DNA of 55,546 bases, taken from positions 1-55,546 of IMG/VR virus record IMGVR_UViG_3300043436_001494; one strand, 5' to 3'. Positions 1 through 55,546 of the stretch are shown here, one piece after another. Every line of letters begins with the position of its first letter. The first letter of the stretch is position 1. Under the pieces are notes generated by a model that was given only the letters and a program-made list of their open reading frames with translations, made no database searches and had not been told where the DNA came from. This DNA is from a virus. Made by a program: the position numbers and the translations under genes.

Positions 1-3000
1 AAAGAAGTAAATGATGCTAAGTCAGAATCATTTATTAATCAGTTGACTACAGCATTTGAAACTAACACACTTGACTTTTTTAAAGATCACTTAAACTCTT
101 TCAAACAATACACTCCTGAGGAGTTTGAAGAGGCATTAGGACTTGAAAAAGGAACAGGTGCGGAGTATCAAGCAAGAATAGATGATATTCTTACACATGC
201 TGATAATATGCAAAGTACCTATAAGAATCTGAACCAAAAGTATCCAGACCAGATAAACCTTGATGACTATAAAAAAGGTAGTGATGATTATAACAGAGCT
301 GCCATATATAAGTCATCTTTAGCAGAAGGTAAAAGAAATGCAGTATTTTTTAAACATACATATGATGACACCATGTCAAGAATGTATGATATATCAAGTA
401 CCCTATTGACTGAAAAACCCTTGAAGAATATGTCTGCAGGGGACATGCAAGCAATCTTTGAACCATCTAGAATGAAATCTGAGATGGAGATGATGAGATA
501 TGAGATTGAGACATTAAGACAATCAGGTAAGGCTGATGATTCTGCAAAAGCAGATAAGATAGAAGGCAAGATAGCTGCTATGGAGAATTTCCTTAAGGCA
601 CTTAATTATAGAAGTAAACATTATGCGGCAGACCCAAGTAAAATTAAATCAGATTTTATTGATACTCTCACTGATGAACAGAAAGAACAAATAACTGAAG
701 AGGAACTAGATGAGTTACTTGACAGAGAACTTGAAGCTCAGAATATGGTTAGAAGGTCTGATGAGTCTGATCTTAAAGTTAATAACCTATTTGAGAAAGC
801 TTACAAAGATTATCTTAAAGCTGTGGCTAACACAACAGATGATACTTACTTTGATGAGGCTGCTGATAAAGCCTTTGAGAAAATCCTAGACTATTATAAC
901 TTAGAGAAAGAATCCAGAGACATGGCTAAGTATGTTAACTTGCTTAACAACCCTGGAGACTTTGCTGATCTAGTTGAGAGACACTTTGAATGGAAAAAAC
1001 AACTATGGGAAAATAGAAAAGATTACTATAGAGATCAAGTTCAAGCTAGTATGAATGCATTTGCAGACAATGCTCTGCTTAACCAATTGGCTGATGAAAA
1101 TTTCTATGTAAGCTTAGATGACTTTGAAAGATGGCAAGAGACTGGTCAGGTACCAGATGAATTCTTTAATGACCAAAAGAATATAGTTGTAAGAGAAGGT
1201 ATGGCTGAGTATGATAGATTTTCTGCAATTTTTGATGCAGCATTTCTAGCAAGACAAGCTGGTGTTCTTGATGAGAACCTTAACTATGATGAGGAGCTTA
1301 AAAAAGAACTTGAAGAGCTTGATACACAAAAGGCCCAAGAATTAGATGCCCTTCCAAAAGTAGAAGTAACAACTCAATTGGATCCTGTTGAAGCTACTAA
1401 AGGTTCTAAAGTTACAGCTAAAGATATAGAAGATCAAGTACAGAATACTGAGTATATAGACATTACATTTAAAACCAAAGAAGGTCAAGATGAGATTAGT
1501 CTATACAGATCAGAAGATGGTACTTTTACTAATGTGAATACAGGTGCTCTTGTTGATCTTAAATCAATGAAACTAGATATTATTGACAATAAGAGATATA
1601 CACAAGATTTAAAACCGGATCCGGAACAAGCTCAAGAAATTGAGAATGTTTACAAAAACAAAAAGGCTGATGTTATAAACAAGTATGCTGAGAAAAAAGC
1701 AGCACAAGCTGAAGCAGAAGAGGAAGCTCCAGTAGCTAAAGCTGAAGCTAAGAAAGCTGAGCCTGCAGTATACAGTGCAACAGATGACTTTAGTACTCTA
1801 GATAAAGCCTTACAAGATCAATTACAAGAAGCATTTATCAAAAACTTTCCTGAAGCTGAAGAGTTTGATGATGAGCAGTTCTTTAATGAGCTTAGAGCAT
1901 TTACCAGAACTAGTGGTGTAGCTAGAAGAATCATTGATGAATATAACAAGAAATCTAAACTTACTGCTGCTACTGAAGTTACAGGAGTTCCAGAGAAACT
2001 AGTTATAAAGTTATCAGGTAAGGAAGTTGATTTAACTGATCAACCAGAGTCTATCATTAAAAAGAACAGACAACTTCTTATGATGCAGATTAATAACATG
2101 CAGAATAAGTCTAACAGAACTCCTGATGAGAACTTGATGCTTGCAGAAGCTAAAGCTGATAAAGCCAAGATTGATAGATATCTTAAGAGTAGAGATACTA
2201 AAGAGATATCTGAAAAAATGCAAGAGACAATTAACAGGTTACAACTTGTATTTGATGCTCAGGCTAAGCTGGAAAAAATTAATGAGGCTTACTATGTAGA
2301 TAACCAGTTAATGAGAAGGGTTACTAAAGCTATTGAAGAACTTGGTGTAACTGAGTATTCCTACTCAGATCAGACTAAAGTCTTAGCTTCTGTAAATCAG
2401 ACACTTGTAAAAGATAAATCTATAGAAGATTTTATTGCAGATCTGAGAACCAAAAGACCTAGTGGTTTTAGTGAGTACACATACAATGAGCTTCAAAAAG
2501 AACTAACCTCTATAATGAAGGAGAAAAAACTAACTCCTGAAGAAATTAGAGATGAAGTTATGGCCATAGTCAAGGAGAAGACTTATGAAGCTTCTAGAAT
2601 TGCAGGTAATTATATTGATAACCAAATCAAAAACATATTTGATCCTAAGATAGGTAAACCTGTATTTGATGAGAATAGTATAACTAGAATAGCATATAAT
2701 AATTTATTTGGTCCAGAAGGTATTGTTACAGATCTTAAAGCTAAGTTTGATAGAAATGAGATTGCAGTATACACCAAGGACATCAGAGTATTTGATAAAG
2801 ATGCCGGTATAGCTGGTGAGATAGACATTATTATAGTGGATAGAGATGGTAATGTAAAGATTGTTGATGTTAAAACAGGTGAGTCAAACAAGTGGAATAA
2901 CTTCCAAGATAAAAAGAAGTTTGGCTATCAGAAACAACAAGACTATATCTTACAGCAAACAGCATATGCTAACTTGTTATTTAACATGACAGGTCTTAAT

Positions 3001-3888
3001 GCTTCTATAGGTATATTTCCAATTGAAATAACTAAAGATGATGAGACAGGTAAAGTACTAAGTGCACAGTCTCCAAAAGTTGCTTCAGGTTTATTACCAG
3101 GTTCATATGAAATTCCCCTTGATAAATCTCTTTACCAAAAAGAAATTGACTCTATCATACCTAGAAAAGGTGTAGCAGTTGAATCTAAAGAGTCAGCAGA
3201 GGCAGCTAATCTAGAAAGCATTCCAAGACAAGATGCGGATGATGTTCCGTCACCTGCAGTTAAAGCTCAAGAGACTCTTGAAGAAAAACCTATTGGTGTT
3301 GGAAAAGGAGATCCTGATATGGCTGCACAACTTGCAATGAAGATCAGACTTGCTAAATCTAAAGATTCTATTAAAGCAGCACAAGCTAGCTTAAACAAAG
3401 CTGTTAAAAAACTCAGTGCGGCAGAAGTTGTTGAATTATCTAACCAGTTACAAGAGAAACTTGACTCATTATCTGAAGGAGTTCTGAAATTAAATAAAGA
3501 AAATCTCAAAGAAAATGACAAACTTATTGTAAAAACACCTATATTTATAAGAGGGGCTAAGTGGGCCATTTATGGAAATACTTTAGTCATAACTGATGTA
3601 AGTGATACAGGAGTTACTGTTAGAAAAGCTAGAGGTAAGAAAACAGAAAACCTTACATTTGCACAAGTAAATGCATTAACAACTTTAAAAGATAGTCTAG
3701 AAGACATGAAAGCTACAACTGAAAAACCTTTAACTAAAAAAGAACAAGATATAGTTGCTAAGTCTAAAGCAAATATTGATGAGTTTGTAAAAGACTTTAA
3801 TAGATTAGATGCTATTGAAGCTGAGGCAGATTCAATGAGTATTGAAGACTTAGAAGAAAGATTATTTAACCAAAATATTTGTGAGTAA
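1..3888 (+). CDS. Giant virion/transcription-block protein with PD-(D/E)XK nuclease-like domain (5' partial)
   Basis: The reading frame is open from base 1, so the gene continues upstream of the window; the first in-frame start-like codon is a TTG at 43 and I do not take it as the real start. Most of the ~1,295 visible residues are charged and predicted helical or coiled coil, with an alternating Ala/Glu/Lys stretch near 1690-1770. A PD-(D/E)XK-like core lies around 2690-3010: a GEID segment, then VDVKTG (the D...ExK-type strand) and a downstream Q-rich QQxxY helix as in RecB/Cas4-like nucleases. The stop TAA overlaps the ATG of the next giant gene, so the two are translationally coupled. Large proteins beside the crAss-like RNA polymerase are known to travel in the virion and be injected. 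That this one does so is inference, and nuclease activity is untested. Confidence 0.75.
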   Translation, partial: KEVNDAKSESFINQLTTAFETNTLDFFKDHLNSFKQYTPEEFEEALGLEKGTGAEYQARIDDILTHADNMQSTYKNLNQKYPDQINLDDYKKGSDDYNRAAIYKSSLAEGKRNAVFFKHTYDDTMSRMYDISSTLLTEKPLKNMSAGDMQAIFEPSRMKSEMEMMRYEIETLRQSGKADDSAKADKIEGKIAAMENFLKALNYRSKHYAADPSKIKSDFIDTLTDEQKEQITEEELDELLDRELEAQNMVRRSDESDLKVNNLFEKAYKDYLKAVANTTDDTYFDEAADKAFEKILDYYNLEKESRDMAKYVNLLNNPGDFADLVERHFEWKKQLWENRKDYYRDQVQASMNAFADNALLNQLADENFYVSLDDFERWQETGQVPDEFFNDQKNIVVREGMAEYDRFSAIFDAAFLARQAGVLDENLNYDEELKKELEELDTQKAQELDALPKVEVTTQLDPVEATKGSKVTAKDIEDQVQNTEYIDITFKTKEGQDEISLYRSEDGTFTNVNTGALVDLKSMKLDIIDNKRYTQDLKPDPEQAQEIENVYKNKKADVINKYAEKKAAQAEAEEEAPVAKAEAKKAEPAVYSATDDFSTLDKALQDQLQEAFIKNFPEAEEFDDEQFFNELRAFTRTSGVARRIIDEYNKKSKLTAATEVTGVPEKLVIKLSGKEVDLTDQPESIIKKNRQLLMMQINNMQNKSNRTPDENLMLAEAKADKAKIDRYLKSRDTKEISEKMQETINRLQLVFDAQAKLEKINEAYYVDNQLMRRVTKAIEELGVTEYSYSDQTKVLASVNQTLVKDKSIEDFIADLRTKRPSGFSEYTYNELQKELTSIMKEKKLTPEEIRDEVMAIVKEKTYEASRIAGNYIDNQIKNIFDPKIGKPVFDENSITRIAYNNLFGPEGIVTDLKAKFDRNEIAVYTKDIRVFDKDAGIAGEIDIIIVDRDGNVKIVDVKTGESNKWNNFQDKKKFGYQKQQDYILQQTAYANLLFNMTGLNASIGIFPIEITKDDETGKVLSAQSPKVASGLLPGSYEIPLDKSLYQKEIDSIIPRKGVAVESKESAEAANLESIPRQDADDVPSPAVKAQETLEEKPIGVGKGDPDMAAQLAMKIRLAKSKDSIKAAQASLNKAVKKLSAAEVVELSNQLQEKLDSLSEGVLKLNKENLKENDKLIVKTPIFIRGAKWAIYGNTLVITDVSDTGVTVRKARGKKTENLTFAQVNALTTLKDSLEDMKATTEKPLTKKEQDIVAKSKANIDEFVKDFNRLDAIEAEADSMSIEDLEERLFNQNICE

Positions 3889-6800
3889 TGGCTATTACAT
3901 GTACACTGGGAAACCAGCAGTTGGAGGTATTATATGCTGTAGTTTATAAAAACATGCAAAATGTTCCTGAAGGAACACCCTTTGATGTTAGAACTTTAAT
4001 GTCTAGACTATATGAGCAACTTAGAGAAAGACAGGGTGAAGGTCCTGCTGTTGAGTATGTTCAAGCAATTCCTTATCTTGCTGGTATATTAAGTTATAGA
4101 CTAGATGATGTTGAGATAAGTCCAGAGACTGATCTTAGAAATCTAGCTAGAACTCTAATGAACCCAGAGACTGGTTATGCTGAAACTCTTAAAATAGTTA
4201 GTGGAGGTTTAACACCAGAACAACTTAGTATTATAGCTGAGGCAGAAGAAGAGGCAAGTGAAGATGAAGAACCTGTGCCAGTTAAACCAAGACCAGAGTT
4301 TAAAGATACAGATGATTATAAAGCAGACAGTGCTTTTAGCTCTACATTTGAAGAGTACCTTACAGTAGACCCAAATAAAAAGCCTGAAAGCTTTGCAGAA
4401 CAAATAGACCCAGACAAATCATATATCTATGCTACTCTTAGAAAGATAAATGATGAGATGAGAAATGATTTAGGCAGAGATCTTAATACTGATTTTGTTT
4501 TCCAGGGTAAAACTTTGAAACTAAAAACAATATTACTATCCAAGCTTTCAGTAAATGATAGAACTGAGTACAGTAATAATTTTGTACTAAGAGCTAATAG
4601 CATTAAGAATCCGGATCCTAAAGTAAAAAAACCAAATGAGATTGTTGCTCTAGTGGTTACTGATGAGAAAGGAAACTACATTTACTTTGACAATAATGGT
4701 AATGTATCCACTAAAGAAAAAGGTGGTAGAATGGTTTACCAAATGATGCGTGATGCCAGAAAAGAAGGTGACAAATATAGAGTTACTGATATCTATGGTA
4801 GAACAGATCAAATTCAAACTCCTGAACAGATTGCTGAGAACATGATGAACTTCATGGGTTATAAAGACAAGGCTGCATTTGAAGAGGGTGAAAAGATGTC
4901 ATACTCAGACTTTGTAAAAAATCTTGCTGAAGAACAACAAAAACAATTCAAAGCTCTATATGAGTTAAGAAACTCTATTGTAGAAGGAGGCAAATCAAAG
5001 TTACTTAAGTTAACTAGTATCTCAACCGGTGTTAGAATTAAAACTGACCCTAATCAAAAGGTAACTTTACAGAATCTTTCTGGACAATTCCCTATGAATA
5101 GCAATGAGATATTAAGTAGTATGATAATACTTAATACTCCATCAAAAGGATTTGAGGCCGGTGCTGCAGTATTAAACATTGAAGGTGAAACTTATAAGGT
5201 AGATAGATCAGATATAACAGAAGACTTAGCAAGAAAGATAGCTAAAGCTCTTACATCTAGCTTATCTGATGAAGATAAGAATACTTACTACTCACAGTTC
5301 TTTGTAGACAAAGGATTCTTTGGTACTAAAAGACACTATGCTGCATTTAAAAAAGGGCAGTTCTTGTTTACATATGATACATATACTGAACAAGAAATGA
5401 AAGCGGATAAGGCTAAAGCTCAGTCTAATAAAAGACAAGCTATAGATTTAAAGTCACCTACAGCTGAAGAAGATATCTATAAGATACTTATGTCAGGTAA
5501 GTCTAGTGCTAGTGGTGCAAAATTCCCAGCCAAGATTAGATATGATGATACAGCATTGGATCAAGAAGTATATCTTGACTTTCAAGATGGTAAATTAGTT
5601 CCTGCTAACTACCTAGACTTCTTAACTACTCTTCCTGCTCAGATATTTATAAATGGTGCTAAGGCTGTGCCTTTCTATAACTCATACATGAGATTCAGAG
5701 TTCCAACAGAACTTAGTGAAAAGATAGATGCTGCTGCTGAAAAGGCCAAAGAAGATGCTGAAAAGAAATCTGTTGTAAGAACTAACAAAGATGATCTTGC
5801 TGATGCTATCAAAGCTTCATCTACAAAGAGTATGACTACCACAACTATTGGAGCAACTGCTGCTGGAACTACTGTTGATGGTAAACCATATGCTAACTTT
5901 AAGATTGCTAATCCAATCAAAGAAGGCCAAGGAGTTAAAATATACTTGGAGCAAAAACAAGAATCTGAGAATTTTAAATTTCCAAAGCATGGACAGAAAG
6001 TTCTTCTTGAAGTTGCTACCATAACTGTAGATAACAAAGTCATACCAGATGTAGTACAGGTATTTGATTATACCGGAGACAAGAAAGGTATCCTACTTGG
6101 ACAAGCTGCAGAAACTGATTATGCAAATGATGAAAAAGAAAGAGATTACACTGCAGAGCCAGGAGATATAATTGAAGAAAAAGTTGAAACAAGAACTCCA
6201 GTTGAGGAAAAGATCAACCAGGTAATAAACAATCCATCTGTATCTCAACCTTCTGATAAAGGTTCAGGTATAAGTAAGTTGTTTAATCTTAAGAGAAAAA
6301 GTACATTACCACAGGGTGTAAGCCGTAGTCAAATTGAAGATGCTAAAACTTGGTGGAGTAAGTCTCCACTAAATAAGTATATTGAGCTTGATCATCTAGC
6401 AAACATAGTAAACTCTGATGCATATGCAAGATTCATAGTTGACGGTAATACTCTTGCTAATGGAGGTAAGCTAGCTAAAATAGAACTGTACAAGTCAGGT
6501 TCATTTGCTGATGTATACCATGAAGCATGGCACGGATTTTCTCAGTTATTTCTAACTAGAGATGAGAAGACCAAACTATACAATGAAGTGCTTGCTAATG
6601 ATCCTGAATTAAAAAAAGCATCTTCTTATAAAATTGAAGAAAAGATTGAAGAAAAGCTTGCTGAAGATTTCCGGACATATGCTTTAAACCAAAAAGCTAA
6701 AAAAGGTTCTCCAGTAAGAAATACTTTGTTTAGAAAAATCTGGAACCTCATTAAAAAATTATTTGGTGTACCTGGAATACAAGACATGTCTCCTAATTTA

Positions 6801-9800
6801 GTAGAGCAGAATGATACAGTTACTGAGTTTTTCAATAAACTTTACATGGCCAGCAGTAATCCAAGTTTATTAAACATATACACTCCACTTGTAGATAATG
6901 TAATGTTTGATATACTTAACAGAGGTATCAATAATGTTAGTCAACCTAAGGAGGATTCATTAAATAAACAAGATGCTGTATTAGTTTCTGAGTCTATAGA
7001 TTCTGTTATATCAGAAATAGTTGATGAGGTAAATAATGACCCATCTAATAACTATGGTAAGTCCGGTACTCTAAAACTTTTAACAAAATCTGAGAACAAA
7101 GTTCAGTTATATGAACTTGTAAGACAAAGATTTCAAGAAAGACTTAGACAAATACAAGGAGAAGGTCCTGGCAAGATTACATACATGCCAGAGAAACCTT
7201 TTAATAGCTTCCAAGATGCTGATGCATTAGAGAAAAATGCTGCAGCTGTTATCAGAGACAAAGATGGTAATCATAAATATGTGTTCTTAAGATCTCAGAT
7301 TGATGATTATAATAACTTGGATTTAGATACAAAAGCGGGAACCAGACAGAAGGGTGAATTATATAAGGAAACCATAGAGATAATCTCAGACTTTTACAAA
7401 CATAAGGCTGTTAATAATATTAATGATCAGCCAGCTGATATATTAATAGTTACAGATATTGAAGAGGCTAAGAACCAGTATGATAACTATGTTAAAGGAA
7501 AAGCTAAAACATTTACCTCAATAGATATTAATGAAGATGTAGTAAATACATTACCAGAAGTACCATATGAGCAAAGTCAAGAACTAGACAATGTAAGAAT
7601 TCTGCAGACTGCTCTAAACAACTGGGGTGATCCAACTACTGGTGTTGTAAAATATCATATTGAGAATAGTAGATTTGATCTTATCAGACAAAAAGTTACT
7701 GATATAGATGCTGAGAAAGATACAACTGGTGATGCAACAGCTAGTGAAAAGTTTGATAAGAAGGCTGGTGAAATGTCTCTATTAGAGATGGCTGACCAAG
7801 AAATAGTTTACATCTTAAAAAGTTTATTCAAACAAACTAAGAAAGGTACTAAGTTTATAACCACTAATAACAAACTAGGCTTCAAAGACTTAGGTAACTT
7901 TAACCAAAACTGGAAGAACACTGTAAGAACTTTGAATGGCATTACTGATCCAAAGCAAATGTATACTGCAATTGTTGAGGCATCTAAAATATATCCTGAG
8001 TTTGAACAGTTGTTAAACAAGATACCTGATCCATCACTACCTACTACTCCTGCAGAGAATGATATCATCACTTCTATGTGGCAAACATTCCAAAAACCTG
8101 CAGCTACATTATTACAGTTAACTGGATTTAAACAAGATGATGGAAGTATAGTAACTGAACTTACAAATGCAGCCGTAGATGTAGCAAACACTATTAGAGA
8201 ATTTGGTAACAGATTTAAAGCTGACACCAGAGATTCATATATAGAAAGAATAGATAATCAATCCATGTTAAATGTAACAGCATTGATAACAAACTTTTCA
8301 GATGCTAATGGTAATTTAGATCCTGATAAAGCTTTTAGATTTTTAAATGCTATGGGCTTTTATCTTGATGACCTTAAAGTTATAAAGGATGAGCTCAATA
8401 GTGTGCAAGGTGTAAAAAAATATGGTGTTAATTATATATTCAATACAATAAAAGCTATAAGCTATAGTGAGAATGCTAAGACTGTAAGTAAAGCAGCTGC
8501 TGATGTTATCTCTGAGTTTAAGAAAGATCCTTTGGCTACCTTAATAAAAGGTATCTCACCACAAATTATTGGACCACCATCTAGCTTTGTATATACGGCA
8601 GGTTCTAAACAGAAAAACTTTGTTGAGAAGATAGCTGGATTACAAGTTAAGTATGGTGTTGATGCCTCTAACTTTACAGCACTTAACCCAGAGAGAAACC
8701 TAGTGAATAAACATATAGAGCACAGTAGTGCTAGTATGATCATTAATGGATTTAATCAAGCCACCAAGCTTGAAGATTTTGGTACTAAAGAAGGGCTTGA
8801 GTACATGAGTTCTTATAGTCCAAAAGTAAATCCCTTTATTGAAGACTTACAAATTACTAAATCTTTATTTGATTTAAGTAAGCCTGAGAAAGCTAGAAGA
8901 ACAAGCAGATCTCTTGATTTAATACTTAATATGGGTACCCAGATTGCTGAGTTTACTGTTGAAGATGCGGATGGTAATAAAATCACTAAGTCCATTGGTA
9001 CTAATACTACTTCACTGGATCAGTACAGTAAGTTTTTACAAGAGTTTCATACATTCTTTAAAGGAGGTTTGCAAGAGTTCTTAAGAGCTGGATCTAAGTC
9101 TACAGCTATGGCTTTAAGAATAGAGGGTGGTATCATGTCTGAGATTGGTGATAGAAAAGATCCAAGATACTATGTTGATTTAGATAAGTTCTTACCAGAG
9201 GGTAATGCTGAATCATTTGCATTTGACAATATTATTCTGCCTTACATATCTGCAGAGACTGAGAGAATCAACAGATTTAAAAACTCATCTATTGCTAAGA
9301 ACTACACTGGTTATAACAGAGAGTTTAAGAATGGTAAAATGTATGGAGAGTCATATGTATATTTTGATTCTATACTTGATAAAGATTTACAAGATGATAT
9401 TCTAGCTGTGGTTAATAAACCTGGTATGAAGCTAAAGGATTATATTAAAAATGATCCTAAACTTTATGATAGAATAAAACAAAGAATAACTAAGTACTTT
9501 AATGATAGCACAGAAGAAGTCTATGAATACTTACAGAAAGCTAAGTATATAGATAAAACTGTCATGGATAGATTAAATGTACCTAATCTGACAACTACAG
9601 ATAAAGAAAGAATACTTGCTAAAGCTTATATGTATAATGCATGGATCCATAACTTTGAAGTATCTCAAGTTATCTTTGGAGACATTGCACAAAATAACCA
9701 TGGTAAAGAGGAACTTCATAAAAGAACTTCAGGAGCTATTTCTAGTGGACCAAAAATTAGAACTGATAAAGCATTTAGAGATTTCATAAATGATGTCAAC

Positions 9801-12800
9801 AGCAAAGAAACTGGATTTACATGGGATAGAAATGCTTATGCTAAAACTCTAGGTAGCTCAGACTATGTTAAGTTTACTTACAATGGTACTGTCAATACTG
9901 CTATCATGCAAGATGCAGATAGAGATAGTATTTACAAACCAATGATTGAAAAAGCTATCAGAGAGGATTATGAAAAAAGATATGCTGGTAAACCTAATGC
10001 TGCAGAGGAAGTAGAGAAAAGGGTTAAGATTGAAGCTGATAAGTACTTAAAAATGACTGAGGCCGATGGTCAAGGTTACATTACAATTGATGCATACCGT
10101 ATACTTAAAAAGGGTATGAATAAGTGGAGTGATCAGCAAGAAGCACTTTATAAAAAGGTAGTAGCTGGTCAAGAGATTACAGCAGCAGATGTTATAAATT
10201 TCTTCCCAGTATTCAAGTTACAGAACTATGGTAACTTAGCTGGTACAGTGCTGCCAGTAACAGCAATGCACAAGTTTGCTCTTATGCCTTTAATACCATC
10301 TGTAATTAAAGGATCTGACTTAGAGACACTACATCATGAAATGTTGAGAAACAATATTCAGTATGCAACATTTGCCAGTGGATCTAAAGTTGGTGGTGTT
10401 ACAGCTGACGGGAAACCAGATAATATTTTTGAAGACAAAGAGCAAAAGATTATAAAGGACAAACTGACCTTTACTCCTAATACTGTATATGTAGAGTATC
10501 TTAAAGAATCAGCTAGTGTTCCAGATTATTCTAAAGGTAAAGTTGTATTTGCAACGCAGTTAAGAAAATTGCTTCTTAATGGTTTATATGAAAGCGGTAA
10601 ACTTATCAATACTAAAAATGAGTCTGCTGCTAATAGATATAAAGCTGCAGTAGACAACTATACTAATCTATTAAAGCTTGAGCTTCTTGATGAGATTAAC
10701 TTCAAGAAAGAAGGTGATACTTACAAAGGTAACATTGAAAACTTACTTAAACTAATCCAAAGAGAGCTAAGAAGAAAAGACATGCCTGAGCATTTAGTTG
10801 AGGCTATTGGTCTTAATGAAGATGGTACATTAAAGAATGACTTGTCAATACATCTTGATGCTCAGACAATTGAGAAGACTATAATGTCAATTGTAGAGAA
10901 AAGATTTGTTAAGCAAAAGCTCTATGGTGAAGCATTGGTTCAAGTGTCAAGCACACTCACCAGAGGTATGTGGTCTGGTGGTATTAAATTTACTGAAGGT
11001 ACTGAAGCTGAGAGAGAAAAACTACTAGGTAGTAATACACTTCCTTTTTATGAGCCCGGAAAAGATGGTAATACAAATGCCATGAAAGTTTCCATTGGTC
11101 TCCAAGGTGAGTTCAATAACTTACTTAATAAAGAATGGAAGGGTGAGAAGATAGGTACTATTCAAAGACTTAATGAACTTATCAAAGATGAAGAGTGGCT
11201 TAACACAGATGATAATAGAAAGTCAATTACATTAAGTGCTGTTAGGATTCCGGTTCAGGGTCTTAACTCTATGGAGTTTATGGAGGTTTATCACTTCATG
11301 GATTCTAGTGCTAACAATATGATCTTTGTTCCATCTGAACTTGTTGCTAAGTCTGGTGGTGACTTTGACGTTGATAAGTTAACTACATTCTTTCCACACA
11401 TAGCTTCTGATGGTACATATGTTACTAGTAAAGAAAACACTAAAAACTTTATCAATAAGATAAATGCTGAGAGAGAAAAGACTAATAAAAGTTTTGCTGG
11501 TCAGATTAAAGCACAGAAGAAAGCTGCAGAGAATGAGTTACTTGAGTCAATTAAAGGGGTACTTGAATTACCAGATAACTATGTGAACCTTGTGAGACCA
11601 AATGATACATATATCTTACAGGACATTTCTGAAGAGCTTGAAAACATAGTAAGTGACTATGATAGATTTGTAGGTGGTGATAAAGATAAGAAAAAGATTA
11701 CTCCATCTATTACACTTCATCCACTATACAACGTACACAAGCATGGTGTAAACATGGAAGGTAAAGATGTACTTGGTATTGCAGCTAATGAAAATGCAAT
11801 AAGTCCAGTGTTTGATTCTGTTGGTGCAGCAATGCCGGCTAGTTATTATCAAACTCAATTTAGTAAAAAACTAGGAAGAGAGATAGAATTAAAATCAGCA
11901 CCTAAACTTGCAATGAGATTACTATTACCACATAACAAAACTGATGATGGTAGAATCTCTCTTTCTAAAATTTATGATGTTAATGGTATCAATAGTGTAG
12001 CTGAGTTATTTTCACAGGCTATTAATGGTACTGTGGATGTTGAGAAAAACCCATGGATATTCTTTATTCAAGGTAACATGGAAGTTGCTACAACACTGTT
12101 CTATCTATTTAAAGCAGGGGTTCCAGTAAGAGATGCTATCTTCTTTGTTTCCAATCCTTTAGTTAGGGATTATGTTAACAATCAAAAGAGATTAAAGAGT
12201 GCTTATGGTGAGTTTACTGGAGATGCTCCAGATAATCAAAACTATGTTAAGTATAACTCAGCTGTTTTAACATTAAACAAGATTATACCTGACATGATTG
12301 AGAATGGTCTGAAAGATTATAATGGTGAAATGTTTATTACTACTCAGTCAAAGTTTGAAAAACCTCAAGTACAGAGAATAACAACTGAGGTATTTAAAGA
12401 AGAATTGAGAAAAGGTAATATACCTGTAAATGAAATTATGACTCTTGAAAAAGTTAAGGGTAGTCCACTTACAAAAGTACTCTATACCAAACCTCAAATT
12501 ACAGGTAAGACCTATTTTAAAACTGTTACTAATTATACTAACAAACCAAATGTTCTTAAGAATAAAGTATTCAGTTTATCTGACATGGAGAACCTAGTAA
12601 AAAACCCAGGTCAAGAAAGCTCTGATCTAGCTGTGTCCATGTTCTTGCATTTTCTAGAAATAGAAAAACAACTGAAAGGTTTAGGAGCACTTAAGAGAAG
12701 TTCAAAACCAGATACTCAAACATTTAAGAGTCCGCAGGAGATATTATACAGAGATGTTAATATTGATCTTCTTTCTGAGAATTCAAAAGTTGATTCTAAT

Positions 12801-14606
12801 TTAATGAGCTCTTTACAAACTGATTCTGTACTAAGCTCATTGTTTGACAAAGACATTATTATGTCAATGTTGAATCCTCTATTCAAAATAAGAGATAACA
12901 AACAACTTAATGACTTTATACTTTCCAAAATAAGACTTAATGCAGATGTTATTAAAGCTAATTTTGGTCAAGGTAAAGATGGTGTATCTAGATTTATTGA
13001 TGAGTATAAGAATGGTTTGATAAACTTTATCTATCAGAATTACATGTCTAATATTATAGACTCTAATGGTAAGATAACCAACACTCCAGATGATTATAGA
13101 GGATATAAAGTTACTACTAATAACTCCCAGGAGAAAGATGTAGTTATAAATAAAGACTCTGAAGGTACAATAACAGGTATATCTGTTAACCAGAAGCTTA
13201 TAGACTCAGACTATGACAATAATCTATACCTTGGTAAAAATAATGCAGTAGATAACTCTTATTTTAAGAGAGGCTTGAAGACATTCAGAGCAAGTGATGC
13301 CTTATTTCCAGATAAAACAAGTTTTCTAAAATATGTTCTTGAAAGAGAATACTTAAGAGAAATTTACAAAGACACTGTTCCTGCAGCATCTTTAGAAATG
13401 TATCTTGCAGATAGAGCTCTTATGAATACATTTAACAGAGCTGTAATCATGAAAGACAATGAGCATTCATACACTGATAAAGTGATGAATATCATTAAGA
13501 ACTTCCCTACACTAAAAACTCAGTTCCCAATACTTGAACAAATATCTAGAGTACCAAGTAAAACTGGTGATAATATTCTAACACTTAATGACCGTAGGAT
13601 ACTTTCTGGGTCTGAGGCTGAGATATATGTACAGAATATAAAACAACTTGCGGATCCTAATATTAGAAAAGTAGAAGACCCTTTTACTAATAAAGCAATC
13701 AGTGATGTCTTTGGTTTATTTCCACAGATGATGGTATACCAGCATGGTGTAGGTAAATCTAAGTATGGATTCAACATGGCTCTTCCTGTAGACAAGTACA
13801 ACACAATAATGAAGTATGCATCTAAAGTATTCTCTACTAATTACATGAATGATAAAACATTTAATGTAATCTTTGATAGACTTACTGCAGTTAAAACTCC
13901 ATTTAAGTCTTACATGATTGATGCTACTAAGTTTGAAGAGTTCACTCCTATTCAACCTATAGAAGAAACTGAGGAAGAACTATCAGAATCAGATCCTGAA
14001 GAAGAGCAATTAAAAACTCCTACTCAATCCACTGGAGAGACTGATCTATCTATTGAAGCTAAGAAGGCTAACTTAAAAAGACAAATTGAAGCTCTTCCTG
14101 ATAATATGATATATGGTTCTCATGTCACTCAAGATGATGTGGCTAAAGATATATATGATAGCCAGTTTAACTTTAACCTAGGCACATCATTAAGTGGTAC
14201 TGTAGGTCTAACTAATAAGCAAGGGCTACTAGATCTGATGAACAACTTGTTAGATGGTAAATCTCCACATAGAAATCAGTTTGGTGTATTCATTCTAGCA
14301 TTTCCCAAATCAGAATTTGGAGAAACCTCTGCTGAAAGAAGAGTTAATCTGGAGACAATTGAAAATGATATGTTAGATAATTATCCTGAATTTGCTCAGG
14401 GTAAAATACCTACTAAGTTTAACTTTGGTTACTTTAAAGATGGTGTGTTAGTTACTGGAACTAATTTACCTCCAGCAGGTGCACAATTAGATATGTTTGA
14501 TAACTTTGATGCATCAAGTGAAGAACTTAGAAAACAACAAGAAGAAGATGAAAGAAGAGAAGATGAAGAAGATAACAACTGTACTAATTCTCCTTTCTTA
14601 GATTAA
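3888..14606 (+). CDS. Giant crAss-like phage RNA polymerase fusion protein (DFDVD active site, HExxH zincin-like motif)
   Basis: A 3,572-aa protein. Near residue 2490 it has SGGDFDVDK, the metal-binding DxDxD signature of the double-psi beta-barrel of multisubunit-type RNA polymerases. It follows a conserved RIPVQG-NSMEFMEV segment, as in the single-chain crAss-like virion polymerase (phi14:2 gp66 type). Near residue 875 it has HEAWH, an HExxH zincin-like protease motif. The C-terminus is very acidic (Glu/Asp-rich, ending NSPFLD). The start ATG overlaps the preceding stop by one base. At over 3,500 aa it is longer than the ~2,200-aa polymerase I know from phi14:2, consistent with fusion of polymerase and virion-cargo modules. 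Expected role: packaged polymerase that transcribes early phage genes after injection. Polymerase identity is well supported; a working protease is only suggested by the motif. Confidence 0.88.
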   Translation: MAITCTLGNQQLEVLYAVVYKNMQNVPEGTPFDVRTLMSRLYEQLRERQGEGPAVEYVQAIPYLAGILSYRLDDVEISPETDLRNLARTLMNPETGYAETLKIVSGGLTPEQLSIIAEAEEEASEDEEPVPVKPRPEFKDTDDYKADSAFSSTFEEYLTVDPNKKPESFAEQIDPDKSYIYATLRKINDEMRNDLGRDLNTDFVFQGKTLKLKTILLSKLSVNDRTEYSNNFVLRANSIKNPDPKVKKPNEIVALVVTDEKGNYIYFDNNGNVSTKEKGGRMVYQMMRDARKEGDKYRVTDIYGRTDQIQTPEQIAENMMNFMGYKDKAAFEEGEKMSYSDFVKNLAEEQQKQFKALYELRNSIVEGGKSKLLKLTSISTGVRIKTDPNQKVTLQNLSGQFPMNSNEILSSMIILNTPSKGFEAGAAVLNIEGETYKVDRSDITEDLARKIAKALTSSLSDEDKNTYYSQFFVDKGFFGTKRHYAAFKKGQFLFTYDTYTEQEMKADKAKAQSNKRQAIDLKSPTAEEDIYKILMSGKSSASGAKFPAKIRYDDTALDQEVYLDFQDGKLVPANYLDFLTTLPAQIFINGAKAVPFYNSYMRFRVPTELSEKIDAAAEKAKEDAEKKSVVRTNKDDLADAIKASSTKSMTTTTIGATAAGTTVDGKPYANFKIANPIKEGQGVKIYLEQKQESENFKFPKHGQKVLLEVATITVDNKVIPDVVQVFDYTGDKKGILLGQAAETDYANDEKERDYTAEPGDIIEEKVETRTPVEEKINQVINNPSVSQPSDKGSGISKLFNLKRKSTLPQGVSRSQIEDAKTWWSKSPLNKYIELDHLANIVNSDAYARFIVDGNTLANGGKLAKIELYKSGSFADVYHEAWHGFSQLFLTRDEKTKLYNEVLANDPELKKASSYKIEEKIEEKLAEDFRTYALNQKAKKGSPVRNTLFRKIWNLIKKLFGVPGIQDMSPNLVEQNDTVTEFFNKLYMASSNPSLLNIYTPLVDNVMFDILNRGINNVSQPKEDSLNKQDAVLVSESIDSVISEIVDEVNNDPSNNYGKSGTLKLLTKSENKVQLYELVRQRFQERLRQIQGEGPGKITYMPEKPFNSFQDADALEKNAAAVIRDKDGNHKYVFLRSQIDDYNNLDLDTKAGTRQKGELYKETIEIISDFYKHKAVNNINDQPADILIVTDIEEAKNQYDNYVKGKAKTFTSIDINEDVVNTLPEVPYEQSQELDNVRILQTALNNWGDPTTGVVKYHIENSRFDLIRQKVTDIDAEKDTTGDATASEKFDKKAGEMSLLEMADQEIVYILKSLFKQTKKGTKFITTNNKLGFKDLGNFNQNWKNTVRTLNGITDPKQMYTAIVEASKIYPEFEQLLNKIPDPSLPTTPAENDIITSMWQTFQKPAATLLQLTGFKQDDGSIVTELTNAAVDVANTIREFGNRFKADTRDSYIERIDNQSMLNVTALITNFSDANGNLDPDKAFRFLNAMGFYLDDLKVIKDELNSVQGVKKYGVNYIFNTIKAISYSENAKTVSKAAADVISEFKKDPLATLIKGISPQIIGPPSSFVYTAGSKQKNFVEKIAGLQVKYGVDASNFTALNPERNLVNKHIEHSSASMIINGFNQATKLEDFGTKEGLEYMSSYSPKVNPFIEDLQITKSLFDLSKPEKARRTSRSLDLILNMGTQIAEFTVEDADGNKITKSIGTNTTSLDQYSKFLQEFHTFFKGGLQEFLRAGSKSTAMALRIEGGIMSEIGDRKDPRYYVDLDKFLPEGNAESFAFDNIILPYISAETERINRFKNSSIAKNYTGYNREFKNGKMYGESYVYFDSILDKDLQDDILAVVNKPGMKLKDYIKNDPKLYDRIKQRITKYFNDSTEEVYEYLQKAKYIDKTVMDRLNVPNLTTTDKERILAKAYMYNAWIHNFEVSQVIFGDIAQNNHGKEELHKRTSGAISSGPKIRTDKAFRDFINDVNSKETGFTWDRNAYAKTLGSSDYVKFTYNGTVNTAIMQDADRDSIYKPMIEKAIREDYEKRYAGKPNAAEEVEKRVKIEADKYLKMTEADGQGYITIDAYRILKKGMNKWSDQQEALYKKVVAGQEITAADVINFFPVFKLQNYGNLAGTVLPVTAMHKFALMPLIPSVIKGSDLETLHHEMLRNNIQYATFASGSKVGGVTADGKPDNIFEDKEQKIIKDKLTFTPNTVYVEYLKESASVPDYSKGKVVFATQLRKLLLNGLYESGKLINTKNESAANRYKAAVDNYTNLLKLELLDEINFKKEGDTYKGNIENLLKLIQRELRRKDMPEHLVEAIGLNEDGTLKNDLSIHLDAQTIEKTIMSIVEKRFVKQKLYGEALVQVSSTLTRGMWSGGIKFTEGTEAEREKLLGSNTLPFYEPGKDGNTNAMKVSIGLQGEFNNLLNKEWKGEKIGTIQRLNELIKDEEWLNTDDNRKSITLSAVRIPVQGLNSMEFMEVYHFMDSSANNMIFVPSELVAKSGGDFDVDKLTTFFPHIASDGTYVTSKENTKNFINKINAEREKTNKSFAGQIKAQKKAAENELLESIKGVLELPDNYVNLVRPNDTYILQDISEELENIVSDYDRFVGGDKDKKKITPSITLHPLYNVHKHGVNMEGKDVLGIAANENAISPVFDSVGAAMPASYYQTQFSKKLGREIELKSAPKLAMRLLLPHNKTDDGRISLSKIYDVNGINSVAELFSQAINGTVDVEKNPWIFFIQGNMEVATTLFYLFKAGVPVRDAIFFVSNPLVRDYVNNQKRLKSAYGEFTGDAPDNQNYVKYNSAVLTLNKIIPDMIENGLKDYNGEMFITTQSKFEKPQVQRITTEVFKEELRKGNIPVNEIMTLEKVKGSPLTKVLYTKPQITGKTYFKTVTNYTNKPNVLKNKVFSLSDMENLVKNPGQESSDLAVSMFLHFLEIEKQLKGLGALKRSSKPDTQTFKSPQEILYRDVNIDLLSENSKVDSNLMSSLQTDSVLSSLFDKDIIMSMLNPLFKIRDNKQLNDFILSKIRLNADVIKANFGQGKDGVSRFIDEYKNGLINFIYQNYMSNIIDSNGKITNTPDDYRGYKVTTNNSQEKDVVINKDSEGTITGISVNQKLIDSDYDNNLYLGKNNAVDNSYFKRGLKTFRASDALFPDKTSFLKYVLEREYLREIYKDTVPAASLEMYLADRALMNTFNRAVIMKDNEHSYTDKVMNIIKNFPTLKTQFPILEQISRVPSKTGDNILTLNDRRILSGSEAEIYVQNIKQLADPNIRKVEDPFTNKAISDVFGLFPQMMVYQHGVGKSKYGFNMALPVDKYNTIMKYASKVFSTNYMNDKTFNVIFDRLTAVKTPFKSYMIDATKFEEFTPIQPIEETEEELSESDPEEEQLKTPTQSTGETDLSIEAKKANLKRQIEALPDNMIYGSHVTQDDVAKDIYDSQFNFNLGTSLSGTVGLTNKQGLLDLMNNLLDGKSPHRNQFGVFILAFPKSEFGETSAERRVNLETIENDMLDNYPEFAQGKIPTKFNFGYFKDGVLVTGTNLPPAGAQLDMFDNFDASSEELRKQQEEDERREDEEDNNCTNSPFLD

Positions 14607-14618
14607 TAAAAAATAGAT

Positions 14619-17600
14619 ATGGCAAAGTCTGCATGTGCAAATAAAAATTTAAAGTTTAGATCCTCTGAAGCTTCAACTAAAGCTAACATGAGAACATTAG
14701 GTATCATCAATAAGTACCTGGATATCCTAGATTATAAAAAGTTTTCTGACTATAATTCTAAGTGGTCAAAGTATGCTACTGAAAAATATGGTATTGAAGG
14801 CAGACTGTTTACTCCAGAGTTTGGCGGAACTAAAGCTTTACCTAACAAAGAAATGTTCCATCAGATTGATGCTTTCAAAGGTATCTTCTATAAAGAGAAT
14901 GCATATCTTAGACCAGATTATTTACCAGAAAGATCTAGACCAGACATAGTTCCATTTGAATTTAACAAAGAGGATGTAAGTCAGGAGAGAGCAGAGAAAG
15001 TTCTTAATGCTCTTGCAGAAAAAATGATGCTTACTTTAGATGTACCATATCAGTACATAACAGAAGAGGAAGCAATTGAGACATTATCTAGAACAAGTAC
15101 TCCGTATAAAAATCAACCAGGGTTTTACTATGGTAATATGGTATATCTAGTTAAAGGTAAAGCTAACATGGGTACAATGATCCATGAGTTTGCCCACCCT
15201 TTTATTAAAGGTATATCAATCCAAAACAATAAGTTATTTAATAATTTATACAATAAAGCCAAGCTTACAGCTACCGGCCAAAGTATTATTGAGCAAGTGA
15301 AGGCTCTATATCCTAATCTGCAGTTTGAGTCTGATAGATTTATGGAAGAGGTTCTTGTTAGATCTCTAGAAAGAGATGCTGAGAACAAAATCAATAAGCT
15401 TCAGCAACAGGATCCGGAGTTTAATAACTTTATCAGCATGCTTGTATATGCTATAAAAGAACTCTTCAGAAAAATATCCAAAGTAATTTCTTTAAAAGAT
15501 CTTAAGTCAGATACAACCATAGATCAACTTACAGACATGTTACTGTTTGAGGACATTAAGATATCTAATCTTAAGTTTGATGAGACAGACTATGCTGAGA
15601 TGAAGAATGAGTATGATGATCTTGTAGATGCTCTCCAAAATGTGAGCACTAAAAATCTACAGAATGCCATCAACCAAACTTATGTTGAAGCCAAGTACCA
15701 AATCCAAGTATTGAAAGACTCAGGTAGACTTAAGAAAGAACTTGTTGGTGAAGGTGGTCTTGCTATACTTAGTAATCTTAAAGGTTTCCTAGCTAGATAC
15801 CAAAATGTTGATGTAAAAGATGTTCCTGTTGAAGATGTGGCAGAAGCACTACAAGCTCAACAAGAAGAATTCAGAGTAAGGGCCACTGCATTAGTTGAAA
15901 GTTTATCCCAGGTAAAAGTCTTTACTACTAAGATAGAGAACATCTTAAATGAGATGGAGAACAATGACAGTTACTTAACTGAGGATGGTATATCAAAAAT
16001 CTTATACTTTAATGACTTCTTATCTAGACAAGATAAATTCTTAAAGGCTATTAAAAAAACTATTGGCCTCTCAAGAACCAATGAGTTTGTAAAAGAAGTA
16101 TCTGATATATCTGATATAGTTTCTGTTGCCAGAGATAAAGTAAAAGAACTTCAAAAAGAGTATGCCCTTCAGTTCATGGAAGACAATACCTCATATATGC
16201 AGGATGAGCTTGAGCAAAGATTAACTGAAAGAATTAATACCTATCTTAAACAAGATAAAATACCACAGGCTCAGATAGATGAACTTGTAGAAAAGATCAT
16301 ATCTAATCCTGATGGTAAAACCGTCACTGTTAAAGATATGGGTGCTGGAATTAACTCTGCTCGTGCTGCAGAATTGGTTAGAGAAGTAGGTGAGTATTAT
16401 CAAAAAAGACTCACTAGAGATTCATTAAACAATTGGATAGAGGGTAATACAGAAGACATAGGTATTATGGAATCACTTCTTAATCCATACATGTCTATTG
16501 ATGATCCTCTTGGTAGCTTTGTTAGATTTATGAAAACAAAACTATCTGATGCTGAGCAAGTTAGTCTTAGAGAAGAAACTGATATGCTTGAAAGTCTTAT
16601 ACCATTAATGCAAGCTGCAGGTCTGAATCCAACAAACATTGAAAAATCAGGAGAGGCTCTACTATCTGTAGATAAAGTAGGTAGTACAAATGATAAAGGT
16701 GAGTATGAGGAGTTTGAAGTCTACAAAATCAAAAGTAAATTTGGCAATGGATGGAGAGCTGATAGAGATAGATTTGAATATGAATTTCAACAAGCCCAAG
16801 AAAAAGGAGATAAGACTGCAATGAAAGATGTTCTTGCAAGAAAATGGGACTGGGAAAAGAAATACATGCATCAGGAAAAAGTTCCTGAGTATTATGCCGT
16901 GCAGGATATCTGGAAACAAGAAAATAAAATTACTAATCCATTTACAAAACAGGTAGAAACTATTCCTGCTACTATAGCTACTGAGTCTTATCTTGAAAGA
17001 CAAAAAGCACTTGGTGAAATGATAGTATATAAAAGCAGAGACTTTACTACAATGGATGATCTTTATACCTTTACTGAAGCTGATGAAGCTCAGAAAAGAT
17101 ACAATGAGTTATTTCAGATATATGATAGCAAAGGCCAACCTAAAACCGGAGAGGAACTACAAAGAGTTTTAGTAAGACTAGAATACAGAAGACAGTCTAG
17201 TAAGTTCTATGAGTACATTCCTAATGAAGATAAAGTGCAAACAGACCTAGATTCTTTTGTTCAAGATTTGGCTGCTAGAAAAATCACAATGGAGTCTAAC
17301 CCTGAAGAATTCCAAAAAGCCCTTGAGAAGTTTGAGGAAAAAAACTTTAGAGTAGCCTATACTCCAAGCTACTATGAAAGTAGAGATACCATAATGACTG
17401 AGATAAAGACCCTTACTAGCAAAAGTAAGAAGTCTGCAGTTGCTACTGAACTAGCTGATCTGTACCGTCAAAGATTTGCATTATCTAATCTTGTTACTGA
17501 TAGGAATGGTCAGACAAATGCTCTTGAGTATAAACCTGAGCAGTTTAAACTTATGAAAGACATTGAGGAAAAAATAACTGATTTAGAAAGTAAAATAGAT

Positions 17601-20450
17601 ACCAAGTCTGGTTTACTTGCTGAAGAAGCTGATAGACTCAAAACTTATGAAGAAAGACTTGCGGCAGGTTATGACTTATCAGTTACAGAACAGACTGATT
17701 ATGATGAACTTACAGCAAGAAGAAATGAGCTAGGTTTGTCTGAATCTGAGTTCAAAAAACTAAAAGAACTCTTTGCAGATCTAAGAGGTCTTACACAAAA
17801 GACCCCTACTGAATACTATTATATAGCATTTAATAATATGCTAGGTGATACAGAAGTTCCTCATATTACCTTAGAGAATGCAGATGACTGGATAAACTCT
17901 GAAGACTTGTATACTGCAATGGAACTTAATCCAGAGTTTGCGGAATGGTTTGAGAATAACCACTACAAGAAAAAAGTCTGGAATAATAGTACTAAACAAA
18001 AAGAAGATAAGTGGTTTAGAACTAGAATGTGGACTTCAGTAAAGCCACTAGATGAAAGTCATTACAAGAAAACTACTCTAGTACATCCTGTTACTAAACA
18101 ACCATTAGTAATTAATGGAGTACCCGGACCTAAATATTCTTACCAAAGAGTTAAAGAACAATTCTTTACTGTGCCATTTGATGCTGAGGCTAAGAAGAAA
18201 TATGTTGGTACTATTATAGACAATGATGGTAACTATCTTCCTAAAGAATACAAACCAGGTGATCCTAATAGTGCTTATGATGATAAGTACATGGATAAGG
18301 AATATGCCCAAGCTATTACTAATCCTGCTATGAAAAGTTTACTAGATAAAGTAACTGAGTATATGTTGAAGATGCAAGAGAATAGACCAGGGTCAGCTAA
18401 ACTTTATCTTGATTTACCAAGAAGAAGAAAGGCTGGCAATCTAGAACTACTTAAGTCTGGAAAAACTGCATCTGATATTAAAGAAAAAGGTAGTGCTACA
18501 TGGGAAGCTGTTAAATCTACATTTGCAAAAAGAAAAGATGACTACCAAAACTTTGGAATAAACTATGATCCTAATACACTATTAGTATCAACTGACCTAG
18601 AGGGACAACCTATAGCTAGAATTCCGGTGGATGGTCTGTACAAAATGGAACTTAATGAAGTTTCCACAGATGTATTAAGTGCTATGTTTATGTACAATTA
18701 CTCACTTAATAAACAGGGGGTTTTAATTAAGGAAAAAGCAAAAGCTGAGACATTGAGATCTGTGCTTAATGATCCGGATAACGCTATTAAAGATCTAAAT
18801 AAAGCTAGTAAGCAAGTAGCTAAGAATACTGGTGTACTATCTTTTCTTAAAGCTGGAGACAACAGAAGAGCTGCCGCACTAGATTACTTTATAGAAAAGA
18901 CATTCTATGGTCAGAAAAATAGTGCATGGGAATCTGAATATCCGGGGTGGCTTAAGTTTGCTAATAGCTTAATGGGTAATGCAAGTAGATCATTCATTGC
19001 ATTTGACTTAGTATCTGCTGTAAAAAACAGATTTGGTATGATAGTTCAGAACTCTATTGAAGCGGCTGCGGGTGTCTATTATAATCCAATCTCATTTGCT
19101 TCTGGTAGAATGTGGGCATATAACTCAGCTATTGAGCTTGCTGGTTTTACTGGAGGTGGTATCTATAAGAAAGGAGCCAAGTCACTTAACCTGCAAATGA
19201 TAGACATATTTGATCCTGTTATTGGTAAGGTGGAAAAAGACTATGGTAAGTCTGCCACTAGAAGTTTTATCAGAGATATGTTTGATGTTACTTGGGCATA
19301 TGATGCTAGGAAACTTATGGAGGTTGAGGGTGCATTTCAAGTCATGGGTGGTATGATGAACCATAAGGAAATAGAACAAATCCAACCGGACGGGTCAGTT
19401 AAGAAAATCAAGTACATAGATGCTTGGGAACTTAATGATAAAAAAGAAATAGTACTCAAGCCTGGTATTAATCCTGAGTGGGGTAACAGATATGTTGACC
19501 ACACTGTAGCGGCTAATGAAACTCTAGAGGCTATAGCTAAAAAATACAGTATGACTGTTGAAGAGCTGGCTGCTAAGAATAAGATTAAACCTAATGCTAA
19601 ACTTACTGAAGGACAAGAACTTGTAGTATCTAGAAATACTAAATTTAATGATTACAAGCTAAAGATCCATTATGTACAGAAAAGACTTAATGGTGCTATG
19701 GATGAACTTGATTCTCCACAAGCAGAGAAGTATATTGTATATAGGTTATTTACCTTCTATAAGAAGTTTGCTACTGGTATGTTCCTAAACAGATTTCAAA
19801 CAGACTTGTCTAAGAACAACCGCTGGGGGCATGTATATAACTGGGAAGCAGGTGCTCCTGTGAAAGGTTACTATATAGCAGGTGTCCAAGCAATGTACAA
19901 AACATTAAGATCTGGAGGTGCTTACTGGTCAGTAATGTCTAAAGAAGAAAAAGCTGCCTTTAGAAAAATGATTACTGAAGGTATGACACTTGCATTAATG
20001 GCAATTGCAGTCACATTTATATTTGGTTGGGATCCACAGGATGAAGACAGATTCCAGAAACTAGCTAAGAGAGAAGAAGACTACGGATACTTTGGATGGC
20101 TGGGTAATCATATGTTATATCAGTTAATTGCAACCAAAAGAGAAAACCAATCTTTCATTCCATTACCATGGGTTGGTGGATTAGAAGAGTGGTATAAGTA
20201 TGGAGATGCTACTTCTATTGCATTTGGTCCTACTATTGGTTTGTATTTAAAGATACTTGCCGATTTAGGTTACATGGTAACAGGTAGTGAAAAAGCTGTT
20301 TACCGTCAGGAGGCTGGACCATATCCTTGGCAAGAAGAAGGTGACTACAAACTATGGAATCACATAGCAAGTATCTATGGTGTTAAAGGTAAAAACTTAT
20401 CTCCTATATGGGCTCTTAGAAGAGATGAACAATTCCAAAATCTTAAATAA
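14619..20450 (+). CDS. Giant virion cargo protein with HExxH motif, LysM-like domain and hydrophobic segment
   Basis: A 1,943-aa protein in the same cluster as the RNA polymerase. Residues ~189-193 read HEFAH, a zincin-type HExxH motif after a hydrophobic strand. The middle is long, charged and helical. Residues ~1625-1673 look like a LysM domain (HTV-ANETLEAIAKKYSMT, then LTEGQELVV), a fold that binds N-acetylglucosamine polymers such as peptidoglycan. Residues ~1788-1803 form a hydrophobic segment ending in FIFGW, which could insert in a membrane. This combination fits a protein ejected from the virion that works at the cell envelope during DNA entry; that role is inference. The ATG at 14619 follows the previous stop by 9 bases in an A-rich leader. 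Confidence 0.78.
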   Translation: MAKSACANKNLKFRSSEASTKANMRTLGIINKYLDILDYKKFSDYNSKWSKYATEKYGIEGRLFTPEFGGTKALPNKEMFHQIDAFKGIFYKENAYLRPDYLPERSRPDIVPFEFNKEDVSQERAEKVLNALAEKMMLTLDVPYQYITEEEAIETLSRTSTPYKNQPGFYYGNMVYLVKGKANMGTMIHEFAHPFIKGISIQNNKLFNNLYNKAKLTATGQSIIEQVKALYPNLQFESDRFMEEVLVRSLERDAENKINKLQQQDPEFNNFISMLVYAIKELFRKISKVISLKDLKSDTTIDQLTDMLLFEDIKISNLKFDETDYAEMKNEYDDLVDALQNVSTKNLQNAINQTYVEAKYQIQVLKDSGRLKKELVGEGGLAILSNLKGFLARYQNVDVKDVPVEDVAEALQAQQEEFRVRATALVESLSQVKVFTTKIENILNEMENNDSYLTEDGISKILYFNDFLSRQDKFLKAIKKTIGLSRTNEFVKEVSDISDIVSVARDKVKELQKEYALQFMEDNTSYMQDELEQRLTERINTYLKQDKIPQAQIDELVEKIISNPDGKTVTVKDMGAGINSARAAELVREVGEYYQKRLTRDSLNNWIEGNTEDIGIMESLLNPYMSIDDPLGSFVRFMKTKLSDAEQVSLREETDMLESLIPLMQAAGLNPTNIEKSGEALLSVDKVGSTNDKGEYEEFEVYKIKSKFGNGWRADRDRFEYEFQQAQEKGDKTAMKDVLARKWDWEKKYMHQEKVPEYYAVQDIWKQENKITNPFTKQVETIPATIATESYLERQKALGEMIVYKSRDFTTMDDLYTFTEADEAQKRYNELFQIYDSKGQPKTGEELQRVLVRLEYRRQSSKFYEYIPNEDKVQTDLDSFVQDLAARKITMESNPEEFQKALEKFEEKNFRVAYTPSYYESRDTIMTEIKTLTSKSKKSAVATELADLYRQRFALSNLVTDRNGQTNALEYKPEQFKLMKDIEEKITDLESKIDTKSGLLAEEADRLKTYEERLAAGYDLSVTEQTDYDELTARRNELGLSESEFKKLKELFADLRGLTQKTPTEYYYIAFNNMLGDTEVPHITLENADDWINSEDLYTAMELNPEFAEWFENNHYKKKVWNNSTKQKEDKWFRTRMWTSVKPLDESHYKKTTLVHPVTKQPLVINGVPGPKYSYQRVKEQFFTVPFDAEAKKKYVGTIIDNDGNYLPKEYKPGDPNSAYDDKYMDKEYAQAITNPAMKSLLDKVTEYMLKMQENRPGSAKLYLDLPRRRKAGNLELLKSGKTASDIKEKGSATWEAVKSTFAKRKDDYQNFGINYDPNTLLVSTDLEGQPIARIPVDGLYKMELNEVSTDVLSAMFMYNYSLNKQGVLIKEKAKAETLRSVLNDPDNAIKDLNKASKQVAKNTGVLSFLKAGDNRRAAALDYFIEKTFYGQKNSAWESEYPGWLKFANSLMGNASRSFIAFDLVSAVKNRFGMIVQNSIEAAAGVYYNPISFASGRMWAYNSAIELAGFTGGGIYKKGAKSLNLQMIDIFDPVIGKVEKDYGKSATRSFIRDMFDVTWAYDARKLMEVEGAFQVMGGMMNHKEIEQIQPDGSVKKIKYIDAWELNDKKEIVLKPGINPEWGNRYVDHTVAANETLEAIAKKYSMTVEELAAKNKIKPNAKLTEGQELVVSRNTKFNDYKLKIHYVQKRLNGAMDELDSPQAEKYIVYRLFTFYKKFATGMFLNRFQTDLSKNNRWGHVYNWEAGAPVKGYYIAGVQAMYKTLRSGGAYWSVMSKEEKAAFRKMITEGMTLALMAIAVTFIFGWDPQDEDRFQKLAKREEDYGYFGWLGNHMLYQLIATKRENQSFIPLPWVGGLEEWYKYGDATSIAFGPTIGLYLKILADLGYMVTGSEKAVYRQEAGPYPWQEEGDYKLWNHIASIYGVKGKNLSPIWALRRDEQFQNLK

Positions 20451-20456
20451 TAAACA

Positions 20457-20597
20457 ATGGCAAAGTCAGCAACAACAACAATTAAAGCATACATCAAGCC
20501 TAAAGTTTCTAGACCTGGTGTACATTCTAAGACTAAGACTTCTAGATCTAAGAAGTCAAAGAACTACAAGAAAGCATACCGTTCCCAAGGGCGGTAA
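20457..20597 (+). CDS. Small, very basic 46-aa protein
   Basis: The ATG lies 6 bases after the stop of the preceding giant gene. The 46-residue product starts MAKSATTTIKAYIKPKV and its second half is a Lys/Arg/Ser run ending KKAYRSQGR, with almost no acidic residues. Same strand and tight spacing make it the last gene of the giant-protein operon. A small basic protein here could bind DNA or RNA or be virion cargo, but I do not recognise a family. The start MAKSA resembles that of the preceding giant protein (MAKSA at 14619). Confidence 0.75.
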   Translation: MAKSATTTIKAYIKPKVSRPGVHSKTKTSRSKKSKNYKKAYRSQGR

Positions 20598-20629
20598 AAA
20601 AAAAGGGGAGAACCATCACAGCTCTCCCC
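20596..20629 (-). terminator. Rho-independent terminator for the minus-strand block
   Basis: On the minus strand a 7-bp GC-rich stem (GGGGAGA/TCTCCCC) is followed by nine T. The 3' end of the 113-aa gene runs into the stem. In the plus direction the hairpin lacks a T-tract, so it mainly serves the leftward transcript, though it sits at the convergence of both blocks. Confidence 0.85.
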
Positions 20630-20957
20630 ATTCTACTTCTAACAACTGTATAAACAGTTTTTTTGTTTCTTGTATTACTCTTTCTTCTGGCCAGTTACTT
20701 ATATTATCTCCAGAATGACAAGTATCAAATCCAAATACCCACCAGTTCTTTGGTGCATAGTCTCCATCTCCATGTTGAGCATAAGTCAATCCACCGTGAA
20801 TTTTTATTTTACCATTAATACTAGAAGAATTTTCACCCTTTCCGTACAGACAATGTTTAGGTGAGACTGCTACATAACCATTTCCCCAACCTCTTTTTAT
20901 TACTTGTATTTCAAATTTACTTTTCCAATGTAAATTTTTAACTACATACCATTTCAT
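20616..20957 (-). CDS. Conserved hypothetical phage protein (HGGLTY / FGFDTCHSGD motifs)
   Basis: A 113-aa protein with two conserved-looking blocks, HGGLTY near residue 54 and WWVFGFDTCHSGD near residue 72. I associate this pairing with a family of uncharacterised phage proteins; the function is unknown. Conserved His, Asp and Cys suggest a catalytic or metal-binding site. The ATG overlaps the upstream stop (ATGA), so it is coupled to the 60-aa gene. Its last codons form part of the terminator stem. Confidence 0.75.
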   Translation of the reverse strand: MKWYVVKNLHWKSKFEIQVIKRGWGNGYVAVSPKHCLYGKGENSSSINGKIKIHGGLTYAQHGDGDYAPKNWWVFGFDTCHSGDNISNWPEERVIQETKKLFIQLLEVEWGEL

Positions 20958-21136
20958 TCATCATCATTTTCTTCACAACATTCACAGACTTCATCTGTGT
21001 CTAACACACCATACTCATTATCATACCAGTCTCTGGCATCCTTTTTATTTGGCTCATCAATATCTCCACTTGCCATAGCTTCAGCTCCGGCCATATAAGC
21101 TTCAATCATTTTCTTTCTAAATGTCACTGGATGCAT
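20954..21136 (-). CDS. Small acidic hypothetical protein
   Basis: 60 aa, rich in Asp and Glu, with a C-terminal CECCEEND stretch holding three Cys. It overlaps the MazG-like gene by 20 bases in another frame and the next gene by ATGA, the packing expected of a real operon member. No recognised family. Confidence 0.6.
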   Translation of the reverse strand: MHPVTFRKKMIEAYMAGAEAMASGDIDEPNKKDARDWYDNEYGVLDTDEVCECCEENDDE

Positions 21137-21524
21137 GTATGTCAGGTTTAATAAACTTACTTAATTCTGGTCTGAAATATCCTTTACCTTTGAGTATTTT
21201 ACCGTCTTCTCTCAACACCGGTTTACCATCTTCACCTAGTTTACTCATATTACTAGCATGTATCTCATTAAATACATCCTCTATAATATGCTGCATACCA
21301 TGTTTAAGAATAGTCCCGCATAAAATATACAGCTGATCACCAAGAGCATCTGCAATTTCTACCAGAGATTTGTTGTAACATGCTTCAAGGTACTCATCAT
21401 TCTCTTCTTTCATAAGACTGTGTCTTAGATCATACTCTGCATTAGGTACTAACTGTGGCCATCTGCCATCTTTCTGTCCAAAAGCTTTGTGGAACTCTGC
21501 CACTGCATTTAAATTTTCTTTCAT
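21117..21524 (-). CDS. MazG-like all-alpha NTP pyrophosphohydrolase
   Basis: 135 aa. The helix with EENDEYLEA (an ExxE pair), then the EIADALGD helix ~25 residues later (E/D...D metal ligands) and a long hydrophobic helix, give the metal-binding four-helix pattern of MazG/dUTPase-like/PRA-PH enzymes. Such enzymes hydrolyse (d)NTPs to NMPs plus pyrophosphate. In phages they trim unusual nucleotides or influence alarmone signalling. It heads a three-gene operon ending at the 20.6 kb terminator. Specific substrate unknown. Confidence 0.82.
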   Translation of the reverse strand: MKENLNAVAEFHKAFGQKDGRWPQLVPNAEYDLRHSLMKEENDEYLEACYNKSLVEIADALGDQLYILCGTILKHGMQHIIEDVFNEIHASNMSKLGEDGKPVLREDGKILKGKGYFRPELSKFIKPDIHASSDI

Positions 21525-21535
21525 AATGTAAAGGT

Positions 21536-21569
21536 AAAAAAAAAGGGGAACAGCACAAAGCCATTCCCC
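21536..21569 (-). terminator. Rho-independent terminator after the DUF932-like gene
   Basis: On the minus strand a GGGGAA/TTCCCC stem is followed by nine T. It lies between the DUF932-like gene and the MazG-like operon. Only ~11 bases separate it from the MazG start, so that operon depends on read-through or on a promoter overlapping the terminator. Confidence 0.85.
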
Positions 21570-21604
21570 GATTGATTATTAACCTGCTTAGCAAAAACAG
21601 GTTC

Positions 21605-22855
21605 CTAGAAAAAGTCAGGAATGTCATCCCCACCTTCTTCAGTTTCATTAAAGTCTAAATCAAAATTATCTTCCATTGCAAACTCTGATTCAGTTACTAC
21701 TACAGCCATCTTTGTATTCTCATTAAGTTCAATTGTATCTATAACAATTGGAGCTTCAAATACATTACCTACTGGGTCAGTATAAACTACAGTTTCATCA
21801 GATGATTCTTTGTGATCCAAATACTCCTCTATTGTAATTGGGGGCTCCGGTTTTTCTATTGGAACTAGTATTGAACCTAACACAGCATCATCATCAGCAT
21901 CAATGTCAAATGGAAGTTCTATGTCTTCAATAACATCTTCAACTTCTTCTTCATGCTGGTGCAAAACCTCTTCATTTTCAACCTCTTCTTGCACCACTTT
22001 TTGTTCTGCTTCAACCTCAGCTATCTGTACTAGTAAATTAGTTTGATTTTCTGGTTGCCCATAGTTAGATGCTAATGGATCTTCTATAGGTGTACTAACA
22101 GTGTTAATAGGTTGAACTACCTGTGCAGGTGTACTGCACTGCTGAAAGTTTCCAATAGTAGAGATAAAATAATGAAGAATTCTCTGGTCTTCCATCCATG
22201 TCTTTGGATGTGATGACTGTAATGCATTAGTCACAAAGTTATAAAATGCCCATAAACTGTCAGTATTAGCAAATACTTGTTGTGGTCTCTTCATCTGATC
22301 CCGGATCATACTAGCTTGTTCAGTAGTAAGAATCTCATACTCTGCAAACAATACTCCTAGTAACTGAGCTTGTTTTCTCTTGTTGAGAGTCACAGTTTCC
22401 ATAGTAGCTTTGTCAGAACACAATTGAGTATAATACATATGAGCATTTGCAATGTAAGAATCAATTGTATCTTTGGTCTCTGTATCCGCAGAACCAGTAT
22501 GTTTTCTAACCCATGAACCAACTTCTCCAGAAATCATAACAGAACCACTGTTATTTATATAGGCACCAACTACACATTTAAACTTTACTTGTTTATTATA
22601 ACTGTTTGTCCAGGCAAACATCATAGACAACTCTGGGTCATTATTAAAATTTAGTTTATAAATTCCCTGAGCAATTTGTCCGTCAGCAGTACATCTGTAC
22701 TCCTCATCTACAATACCAAACCCTGCATTAGCAAGGGCTTGATAAGCATAATCAATTACAAACTGGTGACTAATCACAGTATAAGTGGCACCATGTGTTG
22801 GTAGTGCTACACTTATTAAGTTTGCTTTTGTTGTGTTCTGTATTTTCTTTGGCAT
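21605..22855 (-). CDS. DUF932-like phage protein with acidic C-terminal tail
   Basis: 416 aa. Residues ~1-240 resemble DUF932 (phage/plasmid-like protein): a SVALPTHGATYTVISH start, a central beta-rich part, then the WAFYNFVTNALQ block around residue 205. The last ~170 residues are low-complexity and strongly acidic, possibly a flexible interaction tail. The ATG is one base after the PolB stop, so it is cotranscribed with the replicative polymerase. DUF932 proteins are common in phages and plasmids but their function is not established. Confidence 0.68.
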   Translation of the reverse strand: MPKKIQNTTKANLISVALPTHGATYTVISHQFVIDYAYQALANAGFGIVDEEYRCTADGQIAQGIYKLNFNNDPELSMMFAWTNSYNKQVKFKCVVGAYINNSGSVMISGEVGSWVRKHTGSADTETKDTIDSYIANAHMYYTQLCSDKATMETVTLNKRKQAQLLGVLFAEYEILTTEQASMIRDQMKRPQQVFANTDSLWAFYNFVTNALQSSHPKTWMEDQRILHYFISTIGNFQQCSTPAQVVQPINTVSTPIEDPLASNYGQPENQTNLLVQIAEVEAEQKVVQEEVENEEVLHQHEEEVEDVIEDIELPFDIDADDDAVLGSILVPIEKPEPPITIEEYLDHKESSDETVVYTDPVGNVFEAPIVIDTIELNENTKMAVVVTESEFAMEDNFDLDFNETEEGGDDIPDFF

Positions 22856-22856
22856 A

Positions 22857-24764
22857 TTAAAATAAACTTAATTGATTTATATTAGGCTCTAAACCTTCTA
22901 TCTCTTTTCTTATATTCTCCAGATAGTACTTGTAATTAATCTCATACTCATCAAAGTCCATATCATCTATGTGGTTGATATAAATCTGTTGCAGCCACTT
23001 GCCGGCTTCAATGTTTATCTCCCTACCATCAGACTTATTTATCTTGATAATCTTAGACCCTGTATTACAGATATAATATCTTAAGGTATGCTGGAGTTCT
23101 TTCTCCGTGTACACACCATTCTTAATAAATTTCTCTACATACTTCCAATCTCCCTTGATCTTTTTACCGCCACAGTAATCAAAAATATTTCTGTTACTCT
23201 TTAGATAATCTTCAGGCTTAATACCCTCTACAAAATAAGCATGCAAAGCTTTAGGAATTACAAGAAAACTCTTGTTCTTATGCAGTGCTAGGTCAACAAA
23301 CTCAAATCTACCTTTACATTTAGACTTACCGTCCTCAGTAACAGCAATATAGTTGTTTACATCACCCAGTACTAGTTTACTATACTTATCATGTTCTAGT
23401 TGTAGGTTGGTTATCTTTTCCCATATCTTACAGATCTCCATGTACTTGTCCACATGTTCTCTAGGAATCATAGTTTCCAGACCATCTGTATTCTGCATCA
23501 ACGGTATTGCTCCGGGGATACCTTCACAAATCATCTCATACAACATAGTAAGACTTAGCTGACCATTGATAGTAATCTTCATTGTGAACTCAGGGTCATA
23601 CAGGAAACTATTCTCATCATTACTAAGACCATAAGTTGAATTCAAGATAATCTTGTATACATAGTTCTTTGGGTCCTTCTTTGGAATAGTTTTTCTCTCA
23701 TCAAAGAACCATTCATACTGACTACAAAACTCCTCTTGTGGTAAATGTGCCGGAGCCCATTTATTTCTAATAGCAAGATTAGGGTAGAATGAAGTAACAT
23801 CTGAAGTCATGATAACCATATCATCCGTGGCATTATATACCCTAGATTGTCTAGCACCATGAATACCACCCAGACCATAGTCTGTCTTTACTCCCTTATA
23901 TTGTACAGAATACTTAAACCCACCTTTGGTATTTCCGGTATAGATAACTACATCCTGAAACTTTTTAAGTAGGTGTTGAAAGGTAGCTGTCTCAAAACTT
24001 ATATAAGGTAGTATGATATCTTTTACAACTATCTGCTCCCTCTGAGTTCTCATTTGCCGGAGCTCAGCTTTCCGGATACCAGTTTGCTTACTCAAGAAAT
24101 GTAAAAACAGTTCTTTAGATATCCTTGGCTCAGATGCAGAGAATAAATCTATGTTATATTCTTCTGTCAGTGCTCTCCTTAACTCAATCTGTCCTTTACT
24201 TAACTGCATAATCTGTTTAGTAGACCGGACATCATTTATACAATACTTTACAATAGAAAGTATTTGACTCTCTGTAACTTCAGCATAGTGTGGAATAGGC
24301 ATATCCTTGATATTCTTCCAATCCATTGTATACTGGATCCACTTAAGGCTAGACCTTTTAGCTGGATTGTCCCAGTGATTTAGTTTAAATACATCTACTT
24401 GTCTTATCTGCAAATCTCTAGAACCAAACTCAGCAAACTCTCCCGCATTGCTTCTCTGAATTACAGCTTGTGCCTTAGCATAGACAAACCTTGCAATAGT
24501 TTCACCATCTTGTTCAAGTAGCTGCTCTTTATTCCGGAGAATATGTTCAGTTATCTGACTGTCAAATGCTAGACCATTAAAGCTAACATGCCATTCACCA
24601 AGTGTCACATTTCTTTCTAAGAATGTAACTAGTTCCAGTATATCATTTTGTGATTTGTGACAGACAAATACTTCTCTGTGCTCAGATTTTACATCTTCAA
24701 AAACTCCTAAGAAACAATTGGAGAGGGTTTCATAGTCGTGTACCCAGTGAGTTCTCTCTGCCAT
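22857..24764 (-). CDS. Family B DNA polymerase with 3'-5' exonuclease
   Basis: 635 aa, short for a replicative PolB but with all motifs. Exo I is HDYETLS (residues 9-15), Exo II is the NGLAFD region (~62-70), Exo III is YCINDVRST (~173-181). Pol motif A is DVTSFYPN (~320), motif B is KIILNSTYGLSN (~368), motif C is QNTDGLE (~425). The C-terminus NQLSLF is a textbook sliding-clamp-binding peptide (QLSLF), so it may use the host clamp. The start ATG overlaps the stop of the 78-aa gene (TAATG). A diverged copy of its first 13 residues lies ~0.8 kb upstream at 25584-25625. Expected role: the phage replicative polymerase. Confidence 0.93.
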   Translation of the reverse strand: MAERTHWVHDYETLSNCFLGVFEDVKSEHREVFVCHKSQNDILELVTFLERNVTLGEWHVSFNGLAFDSQITEHILRNKEQLLEQDGETIARFVYAKAQAVIQRSNAGEFAEFGSRDLQIRQVDVFKLNHWDNPAKRSSLKWIQYTMDWKNIKDMPIPHYAEVTESQILSIVKYCINDVRSTKQIMQLSKGQIELRRALTEEYNIDLFSASEPRISKELFLHFLSKQTGIRKAELRQMRTQREQIVVKDIILPYISFETATFQHLLKKFQDVVIYTGNTKGGFKYSVQYKGVKTDYGLGGIHGARQSRVYNATDDMVIMTSDVTSFYPNLAIRNKWAPAHLPQEEFCSQYEWFFDERKTIPKKDPKNYVYKIILNSTYGLSNDENSFLYDPEFTMKITINGQLSLTMLYEMICEGIPGAIPLMQNTDGLETMIPREHVDKYMEICKIWEKITNLQLEHDKYSKLVLGDVNNYIAVTEDGKSKCKGRFEFVDLALHKNKSFLVIPKALHAYFVEGIKPEDYLKSNRNIFDYCGGKKIKGDWKYVEKFIKNGVYTEKELQHTLRYYICNTGSKIIKINKSDGREINIEAGKWLQQIYINHIDDMDFDEYEINYKYYLENIRKEIEGLEPNINQLSLF

Positions 24765-25000
24765 TAGTTTTGTTGTTTAAAGTCACGTTCTACTTTTTCT
24801 CTAATAGCCTGAGCAATAAATTCACCAACCTCATCTTGAAAGTTTTCTGCTTCTTCTTCAGTTTTAAACTCATATTGCAAGGCACCCCAGCCTCTAATAT
24901 CTGCAATCATTTGAGCACCTCCACCAGCATCTTGTGCACTCCATAGATATTGACCATACTTATCATAGTAAACATCTTTAAGCCATTTTTCTATTGTCAT
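24764..25000 (-). CDS. Hypothetical protein between HNH endonuclease and PolB
   Basis: 78 aa, with a GGGAQMIADIRGWG stretch and an acidic helix (TEEEAENFQDEVGEFI). It overlaps the HNH gene by ATGA and PolB by TAATG. It lies inside the segment that separates PolB from its leftover upstream start, so it was probably part of the insertion. Family not recognised. Confidence 0.65.
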   Translation of the reverse strand: MTIEKWLKDVYYDKYGQYLWSAQDAGGGAQMIADIRGWGALQYEFKTEEEAENFQDEVGEFIAQAIREKVERDFKQQN

Positions 25001-25557
25001 AGTTGTTGTTTTAAATAATTAATTGCTTTTTCTAAAAGTTCAATTGAATCTTTCAATTTTCCTATTCCTCCATTACAAGCGTCACATAATAAACCTCTTG
25101 CTTCACCTGTTTCATGATTATGATCTACACATAGTTGTCTCTTAAACTTATCTTGATGACTGCCACAAATAGCGCAACAATTGTTCTGAGACTCTAACAT
25201 TTGAAGATATCTATCATAAGTCATGTTTTTTATTCCAGCATTTTTCCAACTAGCTACTTTACTGGCAATTGGATTATAATTAGATCTAGCTTTTGCTCTA
25301 ACTTTTTCAGGATTGTCAATTCTTTCCTGCCTTCTTTTTGCATTAATAAAATCTTTTTTCTGATGATATCTCTTAAAAGACTTTTCTACAGCTTTTTCTT
25401 TATTATTTTGGTACCATCTTCTTTGTATTTCTTTATTACAAGTATTACAAGTTCGGTGAATACCATCAGGTCTAGAAGCATCTTTTCTATACTCAGATAG
25501 AGGTTGTTCTATTTTACAAGTTGTACATTTTTTTGTTTCCATATTACAAATATACAA
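24997..25557 (-). CDS. HNH / endonuclease VII-like free-standing homing endonuclease
   Basis: 186 aa; internal Met6 (25542) is an equally good start. The N-terminus has CTTC...CNTC, a zinc knuckle. The C-terminal half carries CAICG, LCVDHNHETG and LLCDACNGGIG, the HNH core of recombination endonuclease VII-like enzymes, with the zinc Cys pairs and the DHNH catalytic core. The middle is Lys/Arg-rich and likely contacts DNA. It is inserted exactly after a 13-codon leftover PolB start, so it probably targets the PolB 5' end and spreads as a homing gene. I found no group I core around it, so I treat it as free-standing. Confidence 0.88.
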   Translation of the reverse strand: MYICNMETKKCTTCKIEQPLSEYRKDASRPDGIHRTCNTCNKEIQRRWYQNNKEKAVEKSFKRYHQKKDFINAKRRQERIDNPEKVRAKARSNYNPIASKVASWKNAGIKNMTYDRYLQMLESQNNCCAICGSHQDKFKRQLCVDHNHETGEARGLLCDACNGGIGKLKDSIELLEKAINYLKQQL

Positions 25558-25583
25558 AATAGATTAGAAAAATGCAAATGTAT

Positions 25584-25625
25584 TTAACTTAGGGTCTCAT
25601 AATCCATGACCCAATGTGTTCTCAT
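25584..25625 (-). pseudogene. Leftover 5' end of the DNA polymerase gene
   Basis: A 13-codon reading frame ending in TAA, product MRTHWVMDYETLS. The intact polymerase begins MAERTHWVHDYETLS, so 11 of the last 12 residues match, including the Exo I motif DYETLS. At DNA level the two copies differ at many third positions, so this is not a recent duplication. The ATG overlaps the stop of the upstream zinc protein (ATGA), the coupling expected of the original polymerase start. The HNH gene and the 78-aa gene follow. Confidence 0.85.
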
Positions 25626-25855
25626 TCTCTTACTTTTTTAAATAAACCTTCATGAATTGGATCAAGTGCTTTCCTTGTAGCTAATTCTATTTTTATTACT
25701 CTAGGCATTACTGGTTTACAGTCTGCACAATGTGTTACCGTCTCAAAATGATTACGTGAACAACATTGACATGCAATAGGAAAGTTAAAATAGGTAATTC
25801 TTAATGGACCTATTTGGTGACAATATTTACATTGTCCATATGGTATATCTCCCAT
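25622..25855 (-). CDS. Small multi-zinc-knuckle protein
   Basis: 77 aa with CKYC, CQCC and CADC (three Cys pairs), a zinc-ribbon-like protein. Its stop overlaps the ATG of the leftover PolB start, so it originally lay directly upstream of the polymerase. Function unknown; nucleic-acid binding is plausible. Confidence 0.68.
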   Translation of the reverse strand: MGDIPYGQCKYCHQIGPLRITYFNFPIACQCCSRNHFETVTHCADCKPVMPRVIKIELATRKALDPIHEGLFKKVRE

Positions 25856-25896
25856 GATAATTGTGTTCAGTTAAGCTGTTCCCCCGTTTAAGTTAA

Positions 25897-25927
25897 TAAA
25901 AAAAGAGGGTGCTTGGTACCCACCCTC
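25897..25927 (-). terminator. Rho-independent terminator after the 120-aa gene
   Basis: On the minus strand a 7-bp stem GAGGGTG/CACCCTC is followed by a run of seven T. It separates the PolB cluster from the upstream genes. Confidence 0.88.
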
Positions 25928-25949
25928 TTTTCATTCAGGCTCCAATCAT

Positions 25950-26312
25950 TTATGCCTCAGTTGCAGCTGGGGTCATAAATTTCTTGTAGTCAAACTTCTT
26001 TGCATTAACTGCAAACTGTTTGATAACCTCTTCAATTGCAGAAGTATCTTCTACATAAAACTCTTGAAATACTTCAATCTTATGTCTCTCTTGCTTCATA
26101 CCTTTAGTACCTGCAACTGCTTGACCATATTCATCAAGTTTAGGTAGCATGTGTAATGAAGTCTTTCTAATCTTAGAAATGATTACAAATACCTTAGTAT
26201 CCGGATCCATAATACATTCTACATAAGGACAAGATTCAGTAATAGGAATCATTCTAAAAGTTTGCTTGTCATTCCATGTAGACTGTACAAGCATCATTGT
26301 GTTCTCACTCAT
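25950..26312 (-). CDS. Conserved hypothetical protein
   Basis: 120 aa, mixed alpha/beta composition, ending in an Ala/Thr-rich tail (MTPAATEA). No catalytic motif seen. It is the last gene before a strong terminator, downstream of the nuclease and 458-aa genes, in the replication/recombination block. Function unknown. Confidence 0.72.
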   Translation of the reverse strand: MSENTMMLVQSTWNDKQTFRMIPITESCPYVECIMDPDTKVFVIISKIRKTSLHMLPKLDEYGQAVAGTKGMKQERHKIEVFQEFYVEDTSAIEEVIKQFAVNAKKFDYKKFMTPAATEA

Positions 26313-26331
26313 TTTTTGTTGGTTTAATTTT

Positions 26332-26904
26332 TTACAAATTTACTGTTTTTTCTATATTTTCCAAGTTTGCAACCTCTAATACTAAATTTTCTTTGTCCAA
26401 GTTGGGTTTATCACACAGTTCACCTACTGACTTAACAAGTTCAACAGGTACATCAAGCAACTCAGCATATAACTTGAAGTGAGGGATAGGAAACAAGTAA
26501 CTATTAACATAATAATAATTACCAGTGTTGCTGTCAAAGAAGTCTAAAATTCTACGCTTTATTTTTATGTCTATCTTGCTATATCTACCATTTAGAAAAT
26601 GGTCCCAATCATCACTTAAATCAGAAAAATCAAATGTGAATATACTTGTCACAGCATCAGCTTTTACATAGTCACACAACCTAGAATGCTTTAATAAAAC
26701 ATTCTTCTCAAACTGCACATACTCAATGTCTGTTCTGCTGTGGTATACACATATTAATTTCATATCCTCAGGAGCAAGAGTACTATCCCATGAAACATAT
26801 GTTTCTTTTGGAACAACACTTGTACCCCTTCTAATCTCCAAGAGCGGATATAAAAATATCTTGGACTTCTGAAAGTACTTCTTATAAAGCGCACTAATTA
26901 CCAT
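26332..26904 (-). CDS. Hypothetical protein
   Basis: 190 aa, no recognised motif, with aromatic-rich beta-like segments (NTGNYYYVNSYLFPIPHF). It lies 5 bases after the Cas4/RecB-like nuclease, so probably in the same transcript and possibly part of the same recombination function. Confidence 0.7.
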   Translation of the reverse strand: MVISALYKKYFQKSKIFLYPLLEIRRGTSVVPKETYVSWDSTLAPEDMKLICVYHSRTDIEYVQFEKNVLLKHSRLCDYVKADAVTSIFTFDFSDLSDDWDHFLNGRYSKIDIKIKRRILDFFDSNTGNYYYVNSYLFPIPHFKLYAELLDVPVELVKSVGELCDKPNLDKENLVLEVANLENIEKTVNL

Positions 26905-26909
26905 AACAT

Positions 26910-27929
26910 TTACAATTTTACATTACCTACTGCAAGGTCATATGGAAGACTATACTGCTTATTCTCATAATGCCATTGAGCAATATTAAGAATATTTCTG
27001 AAGTCTATCTTCCACTGCCTCATTGATTCTTGAGACACTTGAAATGGGTAAACTAAATTATACTTGTCAATTACAATAAAGGTTACTTGGACATTCCATT
27101 CATGTCTGTCAGGTTTGTCAGCAAGAAACTTTTCTGAAGCTAGTACAAGATAAATAACAGCTTGTATCCAATACTTGTAATACTCAACAGCTTCAGGAAA
27201 ATCTTGAATAGACTTACCAGTTGTCTTTAAGTCATTGACAAAGATTGTTTTACTGTCCTTGTCAACAACTACATTGTCAAGAAACCCATGAAGACCAAAA
27301 GGTAATCTGTCATGATCCATTTTAATGTACAACTCATTAAACACTTCAATGTGATCATCTTCCTCAGTTTTGTCTAGCTGTAATAAAGCTCTGATGTCTT
27401 TATTACTTTTTAGTATCTCTACCTGTGCTTTGCAGCCATCCAAAGTAGGTTGATCTACTACTGTTTTGTCTAAACTTGCTTTGAGGAATTCAAAATACTC
27501 CTTGTTCTCTTCAGTGAGAATCTTTTCTAATCTTTGAGCATCTGTTTTAAGTGCTTGATAAAGATTTGCTGTAAGTAGTTGTGTGAGTATATCTGGTGAG
27601 TAGTCTTCCAAAAGTAATGAATTATTTCCAATACTACAATGTATCTTGAAAATATTATCAATAATTTTTCTTTGACTGTCTGTAGGAAACTTCCCGGGCA
27701 TAGTTATAAACTTCTCACTATATGCATCAGGTTCAAACAAGAGACAGTGTAGGACACTCCCTCCTATGAGGTGAGCATCCTTACTGTCTTCCCGCTGGTT
27801 GAGCACATAATGATTGTAAAAAGCAGCAGGTGAGAATAATAACTTATTCAACCCACTGTAGCTAAAGTAAAACTTCTGTTTGTAAAATCTTTCTAGTTCA
27901 TCAGAACCATTCAAAGTCATCTGTGTCAT
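26910..27929 (-). CDS. PD-(D/E)XK exonuclease (exonuclease VIII / Cas4-RecB-like)
   Basis: 339 aa. The N-terminal FSYSGLNKLLFSPAAFYNH with GGSVLHCLLFEP is the early helical block of RecE/Cas4-like nucleases. The active site follows at ~residues 215-245: GFLDN (Asp), then FVNDLKTTG (D-x-K), then a Y-x2-WIQAVIYL helix (the QxxxY helix). Such enzymes resect double-stranded ends for phage recombination. In the same block are an SSB-like protein and a Sak4-like ATPase, which would complete a recombination set. It overlaps the 458-aa gene by 29 bases. Confidence 0.85.
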   Translation of the reverse strand: MTQMTLNGSDELERFYKQKFYFSYSGLNKLLFSPAAFYNHYVLNQREDSKDAHLIGGSVLHCLLFEPDAYSEKFITMPGKFPTDSQRKIIDNIFKIHCSIGNNSLLLEDYSPDILTQLLTANLYQALKTDAQRLEKILTEENKEYFEFLKASLDKTVVDQPTLDGCKAQVEILKSNKDIRALLQLDKTEEDDHIEVFNELYIKMDHDRLPFGLHGFLDNVVVDKDSKTIFVNDLKTTGKSIQDFPEAVEYYKYWIQAVIYLVLASEKFLADKPDRHEWNVQVTFIVIDKYNLVYPFQVSQESMRQWKIDFRNILNIAQWHYENKQYSLPYDLAVGNVKL

Positions 27930-29277
27930 TTGTTCCTTCTGTTTGATTGTTATTTAATTCTTCTTCAGGGTCCTCCAGAGTTTTATTTGTTTCAGATCCG
28001 GAAACATTTTCTGACTGTTCTAACTCTATTAACTCTGACTTGAGTTCATCTCTAACAATATTAGTAAATGCAGTTTCTATGTCATCATCAGAGAAATCAA
28101 GGTCACTTTCAACCCCTTCAACCCCTGAAGCAACCCCCGCAACCCCTGGCATTGAATTTAGGTCCTCTAAATTAGCATGTAATTCAACTACCTCTTCTTC
28201 AACTTGACCCTCTGGTACAAAGTCTTCTATATTTTTATAGACATAGTTTTTATTTAACAAAGCAAGAGTTGCTTCATCAACAGTAATAGTTTTTACTTTA
28301 AAGAAATCAGTACTACCATGATCCTCAATCTCCTGAGCATACCTATCCATGATTACATTTATTTTCTCTGTATCAAGAACACCCTTATCAATCAAAGACT
28401 TCATTATGTCATCTATGTTTGTAGTCATGTAACCATCTTTATTTAGATATCCTAGTAAAGACTTGAAGTTAACATGCTTTTTAGTATGACAGTTGTTCAT
28501 TGCACCAGAATATTCTTTAAATAACATTTCTAGGTAGAGTAAACTATCTATATAGTTAGAATTAGCCATAATCTCCATTGCCAAGATATGATTATCATTA
28601 TCTGAGCTCTTAAACATGTCTGATAATTGCTCAAACATTACTGAATCTATGATAACTGCATCAGGACCATTAATATACTTTAATAATTCAGCCTCATCAT
28701 AAATTGTAAGAGTAGTAACTGCAGGAAAATAATCCCTATAAGTATCATCAACTGCATAGAATGTCCTAGAGTTATTGATAGATGCTACAAGTCCTTCAAT
28801 CTTTCTTGCTTCAAGAAATGGATATTCATTTCTAATTTCACTAGAAGAACTATAATCCATATACACACACTCTTCTTGATAAAATTCTAGTGCTGTCTCT
28901 ACATTTTGAACATAGTGCATATCCATTTTATCCTTCACAGTTTCAAACATCTGTTTAAAATGATCAGTTGACATTCTGTAACGCCAATTATTACTTGTTA
29001 TTTTGTGTGTGGTACTTCTACCAGCAAAGATGTGTGTTGCCTCATCTATGTTTCTGACAGATTTAATACCATGTTCCATAGTTAAATCCTTCATTTTTAC
29101 CCGGGGAATGTTTACTCCAGGTAGAAAATACAATTTGTCTCCTTTAGTAGGGACATAGTTATCATTTGAAATTGTAAAACCAGATTGATCATTATCTTCA
29201 GTACCAAAAGTTGTATCAACTTTCATAATAACTTCTGAGGCATTAGCTTCAATTTCAAAAAACAAATAATTTTTCAT
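27901..29277 (-). CDS. Conserved hypothetical protein with acidic tail; paralogous motif to the 139-aa protein
   Basis: 458 aa. Residues ~215-255 (MFKSSDNDNHILAME...) match the N-terminal part of the 139-aa protein at 32929-33348 (MLQSSDKENHIVAFQ...), both followed by a Tyr-rich YxxxL helix. I read this as a shared helical repeat unit. The last ~100 residues are acidic, and a Gly/Val repeat (PGVAGVASGVEGVES) is encoded by a G-rich run. It lies between the PD-(D/E)XK nuclease and the MoxR ATPase. I do not recognise the function; linkage to the MoxR-VWA pair suggests a partner or substrate. Confidence 0.75.
   Translation of the reverse strand: MKNYLFFEIEANASEVIMKVDTTFGTEDNDQSGFTISNDNYVPTKGDKLYFLPGVNIPRVKMKDLTMEHGIKSVRNIDEATHIFAGRSTTHKITSNNWRYRMSTDHFKQMFETVKDKMDMHYVQNVETALEFYQEECVYMDYSSSSEIRNEYPFLEARKIEGLVASINNSRTFYAVDDTYRDYFPAVTTLTIYDEAELLKYINGPDAVIIDSVMFEQLSDMFKSSDNDNHILAMEIMANSNYIDSLLYLEMLFKEYSGAMNNCHTKKHVNFKSLLGYLNKDGYMTTNIDDIMKSLIDKGVLDTEKINVIMDRYAQEIEDHGSTDFFKVKTITVDEATLALLNKNYVYKNIEDFVPEGQVEEEVVELHANLEDLNSMPGVAGVASGVEGVESDLDFSDDDIETAFTNIVRDELKSELIELEQSENVSGSETNKTLEDPEEELNNNQTEGTNDTDDFEWF
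28113..28146 (-). other. G-quadruplex-prone tract in coding strand
   Basis: Four runs of four or five G on the minus strand within 34 bases, separated by loops of 4, 8 and 5 bases. The tract encodes the Gly/Val repeat of the 458-aa protein. In this AT-rich genome such clustering is striking. The mRNA, having the same sense, could fold as a quadruplex. Confidence 0.6.
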
Positions 29278-29287
29278 TGTCTTAAGT

Positions 29288-29313
29288 TTAATAAGGGGAG
29301 TTTTATCTCCCCC
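29288..29313 (-). terminator. Likely terminator after the MoxR gene
   Basis: A perfect stem GGGGAG/CTCCCC with a 6-base loop on the minus strand, followed by TTATTAAACTT, a modest U-rich tail. It lies between the MoxR gene stop and the start of the 458-aa gene. Confidence 0.65.
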
Positions 29314-29370
29314 TATGTTTGTTTTAATTTATTTTATGCTCCTTTTGGTGGGGAACAGCTCTATGTTGGC

Positions 29371-30412
29371 TTACTTAACAGCCATCTTCACCACGTCCTG
29401 ATTCATCATGAGTGGAGAAAATTTCACCTTATTTCCGTTAACAATCTCTTTGACCATGTAATATCTAAGGTCATTAGTGAATGCTTCACAGTCAGTAGTA
29501 AGTTTAGCTATCCTGTCAATAATAGGCTTACCAACGGCTCCCTTTTCTGCAAGAGTGAGTGAATAGTTAATTACCCTAGTTGCAATCACACTAGAAATAT
29601 CAGCTCTAAAGTCATCATCTTTACCAACTGTATTTGTAAGAGAGTTCATTACATACTGCTCATCTTTAGTTAGGATATCTGCAGGACTAATGATTCTGTC
29701 AAGCTTGTTATTAATGAACATAGTAAACATTGAACTAAAATCTACACCAACAGAACCCTCACCAATCATTTGGATTAATGGAAGATCATCTTCAAACTTA
29801 GGTACAGAACTAATAGCATTGAAGAAAGTAGTAATAGATCTTGGATTAACTCTTTGAGTTACCAATTCTGGGTGCATCAACATGAAGTTAATACATCTAC
29901 CATCTATGTTTGCTTTCTCTGCCCACTTAGCCCACACATCAGCATCATACTTTAACTCAACAGAAATAAATCTAGTCTTCTGAGCTACGTCAAGACTAGT
30001 TACATTATAGTCACCATTGTCCGGATTAGTAGTCAAGATAACATGCCAGTTCTTTGGTAACTTCCAAGAAATATATTCCTGACGGTCAAGAACTTCCATA
30101 GTTGCTTGCATGAAGCGCGGCTCGGCACGAGTATAATCATCCAAGATTAGAAAACCACCTTCTCCTTTACCCTGAATCCATTCAGGAGCAGCATGTGACA
30201 TTCTCTTTCCAATAACCTTGTACCCTTTTGCACTAGCTGCAGATATCTGAGACTCATTAATCCATGTTGTCTTACCTTCTGCATTTTGTATTTGAAATTC
30301 TTTTACAGGAAACCCAACCAAGTCACCCAATTCTTCTAGCTGAGATAAATTCAGCTTTACAACATCCATTTGTAATTCTTTACCCAACTGCATGATAGCA
30401 GAAGTTTTACCA
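29371..30412 (-). CDS. MoxR-like AAA+ ATPase, exon 2 (main part)
   Basis: Joined to exon 1 at 31635-31762, this gives one 389-aa protein. The Walker A is reconstituted across the junction as GDAGLGKT: exon 1 supplies GDAGL up to its second base, exon 2 starts at T and continues GGT AAA ACT. Walker B is FLILDDY, sensor 1 is LTTNPD. This is the MoxR type of AAA+ chaperone, which usually works with a VWA-domain partner; the VWA-metallopeptidase gene lies directly upstream. MoxR-VWA pairs remodel or activate protein complexes, often with metal. Without splicing, exon 2 has no complete P-loop, so function depends on the intron. Confidence 0.9.
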
Positions 30413-30530
30413 CATTTTGTTATCACAAGGCTCTTTATCCTTGTTTCTATAGCTTTCACTATAGTTCAGACTATATCTTCACCAATTACTTGGTGTTGGG
30501 CACTCTTGGGTATATTATATTCTAAAATAA

Positions 30531-30659
30531 TGTGTGAGACAGGACTCGAACCTGCATCTCCAAATCACCGGCACCTGGAACTTTCACCCATCAATGAGGT
30601 TGATTACTTCTCACTCTAAAGTTACTCCTTCTTGCGTCTTCCAATTCCGCCACTCACAC
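30531..30659 (-). tRNA. tRNA-like (tRNA-Leu-type) module inside the group I intron
   Basis: Reading the minus strand: a perfect 7-bp acceptor GTGTGAG/CTCACAC with discriminator A, then TG and a D-arm GCG-GAATTGGAAGA-CGC almost identical in form to bacterial tRNA-Leu. The T-arm is GCAGG-TTCGAGT-CCTGT. No CCA is encoded. The part between D and T arms is ~85 nt instead of ~45 and has no clean 5-bp anticodon stem with 7-nt loop. An ACUUU/AAAGU-centred helix is the best pairing I find. The acceptor continues into an AT-rich stem (CTAAAATAA/TTATTTTAG), so the module caps an extended intron helix. It could be a decayed or intron-adapted tRNA, or a tRNA with an insertion; I cannot assign an anticodon. 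Confidence 0.6.
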
Positions 30660-30833
30660 ATTTATTTTAGTTTCAATACCTAGTCGTTGAACCTTTCCAG
30701 ACCATTTAAATCTAGACTTGGCTGCTGATTATCCATTAAAACATCTTTGTTATTTTCAAGCATTCACACTTACCGTTTCCAGTTATGTTGTAGCTAACAA
30801 AGCTTTAGGAACTCCCAGCAATTCACCCAATTT

Positions 30834-31604
30834 TTACCCAGGACCTGGGTTAAATGAATATCTTAAACCATCATAGTAATTACCCTTTTTAATTCTTATT
30901 GACATTGTAGATTGACTAATACCTAGATTACTAGCTATATTAGCAACTCTCTGCCATTCTTGAACTAAGATGTTGTTTTCATCAAAAACATAAACTTTCT
31001 TTGTTTTATCCGGTTTAATACTGGATTTCTTAAGTTTATCTTTTAGTTCATAACTCCACCTATAGTGACCACAAGAAAATCCTTTTCCTGAAGCTACTTT
31101 TGAAACTTTACCTTTTGGTAAGTTTAATTGTTTTTCTGCTTCAGCACAGGATTCATAAGATTTAAGATAAAAACCATTTATATTATATTGATGAACAGTT
31201 TTAGAAATAGGATTCTTTATTCTTTTAGAAGTATAAGCTTCTTTTAATGTTGCAGAAATCTTAAGTAATGTTTCATTACTATGGACAATTGCAACAGGAT
31301 TTTGAATAAAGTTTAAATCTGGAGACATAGATTCTATATAATAGGATTCTGTTTTAATTAAAACATCTCTACTACATTCTTCTATTACTTCAAACATAAA
31401 ACTATCACTACCATATTTATTAAAAGCATTTTGCATATACTTATTTGCATGTTTATTTTTTAGCAAATCTGATATATGTCTTTTTAGCCTATAATAAATA
31501 TTAATACTGCTACCAATATAACTGTGTTTATTACAAGTAATTTTGTAAATTCCACACTTTTGATTTAAGTCTTTGTGTAAACACTCTGAAATTAATTTCT
31601 TCAT
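30834..31604 (-). CDS. GIY-YIG homing endonuclease encoded in the MoxR intron
   Basis: 256 aa. The N-terminal nuclease domain has CGIYKI, then YIGSS, an R in YRLKRH and a Glu further on (~residue 90), the GIY-YIG layout. The rest carries DNA-binding repeats of NUMOD type (VHQYNINGFYLKSYESCAEAEKQLNL; KKVYVFDENN with WQRVANIASNLG), i.e. short beta-hairpin plus HTH units. The ORF lies in the intron P1 loop, and its final codons (NPGPG-stop) contain the internal guide sequence, so protein and ribozyme evolve together. Expected role: cleave intronless MoxR alleles and drive intron spread. Confidence 0.92.
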   Translation of the reverse strand: MKKLISECLHKDLNQKCGIYKITCNKHSYIGSSINIYYRLKRHISDLLKNKHANKYMQNAFNKYGSDSFMFEVIEECSRDVLIKTESYYIESMSPDLNFIQNPVAIVHSNETLLKISATLKEAYTSKRIKNPISKTVHQYNINGFYLKSYESCAEAEKQLNLPKGKVSKVASGKGFSCGHYRWSYELKDKLKKSSIKPDKTKKVYVFDENNILVQEWQRVANIASNLGISQSTMSIRIKKGNYYDGLRYSFNPGPG

Positions 31605-31634
31605 GTTACAAAGATATACATTTATTTTGAATTA

Positions 31635-31762
31635 AGCCCTGCATCACCTTCAATATTAATAGCCACAGGAACTTTTCCTTCAGACTGAATGTGTTGGTTA
31701 TTCTTAACCATGTGCTTAATAAAACTCTTTAACTCTTCAACATTTAATTGTACTTGGCTCAT
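31635..31762 (-). CDS. MoxR-like AAA+ ATPase, exon 1
   Basis: Codes for MSQVQLNVEELKSFIKH... ending NIEGDAGL, i.e. the N-terminal helix and the first part of Walker A. The last exon base is T at 31635. Unspliced, the frame would add NSK and stop at the following TAA. The ATG at 31762 is ~10 bases after the VWA gene stop, with an A-rich leader ending AAAGAGT, so exon 1 is cotranscribed with the VWA gene. Joins exon 2 at 30412. Confidence 0.9.
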
Positions 31763-31772
31763 ACTCTTTTTT

Positions 31773-32954
31773 TTATAGTTCTAATTTAATTACTTTTCCT
31801 GGTAAACTGTTATTCATATGGGATCTTTCTGACAAGACCCAAAGAACATTTCCTTTTGGTCTTACATGTGTCCAACATTCACCATCAGTAAAATACACCA
31901 GGCTTGTATATTTCTTTTGGTTTTCATTAAAATACTCCAGGACAGGGTCAAACTCAGTTCCTCCCCTACCTTGCACTGCCATTTCAAATTTACCTTTGTA
32001 AGGTTCAATTGATCTGATAGTTGTATCACACTGTACTATTGTTATATCTACGCCACATTTATATATGTGGTAGATTTCACTCATAAACTCTTTAAGTTCA
32101 TCATCACTTACAGAACCTGAAGTATCTATGGCCAACAGCATGTGTTGTTTCATTTTTACTTTAAGACCCGGATTAGCTTCAAACCTTCTGTTCTCTTTCC
32201 TTCTGATCTTCTTAGTAAATACCTTAGTGCTTACACCAGTAAATCTCCTAATGAATCCTCTCCAGTCAAATTTAGGTTTAACAATCTCTTCAATTTTGAT
32301 CAATCCTTCTATCTCCCCAGGAATATTACCTTTCTTCTTTTCTGTCTGCTCTTTAGCATCAGAAAGAACCTTTTGTAACTGTTTCTCTATAAGTTTCTGT
32401 TCTGCCTCTGTAAGATCTTCAAAGTCTTCCCAAGTACTATGATCAGGTATGTCACCATTCTCTATATTGTCAAGAAGTTTATCCATATTAGAGTCTCCAC
32501 AAGTACCATTCTTATCTTTTTCATCCTGAAGTTGATTCAGTTTGTCATAATAATATCTAGCACCTGCTTTTCTATCAAGATTTAAATCTGCATAGTCATC
32601 TATATCAATACCACCTTCCGGTAGATATTGTTTACTTATATACTGATTTATTTCGCAATCCATTGCCACATTAGCCATTTTCTTGTTAGAAAACTTAAAG
32701 AATGTAGTAAGATGTCCAAAAGCAATATGTAGTAACTCATGCTTCAATAATCCATATCTGTGGTCTTCACTAAGACTTTCCCAGAACTCTGTATTAATAG
32801 TAAGCTGATAATTAATTCCATTCTTGCTCACACCAGCTGTAGGAACTCTTTTACTGTCCCATAGCTTATTCAACATAATGAGAAAGAACCCGTAATAGGG
32901 CTCAGTAAGCATTAAATTCTTAGAAATTTTACTTAGACTCTGTTGTTTGTCCAT
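31773..32954 (-). CDS. VWA-domain zinc metallopeptidase-like protein (MoxR partner)
   Basis: 393 aa. N-terminal half: a putative metallopeptidase domain with HELLH (HExxH, residue ~73) and a following MANVAMDCEIN helix that could provide the third ligand. A Glu/Lys-rich linker (~145-215) follows. C-terminal half: VWA domain with MIDAS motifs DTSGSVS (~275), GGTEFDP (~335) and VYFTDGE (~360). This DUF2201-like architecture typically pairs with a MoxR ATPase, whose gene is next in the operon. The pair may remodel a host or phage complex; the target is unknown. Confidence 0.88.
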   Translation of the reverse strand: MDKQQSLSKISKNLMLTEPYYGFFLIMLNKLWDSKRVPTAGVSKNGINYQLTINTEFWESLSEDHRYGLLKHELLHIAFGHLTTFFKFSNKKMANVAMDCEINQYISKQYLPEGGIDIDDYADLNLDRKAGARYYYDKLNQLQDEKDKNGTCGDSNMDKLLDNIENGDIPDHSTWEDFEDLTEAEQKLIEKQLQKVLSDAKEQTEKKKGNIPGEIEGLIKIEEIVKPKFDWRGFIRRFTGVSTKVFTKKIRRKENRRFEANPGLKVKMKQHMLLAIDTSGSVSDDELKEFMSEIYHIYKCGVDITIVQCDTTIRSIEPYKGKFEMAVQGRGGTEFDPVLEYFNENQKKYTSLVYFTDGECWTHVRPKGNVLWVLSERSHMNNSLPGKVIKLEL

Positions 32955-33348
32955 TGTCTTTTAGTTTAATGTTTATTTCAAAACTATCTGTTGGATACCC
33001 AATTTGTTCCAACATACTTGTCATATCTCTGACAAAATATTCCATAAATAGCTCTACTGAAGTCTTAGAACCCTTCTGAGCTGTAATAAGACTAAGAGTT
33101 CTTGGACTACTAAGATTACTTTCTCCAACTATACTTACTAGTTTGCTATGTATCTTCTTTCCAGCCTCAGACCAGTCAGACTTTGGTACACCAGAGAACT
33201 TATACATTACAAGTAACTCTCCTATGTATTTATCTACATCAACATTCTTCAATGCCTGAAATGCTACAATATGATTCTCTTTATCAGAGGATTGTAACAT
33301 GTTTAATAAATTTCTTGTTTCTTCTTTGTCAAAAATTATTTTACTCAT
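32929..33348 (-). CDS. Hypothetical helical protein of the MoxR-VWA module
   Basis: 139 aa, overlapping the VWA gene by 26 bases, so firmly in the operon. Residues ~15-50 (MLQSSDKENHIVAFQAL...) match a segment of the 458-aa protein at 27901-29277. Predicted mostly helical. Function unknown; operon position suggests it works with MoxR and VWA. Confidence 0.72.
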   Translation of the reverse strand: MSKIIFDKEETRNLLNMLQSSDKENHIVAFQALKNVDVDKYIGELLVMYKFSGVPKSDWSEAGKKIHSKLVSIVGESNLSSPRTLSLITAQKGSKTSVELFMEYFVRDMTSMLEQIGYPTDSFEINIKLKDNGQTTESK

Positions 33349-33360
33349 TAGTCTTCAATT

Positions 33361-33753
33361 TTAATTTGTTATTTGGTCTTTAAAAATATTAGATGTCATA
33401 TCTGACATATTTACATTTATAACTCTTTCAGAATGTTCAATCTCATATTCACCAGTAGGCACAAGCATACCAATAAAGCCATAAGAACCTTTTTCATATG
33501 TCCAATCAGAATAGTGCATATTTAAAATATTTATTGCAAGTTCCTCAACTTCCATATGAAGTTTAGTATCCACATCCATTAGAGATGCAGCATTCCAAGG
33601 AGCTTTAAACTTATCATTAGCATCAAGTAATTTAGAATATACAATACCAAAGATGTCACCATCACCACCTTCACCATTGTATTCAATTTTAATTAATTTA
33701 ATACCCCGGTCATTTAATTTATACATCAAAGTTGTCAATTCAACTTCTGTCAT
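33361..33753 (-). CDS. Hypothetical protein
   Basis: 130 aa, with an N-terminal helix, a glycine-rich EYNGEGGDGDIFG turn and an ordinary alpha/beta composition. It lies 12 bases upstream of the 139-aa gene. No family recognised. Confidence 0.68.
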   Translation of the reverse strand: MTEVELTTLMYKLNDRGIKLIKIEYNGEGGDGDIFGIVYSKLLDANDKFKAPWNAASLMDVDTKLHMEVEELAINILNMHYSDWTYEKGSYGFIGMLVPTGEYEIEHSERVINVNMSDMTSNIFKDQITN

Positions 33754-33755
33754 GA

Positions 33756-34022
33756 TTATTTACTTTCTACAATGTTATACACACCTTCAATCATACCCCA
33801 TGATGATTGCTCTTGAAATCTATATGTTTCAGCTACATCACTAGAATCCATTGGTCTTGTCAAATACCAAATTTCTGCTTCTTTCCAAGTTACATTTACT
33901 AACTTTCTTCCTTTAGGTATATCAATTGTTCCTTCACCACCCCAAGCTTTTACTCTTGAATTTTCAGTACATGCTGTTAGAGTCAAGGCTACTAAGCCAA
34001 GACAAATAAATAGTTTTTTCAT
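33756..34022 (-). CDS. Small lipoprotein
   Basis: 88 aa. The N-terminus MKKLFICLGLVALTLTAC is a signal peptide with a lipobox (LTAC), so the product is expected to be lipid-anchored at Cys18, in the host envelope. The mature part includes a KGRKLVNVTWKEAEIWYLTRPM segment. Early-expressed phage lipoproteins often serve superinfection exclusion or receptor masking; this is inference. Confidence 0.78.
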   Translation of the reverse strand: MKKLFICLGLVALTLTACTENSRVKAWGGEGTIDIPKGRKLVNVTWKEAEIWYLTRPMDSSDVAETYRFQEQSSWGMIEGVYNIVESK

Positions 34023-34024
34023 AA

Positions 34025-34450
34025 TTACTTTGTTTTATAGAACCTTCCTAGAATGTTCCCGTTTAAATACTCATCTTTCTCAAGCACCTCATATTGAAAC
34101 TGGTGCTTTACTTCTTGATATGTCAGCTCCATCTGGGTAGAACAAATCACAAGAATTTCTCTTTTGATTGGTACTCCAGCTTTGTGAGCTTCCTTTAGCA
34201 TTTTATTACTACTGTAATAGTTCATAAAATCTGGTTTTAATTCCCTCTTGTACTTTTTAAGTCTCTTGTCCGTGGACATTGCTAGAGCTTTTTTACCTAG
34301 AGGTCTTTTAATATTGGCAAAGAAGTTCTTCTTACCAATGTATGCAACAGACTTACCATCTATGATAGCGGTCATAATATAAATAAATCCTACACCTCCT
34401 TGAGGTATGTCACCTTCATTAAATTCTTTTCCTTGATAAATCCAGCTCAC
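34025..34450 (-). CDS. GIY-YIG superfamily-like nuclease
   Basis: 141 aa, GTG start at 34450. The layout GFIYIM...AYIGKKNF and a later KREILVICSTQMELTYQEVKHQF (a Glu in a helix) resembles the GIY-YIG fold: first strand with YI, second with YIGK, and a Glu-bearing helix. It has no NUMOD-type DNA-binding tail, unlike the intron endonucleases. It could be a repair or host-DNA-degrading nuclease. Overlaps the coiled-coil gene. Confidence 0.6.
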   Translation of the reverse strand: MSWIYQGKEFNEGDIPQGGVGFIYIMTAIIDGKSVAYIGKKNFFANIKRPLGKKALAMSTDKRLKKYKRELKPDFMNYYSSNKMLKEAHKAGVPIKREILVICSTQMELTYQEVKHQFQYEVLEKDEYLNGNILGRFYKTK

Positions 34451-34748
34451 GTTGCATGTGTATTAATTTACTTTTAAAAACTTCATTTTCACCTTTATGG
34501 TGTAAGTAATGGATTGTTATTTCAGCTAACTCAAGTTGAAACATAGCATTTTCTTTTTTAAGATCTTCTAACTGTTCTTCAAGAAGTATATTTTGTGCTT
34601 CAAGTGTAGATATCTCATCTTTAAGTTCAGCTATTTCATCATTGTAATCTTTTAATTCTCTCTCAACTTGGTCTCTTAAGTCAACAAAATAACTATTAAC
34701 ATTATCAAGATTCCTCTCAAGTTCATCCATTGTTCTTTCTAAATACAT
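34419..34748 (-). CDS. Coiled-coil protein
   Basis: 109 aa, almost entirely heptad-like coiled coil rich in Leu, Glu and Lys (for example LKDEISTLEAQN, LLEEQLEDLKKEN). Met7 (34730) is an alternative start. It overlaps the primase gene by 10 bases, so it may be a scaffold or partner for the replication proteins. Function unknown. Confidence 0.68.
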   Translation of the reverse strand: MYLERTMDELERNLDNVNSYFVDLRDQVERELKDYNDEIAELKDEISTLEAQNILLEEQLEDLKKENAMFQLELAEITIHYLHHKGENEVFKSKLIHMQRELDLSRKRI

Positions 34749-35728
34749 AATGCTTGTTTTAATAATGGGAATAACACTTCTCTAACTTTATCTATACCAT
34801 GTTCTTTTACTGAATCTGATAGATCTTTTTCCATTGGTAGCAGTATATAGCTAAATCCATACTTGTCTTTGTATCTTTCAGCAGCTTTAATACCGGGCTC
34901 ATCATTGTCAAACAAAACAACAATCTTGTTATACTTAAGCTTCAGTTCTCCAATAACCTTTTCTCCAATCATAGTATTCTCACTGTCCGGAGCAATTGCT
35001 TCAATATTACTAATACCTAGCTTATTAAAAGCCATTAGATCCTTAAGTGATGAAGTAATAACCAGATACTTACAGTTATATAGTAACTGATCTGTGCCCT
35101 GAATATAATTCTCAACCTTGATAAACTTTTTCTGAGTACTCTTGGGCATATATATCTTGTACAAACTACCATCATTCCTGAAGTAACCATATGTATGGGA
35201 CTTCCTAAATGTATGAGATGTGATACTACCATCAGCTTCACTCTTACTCATAGTAAAGAAAGACAATGGAACTACATTATATCTATCAAGCATAGATGAC
35301 CCAATCTTAAACCGCATCCAGTAATTCTGATCAAAGTTATTCCAGTGCCTCATTTCATAATCCACAACCTTATACTTATCATGGAACATAGTAGGCTCCG
35401 CAACATACACATCATTGTTTGTAAGAAACTGTTGATAGTCTAGAATTATTTTGTTTATTGCATGACCAGCTGACGGCATGTTAAAGAGATACTTCACCAT
35501 CTCAATACCATCTCCCTGATAACCAGATGAAAAGTCCTTGAACTTATATGATGAATAGTTAACATCAAAATATACAAACATGGAGGGAACCTTGTCCTTT
35601 GAATTAAATGCAGATAGCATCTTTACATCCTGACCTGTTAGTTTCTCTTTTAGATTCAGATAATACTCAAAGATCCATTCTTTTGGAACCTGCTCAATTT
35701 CAGTAATTAAATTTTTTGTTGAAATCAT
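34739..35728 (-). CDS. DnaG-like primase/TOPRIM protein
   Basis: 329 aa. The N-terminal ~200 residues look like a primase catalytic core without a clear zinc finger. The TOPRIM fold follows: a YLVITSSLKDLMAF strand-helix (the normal E-x-x-x-D site with the first Glu replaced by Ser), then VVLFDNDEPGIKAA (DxDxxG-like), then a C-terminal helix. Missing the first catalytic Glu is unusual for DnaG primases. It lies in the replication block, upstream in the transcript of the coiled-coil gene and downstream of the SSB, Sak4 and DnaB genes. Expected role: lagging-strand primer synthesis with the DnaB-like helicase. Confidence 0.78.
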   Translation of the reverse strand: MISTKNLITEIEQVPKEWIFEYYLNLKEKLTGQDVKMLSAFNSKDKVPSMFVYFDVNYSSYKFKDFSSGYQGDGIEMVKYLFNMPSAGHAINKIILDYQQFLTNNDVYVAEPTMFHDKYKVVDYEMRHWNNFDQNYWMRFKIGSSMLDRYNVVPLSFFTMSKSEADGSITSHTFRKSHTYGYFRNDGSLYKIYMPKSTQKKFIKVENYIQGTDQLLYNCKYLVITSSLKDLMAFNKLGISNIEAIAPDSENTMIGEKVIGELKLKYNKIVVLFDNDEPGIKAAERYKDKYGFSYILLPMEKDLSDSVKEHGIDKVREVLFPLLKQALCI

Positions 35729-35739
35729 ACTACCTAGTT

Positions 35740-35773
35740 TAAAAATTAAGGGGAAGCCATTTCTAACTCCCCC
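35740..35773 (-). terminator. Possible terminator after the SSB-like gene
   Basis: On the minus strand GGGGA and TCCCC arms with a ~13-base loop are followed by TTAATTTTT. Weaker than the others, and it lies between the SSB-like gene and the primase, so it may only attenuate. Confidence 0.5.
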
Positions 35774-35781
35774 TATAACTA

Positions 35782-36462
35782 TTAGTCTAGGCTGAAGTCA
35801 GAAGATGTTTTAGGTGGAGTTGTGAACTCATCATCCCCAAAGCTTTTTACTTCTTTTGTCTCTAATTTTTTCAAATGTTTAGATTCATCAAAAGTAATAA
35901 CTTTTCCTTCCTCTATCTCACCAAATGAATATTTTCTATTCTCTGATTTTGGCAACCACATGTCATAGTTAGTATAACCGGTTTTACCTTCATACTCTCT
36001 ACCGGCAACACAGAACTCAAGATACTTGTCTTTGATAGGTGCACTTGCATTAAATGCATCTACAAAGTCTTCAATAGTATCATGCTTACCATCTTGTTCA
36101 GTAAACCACTCATTTACACCAAAAGTTTTACAAAGACTCTGTAAGAAAATTAGAATAGATCTATCTCTTTGGATCTTAATACCAGTTTTAGTTTCACCAT
36201 CTGCAAATGCATACTGGCTAGCTTTAATTCTACCAATTTGACCATCATAATGACCCTTCTCAGGATTATCTTTGTCCAGAGCAAAACCCTCAAAGCCGGC
36301 AATTGGTTCTGTTTCAACATGCAAAATCAAATGCTTTGCACCATCAATAAATTTGAAGTCTTCCAAATCTATCATGTTGATCTTTAACACATGATTCCCT
36401 GGAGAAATTGTTTTAGGTAGTCCATTACCACCTGTTCCTAAGTCAGTTGTACTTAATCCCAT
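35782..36462 (-). CDS. Single-stranded DNA-binding-like protein
   Basis: 226 aa. I infer this from context and composition: a beta-rich central part, an acidic tail ending DFSLD as in SSBs that recruit partners by their C-terminus, and a place next to a Sak4-like ATPase and DnaB helicase. I see no diagnostic OB-fold motif. An alternative is a phage recombination mediator. Confidence 0.55.
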   Translation of the reverse strand: MGLSTTDLGTGGNGLPKTISPGNHVLKINMIDLEDFKFIDGAKHLILHVETEPIAGFEGFALDKDNPEKGHYDGQIGRIKASQYAFADGETKTGIKIQRDRSILIFLQSLCKTFGVNEWFTEQDGKHDTIEDFVDAFNASAPIKDKYLEFCVAGREYEGKTGYTNYDMWLPKSENRKYSFGEIEEGKVITFDESKHLKKLETKEVKSFGDDEFTTPPKTSSDFSLD

Positions 36463-36484
36463 TTTGTTTCTATTTTATTTGTTA

Positions 36485-37207
36485 TTATACATAAATTTTA
36501 TCCCAGTGAAACTCTAGTTCACCCTTTTCATTCATCTCAGTAACTACTATTTCTTCATTACGGAGATGCTCAGGTCTTGCACCACAAGTAACCTCCTCAT
36601 TAGTTTTAAAACTCAAAATAGTTTTGTTACCTTTTCTATACATGTAACCAATGGCATCTGCATTAGCACAAATAAGAGACTTTATTTTACCTGTCAAATC
36701 AATGTTTGCAGACATAACCATCTCTCCCTTATCATCAACTACCTTGTCCTTAATGTGACCAGATAAAATAATATGGGGAGCTAAGGTATCAATAAAATCT
36801 AATACTTGAAAGAATGCTTGACGGATATATAAATAACCAGCACCATTTGGCAGTGTAGTTACATTATCTCCATCATAGTTCTTACCCATGCTGGTTCCGC
36901 GATAAAGCTTAACAGCAAGTGGTTGTATCATATCTTCTAATGCAGTTACAGTATCAATAGTAACAATCTTATATGGATTACCAGCAGCCTTGATAGCTTT
37001 ACCAGCATCTAATAACTCTTGTAAATTATTGATCTTCACTTTAAGTGCCTCAACATAATCAGAACCATTCTCCAAATCTAGGATTAAATTATTTTCAAGA
37101 CCAGCATAAGCAGTTGTTTTACCAGTCTTAGGCTTAGAATAAATAATCATTCTCTTTGGATTCTGTCTTTCAGCCTTTACTTTACTTGTAGGAAGTACTA
37201 TACTCAT
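36485..37207 (-). CDS. Sak4-like RecA-fold ATPase (AAA_24)
   Basis: 240 aa. Walker A is YSKPKTGKTT (residue ~26); Walker B is the IVTIDTVTALE region (~80); further on ILSGHIKDK and a C-terminal ILSFKTNEE. This is the short RecA/RadA-like NTPase type (Sak4) used by phages for single-strand annealing and recombination with an SSB. It neighbours the SSB-like gene, and a RecE/Cas4-like exonuclease is in the same block. It overlaps the following gene by 4 bases. Confidence 0.82.
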   Translation of the reverse strand: MSIVLPTSKVKAERQNPKRMIIYSKPKTGKTTAYAGLENNLILDLENGSDYVEALKVKINNLQELLDAGKAIKAAGNPYKIVTIDTVTALEDMIQPLAVKLYRGTSMGKNYDGDNVTTLPNGAGYLYIRQAFFQVLDFIDTLAPHIILSGHIKDKVVDDKGEMVMSANIDLTGKIKSLICANADAIGYMYRKGNKTILSFKTNEEVTCGARPEHLRNEEIVVTEMNEKGELEFHWDKIYV

Positions 37208-37872
37208 ATCTCACTTTTTGTTTTGTTAATGATGTCATTTAACCAAGGACGTGCGCTTACAGGCTTCATTAACATGATAGCTGCAAGATCTCTAATTGTT
37301 ATTTCAGACAATGGAGCATCTGCAATTTCTGCATTGTAAATCTCATCAAGTGATGGTTCACGGTCTGTCCTAGGAAATTCCTCTTCAAAGTCAGGAAACA
37401 ATGATAAACTCTTTTGGAGTTTAGGTAATGACTCCTCTTTCTTAGCATCTTCTTTTCTCTTCTCATACAGAGCATAGGTAATCTCTGTACCATCATCCAG
37501 TACAGCTACTAACTCTGACAAAGGAACAGTATAAAGAATATACGGCTCACCTTTAAAGTTGCTACCCTCTTTGATGTCATACTCCTCAGCATAGAATGGA
37601 TTAGCTTTGTATTTAAAAAGCTGTCTATCCTCACTGAAGGGAACAACATCAACAAGATTACCCTTGTCATCATTTATATTGTCATAGAACTCCATGTAAA
37701 TGTCTTCACCTTTACTGATTTCAGACTCAAATAATTGTACTTGTCTTCCATACTTACCTTTCTGGAAAAATGCAGTTTTAATAATAAAAAACGGGTCAGC
37801 TAACCCTAGTTTCTTAAAAGTGTCCATGTGCTTAACAAAGAACTCTTTCTCTTTTTCTTTTCTTATATTCAT
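37204..37872 (-). CDS. Hypothetical replication-block protein
   Basis: 222 aa, alpha/beta, with a central acidic-basic linker and a C-terminal helix (ARPWLNDIINKTKSEI). It lies between the Sak4-like ATPase and the DnaB-like helicase, overlapping the former by 4 bases. A SLSLFPD patch is loosely like a clamp-binding peptide, but I do not rely on it. Function unknown. Confidence 0.68.
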   Translation of the reverse strand: MNIRKEKEKEFFVKHMDTFKKLGLADPFFIIKTAFFQKGKYGRQVQLFESEISKGEDIYMEFYDNINDDKGNLVDVVPFSEDRQLFKYKANPFYAEEYDIKEGSNFKGEPYILYTVPLSELVAVLDDGTEITYALYEKRKEDAKKEESLPKLQKSLSLFPDFEEEFPRTDREPSLDEIYNAEIADAPLSEITIRDLAAIMLMKPVSARPWLNDIINKTKSEI

Positions 37873-37881
37873 AATTAAAAT

Positions 37882-38907
37882 TTACTGTGTTGATACTTTT
37901 TTAGTTGCACATGCTGGAGTAGGTATCTCTATTATCCTCATCACCTCTCTATCAAGTTTAAAGAAACTTATCCTTGTGGTGCCATTTCTAGACTTTAAAA
38001 AGTGAAAGACCAAGATGTCTTCATCATTTATAATATATCTGTCAGGCCCATACTGTCTTATTTTTCTTAGAGAAGGTTTATTAATACCCAAGACAACATC
38101 AGCATGTTGTAACAATGCATCGGAACCATAGATATCTGAATCTAGTACATAATTACCATAATCAGCATCTACAGCTCTCTTAGGATCATCTATGTTTCTA
38201 TTCAACTGGCTGAGGACTACAAAAGCTACTGGATACTTCTTCTTTAACATGGTGAGTGCTTCACCTAGAGCTCCTAACATTTCAAATTTATCTTTTTGTC
38301 CCTTACCATTCTTAAATAAAGCTGAATGATCTATTGCTACCAACATATTAGTGTACTCAGTTTTCTGATTACCATCTGCATCAAGAACCTTTTTGGAGTA
38401 TTTTTGCATTTGGTAATGTACTGTGGCACACATTTCATCTACAGTACATGCATCATAAACTACATCTATAATGTCTTTATGAGCTGTATTATCATAATAC
38501 TGTTTACACTTGTCAAAAAGATCTTTATCAATCTTCTTACCTTTACTCATAAGAGTATTGTAATCAGCACCTGTGTTTAAACTAAGCTTTCTTACACCAC
38601 TGGTTTCTTCAACCATTTCCATCTGAAACTTTAATACCCGGAACCTTTGATCAGCATTATTTTGTATAATATCACTAATCAACTGTTCCATAAATAAAGT
38701 CTTACCTGTACCAGGTCTAGCACCTACTACAGTGATAGTTCTCCACTCTAATCCATCACAAAAGGCATCATTAAATTTGGGCCAAGCACTTCTTAAAGAT
38801 TTAATATCTCCCCGGCTTCTAGCCGCAATCTTTGCTAATGCTTTGTGTAAAGCATCTCTTTCACTTACAGGTTGTAGTGCTTGTGCACCATTAAATAATT
38901 CTGCCAT
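37882..38907 (-). CDS. DnaB-like replicative helicase
   Basis: 341 aa, a RecA-fold core without a full N-terminal DnaB domain. Walker A is GARPGTGKTL (residue ~63); Walker B is MLVAIDHSAL (~188); then VVLSQLNRNID (the DnaB motif with Q and N) and DIYGSDALLQHADVVLGI. Compared with DnaB proteins (~450 aa) it is short at the N-terminus, as in some phage helicases. It starts the cluster of helicase, Sak4-like ATPase, SSB-like protein and primase. Expected role: unwinding at the fork with the TOPRIM primase. Confidence 0.88.
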   Translation of the reverse strand: MAELFNGAQALQPVSERDALHKALAKIAARSRGDIKSLRSAWPKFNDAFCDGLEWRTITVVGARPGTGKTLFMEQLISDIIQNNADQRFRVLKFQMEMVEETSGVRKLSLNTGADYNTLMSKGKKIDKDLFDKCKQYYDNTAHKDIIDVVYDACTVDEMCATVHYQMQKYSKKVLDADGNQKTEYTNMLVAIDHSALFKNGKGQKDKFEMLGALGEALTMLKKKYPVAFVVLSQLNRNIDDPKRAVDADYGNYVLDSDIYGSDALLQHADVVLGINKPSLRKIRQYGPDRYIINDEDILVFHFLKSRNGTTRISFFKLDREVMRIIEIPTPACATKKVSTQ

Positions 38908-38912
38908 GTTTA

Positions 38913-39089
38913 TTATGTATTAGTTAAATGTTTGTTTTTAACATAGTTATAAAAACCATGTATAATTGCCATTAGTAGTTCAATTATTAAGTATTGCCCA
39001 AACTTGATCTCTACAATAAAGAAATCAATCACAGTAAAACAAAACAAAGACCCCACAACAGCAATCATTAATAATTTTAAGTTTGTCAT
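38913..39089 (-). CDS. Small membrane protein
   Basis: 58 aa. Starts MTNLKLLMIAVVGSLFCF, with two hydrophobic stretches (residues ~5-25 and ~32-45) and a basic C-terminus. The ATG overlaps the stop of the 195-aa gene (TATGA), so it is coupled to it. It fills the gap before the helicase gene. Function unknown. Confidence 0.62.
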   Translation of the reverse strand: MTNLKLLMIAVVGSLFCFTVIDFFIVEIKFGQYLIIELLMAIIHGFYNYVKNKHLTNT

Positions 39090-39673
39090 ACTACTTTCTC
39101 ACTAAAATATACTTGTTCTTCATCATCACCATTCCTAATAATTTCACAGTAAGTTGCTAGGTCAGACTCAAAGGTCTTGTCTATGTTCTGCTTCCTAATA
39201 AAATATTGTGCAGTCCTCATAAACTCATACCTTCTTATACTAAATTCATCAACATACTTTTCTGTAGCTTTAAGGACGGTCTCCCAATCATAATCATATG
39301 TTTCAAAGAACCATCTAAATGGAGCTTCTAGATTTTTGGCATTTACCCTAGCATATTTACCAGAGGATAGCTTCTTATTAGGAAATATTTCTACATATGC
39401 CTCTATACTTGCAACAAAGTTATTGCCCATTAAATCTTGTGAAGTTTTCTTCTTGGTTCTTTTGAAATAGCCATTGATTTCTTCCATAAAGATAAGACTT
39501 TTACTTGTTAATTCCAAGTTTTGAGTCAACCAATTGTCCGTTTGCAGCCTTTTGCACTCAAGTTCTTTATTCACAAACTTATTTGGAACAATCTTCTCTT
39601 TTATACAGTGCAATACATAATATGTATTTGGTGCTAATCCCTCTTGAATTAGTCTTGTAAATATATCTGTCAT
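39086..39673 (-). CDS. Hypothetical replication-linked protein
   Basis: 195 aa. The N-terminal ~45 residues (TRLIQEGLAPNTYYVLHCI) could form a winged-helix-like unit; the C-terminal half is helical with aromatic pairs (FRWFFETYDYDWETVL). Position between UDG and the DnaB-like helicase suggests a loader or initiator, like DnaD-type proteins, but I do not see enough to claim it. It follows the UDG gene with 1 base between. Confidence 0.65.
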   Translation of the reverse strand: MTDIFTRLIQEGLAPNTYYVLHCIKEKIVPNKFVNKELECKRLQTDNWLTQNLELTSKSLIFMEEINGYFKRTKKKTSQDLMGNNFVASIEAYVEIFPNKKLSSGKYARVNAKNLEAPFRWFFETYDYDWETVLKATEKYVDEFSIRRYEFMRTAQYFIRKQNIDKTFESDLATYCEIIRNGDDEEQVYFSEKVV

Positions 39674-39674
39674 T

Positions 39675-40373
39675 CTACCAAATTATTTTATTACCACTTG
39701 TACTCTTAACAATTTCAGAGACCCTATTAAATAGATTATTACTGTCCCATTTAGAACCATTATATGCAGCTGAGGCTGGATGCTTAACTGTTATCTTATG
39801 ATTGTTACCATTAGTAAGCTGAGACCATTCTTCTGCTTTCTTGCCCATATAGACATAAACAAGCCCCGGGTTGTAACTATTAAGCCAGTCTAACAGATAT
39901 GCTGTAAAAGGTTTCCAAATATCATAGTGACTACCAATATTACCAACTTCAACTGTAAGAGCTGTATTTAACATTAGTATTCCTTGCTCTGACCATCTTT
40001 TTAAATCTACATCTTGATGTGTAGGATATCCCTGGTAAACAGTTCTTTCTATTTCCTCAAAAATAAATTTAAGACTGGGTTGTAATTTACCTGTGTTACC
40101 ACAACTAAATGATATACCATCCGCAACTCCAAGCTGTGGATATGGATCTTGTCCTATAAAAACTACTTGTAGCTTATCATAAGGACATTCTTCAAAGGCT
40201 CTGAATACTTGTTTTAATGGTGGAGTAAACCTTTTGTCACTCTGACTCAGTGTATATAGCTTAGTAAGTATATTATCAAAGTCACCACTAAATATAAAAG
40301 ATTTAAAAACTCTGTCCCAACCACTTGGGCCAAGTTTGGTAAACATTTTTTGTTTAATTTCCTCTAAATCCAT
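39675..40373 (-). CDS. ung: Uracil-DNA glycosylase (family 1)
   Basis: 232 aa from the ATG at 40373, which fits a family-1 UDG. Upstream in-frame codons up to 40463 would overlap the divergent plus-strand gene, so I rejected them. Motifs: FIGQDPYPQLGVADG (catalytic Asp, uracil pocket), the LMLNTALTVE block, and KHPASAAY in place of the usual HPSPLS (DNA intercalation loop), a variant to note. It removes uracil from DNA, protecting phage DNA from misincorporated dUTP. It is the first gene of the DnaB cluster and diverges from the 104-aa plus-strand gene across 31 A/T-rich bases. Confidence 0.93.
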   Translation of the reverse strand: MDLEEIKQKMFTKLGPSGWDRVFKSFIFSGDFDNILTKLYTLSQSDKRFTPPLKQVFRAFEECPYDKLQVVFIGQDPYPQLGVADGISFSCGNTGKLQPSLKFIFEEIERTVYQGYPTHQDVDLKRWSEQGILMLNTALTVEVGNIGSHYDIWKPFTAYLLDWLNSYNPGLVYVYMGKKAEEWSQLTNGNNHKITVKHPASAAYNGSKWDSNNLFNRVSEIVKSTSGNKIIW

Positions 40374-40404
40374 TTTTTGTTTATTTTTGTTTAAAATTAA
40401 TATT

Positions 40405-40719
40405 ATGCCCATTAAAGTAAAGGAACTAAAAGAAGATGTAATAGTTGATGTTAAGGTTAACAAAGCTTTTTATCTTATGGTTAAAGGTCTGTCCTATTAT
40501 ATTTTCAAGAACCTTCCAAAAGAAACTCTTGAAGAAGATATCAAAGCTGTAATGTCCAAAAAGTACAATGAGCTTGAAACTGAACTACAACAACACTTTT
40601 ATACTACTACTCTTTTACTAGCTGAAATTGAAAGACAAGCTGTTGCTAACAATATGTTTGAAGAAAAAGAAATACTGGAACCAGGTGATGAAGGTTATGT
40701 AGAACCTACGCAAGATTAA
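40405..40719 (+). CDS. Lone plus-strand gene in the minus-strand block
   Basis: 104 aa, starting MPIKVKELKEDV, with a helical middle and an acidic C-terminus (EPGDEGYVEPTQD). The upstream in-frame ATG at 40336 would run into the UDG coding region, so I chose 40405. It diverges from UDG across a 31-bp A/T region and overlaps the 3' end of the minus-strand 120-aa gene by 14 bases. It must have its own promoter within or near the 40374-40404 gap. Family not recognised. Confidence 0.7.
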   Translation: MPIKVKELKEDVIVDVKVNKAFYLMVKGLSYYIFKNLPKETLEEDIKAVMSKKYNELETELQQHFYTTTLLLAEIERQAVANNMFEEKEILEPGDEGYVEPTQD

Positions 40720-41068
40720 CATTATAGTTCTCTCTACCTATCTGTATACAAGCTTCAATAGCTAGCATCAATTCATCTTTACTACAATCAGCAAAGGACT
40801 TACTTTCAAGTCCAGATGCTTGTTTCACCACAATTTTCATTTCATCAAATGTATAACCGGACTCCTTTGCAAGTTCCCGGATACATGCATGTACTTTAGC
40901 TAACTGAGCTTTACTATGATCTGCACTAGCAAGATCAATATACATATCTACTATTTGCCCATCTTCAAGCTTGCTTAGAAACATATCATAAGCAAGCTTA
41001 TCCTGAGGACTGGCATAAGTTAATTTACCATCTTTTTTTATAAACTTACCACTAAACATATCTAACAA
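40706..41068 (-). CDS. NinB/Orf-like recombination protein (tentative)
   Basis: 120 aa. The block KAQLAKVHACIRELAKESGYTFDEMKIVVKQASG resembles the helical core of lambda NinB (Orf), a recombination mediator that binds SSB-coated DNA. The match is by eye and partial. Converges with the plus-strand 104-aa gene (14-base overlap). Confidence 0.5.
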   Translation of the reverse strand: MLDMFSGKFIKKDGKLTYASPQDKLAYDMFLSKLEDGQIVDMYIDLASADHSKAQLAKVHACIRELAKESGYTFDEMKIVVKQASGLESKSFADCSKDELMLAIEACIQIGRENYNVNLA

Positions 41069-41313
41069 ATTATATTTTTCATTACTTCTAAAAACCGCAT
41101 GTAGTGATCTTTGGTTTTTATCTCTACAGCAGGTATCTCAAATGATTTTAACACCCAATGGTCATCTTTCACATCAATACTATCTGTACTATGTAGTATT
41201 AAACCACTACAAAGTTCTTTCTGGTAATAATAGTAATCATAACCATTGTCACTTTGCTGATTCATAATATGAATCATTTCAAAGCCAAGATCAACTAATT
41301 CTTGCTCACTCAT
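41062..41313 (-). CDS. Hypothetical protein
   Basis: 83 aa, starting MSEQELVDLGF, with a Tyr-rich beta segment (NGYDYYYYQKELC) and a mixed alpha/beta remainder. Overlaps both neighbours slightly, consistent with an operon. Function unknown. Confidence 0.65.
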   Translation of the reverse strand: MSEQELVDLGFEMIHIMNQQSDNGYDYYYYQKELCSGLILHSTDSIDVKDDHWVLKSFEIPAVEIKTKDHYMRFLEVMKNIIC

Positions 41314-41501
41314 TTTTTTTGTTTTAAATACTTTTTTTCAAACTTTTCCCAACCTTTTGGATCAAATTGTGTGACAAGCAAATCAAGCATTACTTCTTCT
41401 TCATGCTCATCACACATTCCAATCCCTTTGATATCCAAATCAGGACTATACCTTTTGGTAGCCAGAGCTCCACATTTAATACATGTTAAATCACTCATCA
41501 T
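41310..41501 (-). CDS. Small zinc-ribbon protein
   Basis: 63 aa with CIKC and later MCDEH, a likely Cys3His zinc site, and a basic C-terminus. The start (Met1 or Met2) overlaps the 57-aa zinc protein. Function unknown. Confidence 0.62.
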   Translation of the reverse strand: MMSDLTCIKCGALATKRYSPDLDIKGIGMCDEHEEEVMLDLLVTQFDPKGWEKFEKKYLKQKK

Positions 41502-41664
41502 GACAATCTTTACAAATTACAGGAAATCCAGCAGGTTCTCCATCTTCCGGCATATTCATCTTCTTTCCAGAAGCTTGATCATACACTCTTTCTTTTGGTT
41601 CCAAATATACACCACACAGAGCACATATTTCACCTCCAATCATTGCATTAGCTATCTCTCCCAT
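41491..41664 (-). CDS. Small zinc-ribbon protein (57 aa)
   Basis: Starts MGEIANAMIGGEICALC and ends with CKDCHDE, giving two CxxC pairs ~37 residues apart, a zinc-ribbon. An AUG overlapping the HTH gene's 3' end and a TGA overlapping the next gene start make it a packed operon member. Function unknown. Confidence 0.62.
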   Translation of the reverse strand: MGEIANAMIGGEICALCGVYLEPKERVYDQASGKKMNMPEDGEPAGFPVICKDCHDE

Positions 41665-41917
41665 TTTCTATTAGTTTTAATACATCTTCTTCTTTATAGT
41701 AAATTTTACCATAAATTCTTGTTGAAGGCAAGATACCTGTTCTTCTATACTTTGCTAAGGTTCCTGCAGATATTTTCAAGATTGTTCTTGCTTCTTTAGG
41801 ATTAAACCAGTTCTTCTGAATTAGCACCGGATCCTTTTTCATCAACTCTCTTATTTCCTCAAGTAATTCATACTTGAAGTCTATAAGATCTTGCTTAGTT
41901 ATTAAGTCTATCTTCAT
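41648..41917 (-). CDS. Helix-turn-helix DNA-binding protein (excisionase/MerR-like HTH)
   Basis: 89 aa. Residues ~40-85 (NPKEARTILKISAGTLAKYRRTGILPSTRIYGKIYYKEEDVLKLI) make the winged HTH of HTH_17/excisionase type common in Bacteroidetes. The N-terminal helix could dimerise. Likely a small transcription regulator or DNA-bending protein. The ATG is at the very end of the upstream lipoprotein gene. Confidence 0.78.
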   Translation of the reverse strand: MKIDLITKQDLIDFKYELLEEIRELMKKDPVLIQKNWFNPKEARTILKISAGTLAKYRRTGILPSTRIYGKIYYKEEDVLKLIENGRDS

Positions 41918-42225
41918 TAGTAAAATGTTACTTTGTCTAACAACTTATGTTTATAAAAATATACTGAATCAACCTGAACAGGTCTTACCTCATCTTTATT
42001 AGCAACATGCAGTATAAATTCAGAATCTCTCCATTCATGATGATGTGGAGCATGATACACATGAGGGGTATGTATATAACCTGCTTCAACAACATGACTG
42101 TAATCTTCATCATGACACATATGACCTTCAATGTATTCTTTAGCTACTATATATCCAGTAAATGGCTTTGACTCACATGAGTATAAAACAAATACTAATA
42201 CTATTAAAAACAGTAATTTTTCCAT
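41917..42225 (-). CDS. His-rich lipoprotein
   Basis: 102 aa. The N-terminus MEKLLFLIVLVFVLYSC is a signal peptide with lipobox-like LYSC. The mature part is His-rich (GHMCHDEDYSHVV..., HTPHVYHAPHHHEW), suggesting metal binding. Expected at the host envelope. Function unknown. Confidence 0.75.
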   Translation of the reverse strand: MEKLLFLIVLVFVLYSCESKPFTGYIVAKEYIEGHMCHDEDYSHVVEAGYIHTPHVYHAPHHHEWRDSEFILHVANKDEVRPVQVDSVYFYKHKLLDKVTFY

Positions 42226-42226
42226 A

Positions 42227-42601
42227 CTACTTCTTTTTAAATTGTTCTAAATAATATCTTGCTGTTGTTTCACTTACAGAGCTAGTATTACTTAAATCTG
42301 GATTTGAAATAATAAATTGCATAAAAGCAATTACATCTTCCTCACTATACATTCTTTCTTGTTGCCATTTAGCACCTGCTATCCAATTATCTGTTTTGCA
42401 TAAATTAGGGTCTGCAAGATTAGCAGCAGCTTCTTCAAGTGTTTCTTGTTTAGACATCATTGTAGAATTAAATATTCTTTCTTCTTTCTTTGCTGCTTCA
42501 GTATAAGTAAGTGTTTCTTGTTTAGGTTCTTCTGAACCAAATTCTTCTTCTAAAGCATCATCAAGTTCTTCATGAAGTTTATCCCATTTTTCTTGTTTCA
42601 T
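42227..42601 (-). CDS. Hypothetical protein
   Basis: 124 aa: an acidic N-terminal half, then a WIAGAKWQQERMYSEEDVIAFM block of the sort repeated in Bacteroidetes phage small proteins, and a Lys-rich end. No known function. Confidence 0.65.
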   Translation of the reverse strand: MKQEKWDKLHEELDDALEEEFGSEEPKQETLTYTEAAKKEERIFNSTMMSKQETLEEAAANLADPNLCKTDNWIAGAKWQQERMYSEEDVIAFMQFIISNPDLSNTSSVSETTARYYLEQFKKK

Positions 42602-42604
42602 AAC

Positions 42605-42856
42605 TTAAGATTTAATAGCTGCAATAGCCTTTTTAATATCTGTAAAAGGAATATGACTATGTTCATTTACTGGATTTGGATATCCTACTATCTTAAACTC
42701 CGGAATCACTGTTCCTCCTGAGTTTACAAATGATACAACTTTGGCCGGTATAACTTTACCACCAACTTTTTTTTCAAAAGCATAATTCTTGTGTACTACA
42801 AATACTTTACTACCTATAGTAAGGTCAGTAATCTTATAAGTTTTCTTTGTTGCCAT
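42605..42856 (-). CDS. Small hypothetical protein
   Basis: 83 aa, basic, beta-rich; may be an SH3-like barrel (DLTIGSKVFVVHKNY). Sits 3 bases upstream of the 124-aa gene. Function unknown. Confidence 0.65.
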   Translation of the reverse strand: MATKKTYKITDLTIGSKVFVVHKNYAFEKKVGGKVIPAKVVSFVNSGGTVIPEFKIVGYPNPVNEHSHIPFTDIKKAIAAIKS

Positions 42857-42858
42857 GT

Positions 42859-43275
42859 TTACATTGTATAAGGTGTTACAGGTTTTAAAAACATTTCAGG
42901 ATTAATAATATCCCTAGTGTAGTTAACATCCTTGTATTTTTCATTCTCAGGAGTCCATAGACCCATTTCTTCTATCCTCTTAGCTCTTAATGTAAGTATA
43001 GAGTATCCAGTAAGGTAAGCATTATCATCATCATTACTATTCAACATAGCATTTAGATTCTTTCTCTCATCTTCAGTAAGATATCCTGTCTTTACTAATA
43101 AGTTCATCTCAGATATAAAAATAAATGGTCTGAAGTCTCCTTTTTTGGTACCATGTGCATACATATGCCACAGGTATCCCATATTACTATCTTCTTCTTT
43201 TGATACTGCATGATGTTCATTACATATATCAAGTAGAAGATCCTTAATCTTTTGGTCTTTAAAATATCTTATCAT
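42859..43275 (-). CDS. Hypothetical protein
   Basis: 138 aa with several Asp/Asn-rich loops (LNSNDDDNAYL) and no motif I know. Overlaps the 93-aa gene by 4 bases. Confidence 0.65.
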   Translation of the reverse strand: MIRYFKDQKIKDLLLDICNEHHAVSKEEDSNMGYLWHMYAHGTKKGDFRPFIFISEMNLLVKTGYLTEDERKNLNAMLNSNDDDNAYLTGYSILTLRAKRIEEMGLWTPENEKYKDVNYTRDIINPEMFLKPVTPYTM

Positions 43276-43553
43276 GATCTTAAAAATTTAAATACTGCTT
43301 TTAGTTTATTGTGTTCATCTATCAACCATTCTGGAGTAAATGTTTCAGCATGTTCTATAATTTGAACTCTTGTGTTAAGAGCTACATCATGGGTAAAATT
43401 TACTATCCAAACATTACTAAAATAAAGTTTAAATTCAACACTTACATTCATTTTAATAGTAATATAGCTATATTTATGATGATTATTACTGTTTCTGTAA
43501 AACCCATACTTCACAAGCTTCCTACCTATTAATTCTGTTTCTCTAAGTGTCAT
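43272..43553 (-). CDS. Hypothetical protein (first of three similar small proteins)
   Basis: 93 aa. Layout: N-terminal helix, then three to four aromatic beta-strands, then a C-terminal helix with a Phe-rich end (KAVFKFLRS). Two neighbours (43556-43873 and 43843-44178) share this plan and a similar Phe-rich C-terminal helix, suggesting ancient paralogy. Function unknown. Confidence 0.62.
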   Translation of the reverse strand: MTLRETELIGRKLVKYGFYRNSNNHHKYSYITIKMNVSVEFKLYFSNVWIVNFTHDVALNTRVQIIEHAETFTPEWLIDEHNKLKAVFKFLRS

Positions 43554-43555
43554 AA

Positions 43556-43873
43556 CTAACCCTCTATAAATTTATGAAACGCTATCAAACTCTTACACCA
43601 CTGATGTACAGGACTCAAAATATCTTCATATCCGGTAACAAAATCCTTTGTGTATTTTGTATTTTTTCCAGATAAACTAGCCTCAACTATATAAAAATCA
43701 AGGCTGTTAGATGAATGCACTGTTACCTGAACAAACCAGTTATCACCAAGTTTATTGTAATAAAAAGTATTACTCTTACCAATCATTCTAAAGTATCCAA
43801 GTGCTTGAGCTTGTTCTTTACATCTTTCTATATCTATTTCTGTCATGCTTCTACAAATTTTACTATTGCCCAA
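43556..43873 (-). CDS. Hypothetical protein (second of three similar small proteins)
   Basis: 105 aa. It has the same helix-strands-helix plan as its neighbours, with strand pieces FYYNKLGDNWFVQVTV and LDFYIVEASL and the end CKSLIAFHKFIEG. Overlaps the upstream gene by 31 bases. Confidence 0.62.
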   Translation of the reverse strand: MGNSKICRSMTEIDIERCKEQAQALGYFRMIGKSNTFYYNKLGDNWFVQVTVHSSNSLDFYIVEASLSGKNTKYTKDFVTGYEDILSPVHQWCKSLIAFHKFIEG

Positions 43874-44178
43874 TAAACTTTTACTTTCTTTTCAATGCTG
43901 TTTACTAGTTCAGGAATAAGAATGTCTTTATCATATACACTAAATTTAAAAGCAACTTGATCTGAAGTAGCAAATTTTACAGTGCAAAAGATCTCATAAG
44001 TGCAAAAGATCTCATATTCAGGAGGAGGTATATTTACATTTTCTATTGTTAGATTAATAATATAAGCACCATAATTCCTAGCATAGATACATTTTATATG
44101 TGTGCTTTGTAAATTATTATAGACATAAAATCTTCTGATTAACTCATTTACAAAATCATTTTTTCTATTCTCAAACAT
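43843..44178 (-). CDS. Hypothetical protein (third of three similar small proteins)
   Basis: 111 aa from the ATG at 44178, just after the radical SAM gene stop; a further start at 44208 is possible but would overlap that gene. Helix-strands-helix plan as in its neighbours. It contains an exact in-frame 18-bp tandem duplication giving YEIFCTYEIFCT. Confidence 0.62.
   Translation of the reverse strand: MFENRKNDFVNELIRRFYVYNNLQSTHIKCIYARNYGAYIINLTIENVNIPPPEYEIFCTYEIFCTVKFATSDQVAFKFSVYDKDILIPELVNSIEKKVKVYWAIVKFVEA
43981..44016. repeat. Perfect 18-bp tandem duplication
   Basis: Two identical 18-bp units (43981-43998 and 43999-44016) in frame in the 111-aa gene. Being perfect, it is recent and probably unstable. 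Confidence 0.9.
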
Positions 44179-44180
44179 AA

Positions 44181-44791
44181 CTAAAAGATATAACGGATTG
44201 TATTCCAAGGTATTATCTCATCATGTATCTTAACAAACTGTTTAATATAATCAGCTTTTCTATTGTGCTCATACCTAAGATTCTTTCCACCATACTGTGA
44301 TACTTTTCCTTCTTGTATTTTAGGTACCCATAATAATTCTTCTCCAGGAAGTTTATTAGCTAGATTATACTTGTGTTTATCCTCATTATGAGTAAGAAAT
44401 ATTACTTCAGCTTTTACATTATCAGTATTCCATTTATTAAAAGTAGAATGTCTGTTGATTATATAAAACAAAAACTCATACTCTACAAGCCAATTATCAT
44501 GAACTATTACTGGACTAAAATTTAAGTGAACTTCATATCCTGCTCTTAAAAACAAGTATATAGAATTTAACCTTTCATCAAGAGAACTTGTATTAGGTTC
44601 AAGAACTTTTCTCCATTTCTCCGGCATAAGACTAAATCTTACTCTAATCTTACCTTCTGGATTAAACTTCAATAAATCATGATTTACATACTTAGTAGCA
44701 AATGAACCCATAGCAAGTGGATGATCTCTAAAGAACTCAAACACAGTTTGCCAATTCATTTCCTTGGCATGCAGAGCCACATCTGTATTAC
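44181..44791 (-). CDS. Spore photoproduct lyase-like radical SAM protein, exon 2
   Basis: Joined to exon 1 at 45786-46047, this gives a 290-aa protein. The junction reads DIGCNTDVALHAK. The remaining part (FATKYVNHDLLKFNPEGKIRVRFSLMPEK; LDERLNSIYLFLRAGYEVHLNFSPVIVHDNW) matches the barrel of spore photoproduct lyase-like proteins. Expected role: radical-based repair of UV thymine lesions in phage DNA, but the true substrate is uncertain. The ORF alone from 44780 begins inside the barrel, so it is not an independent gene. Confidence 0.82.
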
Positions 44792-45785
44792 CAATTTGTT
44801 ATCCTATAGGCTCTTTATCCTATAGCTCTACACTTTCATAATTGTTATATGTGTAGTTCAGACTATATCATCATGTAAATTAATACATGCCCCACGCTCG
44901 TGTCACTTTACCATCTTCAGCATTACCTGGTAAGATTCCATGTGTTAGTCGTTGAACCTTCAATGCATTTCTGCAAAGCTTGGCTGCTGATTATCTACTT
45001 CTAGACTTTCCAGCAATTCATGGGGTTTAACATCTAAAAAAGATGTGGCCATAATTTCCATTACATTATTTTTATCAATTTTATTATCAAATGCTTCAGT
45101 ATATCCACCAAACTTCTTTCCCAAATACTTATTCTTCTTAAACTTTTTAATAATGTATTGTTCTAGGTAATAAGCTTGATAAAGAGGTAGGTCTAATACT
45201 TTTAAAATTTCTATATTAGCACAGTTAAATCTTGATTTAACATATTTGCCTTTATACAAACCAATTTTATAAGCATTATAATCAGGAAGATAAACAAAGT
45301 ATAATTTATAAGATACAAATGGGGTCCTTAATACAGTAGTAGTATTTATACCTTTATTATCTTTATAAAAATTATTACATGTTCCACACATATAAATATC
45401 ATGTAATTTTCTACAATACTCGGTATTGCAAATATTACATTTATACTTAATTGGTGTTAAATAATTTACATAGCTTGTTATTGCTGTAAAATTATACTTC
45501 TTACACAATGTGGTTAATCTGGTTTCATGATAAGATGATGTATTCCTAGTAGGAATTTTACCTTTTTGTTTAAGTGTACTCCAAGTAGTTTTTGTTAAAA
45601 ACTCTAAAGTTTTATGTTTAAACAATAAATGTGTTTTAGCATCTTTATACTCATTAATCCATTCAAATTGTTGATCTTCAGCTATCTTATTAATAAGACT
45701 GATAATTTGTTCTTTTGTAAAAAAATTCATATACAAATATATAAAAAATTACATAAAGATTCAATGTAATGATGACATTTAATTT
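44792..45785 (-). ncRNA. Group I intron in the radical SAM gene
   Basis: 994 nt. 5' exon ends ...GGCT, intron ends ...AATTG. P1: exon UGGCU pairs with guide GGCCA (45050-45046), with U-G at the site. P10: exon 2 GUAAU pairs over 5 bp with AUUAU (45055-45051), immediately before the guide. Core on the minus strand: P GAATTGCTGGAAAG (45019-45006), Q AATCAGCAGCCAAGC, R GGTTCAACGACTA (44958-44946), S GATATAGTCTGAACTAC (~44869-44853). The 3' hairpin loop GGATAAAGAGCC and the end GATAACAAATTG are nearly identical to the MoxR intron, so the two are related. Frame kept (262+611=873). The guide, P and Q are inside the endonuclease coding region. Confidence 0.95.
44960..45736 (-). CDS. Intron-encoded GIY-YIG-like endonuclease with zinc knuckle
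   Basis: 258 aa; Met3 (45730) may be the real start. Residues ~95-120 hold CNIC...CGTC, a zinc-binding pair. The catalytic part follows: LYFVYLPDYNAYKIGLYKG (variant of the GIY...YIG strands, as in T5orf172/MUG113-type nucleases), then R in VKSRF and a Glu in AYYLEQYI. The last ~35 codons encode the intron guide, P and Q elements. Expected to spread the intron into radical SAM alleles that lack it. Confidence 0.82.
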   Translation of the reverse strand: MYMNFFTKEQIISLINKIAEDQQFEWINEYKDAKTHLLFKHKTLEFLTKTTWSTLKQKGKIPTRNTSSYHETRLTTLCKKYNFTAITSYVNYLTPIKYKCNICNTEYCRKLHDIYMCGTCNNFYKDNKGINTTTVLRTPFVSYKLYFVYLPDYNAYKIGLYKGKYVKSRFNCANIEILKVLDLPLYQAYYLEQYIIKKFKKNKYLGKKFGGYTEAFDNKIDKNNVMEIMATSFLDVKPHELLESLEVDNQQPSFAEMH

Positions 45786-46047
45786 AGCCAATGTCATAAG
45801 TAATATAATCAGGATGTGTTTGATTAGGTTTCTCCACTGTTGCAAAGTAAACATGTGAATTAATCTCTGTCAGGATATCTAGTGTGTTTTTAGCAATAGA
45901 CCATCCTTCCGGTTTGTGTCTCTTCATGTAACAATATGTGCATTGATATGCACACCCATGTATAAAAGATGGACTGATGAAGTCCGTTGATCTTCCGGAA
46001 GGTCTAATAACCATAGACTTCCTAGTAACCTTTTCTACTACAGACAT
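45786..46047 (-). CDS. Spore photoproduct lyase-like radical SAM protein, exon 1
   Basis: Starts MSVVEKVTRKSMVIRP and contains CAYQCTYC, the CxxxCxxC 4Fe-4S cluster motif of radical SAM enzymes, followed by YMKRHKPEGWSIAKN typical of SPL-like proteins. Ends YITYDIG plus the first base of the split codon (GGCT). Unspliced, it would stop immediately at the TAA formed with intron bases. Joins exon 2 at 44791. Radical SAM chemistry cleaves S-adenosylmethionine. Confidence 0.85.
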
Positions 46048-46116
46048 ATTATTCTAGATTTTTATATATACAGCTGATTAGTGCTACATATATTAATTCA
46101 AATAGTATTCTCATGA

Positions 46117-46338
46117 CTATTCCATTGTTAGGTTGCTATCAGATAAAATCTCCCGGATCTTATCTCTTAACTTTTCATAAGATTGATATAACTCAGGAGA
46201 AAGTTTCTCATTATACTTAACTTCATTTCTAAGATGTTGATCCAATTCCCATATTGCAGATTTCCACTTCCACCCATCTAATGCTACTTGAGCATCAGAT
46301 GCAGCATCTTCATCTGAAAATTCAATTATAACTTTCAT
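46117..46338 (-). CDS. Conserved small hypothetical protein
   Basis: 73 aa, MKVIIEFSDEDAASDAQVAL then KWKSAIWELDQHLRNEVKY: a helical protein of a type I have seen widely in phages, function unknown. It is preceded by the 25-bp repeated leader discussed at 53198-53222. Gap of ~70 bases to the radical SAM start holds nothing clear. Confidence 0.75.
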   Translation of the reverse strand: MKVIIEFSDEDAASDAQVALDGWKWKSAIWELDQHLRNEVKYNEKLSPELYQSYEKLRDKIREILSDSNLTME

Positions 46339-46359
46339 TCTATTCTGATTTAAAGGTTA
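46335..46359. repeat. Copy 1 of a 25-bp gene-junction repeat
   Basis: 25-bp sequence spanning the stop of one small gene and the start of the next (minus strand ends ...CAGAATAGAATGA). A full copy is at 53198-53222 and an 18-bp part at 52987-53004. In this copy the upstream gene stops at the internal TAA; in the others it stops at TAG, so the same DNA is used in two reading frames. Confidence 0.85.
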
Positions 46360-46571
46360 TTTTTATCTAATTCTGCAAGTAAAGCATCTGCCATTTTAAC
46401 TGACCATTCTGCAAGTTTTTTATTATCTAATGAGTGTCTTTCATTAAGATATCCTTGCATAGCTAACCCAGCAAAGTATTCTCTTTTGGTTAATCCCAAA
46501 TCTACTCCATCTGACCATCTAAAATTTTCTGCTTGACCTAATGGGAATGCTGGTTTTTTTCCATTTTCCAT
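46350..46571 (-). CDS. Small hypothetical phage protein (TKREYFAGLAMQG motif)
   Basis: 73 aa from the ATG at 46571; the 11 codons farther upstream overlap the previous gene and read unlike the family. TKREYFAGLAMQGYL is a phage motif I recognise from many uncharacterised small proteins in Bacteroidetes phages. Function unknown. Confidence 0.75.
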   Translation of the reverse strand: MENGKKPAFPLGQAENFRWSDGVDLGLTKREYFAGLAMQGYLNERHSLDNKKLAEWSVKMADALLAELDKNNL

Positions 46572-46582
46572 ATTACTTAATT

Positions 46583-46876
46583 TTAAATAAATTCTTTTAC
46601 CCAATCACTAAACTCAGTATCTGCATACAATTGACCATATGAGTTTCTTCCAGGTTCCGTCCAGTTAATAATTCCTGTAGTAAGTTTATGAATCTGACTA
46701 TCTTTCTGACAAGCAATACGAAAGTATTTATGACCATAGTTACCACTTTCAACACCATTAATTTTAGTCTGATAGATTTTACCATTCTTAGACAAATGAC
46801 TTCCTCTATGTTTATGGGGTTGAAAATATAAACCTGTAGGAATATGTTTCATTTTATAAAACTTATTACTTTCCAT
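46583..46876 (-). CDS. Hypothetical protein
   Basis: 97 aa, basic, beta-rich, starting MESNKFYKMKHIPTGLYFQPH. It may bind nucleic acid but I see no known motif. The leader AAGTAATATGGAA is almost the same as that of the following gene. Confidence 0.65.
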   Translation of the reverse strand: MESNKFYKMKHIPTGLYFQPHKHRGSHLSKNGKIYQTKINGVESGNYGHKYFRIACQKDSQIHKLTTGIINWTEPGRNSYGQLYADTEFSDWVKEFI

Positions 46877-46877
46877 A

Positions 46878-47171
46878 TTACTTAATTTTTTCTAGTGAAT
46901 AACTATTTAAGATTGAATCTTTGTTTACAAATACATTATGACCGGTACTTGGATCTCCTGCACCATCAGTATCTATAAAATCAAAATTTCTTAAATCTCC
47001 AAAATATGTATCAAATGATTCATTTTGCCAGGTAGCTTTCTCACTAGCTTCTTTTAATGCAGCTTCTACATGAAGTTTAGCAAATTCAATCATACACTTA
47101 ATAGCATTTTCTTTTGTTGAAATGTAATCTCTATTTAACATTTCTTCTGCTGTTGGTAATTTAGTTTCCAT
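46878..47171 (-). CDS. Hypothetical protein with a leftover start upstream
   Basis: 97 aa, METKLPTAEEMLNRDYI then a helix-rich middle (KCMIEFAKLHVEAALKEA), a layout common in Bacteroidetes phage small proteins. Its first codons resemble the leftover frame MEQIPTA at 47812-47832, with the GIY-YIG gene between them. Overlaps that gene by 37 bases. Confidence 0.68.
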   Translation of the reverse strand: METKLPTAEEMLNRDYISTKENAIKCMIEFAKLHVEAALKEASEKATWQNESFDTYFGDLRNFDFIDTDGAGDPSTGHNVFVNKDSILNSYSLEKIK

Positions 47172-47782
47172 ATTCCTTGTTTTGTTTTAATTGATAGTCC
47201 TTTTACATTATTTCCAATTGTACTAACTCTTATATTAAAATACTGAGCTGCTTTTGACATACTTTCAAATTCCATTAATAGTTCACCTGATAAAGAATAC
47301 AAACTAACTGCTTTATTAGCTTTAAGACTTATTAATTTTTTTGTAGCTTCTGTATGTTTTCTCCCTTTAAGTTTATTAATAGTTTCTTGAGAAAGTTTGG
47401 TTCCTAATTTTAATTTTCTATTAATTTCATTAGTTTTACTTCTATGCTTATTCAAAGTCTGTCTATGAAATTCTTTTAATGAATCTGGCATAATAACTCC
47501 TTTTGAACCTTCACCGCCATCAGTTAAATTTACTAATGAGCCTTTATTTAGGTCTCTTCTTCCAAACATTTTTATTAGTTCAATTTCTTTAGTACAAGCT
47601 TCTTCCCAAGATAGTTTATCTTCTATTATAGTAACTGTATAGGAAGTTTTATTGACTATATTTTGCCAAAACTTGTTTCTCCCTGTTTTTTTGTAAGCTC
47701 TTTTGTAAGTTTTACCACTTCCAATTCCAACGTAGAACACTTCATTAGTGTCATTTCTAGTATGTTTATATATGTATGCCAT
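47135..47782 (-). CDS. Free-standing GIY-YIG endonuclease
   Basis: 215 aa. IYKHTRND...FYVGIGSG is the GIY-YIG strand pair; R29 lies in TYKRAYKK, and a catalytic-type Glu follows in ACTKEIELI. The middle is Lys-rich with NUMOD3-like KLSQETINKLKGRKHTEATKK, and the C-terminus has a NUMOD1-like HTH (AVSLYSLSGELLMEFESMSKAAQYFN). I see no group I intron core around it, so I treat it as a free-standing homing endonuclease. It sits just after the leftover start MEQIPTA of the next gene. Confidence 0.88.
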   Translation of the reverse strand: MAYIYKHTRNDTNEVFYVGIGSGKTYKRAYKKTGRNKFWQNIVNKTSYTVTIIEDKLSWEEACTKEIELIKMFGRRDLNKGSLVNLTDGGEGSKGVIMPDSLKEFHRQTLNKHRSKTNEINRKLKLGTKLSQETINKLKGRKHTEATKKLISLKANKAVSLYSLSGELLMEFESMSKAAQYFNIRVSTIGNNVKGLSIKTKQGIWKLNYQQQKKC

Positions 47783-47811
47783 ATTATAAAGATACTAATT
47801 TTTATTGAAAA

Positions 47812-47832
47812 TGCTGTTGGTATCTGTTCCAT
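47812..47832 (-). pseudogene. Leftover 5' end of the 97-aa hypothetical gene
   Basis: ATG plus six codons, MEQIPTA, before the frame loses similarity. The intact gene at 47171 begins METKLPTA. Eleven bases around the PTA codons are identical. Very short, so weaker than the PolB and helicase cases, but the arrangement is the same: gene start, homing endonuclease, full gene. Confidence 0.5.
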
Positions 47833-47833
47833 A

Positions 47834-48025
47834 CTACTTCTTTTTTTGTTCTAAATAATCAATGATAAAACCAATAGCAACTAGTATATTCATACCACAG
47901 GATGCTATTATTTCATGAATATCTTCATATATAGTGGACATCAAATGTACATGACCTACCATCCAAAATGGTACAGATAAGTTTTGGCTTATCCATACCA
48001 CTAGATATTTCAGAAAATGTTTCAT
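47834..48025 (-). CDS. Small membrane-associated protein
   Basis: 63 aa with a central hydrophobic segment (GMNILVAIGFIIDYL) and a basic N-terminus. The start overlaps the lipoprotein stop by ATGA, the stop is TAG. Function unknown. Confidence 0.6.
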   Translation of the reverse strand: MKHFLKYLVVWISQNLSVPFWMVGHVHLMSTIYEDIHEIIASCGMNILVAIGFIIDYLEQKKK

Positions 48026-48252
48026 TTGGTATTCTCAATAGAGAAACTGCCACAAAGGACATATCCTTTTTCAGTTCCATCTCCACAACCACAATTAGCA
48101 AAGAATGTAATGCAGTTTCCTTCTTGCTGATAAGAATCAGTATAGTATGAATTCCCTCTGGAATCAATTATCTCATACTTCTTATCACCACTGTTAGCAC
48201 AACTTGTAACTGCAAGTAATACCAGTATTGCAAATAACAACTTCTTCATCAC
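48022..48252 (-). CDS. Small lipoprotein
   Basis: 76 aa. MMKKLLFAILVLLAVTSC is a signal peptide with lipobox VTSC. The mature part has four further Cys (for example NCGCGDG). It overlaps the SPFH gene, so both are probably made together and act at the host envelope. Confidence 0.75.
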   Translation of the reverse strand: MMKKLLFAILVLLAVTSCANSGDKKYEIIDSRGNSYYTDSYQQEGNCITFFANCGCGDGTEKGYVLCGSFSIENTK

Positions 48253-49196
48253 TTAATGTTTAAGAATGTTCCTGATCCACCGGCAACTGTTGTAGGAAGT
48301 TTACCATCCCACTTCTGAGCTTTTAAGAATTCAACATATAGAGCACTAATCTCCTTCTGTTTCAATTTCATAGCTAATGCAGATGCCTGAGCATCAATAA
48401 TAACTTTAGCTGAATCTCCTTTGGCAATAGCAATCTTCTCTTGAGCTTCTGCATCAGCAACTAATTTGCGCTGCATAGCTGCTTGAGCTTCTTGAACTGC
48501 TTTAGTTTTAGATTCAATTGCTTTCTGTAATGATGCTGGAGGTATAATATTAGTTCTTAATTGACTTACTATAAACCATTTAGCTAATCTTTTATTACAC
48601 TCTGCAATTATTGCTGCTTCAAACTCCTCACGCTTATTAAATATGGCATCAACCTCCCATTTATTAGCTACATCATTTACTGAAGATACAATAGCATTCA
48701 TTAACCATCCTTGCTCTATCTGTTTTATATCCAATCTTAAATTCTCAAACATATCACCAATAGCACTTGACTTAAGTGAGTAATTAAAACTTGGCTTAAT
48801 AGTAGCTGCAAATCCTCCTTTGGTTATTACTTGTTGATTATTATATTCAATATGTTGTTGGAATGTAGGAAACTCTAACATTTGTTCTGTCCATGTGTTA
48901 TACATCACCCAACCTGTTTTATACTCATAATCAGATACACCTCTCTTATCACCAGTAAGATTTACTTTGATACCTACATGCCCAGCGTCCACACGCTCAA
49001 TAGCAAAAGGTTGTATCAAACCAATAATTAAAATAACAGCACCAATTATGATACCTCTCCAAGCAGCCCATTGTACTGCTCTACCACTACTTGAATTCTG
49101 TTCTTGATAGCTCATATCAGAATACTTACCAAAATTTGGGATTGACATTATAGCTCCTACAATAATCCCTACTAATACTAAAATAATTGTTACCAT
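48249..49196 (-). CDS. SPFH/Band 7 (prohibitin-like) membrane protein
   Basis: 315 aa. Two N-terminal hydrophobic segments (residues ~2-20 and ~47-66) are followed by the SPFH domain: AIERVDAGHVGIKVNLTGDKRG, YKTGWVMYNTWTEQMLEFPTF, and the NVANKWEVDAIFNKREEFEAAI region. A coiled coil (KTKAVQEAQAAMQRKLVADAEAQEKIAIAKGDS) then leads to the C-terminus. SPFH proteins form ring or cage assemblies on membranes and modulate proteases (HflK/HflC regulate FtsH). A phage version may shape host protease activity or membrane state; that is inference. Confidence 0.9.
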   Translation of the reverse strand: MVTIILVLVGIIVGAIMSIPNFGKYSDMSYQEQNSSSGRAVQWAAWRGIIIGAVILIIGLIQPFAIERVDAGHVGIKVNLTGDKRGVSDYEYKTGWVMYNTWTEQMLEFPTFQQHIEYNNQQVITKGGFAATIKPSFNYSLKSSAIGDMFENLRLDIKQIEQGWLMNAIVSSVNDVANKWEVDAIFNKREEFEAAIIAECNKRLAKWFIVSQLRTNIIPPASLQKAIESKTKAVQEAQAAMQRKLVADAEAQEKIAIAKGDSAKVIIDAQASALAMKLKQKEISALYVEFLKAQKWDGKLPTTVAGGSGTFLNIK

Positions 49197-49414
49197 GATC
49201 TTCTTCTTTTTAAAATTCTTTCTAATAAATTAACTGTGCGGACAATGCAATATCCTACTAGACAAAGCAATACCACGGTTGCAAGCAATTGCAAAAACCC
49301 ATTCAATTCTCTACTAAGAATGTACTCTCCATAAAGGGTAGAAACTATACCAATTCCAAATAAGTATAGTAACACTGCTACCCACAGTTTCCAAGTTCTA
49401 GTCCCCTTCTTCAT
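49190..49414 (-). CDS. Small two-helix membrane protein
   Basis: 74 aa with two transmembrane helices (WVAVLLYLFGIGIV; LLATVVLLCLVGYC) and basic ends. It overlaps the SPFH gene by 7 bases and the previous gene by one base, so it may be a partner of the SPFH protein. Confidence 0.72.
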   Translation of the reverse strand: MKKGTRTWKLWVAVLLYLFGIGIVSTLYGEYILSRELNGFLQLLATVVLLCLVGYCIVRTVNLLERILKRRRSW

Positions 49415-49674
49415 TATTGACCCCCTTCTTTTTCTTCACGGGCTTGTCCGTAGTGTGATGAGAACTTTTTACTTGCTTGTTCAACCTTTGCAATCTCTCC
49501 TGAATTCTCTGATTGACTAAGGACTGATCTACTTTTCTCTTGTTGTCGCTCATATTCTTGCCAGTTATAAATTTCTAACTCTTTCATTCTTATCACATCT
49601 CCAAGTGTCATACCCTCTGGTATTCCTCCATTTTCTTCCATAATTTGTATACATACTTCTTTCATTCTTCCCAT
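49414..49674 (-). CDS. Hypothetical protein
   Basis: 86 aa, charged and helical, starting MGRMKEVCIQIMEENGG; Met4 is an alternative start. Operon member upstream of the membrane pair. Function unknown. Confidence 0.62.
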   Translation of the reverse strand: MGRMKEVCIQIMEENGGIPEGMTLGDVIRMKELEIYNWQEYERQQEKSRSVLSQSENSGEIAKVEQASKKFSSHYGQAREEKEGGQ

Positions 49675-50099
49675 AACTTTAAACTTTTTTCTAAGAATAA
49701 TTTAATTGTTGTCCTTATGTCCTTATGACCAAGAATTGATCCAGCTGCTTTTAACTTATTGTATAACTTTCTTTCTAAGTCTAGTTCTACTCTAACAGCT
49801 CTCCCTGTTCTTACATATTTTTCTACTGAATTAAAGTCAAATGGAAACATCTGAGCATATACATAGACATTCTTGTTATAAGCTTTATCATTTTGAAATT
49901 GTATGGCTAATCTTTTGTTATAGTTAACCATATCTCTTTTAATTCCAACTGCAGTAGCAATTTGATGTTCAGTCATCATAAATTTATATGCAAGAATACC
50001 AATTAAATAACTTCTTTGATCAACAAATACTCTAGTACGGGGCTCATGAAATACATTTTTTAATGCTTGTATAGCATCATCCTTTGTATAACCATCCAT
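49662..50099 (-). CDS. HTH DNA-binding protein (DnaA domain IV-like)
   Basis: 145 aa. Residues ~28-65 (RSYLIGILAYKFMMTEHQIATAVGIKRDMVNYNKRLA) have the helix spacing of the DnaA C-terminal/TrpR-like HTH. A second basic helical part is at the end (HKDIRTTIKLFLEKS). It could bind phage DNA to control replication or transcription. Confidence 0.68.
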   Translation of the reverse strand: MDGYTKDDAIQALKNVFHEPRTRVFVDQRSYLIGILAYKFMMTEHQIATAVGIKRDMVNYNKRLAIQFQNDKAYNKNVYVYAQMFPFDFNSVEKYVRTGRAVRVELDLERKLYNKLKAAGSILGHKDIRTTIKLFLEKSLKLWEE

Positions 50100-50101
50100 A
50101 T

Positions 50102-50380
50102 TTAAATTAATTCTAGGTCTGCAGAGATTTCCTCTACTTTTTCTTCTTTTAATGCTTTTGCTAAGAATTCAACTGGAAGAAACCTTTCTGCATTATAATA
50201 CTCATAAGGAAAAGACTGTTCAGATAACTGTACTTCTTTTAGTTTATAGCCAAACTTACCTGCTTGCAAACCCATTTTAGAAATCTCCACTACTGTATAT
50301 ACAGTACCTTCAGTTATCCATTCATAGGGTGAGATCTTTTTTGGTTTATTACTACTATCAATGCATATTACTTTGAACAT
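50102..50380 (-). CDS. Small hypothetical protein (SH3-like)
   Basis: 92 aa, MFKVICIDSSNKPKK... WITEGTVYTVVEI, a pattern common in small Bacteroidetes phage proteins with an SH3-like barrel. It overlaps the ClpS-like gene. Function unknown. Confidence 0.7.
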   Translation of the reverse strand: MFKVICIDSSNKPKKISPYEWITEGTVYTVVEISKMGLQAGKFGYKLKEVQLSEQSFPYEYYNAERFLPVEFLAKALKEEKVEEISADLELI

Positions 50381-50615
50381 AATCCTTAATTTCTGATTTT
50401 ATATCTAAACCATCAAAGTTAGCTTTAATTTGAAACATTTCCATATAATCACCACTTTTTACTGTGCACCTACCCGTATTATGAGCAACAACAGCACACT
50501 GCTCAGCTTGTAATCTTTCATGATCACAAAATCTGATCAAGCATGCCATTATATAATCATATGAGTTGAGGTCATCATTATATATAACTAGCTTGTGTGT
50601 TCTTGACTCTTCCAT
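50358..50615 (-). CDS. clpS: ClpS-like adaptor of Clp protease
   Basis: 85 aa from the ATG at 50615; the upstream codons to 50702 run inside helicase exon 2, so I reject them. The core matches ClpS: LVIYNDDLNSYDYIMACLIRF (NDD of the N-degron pocket), then the AEQCAVVAHNTGRC helix (the conserved His of the pocket), then FDGLDI near the end. ClpS hands proteins with destabilising N-termini to ClpAP. A phage copy could redirect host proteolysis, for example to remove defence or competing proteins. Placed 5 bases after the helicase stop. Confidence 0.8.
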   Translation of the reverse strand: MEESRTHKLVIYNDDLNSYDYIMACLIRFCDHERLQAEQCAVVAHNTGRCTVKSGDYMEMFQIKANFDGLDIKSEIKDYVQSNMH

Positions 50616-50619
50616 ATTA

Positions 50620-50773
50620 CTAATATAGTGAAATATTAAAATCTTTCCAAATAATTTTAGTTTGGTCAAAGTTCTCCAAGGCTTCTTTAACCCATTTTTC
50701 ATCTATTGAATCCATATAACATAGTATGTGGACAATAGCCTTATCATCTGGGTTTAACCGCAATAGCCTACCT
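50620..50773 (-). CDS. SF2/SNF2-like helicase, exon 2 (C-terminal end)
   Basis: Continues the helicase of 51997-52937 after the group I intron. It encodes the second half of motif VI and beyond (GRLLRLNPDDKAIVHI, then CYMDSIDEKW), ending NISLY before TAG. Total length 364 aa. Without it the helicase lacks motif VI arginines and the end of its second RecA domain. Confidence 0.88.
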
Positions 50774-51658
50774 CTAGGCATAAATTTGTCCAACAAAAGC
50801 TTTTAATGTTGAACTCTTACATTTCTGTAAGGATTGGACTATATCTTCATTTGCATATACCAGTTTATAACCGGCAACTTCTTTATTCATTTTAAGCATG
50901 TTAGTAACACAACTCTTAGATAGTTTAGTAATAAAAGTTACTTCTTTTACAGACTCAGTAATATTTAATATTACATTTTCAGTATTTAGTATTAGTACAG
51001 GTTTACTTGTTGAATTTTGTAGACCTAACTTACCTTTCATCACATTATTTTCTAATTGTCTTTTGCTTAGTGCTTTTTTCTGAGCTTCAGTAATATTTAT
51101 TTGAGGAGTGACCGGATACTTATCAAATGGCTCACCATGTATTCTCCATACATAACCAAATGCTGTTCTTCTTCCATGTTTTCCTTTTGTAACAGCTGAA
51201 ATTTTTCCATTGTGTTTTTCAGTTCCTGTTACTATTAATGAAGCTTCTGACAAACTCTTAAATACATTAAGTAAGTTACCTTGCAGATCATACTGATCCA
51301 CTTTATATCTTACTTTATCTAAATACTCTTCACTAAATTTATAATCTCTAATTCCATCACCACCTGCTGTACAATTAACTAAGTTAGTATATAACTTAAT
51401 AGTATTGATCTCAGCTTGTTTTACTTCTTCAGAAGAGTTAAATTCAGCTATTAAAGATATTATAGGTTTAATCTCTCTATCTAAAAGAGATTTAATCCAA
51501 CAATGTCTATAATGTCTAGATTTTTTATTTTTAAAAGCCTGTTTACATGATGAAATGTGTCCAGATAATCTTGTAGATAATTTTTGTTTTGTTATCCCAA
51601 TATATCTAACTCCTGTTTCATCACTTAATGAATAAAGTTTGTATTTTGTATCTTCCAT
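50774..51658 (-). CDS. GIY-YIG homing endonuclease of the helicase intron
   Basis: 294 aa from MEDTKYKLYSLSDETG at 51658; an upstream ATG at 51868 would include core ribozyme sequence and is unlikely. YKLYSLSD...RYIGITKQ is the GIY...YIG pair, R in STRLSGH, a catalytic-type Glu in EEVKQAEINTI. NUMOD-like units follow (VDQYDLQGNLLNVFKSLSEASLIV; KPVLILNTENVILNITESVKEVTFI). The 3' end overlaps ribozyme element S (reading NEDIVQS), and the TAG stop ends exactly at the 3' splice site. Confidence 0.88.
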   Translation of the reverse strand: MEDTKYKLYSLSDETGVRYIGITKQKLSTRLSGHISSCKQAFKNKKSRHYRHCWIKSLLDREIKPIISLIAEFNSSEEVKQAEINTIKLYTNLVNCTAGGDGIRDYKFSEEYLDKVRYKVDQYDLQGNLLNVFKSLSEASLIVTGTEKHNGKISAVTKGKHGRRTAFGYVWRIHGEPFDKYPVTPQINITEAQKKALSKRQLENNVMKGKLGLQNSTSKPVLILNTENVILNITESVKEVTFITKLSKSCVTNMLKMNKEVAGYKLVYANEDIVQSLQKCKSSTLKAFVGQIYA

Positions 51659-51814
51659 ATCTTTGTGTGTTATGCAAAGTAAAGGTAGATAAAAATATTT
51701 AATTATACAAATGTCCCCCGTTTCCATGTAATAGCTAGTTACATGTACTCTATTTCTAGATAGTCTCTGAACCTTCATAAGCGGACTGCTTAAGCTTGGC
51801 TGCTGATTGGCATA

Positions 51815-51948
51815 TAATATTAAAAAAAGTATAGTGTCGGCTGAACCCCCAAAACGGTTGGGCACCACACCCCATTCACCTTATAGGAATTGAACCTATC
51901 CACCAACACTATACATGAGGATTCGAACCTCCACCTTTTTTAATATTA
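51815..51948 (-). ncRNA. tRNA-like/T-arm-bearing insertion in P5 of the helicase intron
   Basis: An outer AT-rich stem (51936-51948 with 51815-51828) encloses three parts. The first is a hairpin GAGG-TTCGAAT-CCTC with a classic T-loop (51932-51916). The second is a 12-bp stem with one G-T pair (51914-51903 with 51840-51829). Inside that are a second T-arm, ATAGG-TTCAATT-CCTAT (51899-51883), and a CCCAA/TTGGG hairpin. The whole makes a multi-branched, cloverleaf-like fold. I cannot place a D-arm or anticodon, so it is not a normal tRNA gene. It parallels the tRNA-like module of the MoxR intron. Confidence 0.55.
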
Positions 51949-51996
51949 CTTAGCTTTCCAGACAATTAAAGGGATTTAAAGAGAACAGGTATGTTT

Positions 51997-52937
51997 ATCC
52001 TCTGTGCAGCTTTCCTTTCATTACCATATGCATGCATAATAATACCCTGTTTAAGATTAGGAATGTTCACACCCTCATTCAACTGTAGTACAGTAGAGAG
52101 CTTGTCTATTTTTCCTTCCTTGAACATGAGTAAATTATCCTCAGACTCCTTATTACCGCTGTGATAGCTGTATTCACACAATCTGTCAGCCTGAGCTTGA
52201 GTATTAGCAAATATTATACACTTAGTCTGGATACTTTCCATTAGCTTTTTAGTATATAACTCTTTACTTGGATACTCCATCATAGCTTTCATTCTCATCA
52301 CTCTGAGCATATGCATGTTACCGGAACCTACATCAATCCTTCTAGACCAGTAAGTATAGTTATCAATCTCAGATGCCATATACTGTCTGTTGCCAGTTTT
52401 GACCGGAAACACTTTGTTATGTGTCAGCTGTAACTGATGCACTACTATCTGGTAATCATTTAGTATTCCATTCTCTACAGCATCATCTGCTTTGAATGTA
52501 TATACTACAGGACAGAACTCATTTACTAACTTACCCTTCTCTGAATAATCACGCTTAGGTGGAGTACCAGTTAGACCAAGGATTTTACCTTTGTATAACT
52601 GGAGGAATCCCCGGTGACTATCCAGTAGACTATGCATCTCATCCAAATAGACAGCATCATAATCATTAGGATTGTGTTTGTTCAGACTTAAGTAAGTAGT
52701 GAATGTCATTCTACCTAATAAATTTTCTTTACCAAATTTCACAGCATCATCTTTCCAGGACTGGAAGATTGCCTTCTTTGGTGCTACTACAAGACATCTC
52801 ATTAGTGGAGTAGTATTGAGTTCCATGTGAGTAAGACCAACTAGAGTCTTACCGACCCCTGTAGCCAAAACAACAGAACAAGTTCTCTTACCATTAGTAG
52901 CCTCTAATGCTTCTCTTTGAATGTCATTTTTGTTCAT
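51997..52937 (-). CDS. SF2/SNF2-like DEAD/H helicase, exon 1 (main part)
   Basis: Starts MNKNDIQREALEATNGK; Walker A (motif I) is ATGVGKTL, motif II (DEAD/H-like) is YLDEMHSL, motif III is LTGTPPK. Motifs IV-V lie in the second RecA domain (CIIFANTQAQADRL; LNEGVNIPNLKQGI), ending AAQRI just before the intron. Joined to 50620-50773 it is 364 aa with complete motif VI QRIGR. This compact helicase form is common in phages. A diverged partial copy of the N-terminus lies upstream at 53737-53850. Confidence 0.9.
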
Positions 52938-52986
52938 ATAATAAATTAATTTTACAAGAGTCTTGTCCCTAATAAATAAGAAGATT

Positions 52987-53004
52987 TCATTCTATTCTGA
53001 TTTA
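52987..53004. repeat. Partial copy (18 bp) of the gene-junction repeat
   Basis: Spans the stop of the 69-aa gene. With the full copy at 53198-53222 it brackets that gene by direct repeats. The tail reads into a short frame (MKSSYLLGTRLL, then TAA) that may be another leftover start. Confidence 0.75.
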
Positions 53005-53201
53005 TACGATTCAATCTCTGTAATTATCAACCCTCTTAAATCAAGTTTATAATCCTTAACCTTGTCTTTGTTTTGAATGTTTTTTGCCCATTCTAAAATC
53101 TCATTAAGTGTTGTAAACTCATTAAATACTTTTTCTTGCCAAACATTTCTCCATTCGCTTTCATTTACTTGAATGGTTTTCTCAAATTTTACTAATATCA
53201 T
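52992..53201 (-). CDS. Small hypothetical protein bracketed by direct repeats
   Basis: 69 aa: MILVKFEKTIQVNESEWRNVWQEK, then a charged helix. Start and stop each lie in a copy of the repeat, so the gene looks like a unit that could have been inserted or lost by recombination between the copies. Family not recognised. Confidence 0.65.
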   Translation of the reverse strand: MILVKFEKTIQVNESEWRNVWQEKVFNEFTTLNEILEWAKNIQNKDKVKDYKLDLRGLIITEIESYKSE

Positions 53202-53222
53202 TCTATTCTGATTTAAAGGTTA
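53198..53222. repeat. Copy 2 of the 25-bp gene-junction repeat
   Basis: Identical over 25 bp to 46335-46359, nearly 7 kb away. Here the upstream 66-aa gene ends KSE-TAG within the repeat and the next gene starts from its last ATG. Long identity in an otherwise unrelated context suggests a recombination junction or a conserved translation-initiation cassette. Confidence 0.85.
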
Positions 53223-53403
53223 ACTGTTTATTTTTTCTTTGCCATTCTTTACCATCTCTAAATCCTTTTAGGTATTCTTCTGCTTTTTCTCTTCTTTCAA
53301 CTTCCTTGGCTTGGTTGATGAGTATTAGTACATATTCTTTTGTAACTACAACAAGATTTGAAACCTCATTTTCTAGCCACTCTGTTGCTGTTGTTTCTTT
53401 CAT
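53203..53403 (-). CDS. Small hypothetical protein (phage helical motif)
   Basis: 66 aa, MKETTATEWLENEVSNLVV... QAKEVERREKAEEYLKGFRDGKEW. The TATEWLENE start and a basic amphipathic helix are a common Bacteroidetes phage pattern. Function unknown. Confidence 0.68.
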   Translation of the reverse strand: MKETTATEWLENEVSNLVVVTKEYVLILINQAKEVERREKAEEYLKGFRDGKEWQRKNKQLTFKSE

Positions 53404-53413
53404 TTTAATTTTA

Positions 53414-53740
53414 TTATTTTGGATCGTAAGTAAAAAATGAACTTTTGTTCAACTCTTCAATAAATTCTTCCTCTGATAATTCACCATCATACCCAAAAAC
53501 TACTCCTGCATAGTCATGTAAGTTGTTTTTAATGGGAGTAGGTAAAAAATCTTCACACATTGGATATTGATCATCTCCTTCTCCTAGCTGTATTATTACC
53601 CAAAATTTAAAACCGTCTGGTTCAGCAAACTCATCAGATTGAGTATCAAATATAAACCAATTTTTCATTATGTCAATTTCACATTGATTTTTAATAGCCT
53701 CAACTGCCTTAAATTGGTCCTTTGTTAAAACTTTATTCAT
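53414..53740 (-). CDS. Hypothetical protein
   Basis: 108 aa, acidic, with an FVELN-like helix near the end (EEEFIEELNKSSF). Its ATG overlaps the stop of the leftover helicase start by ATGA. Family not recognised. Confidence 0.65.
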   Translation of the reverse strand: MNKVLTKDQFKAVEAIKNQCEIDIMKNWFIFDTQSDEFAEPDGFKFWVIIQLGEGDDQYPMCEDFLPTPIKNNLHDYAGVVFGYDGELSEEEFIEELNKSSFFTYDPK

Positions 53741-53850
53741 ATTCTTTTGTTTTTTAAGTTAATTATTTTACCAGTACCCAATGCAACACTAGATCTTTGT
53801 CTACCTTCAGTAGCTTTGATTGCTTCTTCTTGGACTTCTTGCCTATTCAT
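53737..53850 (-). pseudogene. Leftover 5' end of the SF2 helicase gene
   Basis: 37 codons before TGA: MNRQEVQEEAIKATEGRQ then RSSVALGTGK. The intact helicase reads MNKNDIQREALEATNGK then RTCSVVLATGVGKT. The order and spacing of matching residues extend to the P-loop, where the copy is broken (VG missing) and a new end follows. DNA differs widely, so the two copies diverged before they came together. The ATG overlaps the stop of the 183-aa gene (ATGA), so this was the original helicase start. Three small genes now lie between the copies. Confidence 0.82.
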
Positions 53851-54398
53851 ATTTTTTTAAGTATTAAACACCCATTCTCATCAAGTTTTGGTACTGATTT
53901 ATAGGTTGTAATTTTATCTCCACTACCCTTAACCCCTTTTACTGCACCAATAACTTTAGTTTTATCAACTACTTTTTCCATCTCAATCTCAACTTCAATT
54001 TCTGTTGGTTGTTGGATAGATGTGATAGCCATATCCATTCTGTCTAATTCTGAAATAGTTTTTCTGTCATAATTTGCAAAATTAAATATAGCTTGTTTAA
54101 CATCCTTCAAAGTAAACACCTTGTCTTTATTCAACTCCAGTGCTTTGTTGAAGCCGTAAACTATTCCATCTTTAATTCCAAAACCATGACTAGCATTTGA
54201 TACCTCTAACGGATGATCCTCAGCCAACTTCTCAACATCAACTATACCAAATATTTCATCACAGTTTTGTTTGGATAGTTTTTGTTCAAATTCATCATCA
54301 GGAATTAAAGAGGCTTGAACAGCTTCTGAATTTTCAGTTCTTGAAAGAAGAAAGTAGTCATAATCTCCTCTATGTTTTAAAATTAGTTTTGCTTTCAT
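53847..54398 (-). CDS. Hypothetical protein
   Basis: 183 aa. Starts MKAKLILKHRGDYDYFLL; has a segment HGFGIKDGIVYGFNKALEL and a Glu/Ile-rich part (TEIEVEIEME). Its stop overlaps the leftover helicase start. Function unknown. Confidence 0.7.
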   Translation of the reverse strand: MKAKLILKHRGDYDYFLLSRTENSEAVQASLIPDDEFEQKLSKQNCDEIFGIVDVEKLAEDHPLEVSNASHGFGIKDGIVYGFNKALELNKDKVFTLKDVKQAIFNFANYDRKTISELDRMDMAITSIQQPTEIEVEIEMEKVVDKTKVIGAVKGVKGSGDKITTYKSVPKLDENGCLILKKI

Positions 54399-54405
54399 AT
54401 TTATT

Positions 54406-55155
54406 CTAAATTAAATTAAATACCTTTTTCTGTATAAACTGATTAGCCTCAGATACATCTGTCATAGCTTTAATAGTAGCAATATTAGCATCAATATTCA
54501 ACAAAGTTGCTTTATGATCATAATTCTTACCACCATAAGCCTGTATAAATACTCTCAAAAAGTTATGCTTAACCCATCTGTCAGCTTTACCAATCTTTAT
54601 AAACAAATCACTAAAGTCTTTACACATAACTTCAGAATTAGGGTTAGTAACTCTAAACTTACCGTTCTTTATTGTATCACTTATAGAAGATGACAATACA
54701 GAAGTATCTGTATTATTACAAATACTAGCAATCATTAATGGTTCTAAGTTATACAAGTTCTTAAACTTTTTCAGTGTAAGATAATCTGGATGAACATACA
54801 ACCAAGCATTCACATAGTCCATAAGTTTCCAAGATTCAGATGAATTGTTATAAAAAGCCATTTTTGCAACAATATCTTCCTGATCTACAACTTCAATATA
54901 CTCATATCTAACTGGAATACCTTCCCTTTGACAAGCATGTAATAAATGCTGACCGTCAATAATATAAGTCCTTAATACACCATCAATACAAGCTGTCTTA
55001 ATACATATAACTTGTCTAGTTAGACCCATTGCTCTTATACTCTGAACTAGTAACTCTACTTGTTGAGACTTGATAACTCTGTTCATTGGTAAATAGTTAA
55101 ACAATGTATAATCTGTTGTAACTGCAATTTGAATAAATCCTTTTTTCATAATCAT
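54406..55155 (-). CDS. ParB/Srx-like nuclease-domain protein
   Basis: 249 aa; Met3 is an alternative start. The N-terminal block NRVIKSQQVELLVQSIRAMGL, then YIIDGQHLLHAC, is the ParB/sulfiredoxin-like domain (DGQH in place of DGxHR). A C-terminal helical part follows. In phages such proteins act as nucleases, methylation-linked factors or regulators. Exact role unknown. Confidence 0.78.
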   Translation of the reverse strand: MIMKKGFIQIAVTTDYTLFNYLPMNRVIKSQQVELLVQSIRAMGLTRQVICIKTACIDGVLRTYIIDGQHLLHACQREGIPVRYEYIEVVDQEDIVAKMAFYNNSSESWKLMDYVNAWLYVHPDYLTLKKFKNLYNLEPLMIASICNNTDTSVLSSSISDTIKNGKFRVTNPNSEVMCKDFSDLFIKIGKADRWVKHNFLRVFIQAYGGKNYDHKATLLNIDANIATIKAMTDVSEANQFIQKKVFNLI

Positions 55156-55178
55156 AAATTTTTAAATCATTAATAAAA

Positions 55179-55546
55179 TCATTTTAACCATCCCATGGTC
55201 CTAGCATTTGCTGGGTTCTCATGGATCATGTTGTGATCTGCACGGCAGACCGCAAACCATGTGCTTTGAACTAAGTAAAAGGCATCTCTATTGCTTCCTG
55301 CAAATGAATGATGGACATCTGTTGCATAATGAGTGCAATTGGGTCCTTTAATCATGCATAGTGGATTCTCAGTAAGATACCTTTGTCTTAGTTTAGCATA
55401 CTCTGCATCTTTCTTTGCTCTTTTAGAAGAAACCTGAGGGATTTTATAATCAGTTGGTTTCTGTGAACTGTCACTATTAATGGCTTTTTGGCAACTCCAG
55501 CAATATTTACAGTATTTGAATCCCTCATGGTTCTTCCATATCACGG
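55179..55546 (-). CDS. HNH/NinG-like nuclease (probably 5' partial)
   Basis: At least 122 aa, frame open to the window end; a GTG at 55544 could serve as a start but the gene probably extends beyond. CKYCWSCQKAI, then PLCMIKGPNC... DVHHSFAG and CRADHNMIHENP form an HNH-type core with zinc Cys pairs, similar to NinG-like recombination nucleases. Role could be resolving recombination intermediates or homing. Confidence 0.75.
   Translation of the reverse strand, partial: VIWKNHEGFKYCKYCWSCQKAINSDSSQKPTDYKIPQVSSKRAKKDAEYAKLRQRYLTENPLCMIKGPNCTHYATDVHHSFAGSNRDAFYLVQSTWFAVCRADHNMIHENPANARTMGWLK

What the first reader, a model, noticed from the sequence alone, without database searches (positions are those of the whole stretch)
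51815..51948. Second tRNA-like insertion, in P5 of another intron
The helicase intron has an AT-rich stem in P5 capped by a multi-branched fold with two canonical T-arms (TTCGAAT and TTCAATT loops) and a 12-bp acceptor-like stem. Together with the MoxR intron, two unrelated intron positions in one genome carry T-arm-bearing modules on AT-rich stems. That suggests a mobile or repeatedly recruited tRNA-like domain rather than chance.
Basis: partly seen in the sequence, partly recalled or inferred. Interest (0 to 1): 0.75.

Follow-up and report, generated by a model that had tools for sequence, protein, structure and literature searches.

The report
Double T-arm cap on phage intron
A self-splicing intron in a crAss-like phage carries, on the tip of one stem, a recently acquired tRNA-like RNA module that also sits on unrelated RNAs of other phages, which suggests that phages trade such RNA caps among their structured RNAs.

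Summary
P5 of the helicase group I intron ends in a 14-bp AT-rich stem, T-arm 1, a 12-bp stem, T-arm 2 and a GG-loop hairpin (minus strand, 51815-51948). All three exact GGTTCNANTCC matches in the window lie in intron caps (0.1 expected).

The module is a conserved RNA family without an Rfam match. Homologs occur in two Klebsiella phages and four IMG/VR contigs; one, L211, was found by a covariance model it did not help build (91.8 bits). Eleven base pairs show compensatory changes (0/500 shuffles).

It is mobile or recruited: the same intron in relatives (91.7-93.7% identical over the aligned 5' part) has a short GAAA hairpin instead. In the Klebsiella phages it caps an arm of a large tmRNA-like RNA, on which 75 loci carry 24 unrelated caps. 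The MoxR intron behaves likewise: same-site relatives are empty or carry other caps.

The MoxR tRNA-like cap belongs to a different family, so the two modules are separate recruitments. Neither is a decoding tRNA. Function is inferred: most likely a tRNA-elbow mimic that binds a host tRNA-binding factor, with the intron as carrier. In the window, T-arm 2 rests on comparative evidence; thermodynamics alone does not predict it.

The parts
50774..51996 (-). Group I intron interrupting the helicase gene at motif VI (QRI|GR); splice sites inferred
   Evidence: Rfam Intron_gpI 51652-52048 (45.9 bits, below the gathering score of 50) and a second piece 50815-50936; relatives without the cap reach 52-54 bits; exon reading CAGAGGAT + AGGTAGG restores QRIGR
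51815..51828 (-). 3' strand of the AT-rich P5 extension
   Evidence: pairs with 51935-51948, predicted pair probability 0.80-1.00
51935..51948 (-). 5' strand of the AT-rich P5 extension
   Evidence: as above
51828..51935 (-). Double T-arm module (cap), match to covariance model R1
   Evidence: 118.7 bits (it is in the model); homologs 91.8-108 bits
51917..51931 (-). T-arm 1 (GAGG-TTCGAAT-CCTC)
   Evidence: pair probability 0.88-0.95; compensatory A-U/C-G
51903..51914 (-). inner 12-bp stem, 5' strand
   Evidence: 7 of 12 pairs with compensatory change among homologs
51829..51840 (-). inner 12-bp stem, 3' strand
   Evidence: as above
51883..51899 (-). T-arm 2 (ATAGG-TTCAATT-CCTAT)
   Evidence: compensatory changes at 2 of 5 pairs; pair probability 0.02 by energy alone
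51856..51880 (-). GG-loop hairpin GGU-GAAU-GGG(GUGUGGUG)CCC-A-ACC, the most conserved element; D-loop-like GG
   Evidence: invariant loop except U/C in L211; GGC/GCC to GGU/ACC compensatory change
50774..51658 (-). intron-encoded homing endonuclease ORF with NUMOD1 (the GIY-YIG family is an inference from the sequence)
   Evidence: Pfam NUMOD1 E 7e-4, below its cut-off; relatives 59-86% identical
30531..30659 (-). Separate tRNA-Leu-like cap in P8 of the MoxR intron (intron match 30447-30876)
   Evidence: RF00005 33.7 bits with a 73-nt insert at the anticodon region; absent from 97.9% identical relative L257

Best explanation
The feature is a conserved, self-contained RNA module, about 108 nt, with two T-arms and a GG-loop hairpin that may form a tRNA-elbow-like core. 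Shown: it replaced the GAAA-capped tip of P5 in this intron recently, the predicted intron core is unchanged, and homologs cap an arm of a tmRNA-like RNA in Klebsiella phages or lie outside introns in other phages. Inferred: it belongs to a pool of structured caps that phages exchange among large RNAs. Inferred: the intron serves as an expression and stability platform, and the module works by presenting a tRNA-elbow-like surface to a host tRNA-binding protein (for example a decoy for a tRNA-modifying, processing or tRNA-targeting defence factor, or recruitment of such a factor).
For: Homology and covariation: 77% DNA identity over 97 nt to Klebsiella phages (E 4e-9); L017, L018 and L019; independent member L211 at 91.8 bits, E 6e-18; 11 pairs with changes on both sides, 0/500 shuffles, slid controls 1-5. 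Recent acquisition: relatives with 91.7-93.7% identity over the 5' part of the intron lack 124-127 nt at exactly the P5 tip. Core fold is the same with and without it. Both loops are TTCRA-type with G-C closure, which fits conserved tertiary T-loops.
Against: No binding partner, expression or phenotype is known. T-arm 2 of the window copy is not favoured by thermodynamics (0.02), and KP13-27 has a broken closing pair there (intact in BU9). The module is rare: no homolog in E. coli genomes or plasmids, 398 Pseudomonadota genomes or, by pattern, GTDB genomes. It was seen in a group I intron only in this phage.
Confidence: 0.55

Rival explanations
1. Neutral hitch-hiker: group I intron stem tips tolerate insertions, and a selfish or randomly recombined hairpin module sits there without function for the phage.
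For: Empty alleles are common and splice-core folds are unaffected; caps are highly variable.
Against: The internal fold is kept by compensatory changes among phages of different hosts and conserved sequence extends through unpaired loops, so it is constrained somewhere.
Confidence: 0.22
2. Splicing helper: the cap is a peripheral domain that stabilises this intron or recruits a host tRNA-binding protein (as CYT-18 TyrRS does in fungal mitochondria, from general knowledge) to assist splicing.
For: It sits on P5, next to the P4-P6 domain; tRNA-likeness is a known route to protein-assisted splicing (general knowledge).
Against: Close relatives of the intron do without it; homologs cap a non-intron RNA or lie in intergenic DNA.
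Confidence: 0.11
3. Processing signal: the T-arm stems recruit RNase P, RNase Z or other tRNA-processing enzymes to cut the intron or host RNA.
For: T-arm plus stacked helix is a minimal RNase P substrate (general knowledge); T-arms present.
Against: No 3' CCA or acceptor-like single-stranded end; the 12-bp stem is closed inside a larger stem.
Confidence: 0.08
4. Chance resemblance or decayed tRNA genes.
For: ARAGORN calls one copy (L211) a tRNA-Ser.
Against: No tRNA by ARAGORN or Rfam here; T-arm motif excess; covariation and an independent model hit.
Confidence: 0.03

Closest known systems
tRNA (Rfam RF00005)
   Same: T-arms with 7-nt TTCRA-type loops and G-C closing pair; GG-containing D-loop-like hairpin
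   Different: Two T-arms, no anticodon arm, no acceptor with CCA end; no Rfam or ARAGORN match at this site
Group I intron peripheral domains (for example P5abc)
   Same: Extension of P5 outside the conserved core
   Different: tRNA-like module with homologs in non-intron RNAs; absent in near-identical introns
tmRNA and its tRNA-like domain; TLD-only tmRNA of mycobacteriophage DS6A (PMC4131195, PMC11915505)
   Same: Phage-borne tRNA-like RNA that could titrate a host factor; homologs here cap an arm of a tmRNA-like phage RNA
   Different: The module itself has no acceptor end, no tag, and no tmRNA-family match
Viral 3' tRNA-like structures (PMC5723415) and double T-loop modules of T-box and RNase P RNAs (general knowledge)
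   Same: T-loops used outside tRNA as recognition or packing elements
   Different: Different architecture, DNA phages, internal stem tips

Membership tests
tRNA | Match to RF00005 or ARAGORN model | tested here: not met
tRNA | Anticodon arm with 7-nt loop and readable anticodon | tested here: not met
   no ARAGORN call; no such arm in the conserved structure
tRNA | T-arm with TTCRA loop | tested here: met
   two copies
Group I intron (RF00028), host of the module | P3-P8 core and splice sites | tested here: met
   full-length model match E 1.3e-10, 4 bits under the gathering score; cap-less relatives pass it
Group I intron (RF00028), host of the module | Self-splicing | not testable with these tools
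   needs in vitro assay
tmRNA (RF00023, RF04321) | Match of the module to the family | tested here: not met
   no match at this site
Double T-arm module defined here (model R1) | R1 score well above background with both T-arms and GG hairpin | tested here: met
Double T-arm module defined here (model R1) | MoxR cap of the same window belongs to it | tested here: not met
   only one R1 hit in the window at E<=1
tRNA-elbow mimic | T-loop/D-loop tertiary contact or T-loop modification | not testable with these tools
   needs probing or mass spectrometry

The most novel reading that the evidence does not exclude
Phages maintain a pool of exchangeable structured RNA caps (T-arm mimics, possibly ribozymes, others) that are swapped onto fixed stems of large carrier RNAs (a widespread phage tmRNA-like RNA, group I introns), as tail-fibre tips are swapped in proteins, and use them as RNA effectors against host tRNA-related or defence factors.
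Probability: 0.35. Interest if true: 0.93.

Novelty: new variant of a known kind. Interest (0 to 1): 0.78.

Why it matters
It links three things thought unrelated: peripheral domains of group I introns, tRNA mimicry, and a largely unannotated tmRNA-like RNA of enterobacterial phages. If caps are traded because they act on host factors, introns are not only parasites but carriers of RNA effectors, and the caps are a catalogue of RNA tools that can be screened directly. Even at minimum it defines an RNA family without a match in Rfam 15 and a natural experiment (capped and cap-less alleles of one intron).

Tried and rejected
Pattern for a T-arm upstream of the P4 strand AATCNGCAGCC in viral contigs: 10 hits, all ordinary tRNA genes or chance. 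GTDB scan for the T-arm 2/GG-hairpin pattern: 13 hits, all chance or normal tRNAs. E. coli genomes and plasmids: none. R1 in 398 Pseudomonadota genomes: none, without a positive control. T-arms in the other intron loci of relatives: none within intron cores. Eighty helicase relatives from the search for related loci showed no intron-core signature in the DNA fetched. Rfam on the other cap-bearing loci L258, L259 and L288: no match on the caps at gathering threshold. Paper searches for T-arm modules in group I introns or phage RNA caps: nothing on point; the library lacks most subscription journals.

Full report
WHAT IS THERE. The window is a 55.5-kb virus record whose gene content looks crAss-like: DnaB-like helicase, a DNA polymerase, primase and giant virion-type ORFs (crAss assignment is an inference). 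Its helicase gene is interrupted at motif VI (QRI|GR) by a group I intron with a homing endonuclease ORF. In place of the P5 loop there is an AT-rich 14-bp stem (51948-51935 with 51828-51815) that ends in T-arm 1 and a 12-bp stem. This stem encloses T-arm 2 and a hairpin GGU-GAAU-GGG(GUGUGGUG)CCC-A-ACC. The stretch folds far better than shuffles (z -4.19, 0/200). The core of the intron is predicted to fold identically with the cap and with the short tip of a relative. The T-arm sequence motif is in about 30-fold excess in the window, and every copy is in an intron cap. No tRNA is called by ARAGORN or Rfam at this site.

IT IS A CONSERVED FAMILY. Blastn found the module in Klebsiella phages KP13-27 and BU9, 77% identical over 97 nt. 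The string GGGGTGTGGTGCCCARCC found three IMG/VR contigs (L017, L018, L019), all with the full arrangement T-arm 1, stem, CGGTGG, T-arm 2, GG hairpin, GGTTYAGCCG. In a five-sequence alignment 11 of 27 pairs change on both sides and 85.9% of cells pair; no shuffle reaches this, and sliding the partners gives 33-43%. The covariance model R1 then picked out a further independent locus, L211 (91.8 bits, E 6e-18), which has new compensatory pairs in the inner stem (GCUGC/GCAGC) and one change in the GG loop. BU9 (L016) has an intact T-arm 2 where KP13-27 has a mismatch. In L015-L017, L019 and L211 the inner stem carries an AGUA- or UGUA/GAA-type internal loop (reminiscent of a sarcin-ricin motif) that is a plain helix in the window and L018 (read from the sequences). 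L142, at 36.7 bits, is a looser relative beside a tRNA-Leu gene.

IT WAS ACQUIRED RECENTLY. Relatives of the same intron, found through the endonuclease, share 93.7% (L038) and 91.7% (L039, L040) of aligned positions over the 5' part of the intron, up to the start of the endonuclease ORF. Their P5 is GCUAAG-GAGAAAUC-UAUGCC or GCUAAG-UCAGAAAUGA-UAUGCC, a GAAA-capped hairpin; 124-127 nt are present only in the window. The direction (gain here rather than loss in all relatives) is inferred from parsimony. So the cap replaced a GNRA tip.

THE MOXR INTRON SHOWS THE SAME BEHAVIOUR WITH OTHER CAPS. Its P8 tip is a short hairpin in 19 of 23 complete relatives, including one 97.9% identical (L257). The window has a tRNA-Leu-like cap there; L258 has a different cap of about 60 nt, and L259-L261 a third of about 130 nt, mounted on similar AT-rich stems (CUAAAAYAA/UURUUUUAG). 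R1 does not match the MoxR cap, so the two tRNA-like caps of this genome are separate recruitments. A 35-nt stretch of the L259 cap (E 0.009, so weak) recurs in an unannotated RNA between two tRNA-Lys genes of the gut crAss-like phage cr126_1.

THE KLEBSIELLA CONTEXT. There the module (L015:2500-2608) caps an arm of a roughly 1-kb stretch of RNA-like intergenic sequence between structural genes. Parts of this sequence match 824 phage records. It contains GCAAACGA...UAA frames coding ten-residue peptides such as ANEEMYLAVA, ANDEQFLAVA and ANDDVVLMAA, with synonymous changes between phages, which resemble tmRNA tags; Rfam tmRNA models give only sub-threshold matches (11-26 bits), and I found no complete tRNA-like domain. 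At one arm (after GUGAUUAAUAAUGGGC) 75 loci carry 24 unrelated caps, five of them (22 loci) with a T-arm, one being the window's family. So cap exchange on a fixed stem is common outside introns.

MECHANISM. Shown: conserved fold, empty sites, homologs on other carriers, undisturbed predicted core. Inferred: the excised intron is a stable carrier; the module folds into a tRNA-elbow-like surface, with the invariant GG of the hairpin available to a T-loop as G18/G19 are in tRNA; it binds a host tRNA-binding factor. Variation of caps would then reflect host-dependent selection. A TLD-only tmRNA in mycobacteriophage DS6A resembles molecules reported to inhibit tmRNA, perhaps by titrating SmpB (PMC4131195), a precedent for such decoys. 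How caps move is unknown; recombination in stems is plausible but untested.

LIMITS. In the window, T-arm 2 is not favoured by energy rules (0.02); the alternative fold is 4.4 kcal/mol better in isolation, and only comparison supports T-arm 2. The family is small (seven records including the window). No intron other than this one is known to carry it. L015, L016 and L019 are close to each other, so the covariation rests on about five lineages. Paper searches found no description of this module, but the library is incomplete.

Noticed in passing
L015:1860-2940, L020 (HK620 15300-16800), L019:6400-7400 and others: A tmRNA-like RNA with a ten-codon tag frame (AND....LAA, LAVA or LMAA type) in parts of 824 phage records, unannotated in those examined; in HK620 it lies between late promoter pR' and terminator tQ. 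No complete tRNA-like domain identified.
   Followed up: partly
L288, L304, L326, L340 (after GTGATTAATAATGGGC): A cap of this tmRNA-like RNA contains CTGACGAGTCC...GGACGAAAC, a hammerhead-ribozyme-like string; Rfam gave no match at gathering threshold for L288.
   Followed up: no
30447-30876; L245-L268: MoxR intron P8 tip is empty in most relatives; three different caps in the window, L258 and L259-L261.
   Followed up: yes
L397:655-785 (cr126_1): Unannotated RNA between two tRNA-Lys genes in a tRNA array shares a 35-nt stretch with the L259 intron cap.
   Followed up: partly
L150, L154, L183, L195, L217, L228, L230, L233, L244; L164, L198, L199, L203, L237, L239; L192, L232: Several recurring phage RNAs with two or three T-arms within about 30 nt of each other; in 48 of 121 such pairs neither T-arm is in an ARAGORN tRNA.
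   Followed up: partly
L041-L044: The endonuclease relative (59-60% identical) sits just downstream of an uninterrupted helicase gene, as a free-standing gene.
   Followed up: no
44850-45095: A third group I intron in the window with a short P5 and no cap (64.5 bits).
   Followed up: no
L211:3725-3808: ARAGORN calls a tRNA-Ser on the module, probably false; such calls may hide this family in tRNA annotations.
   Followed up: partly
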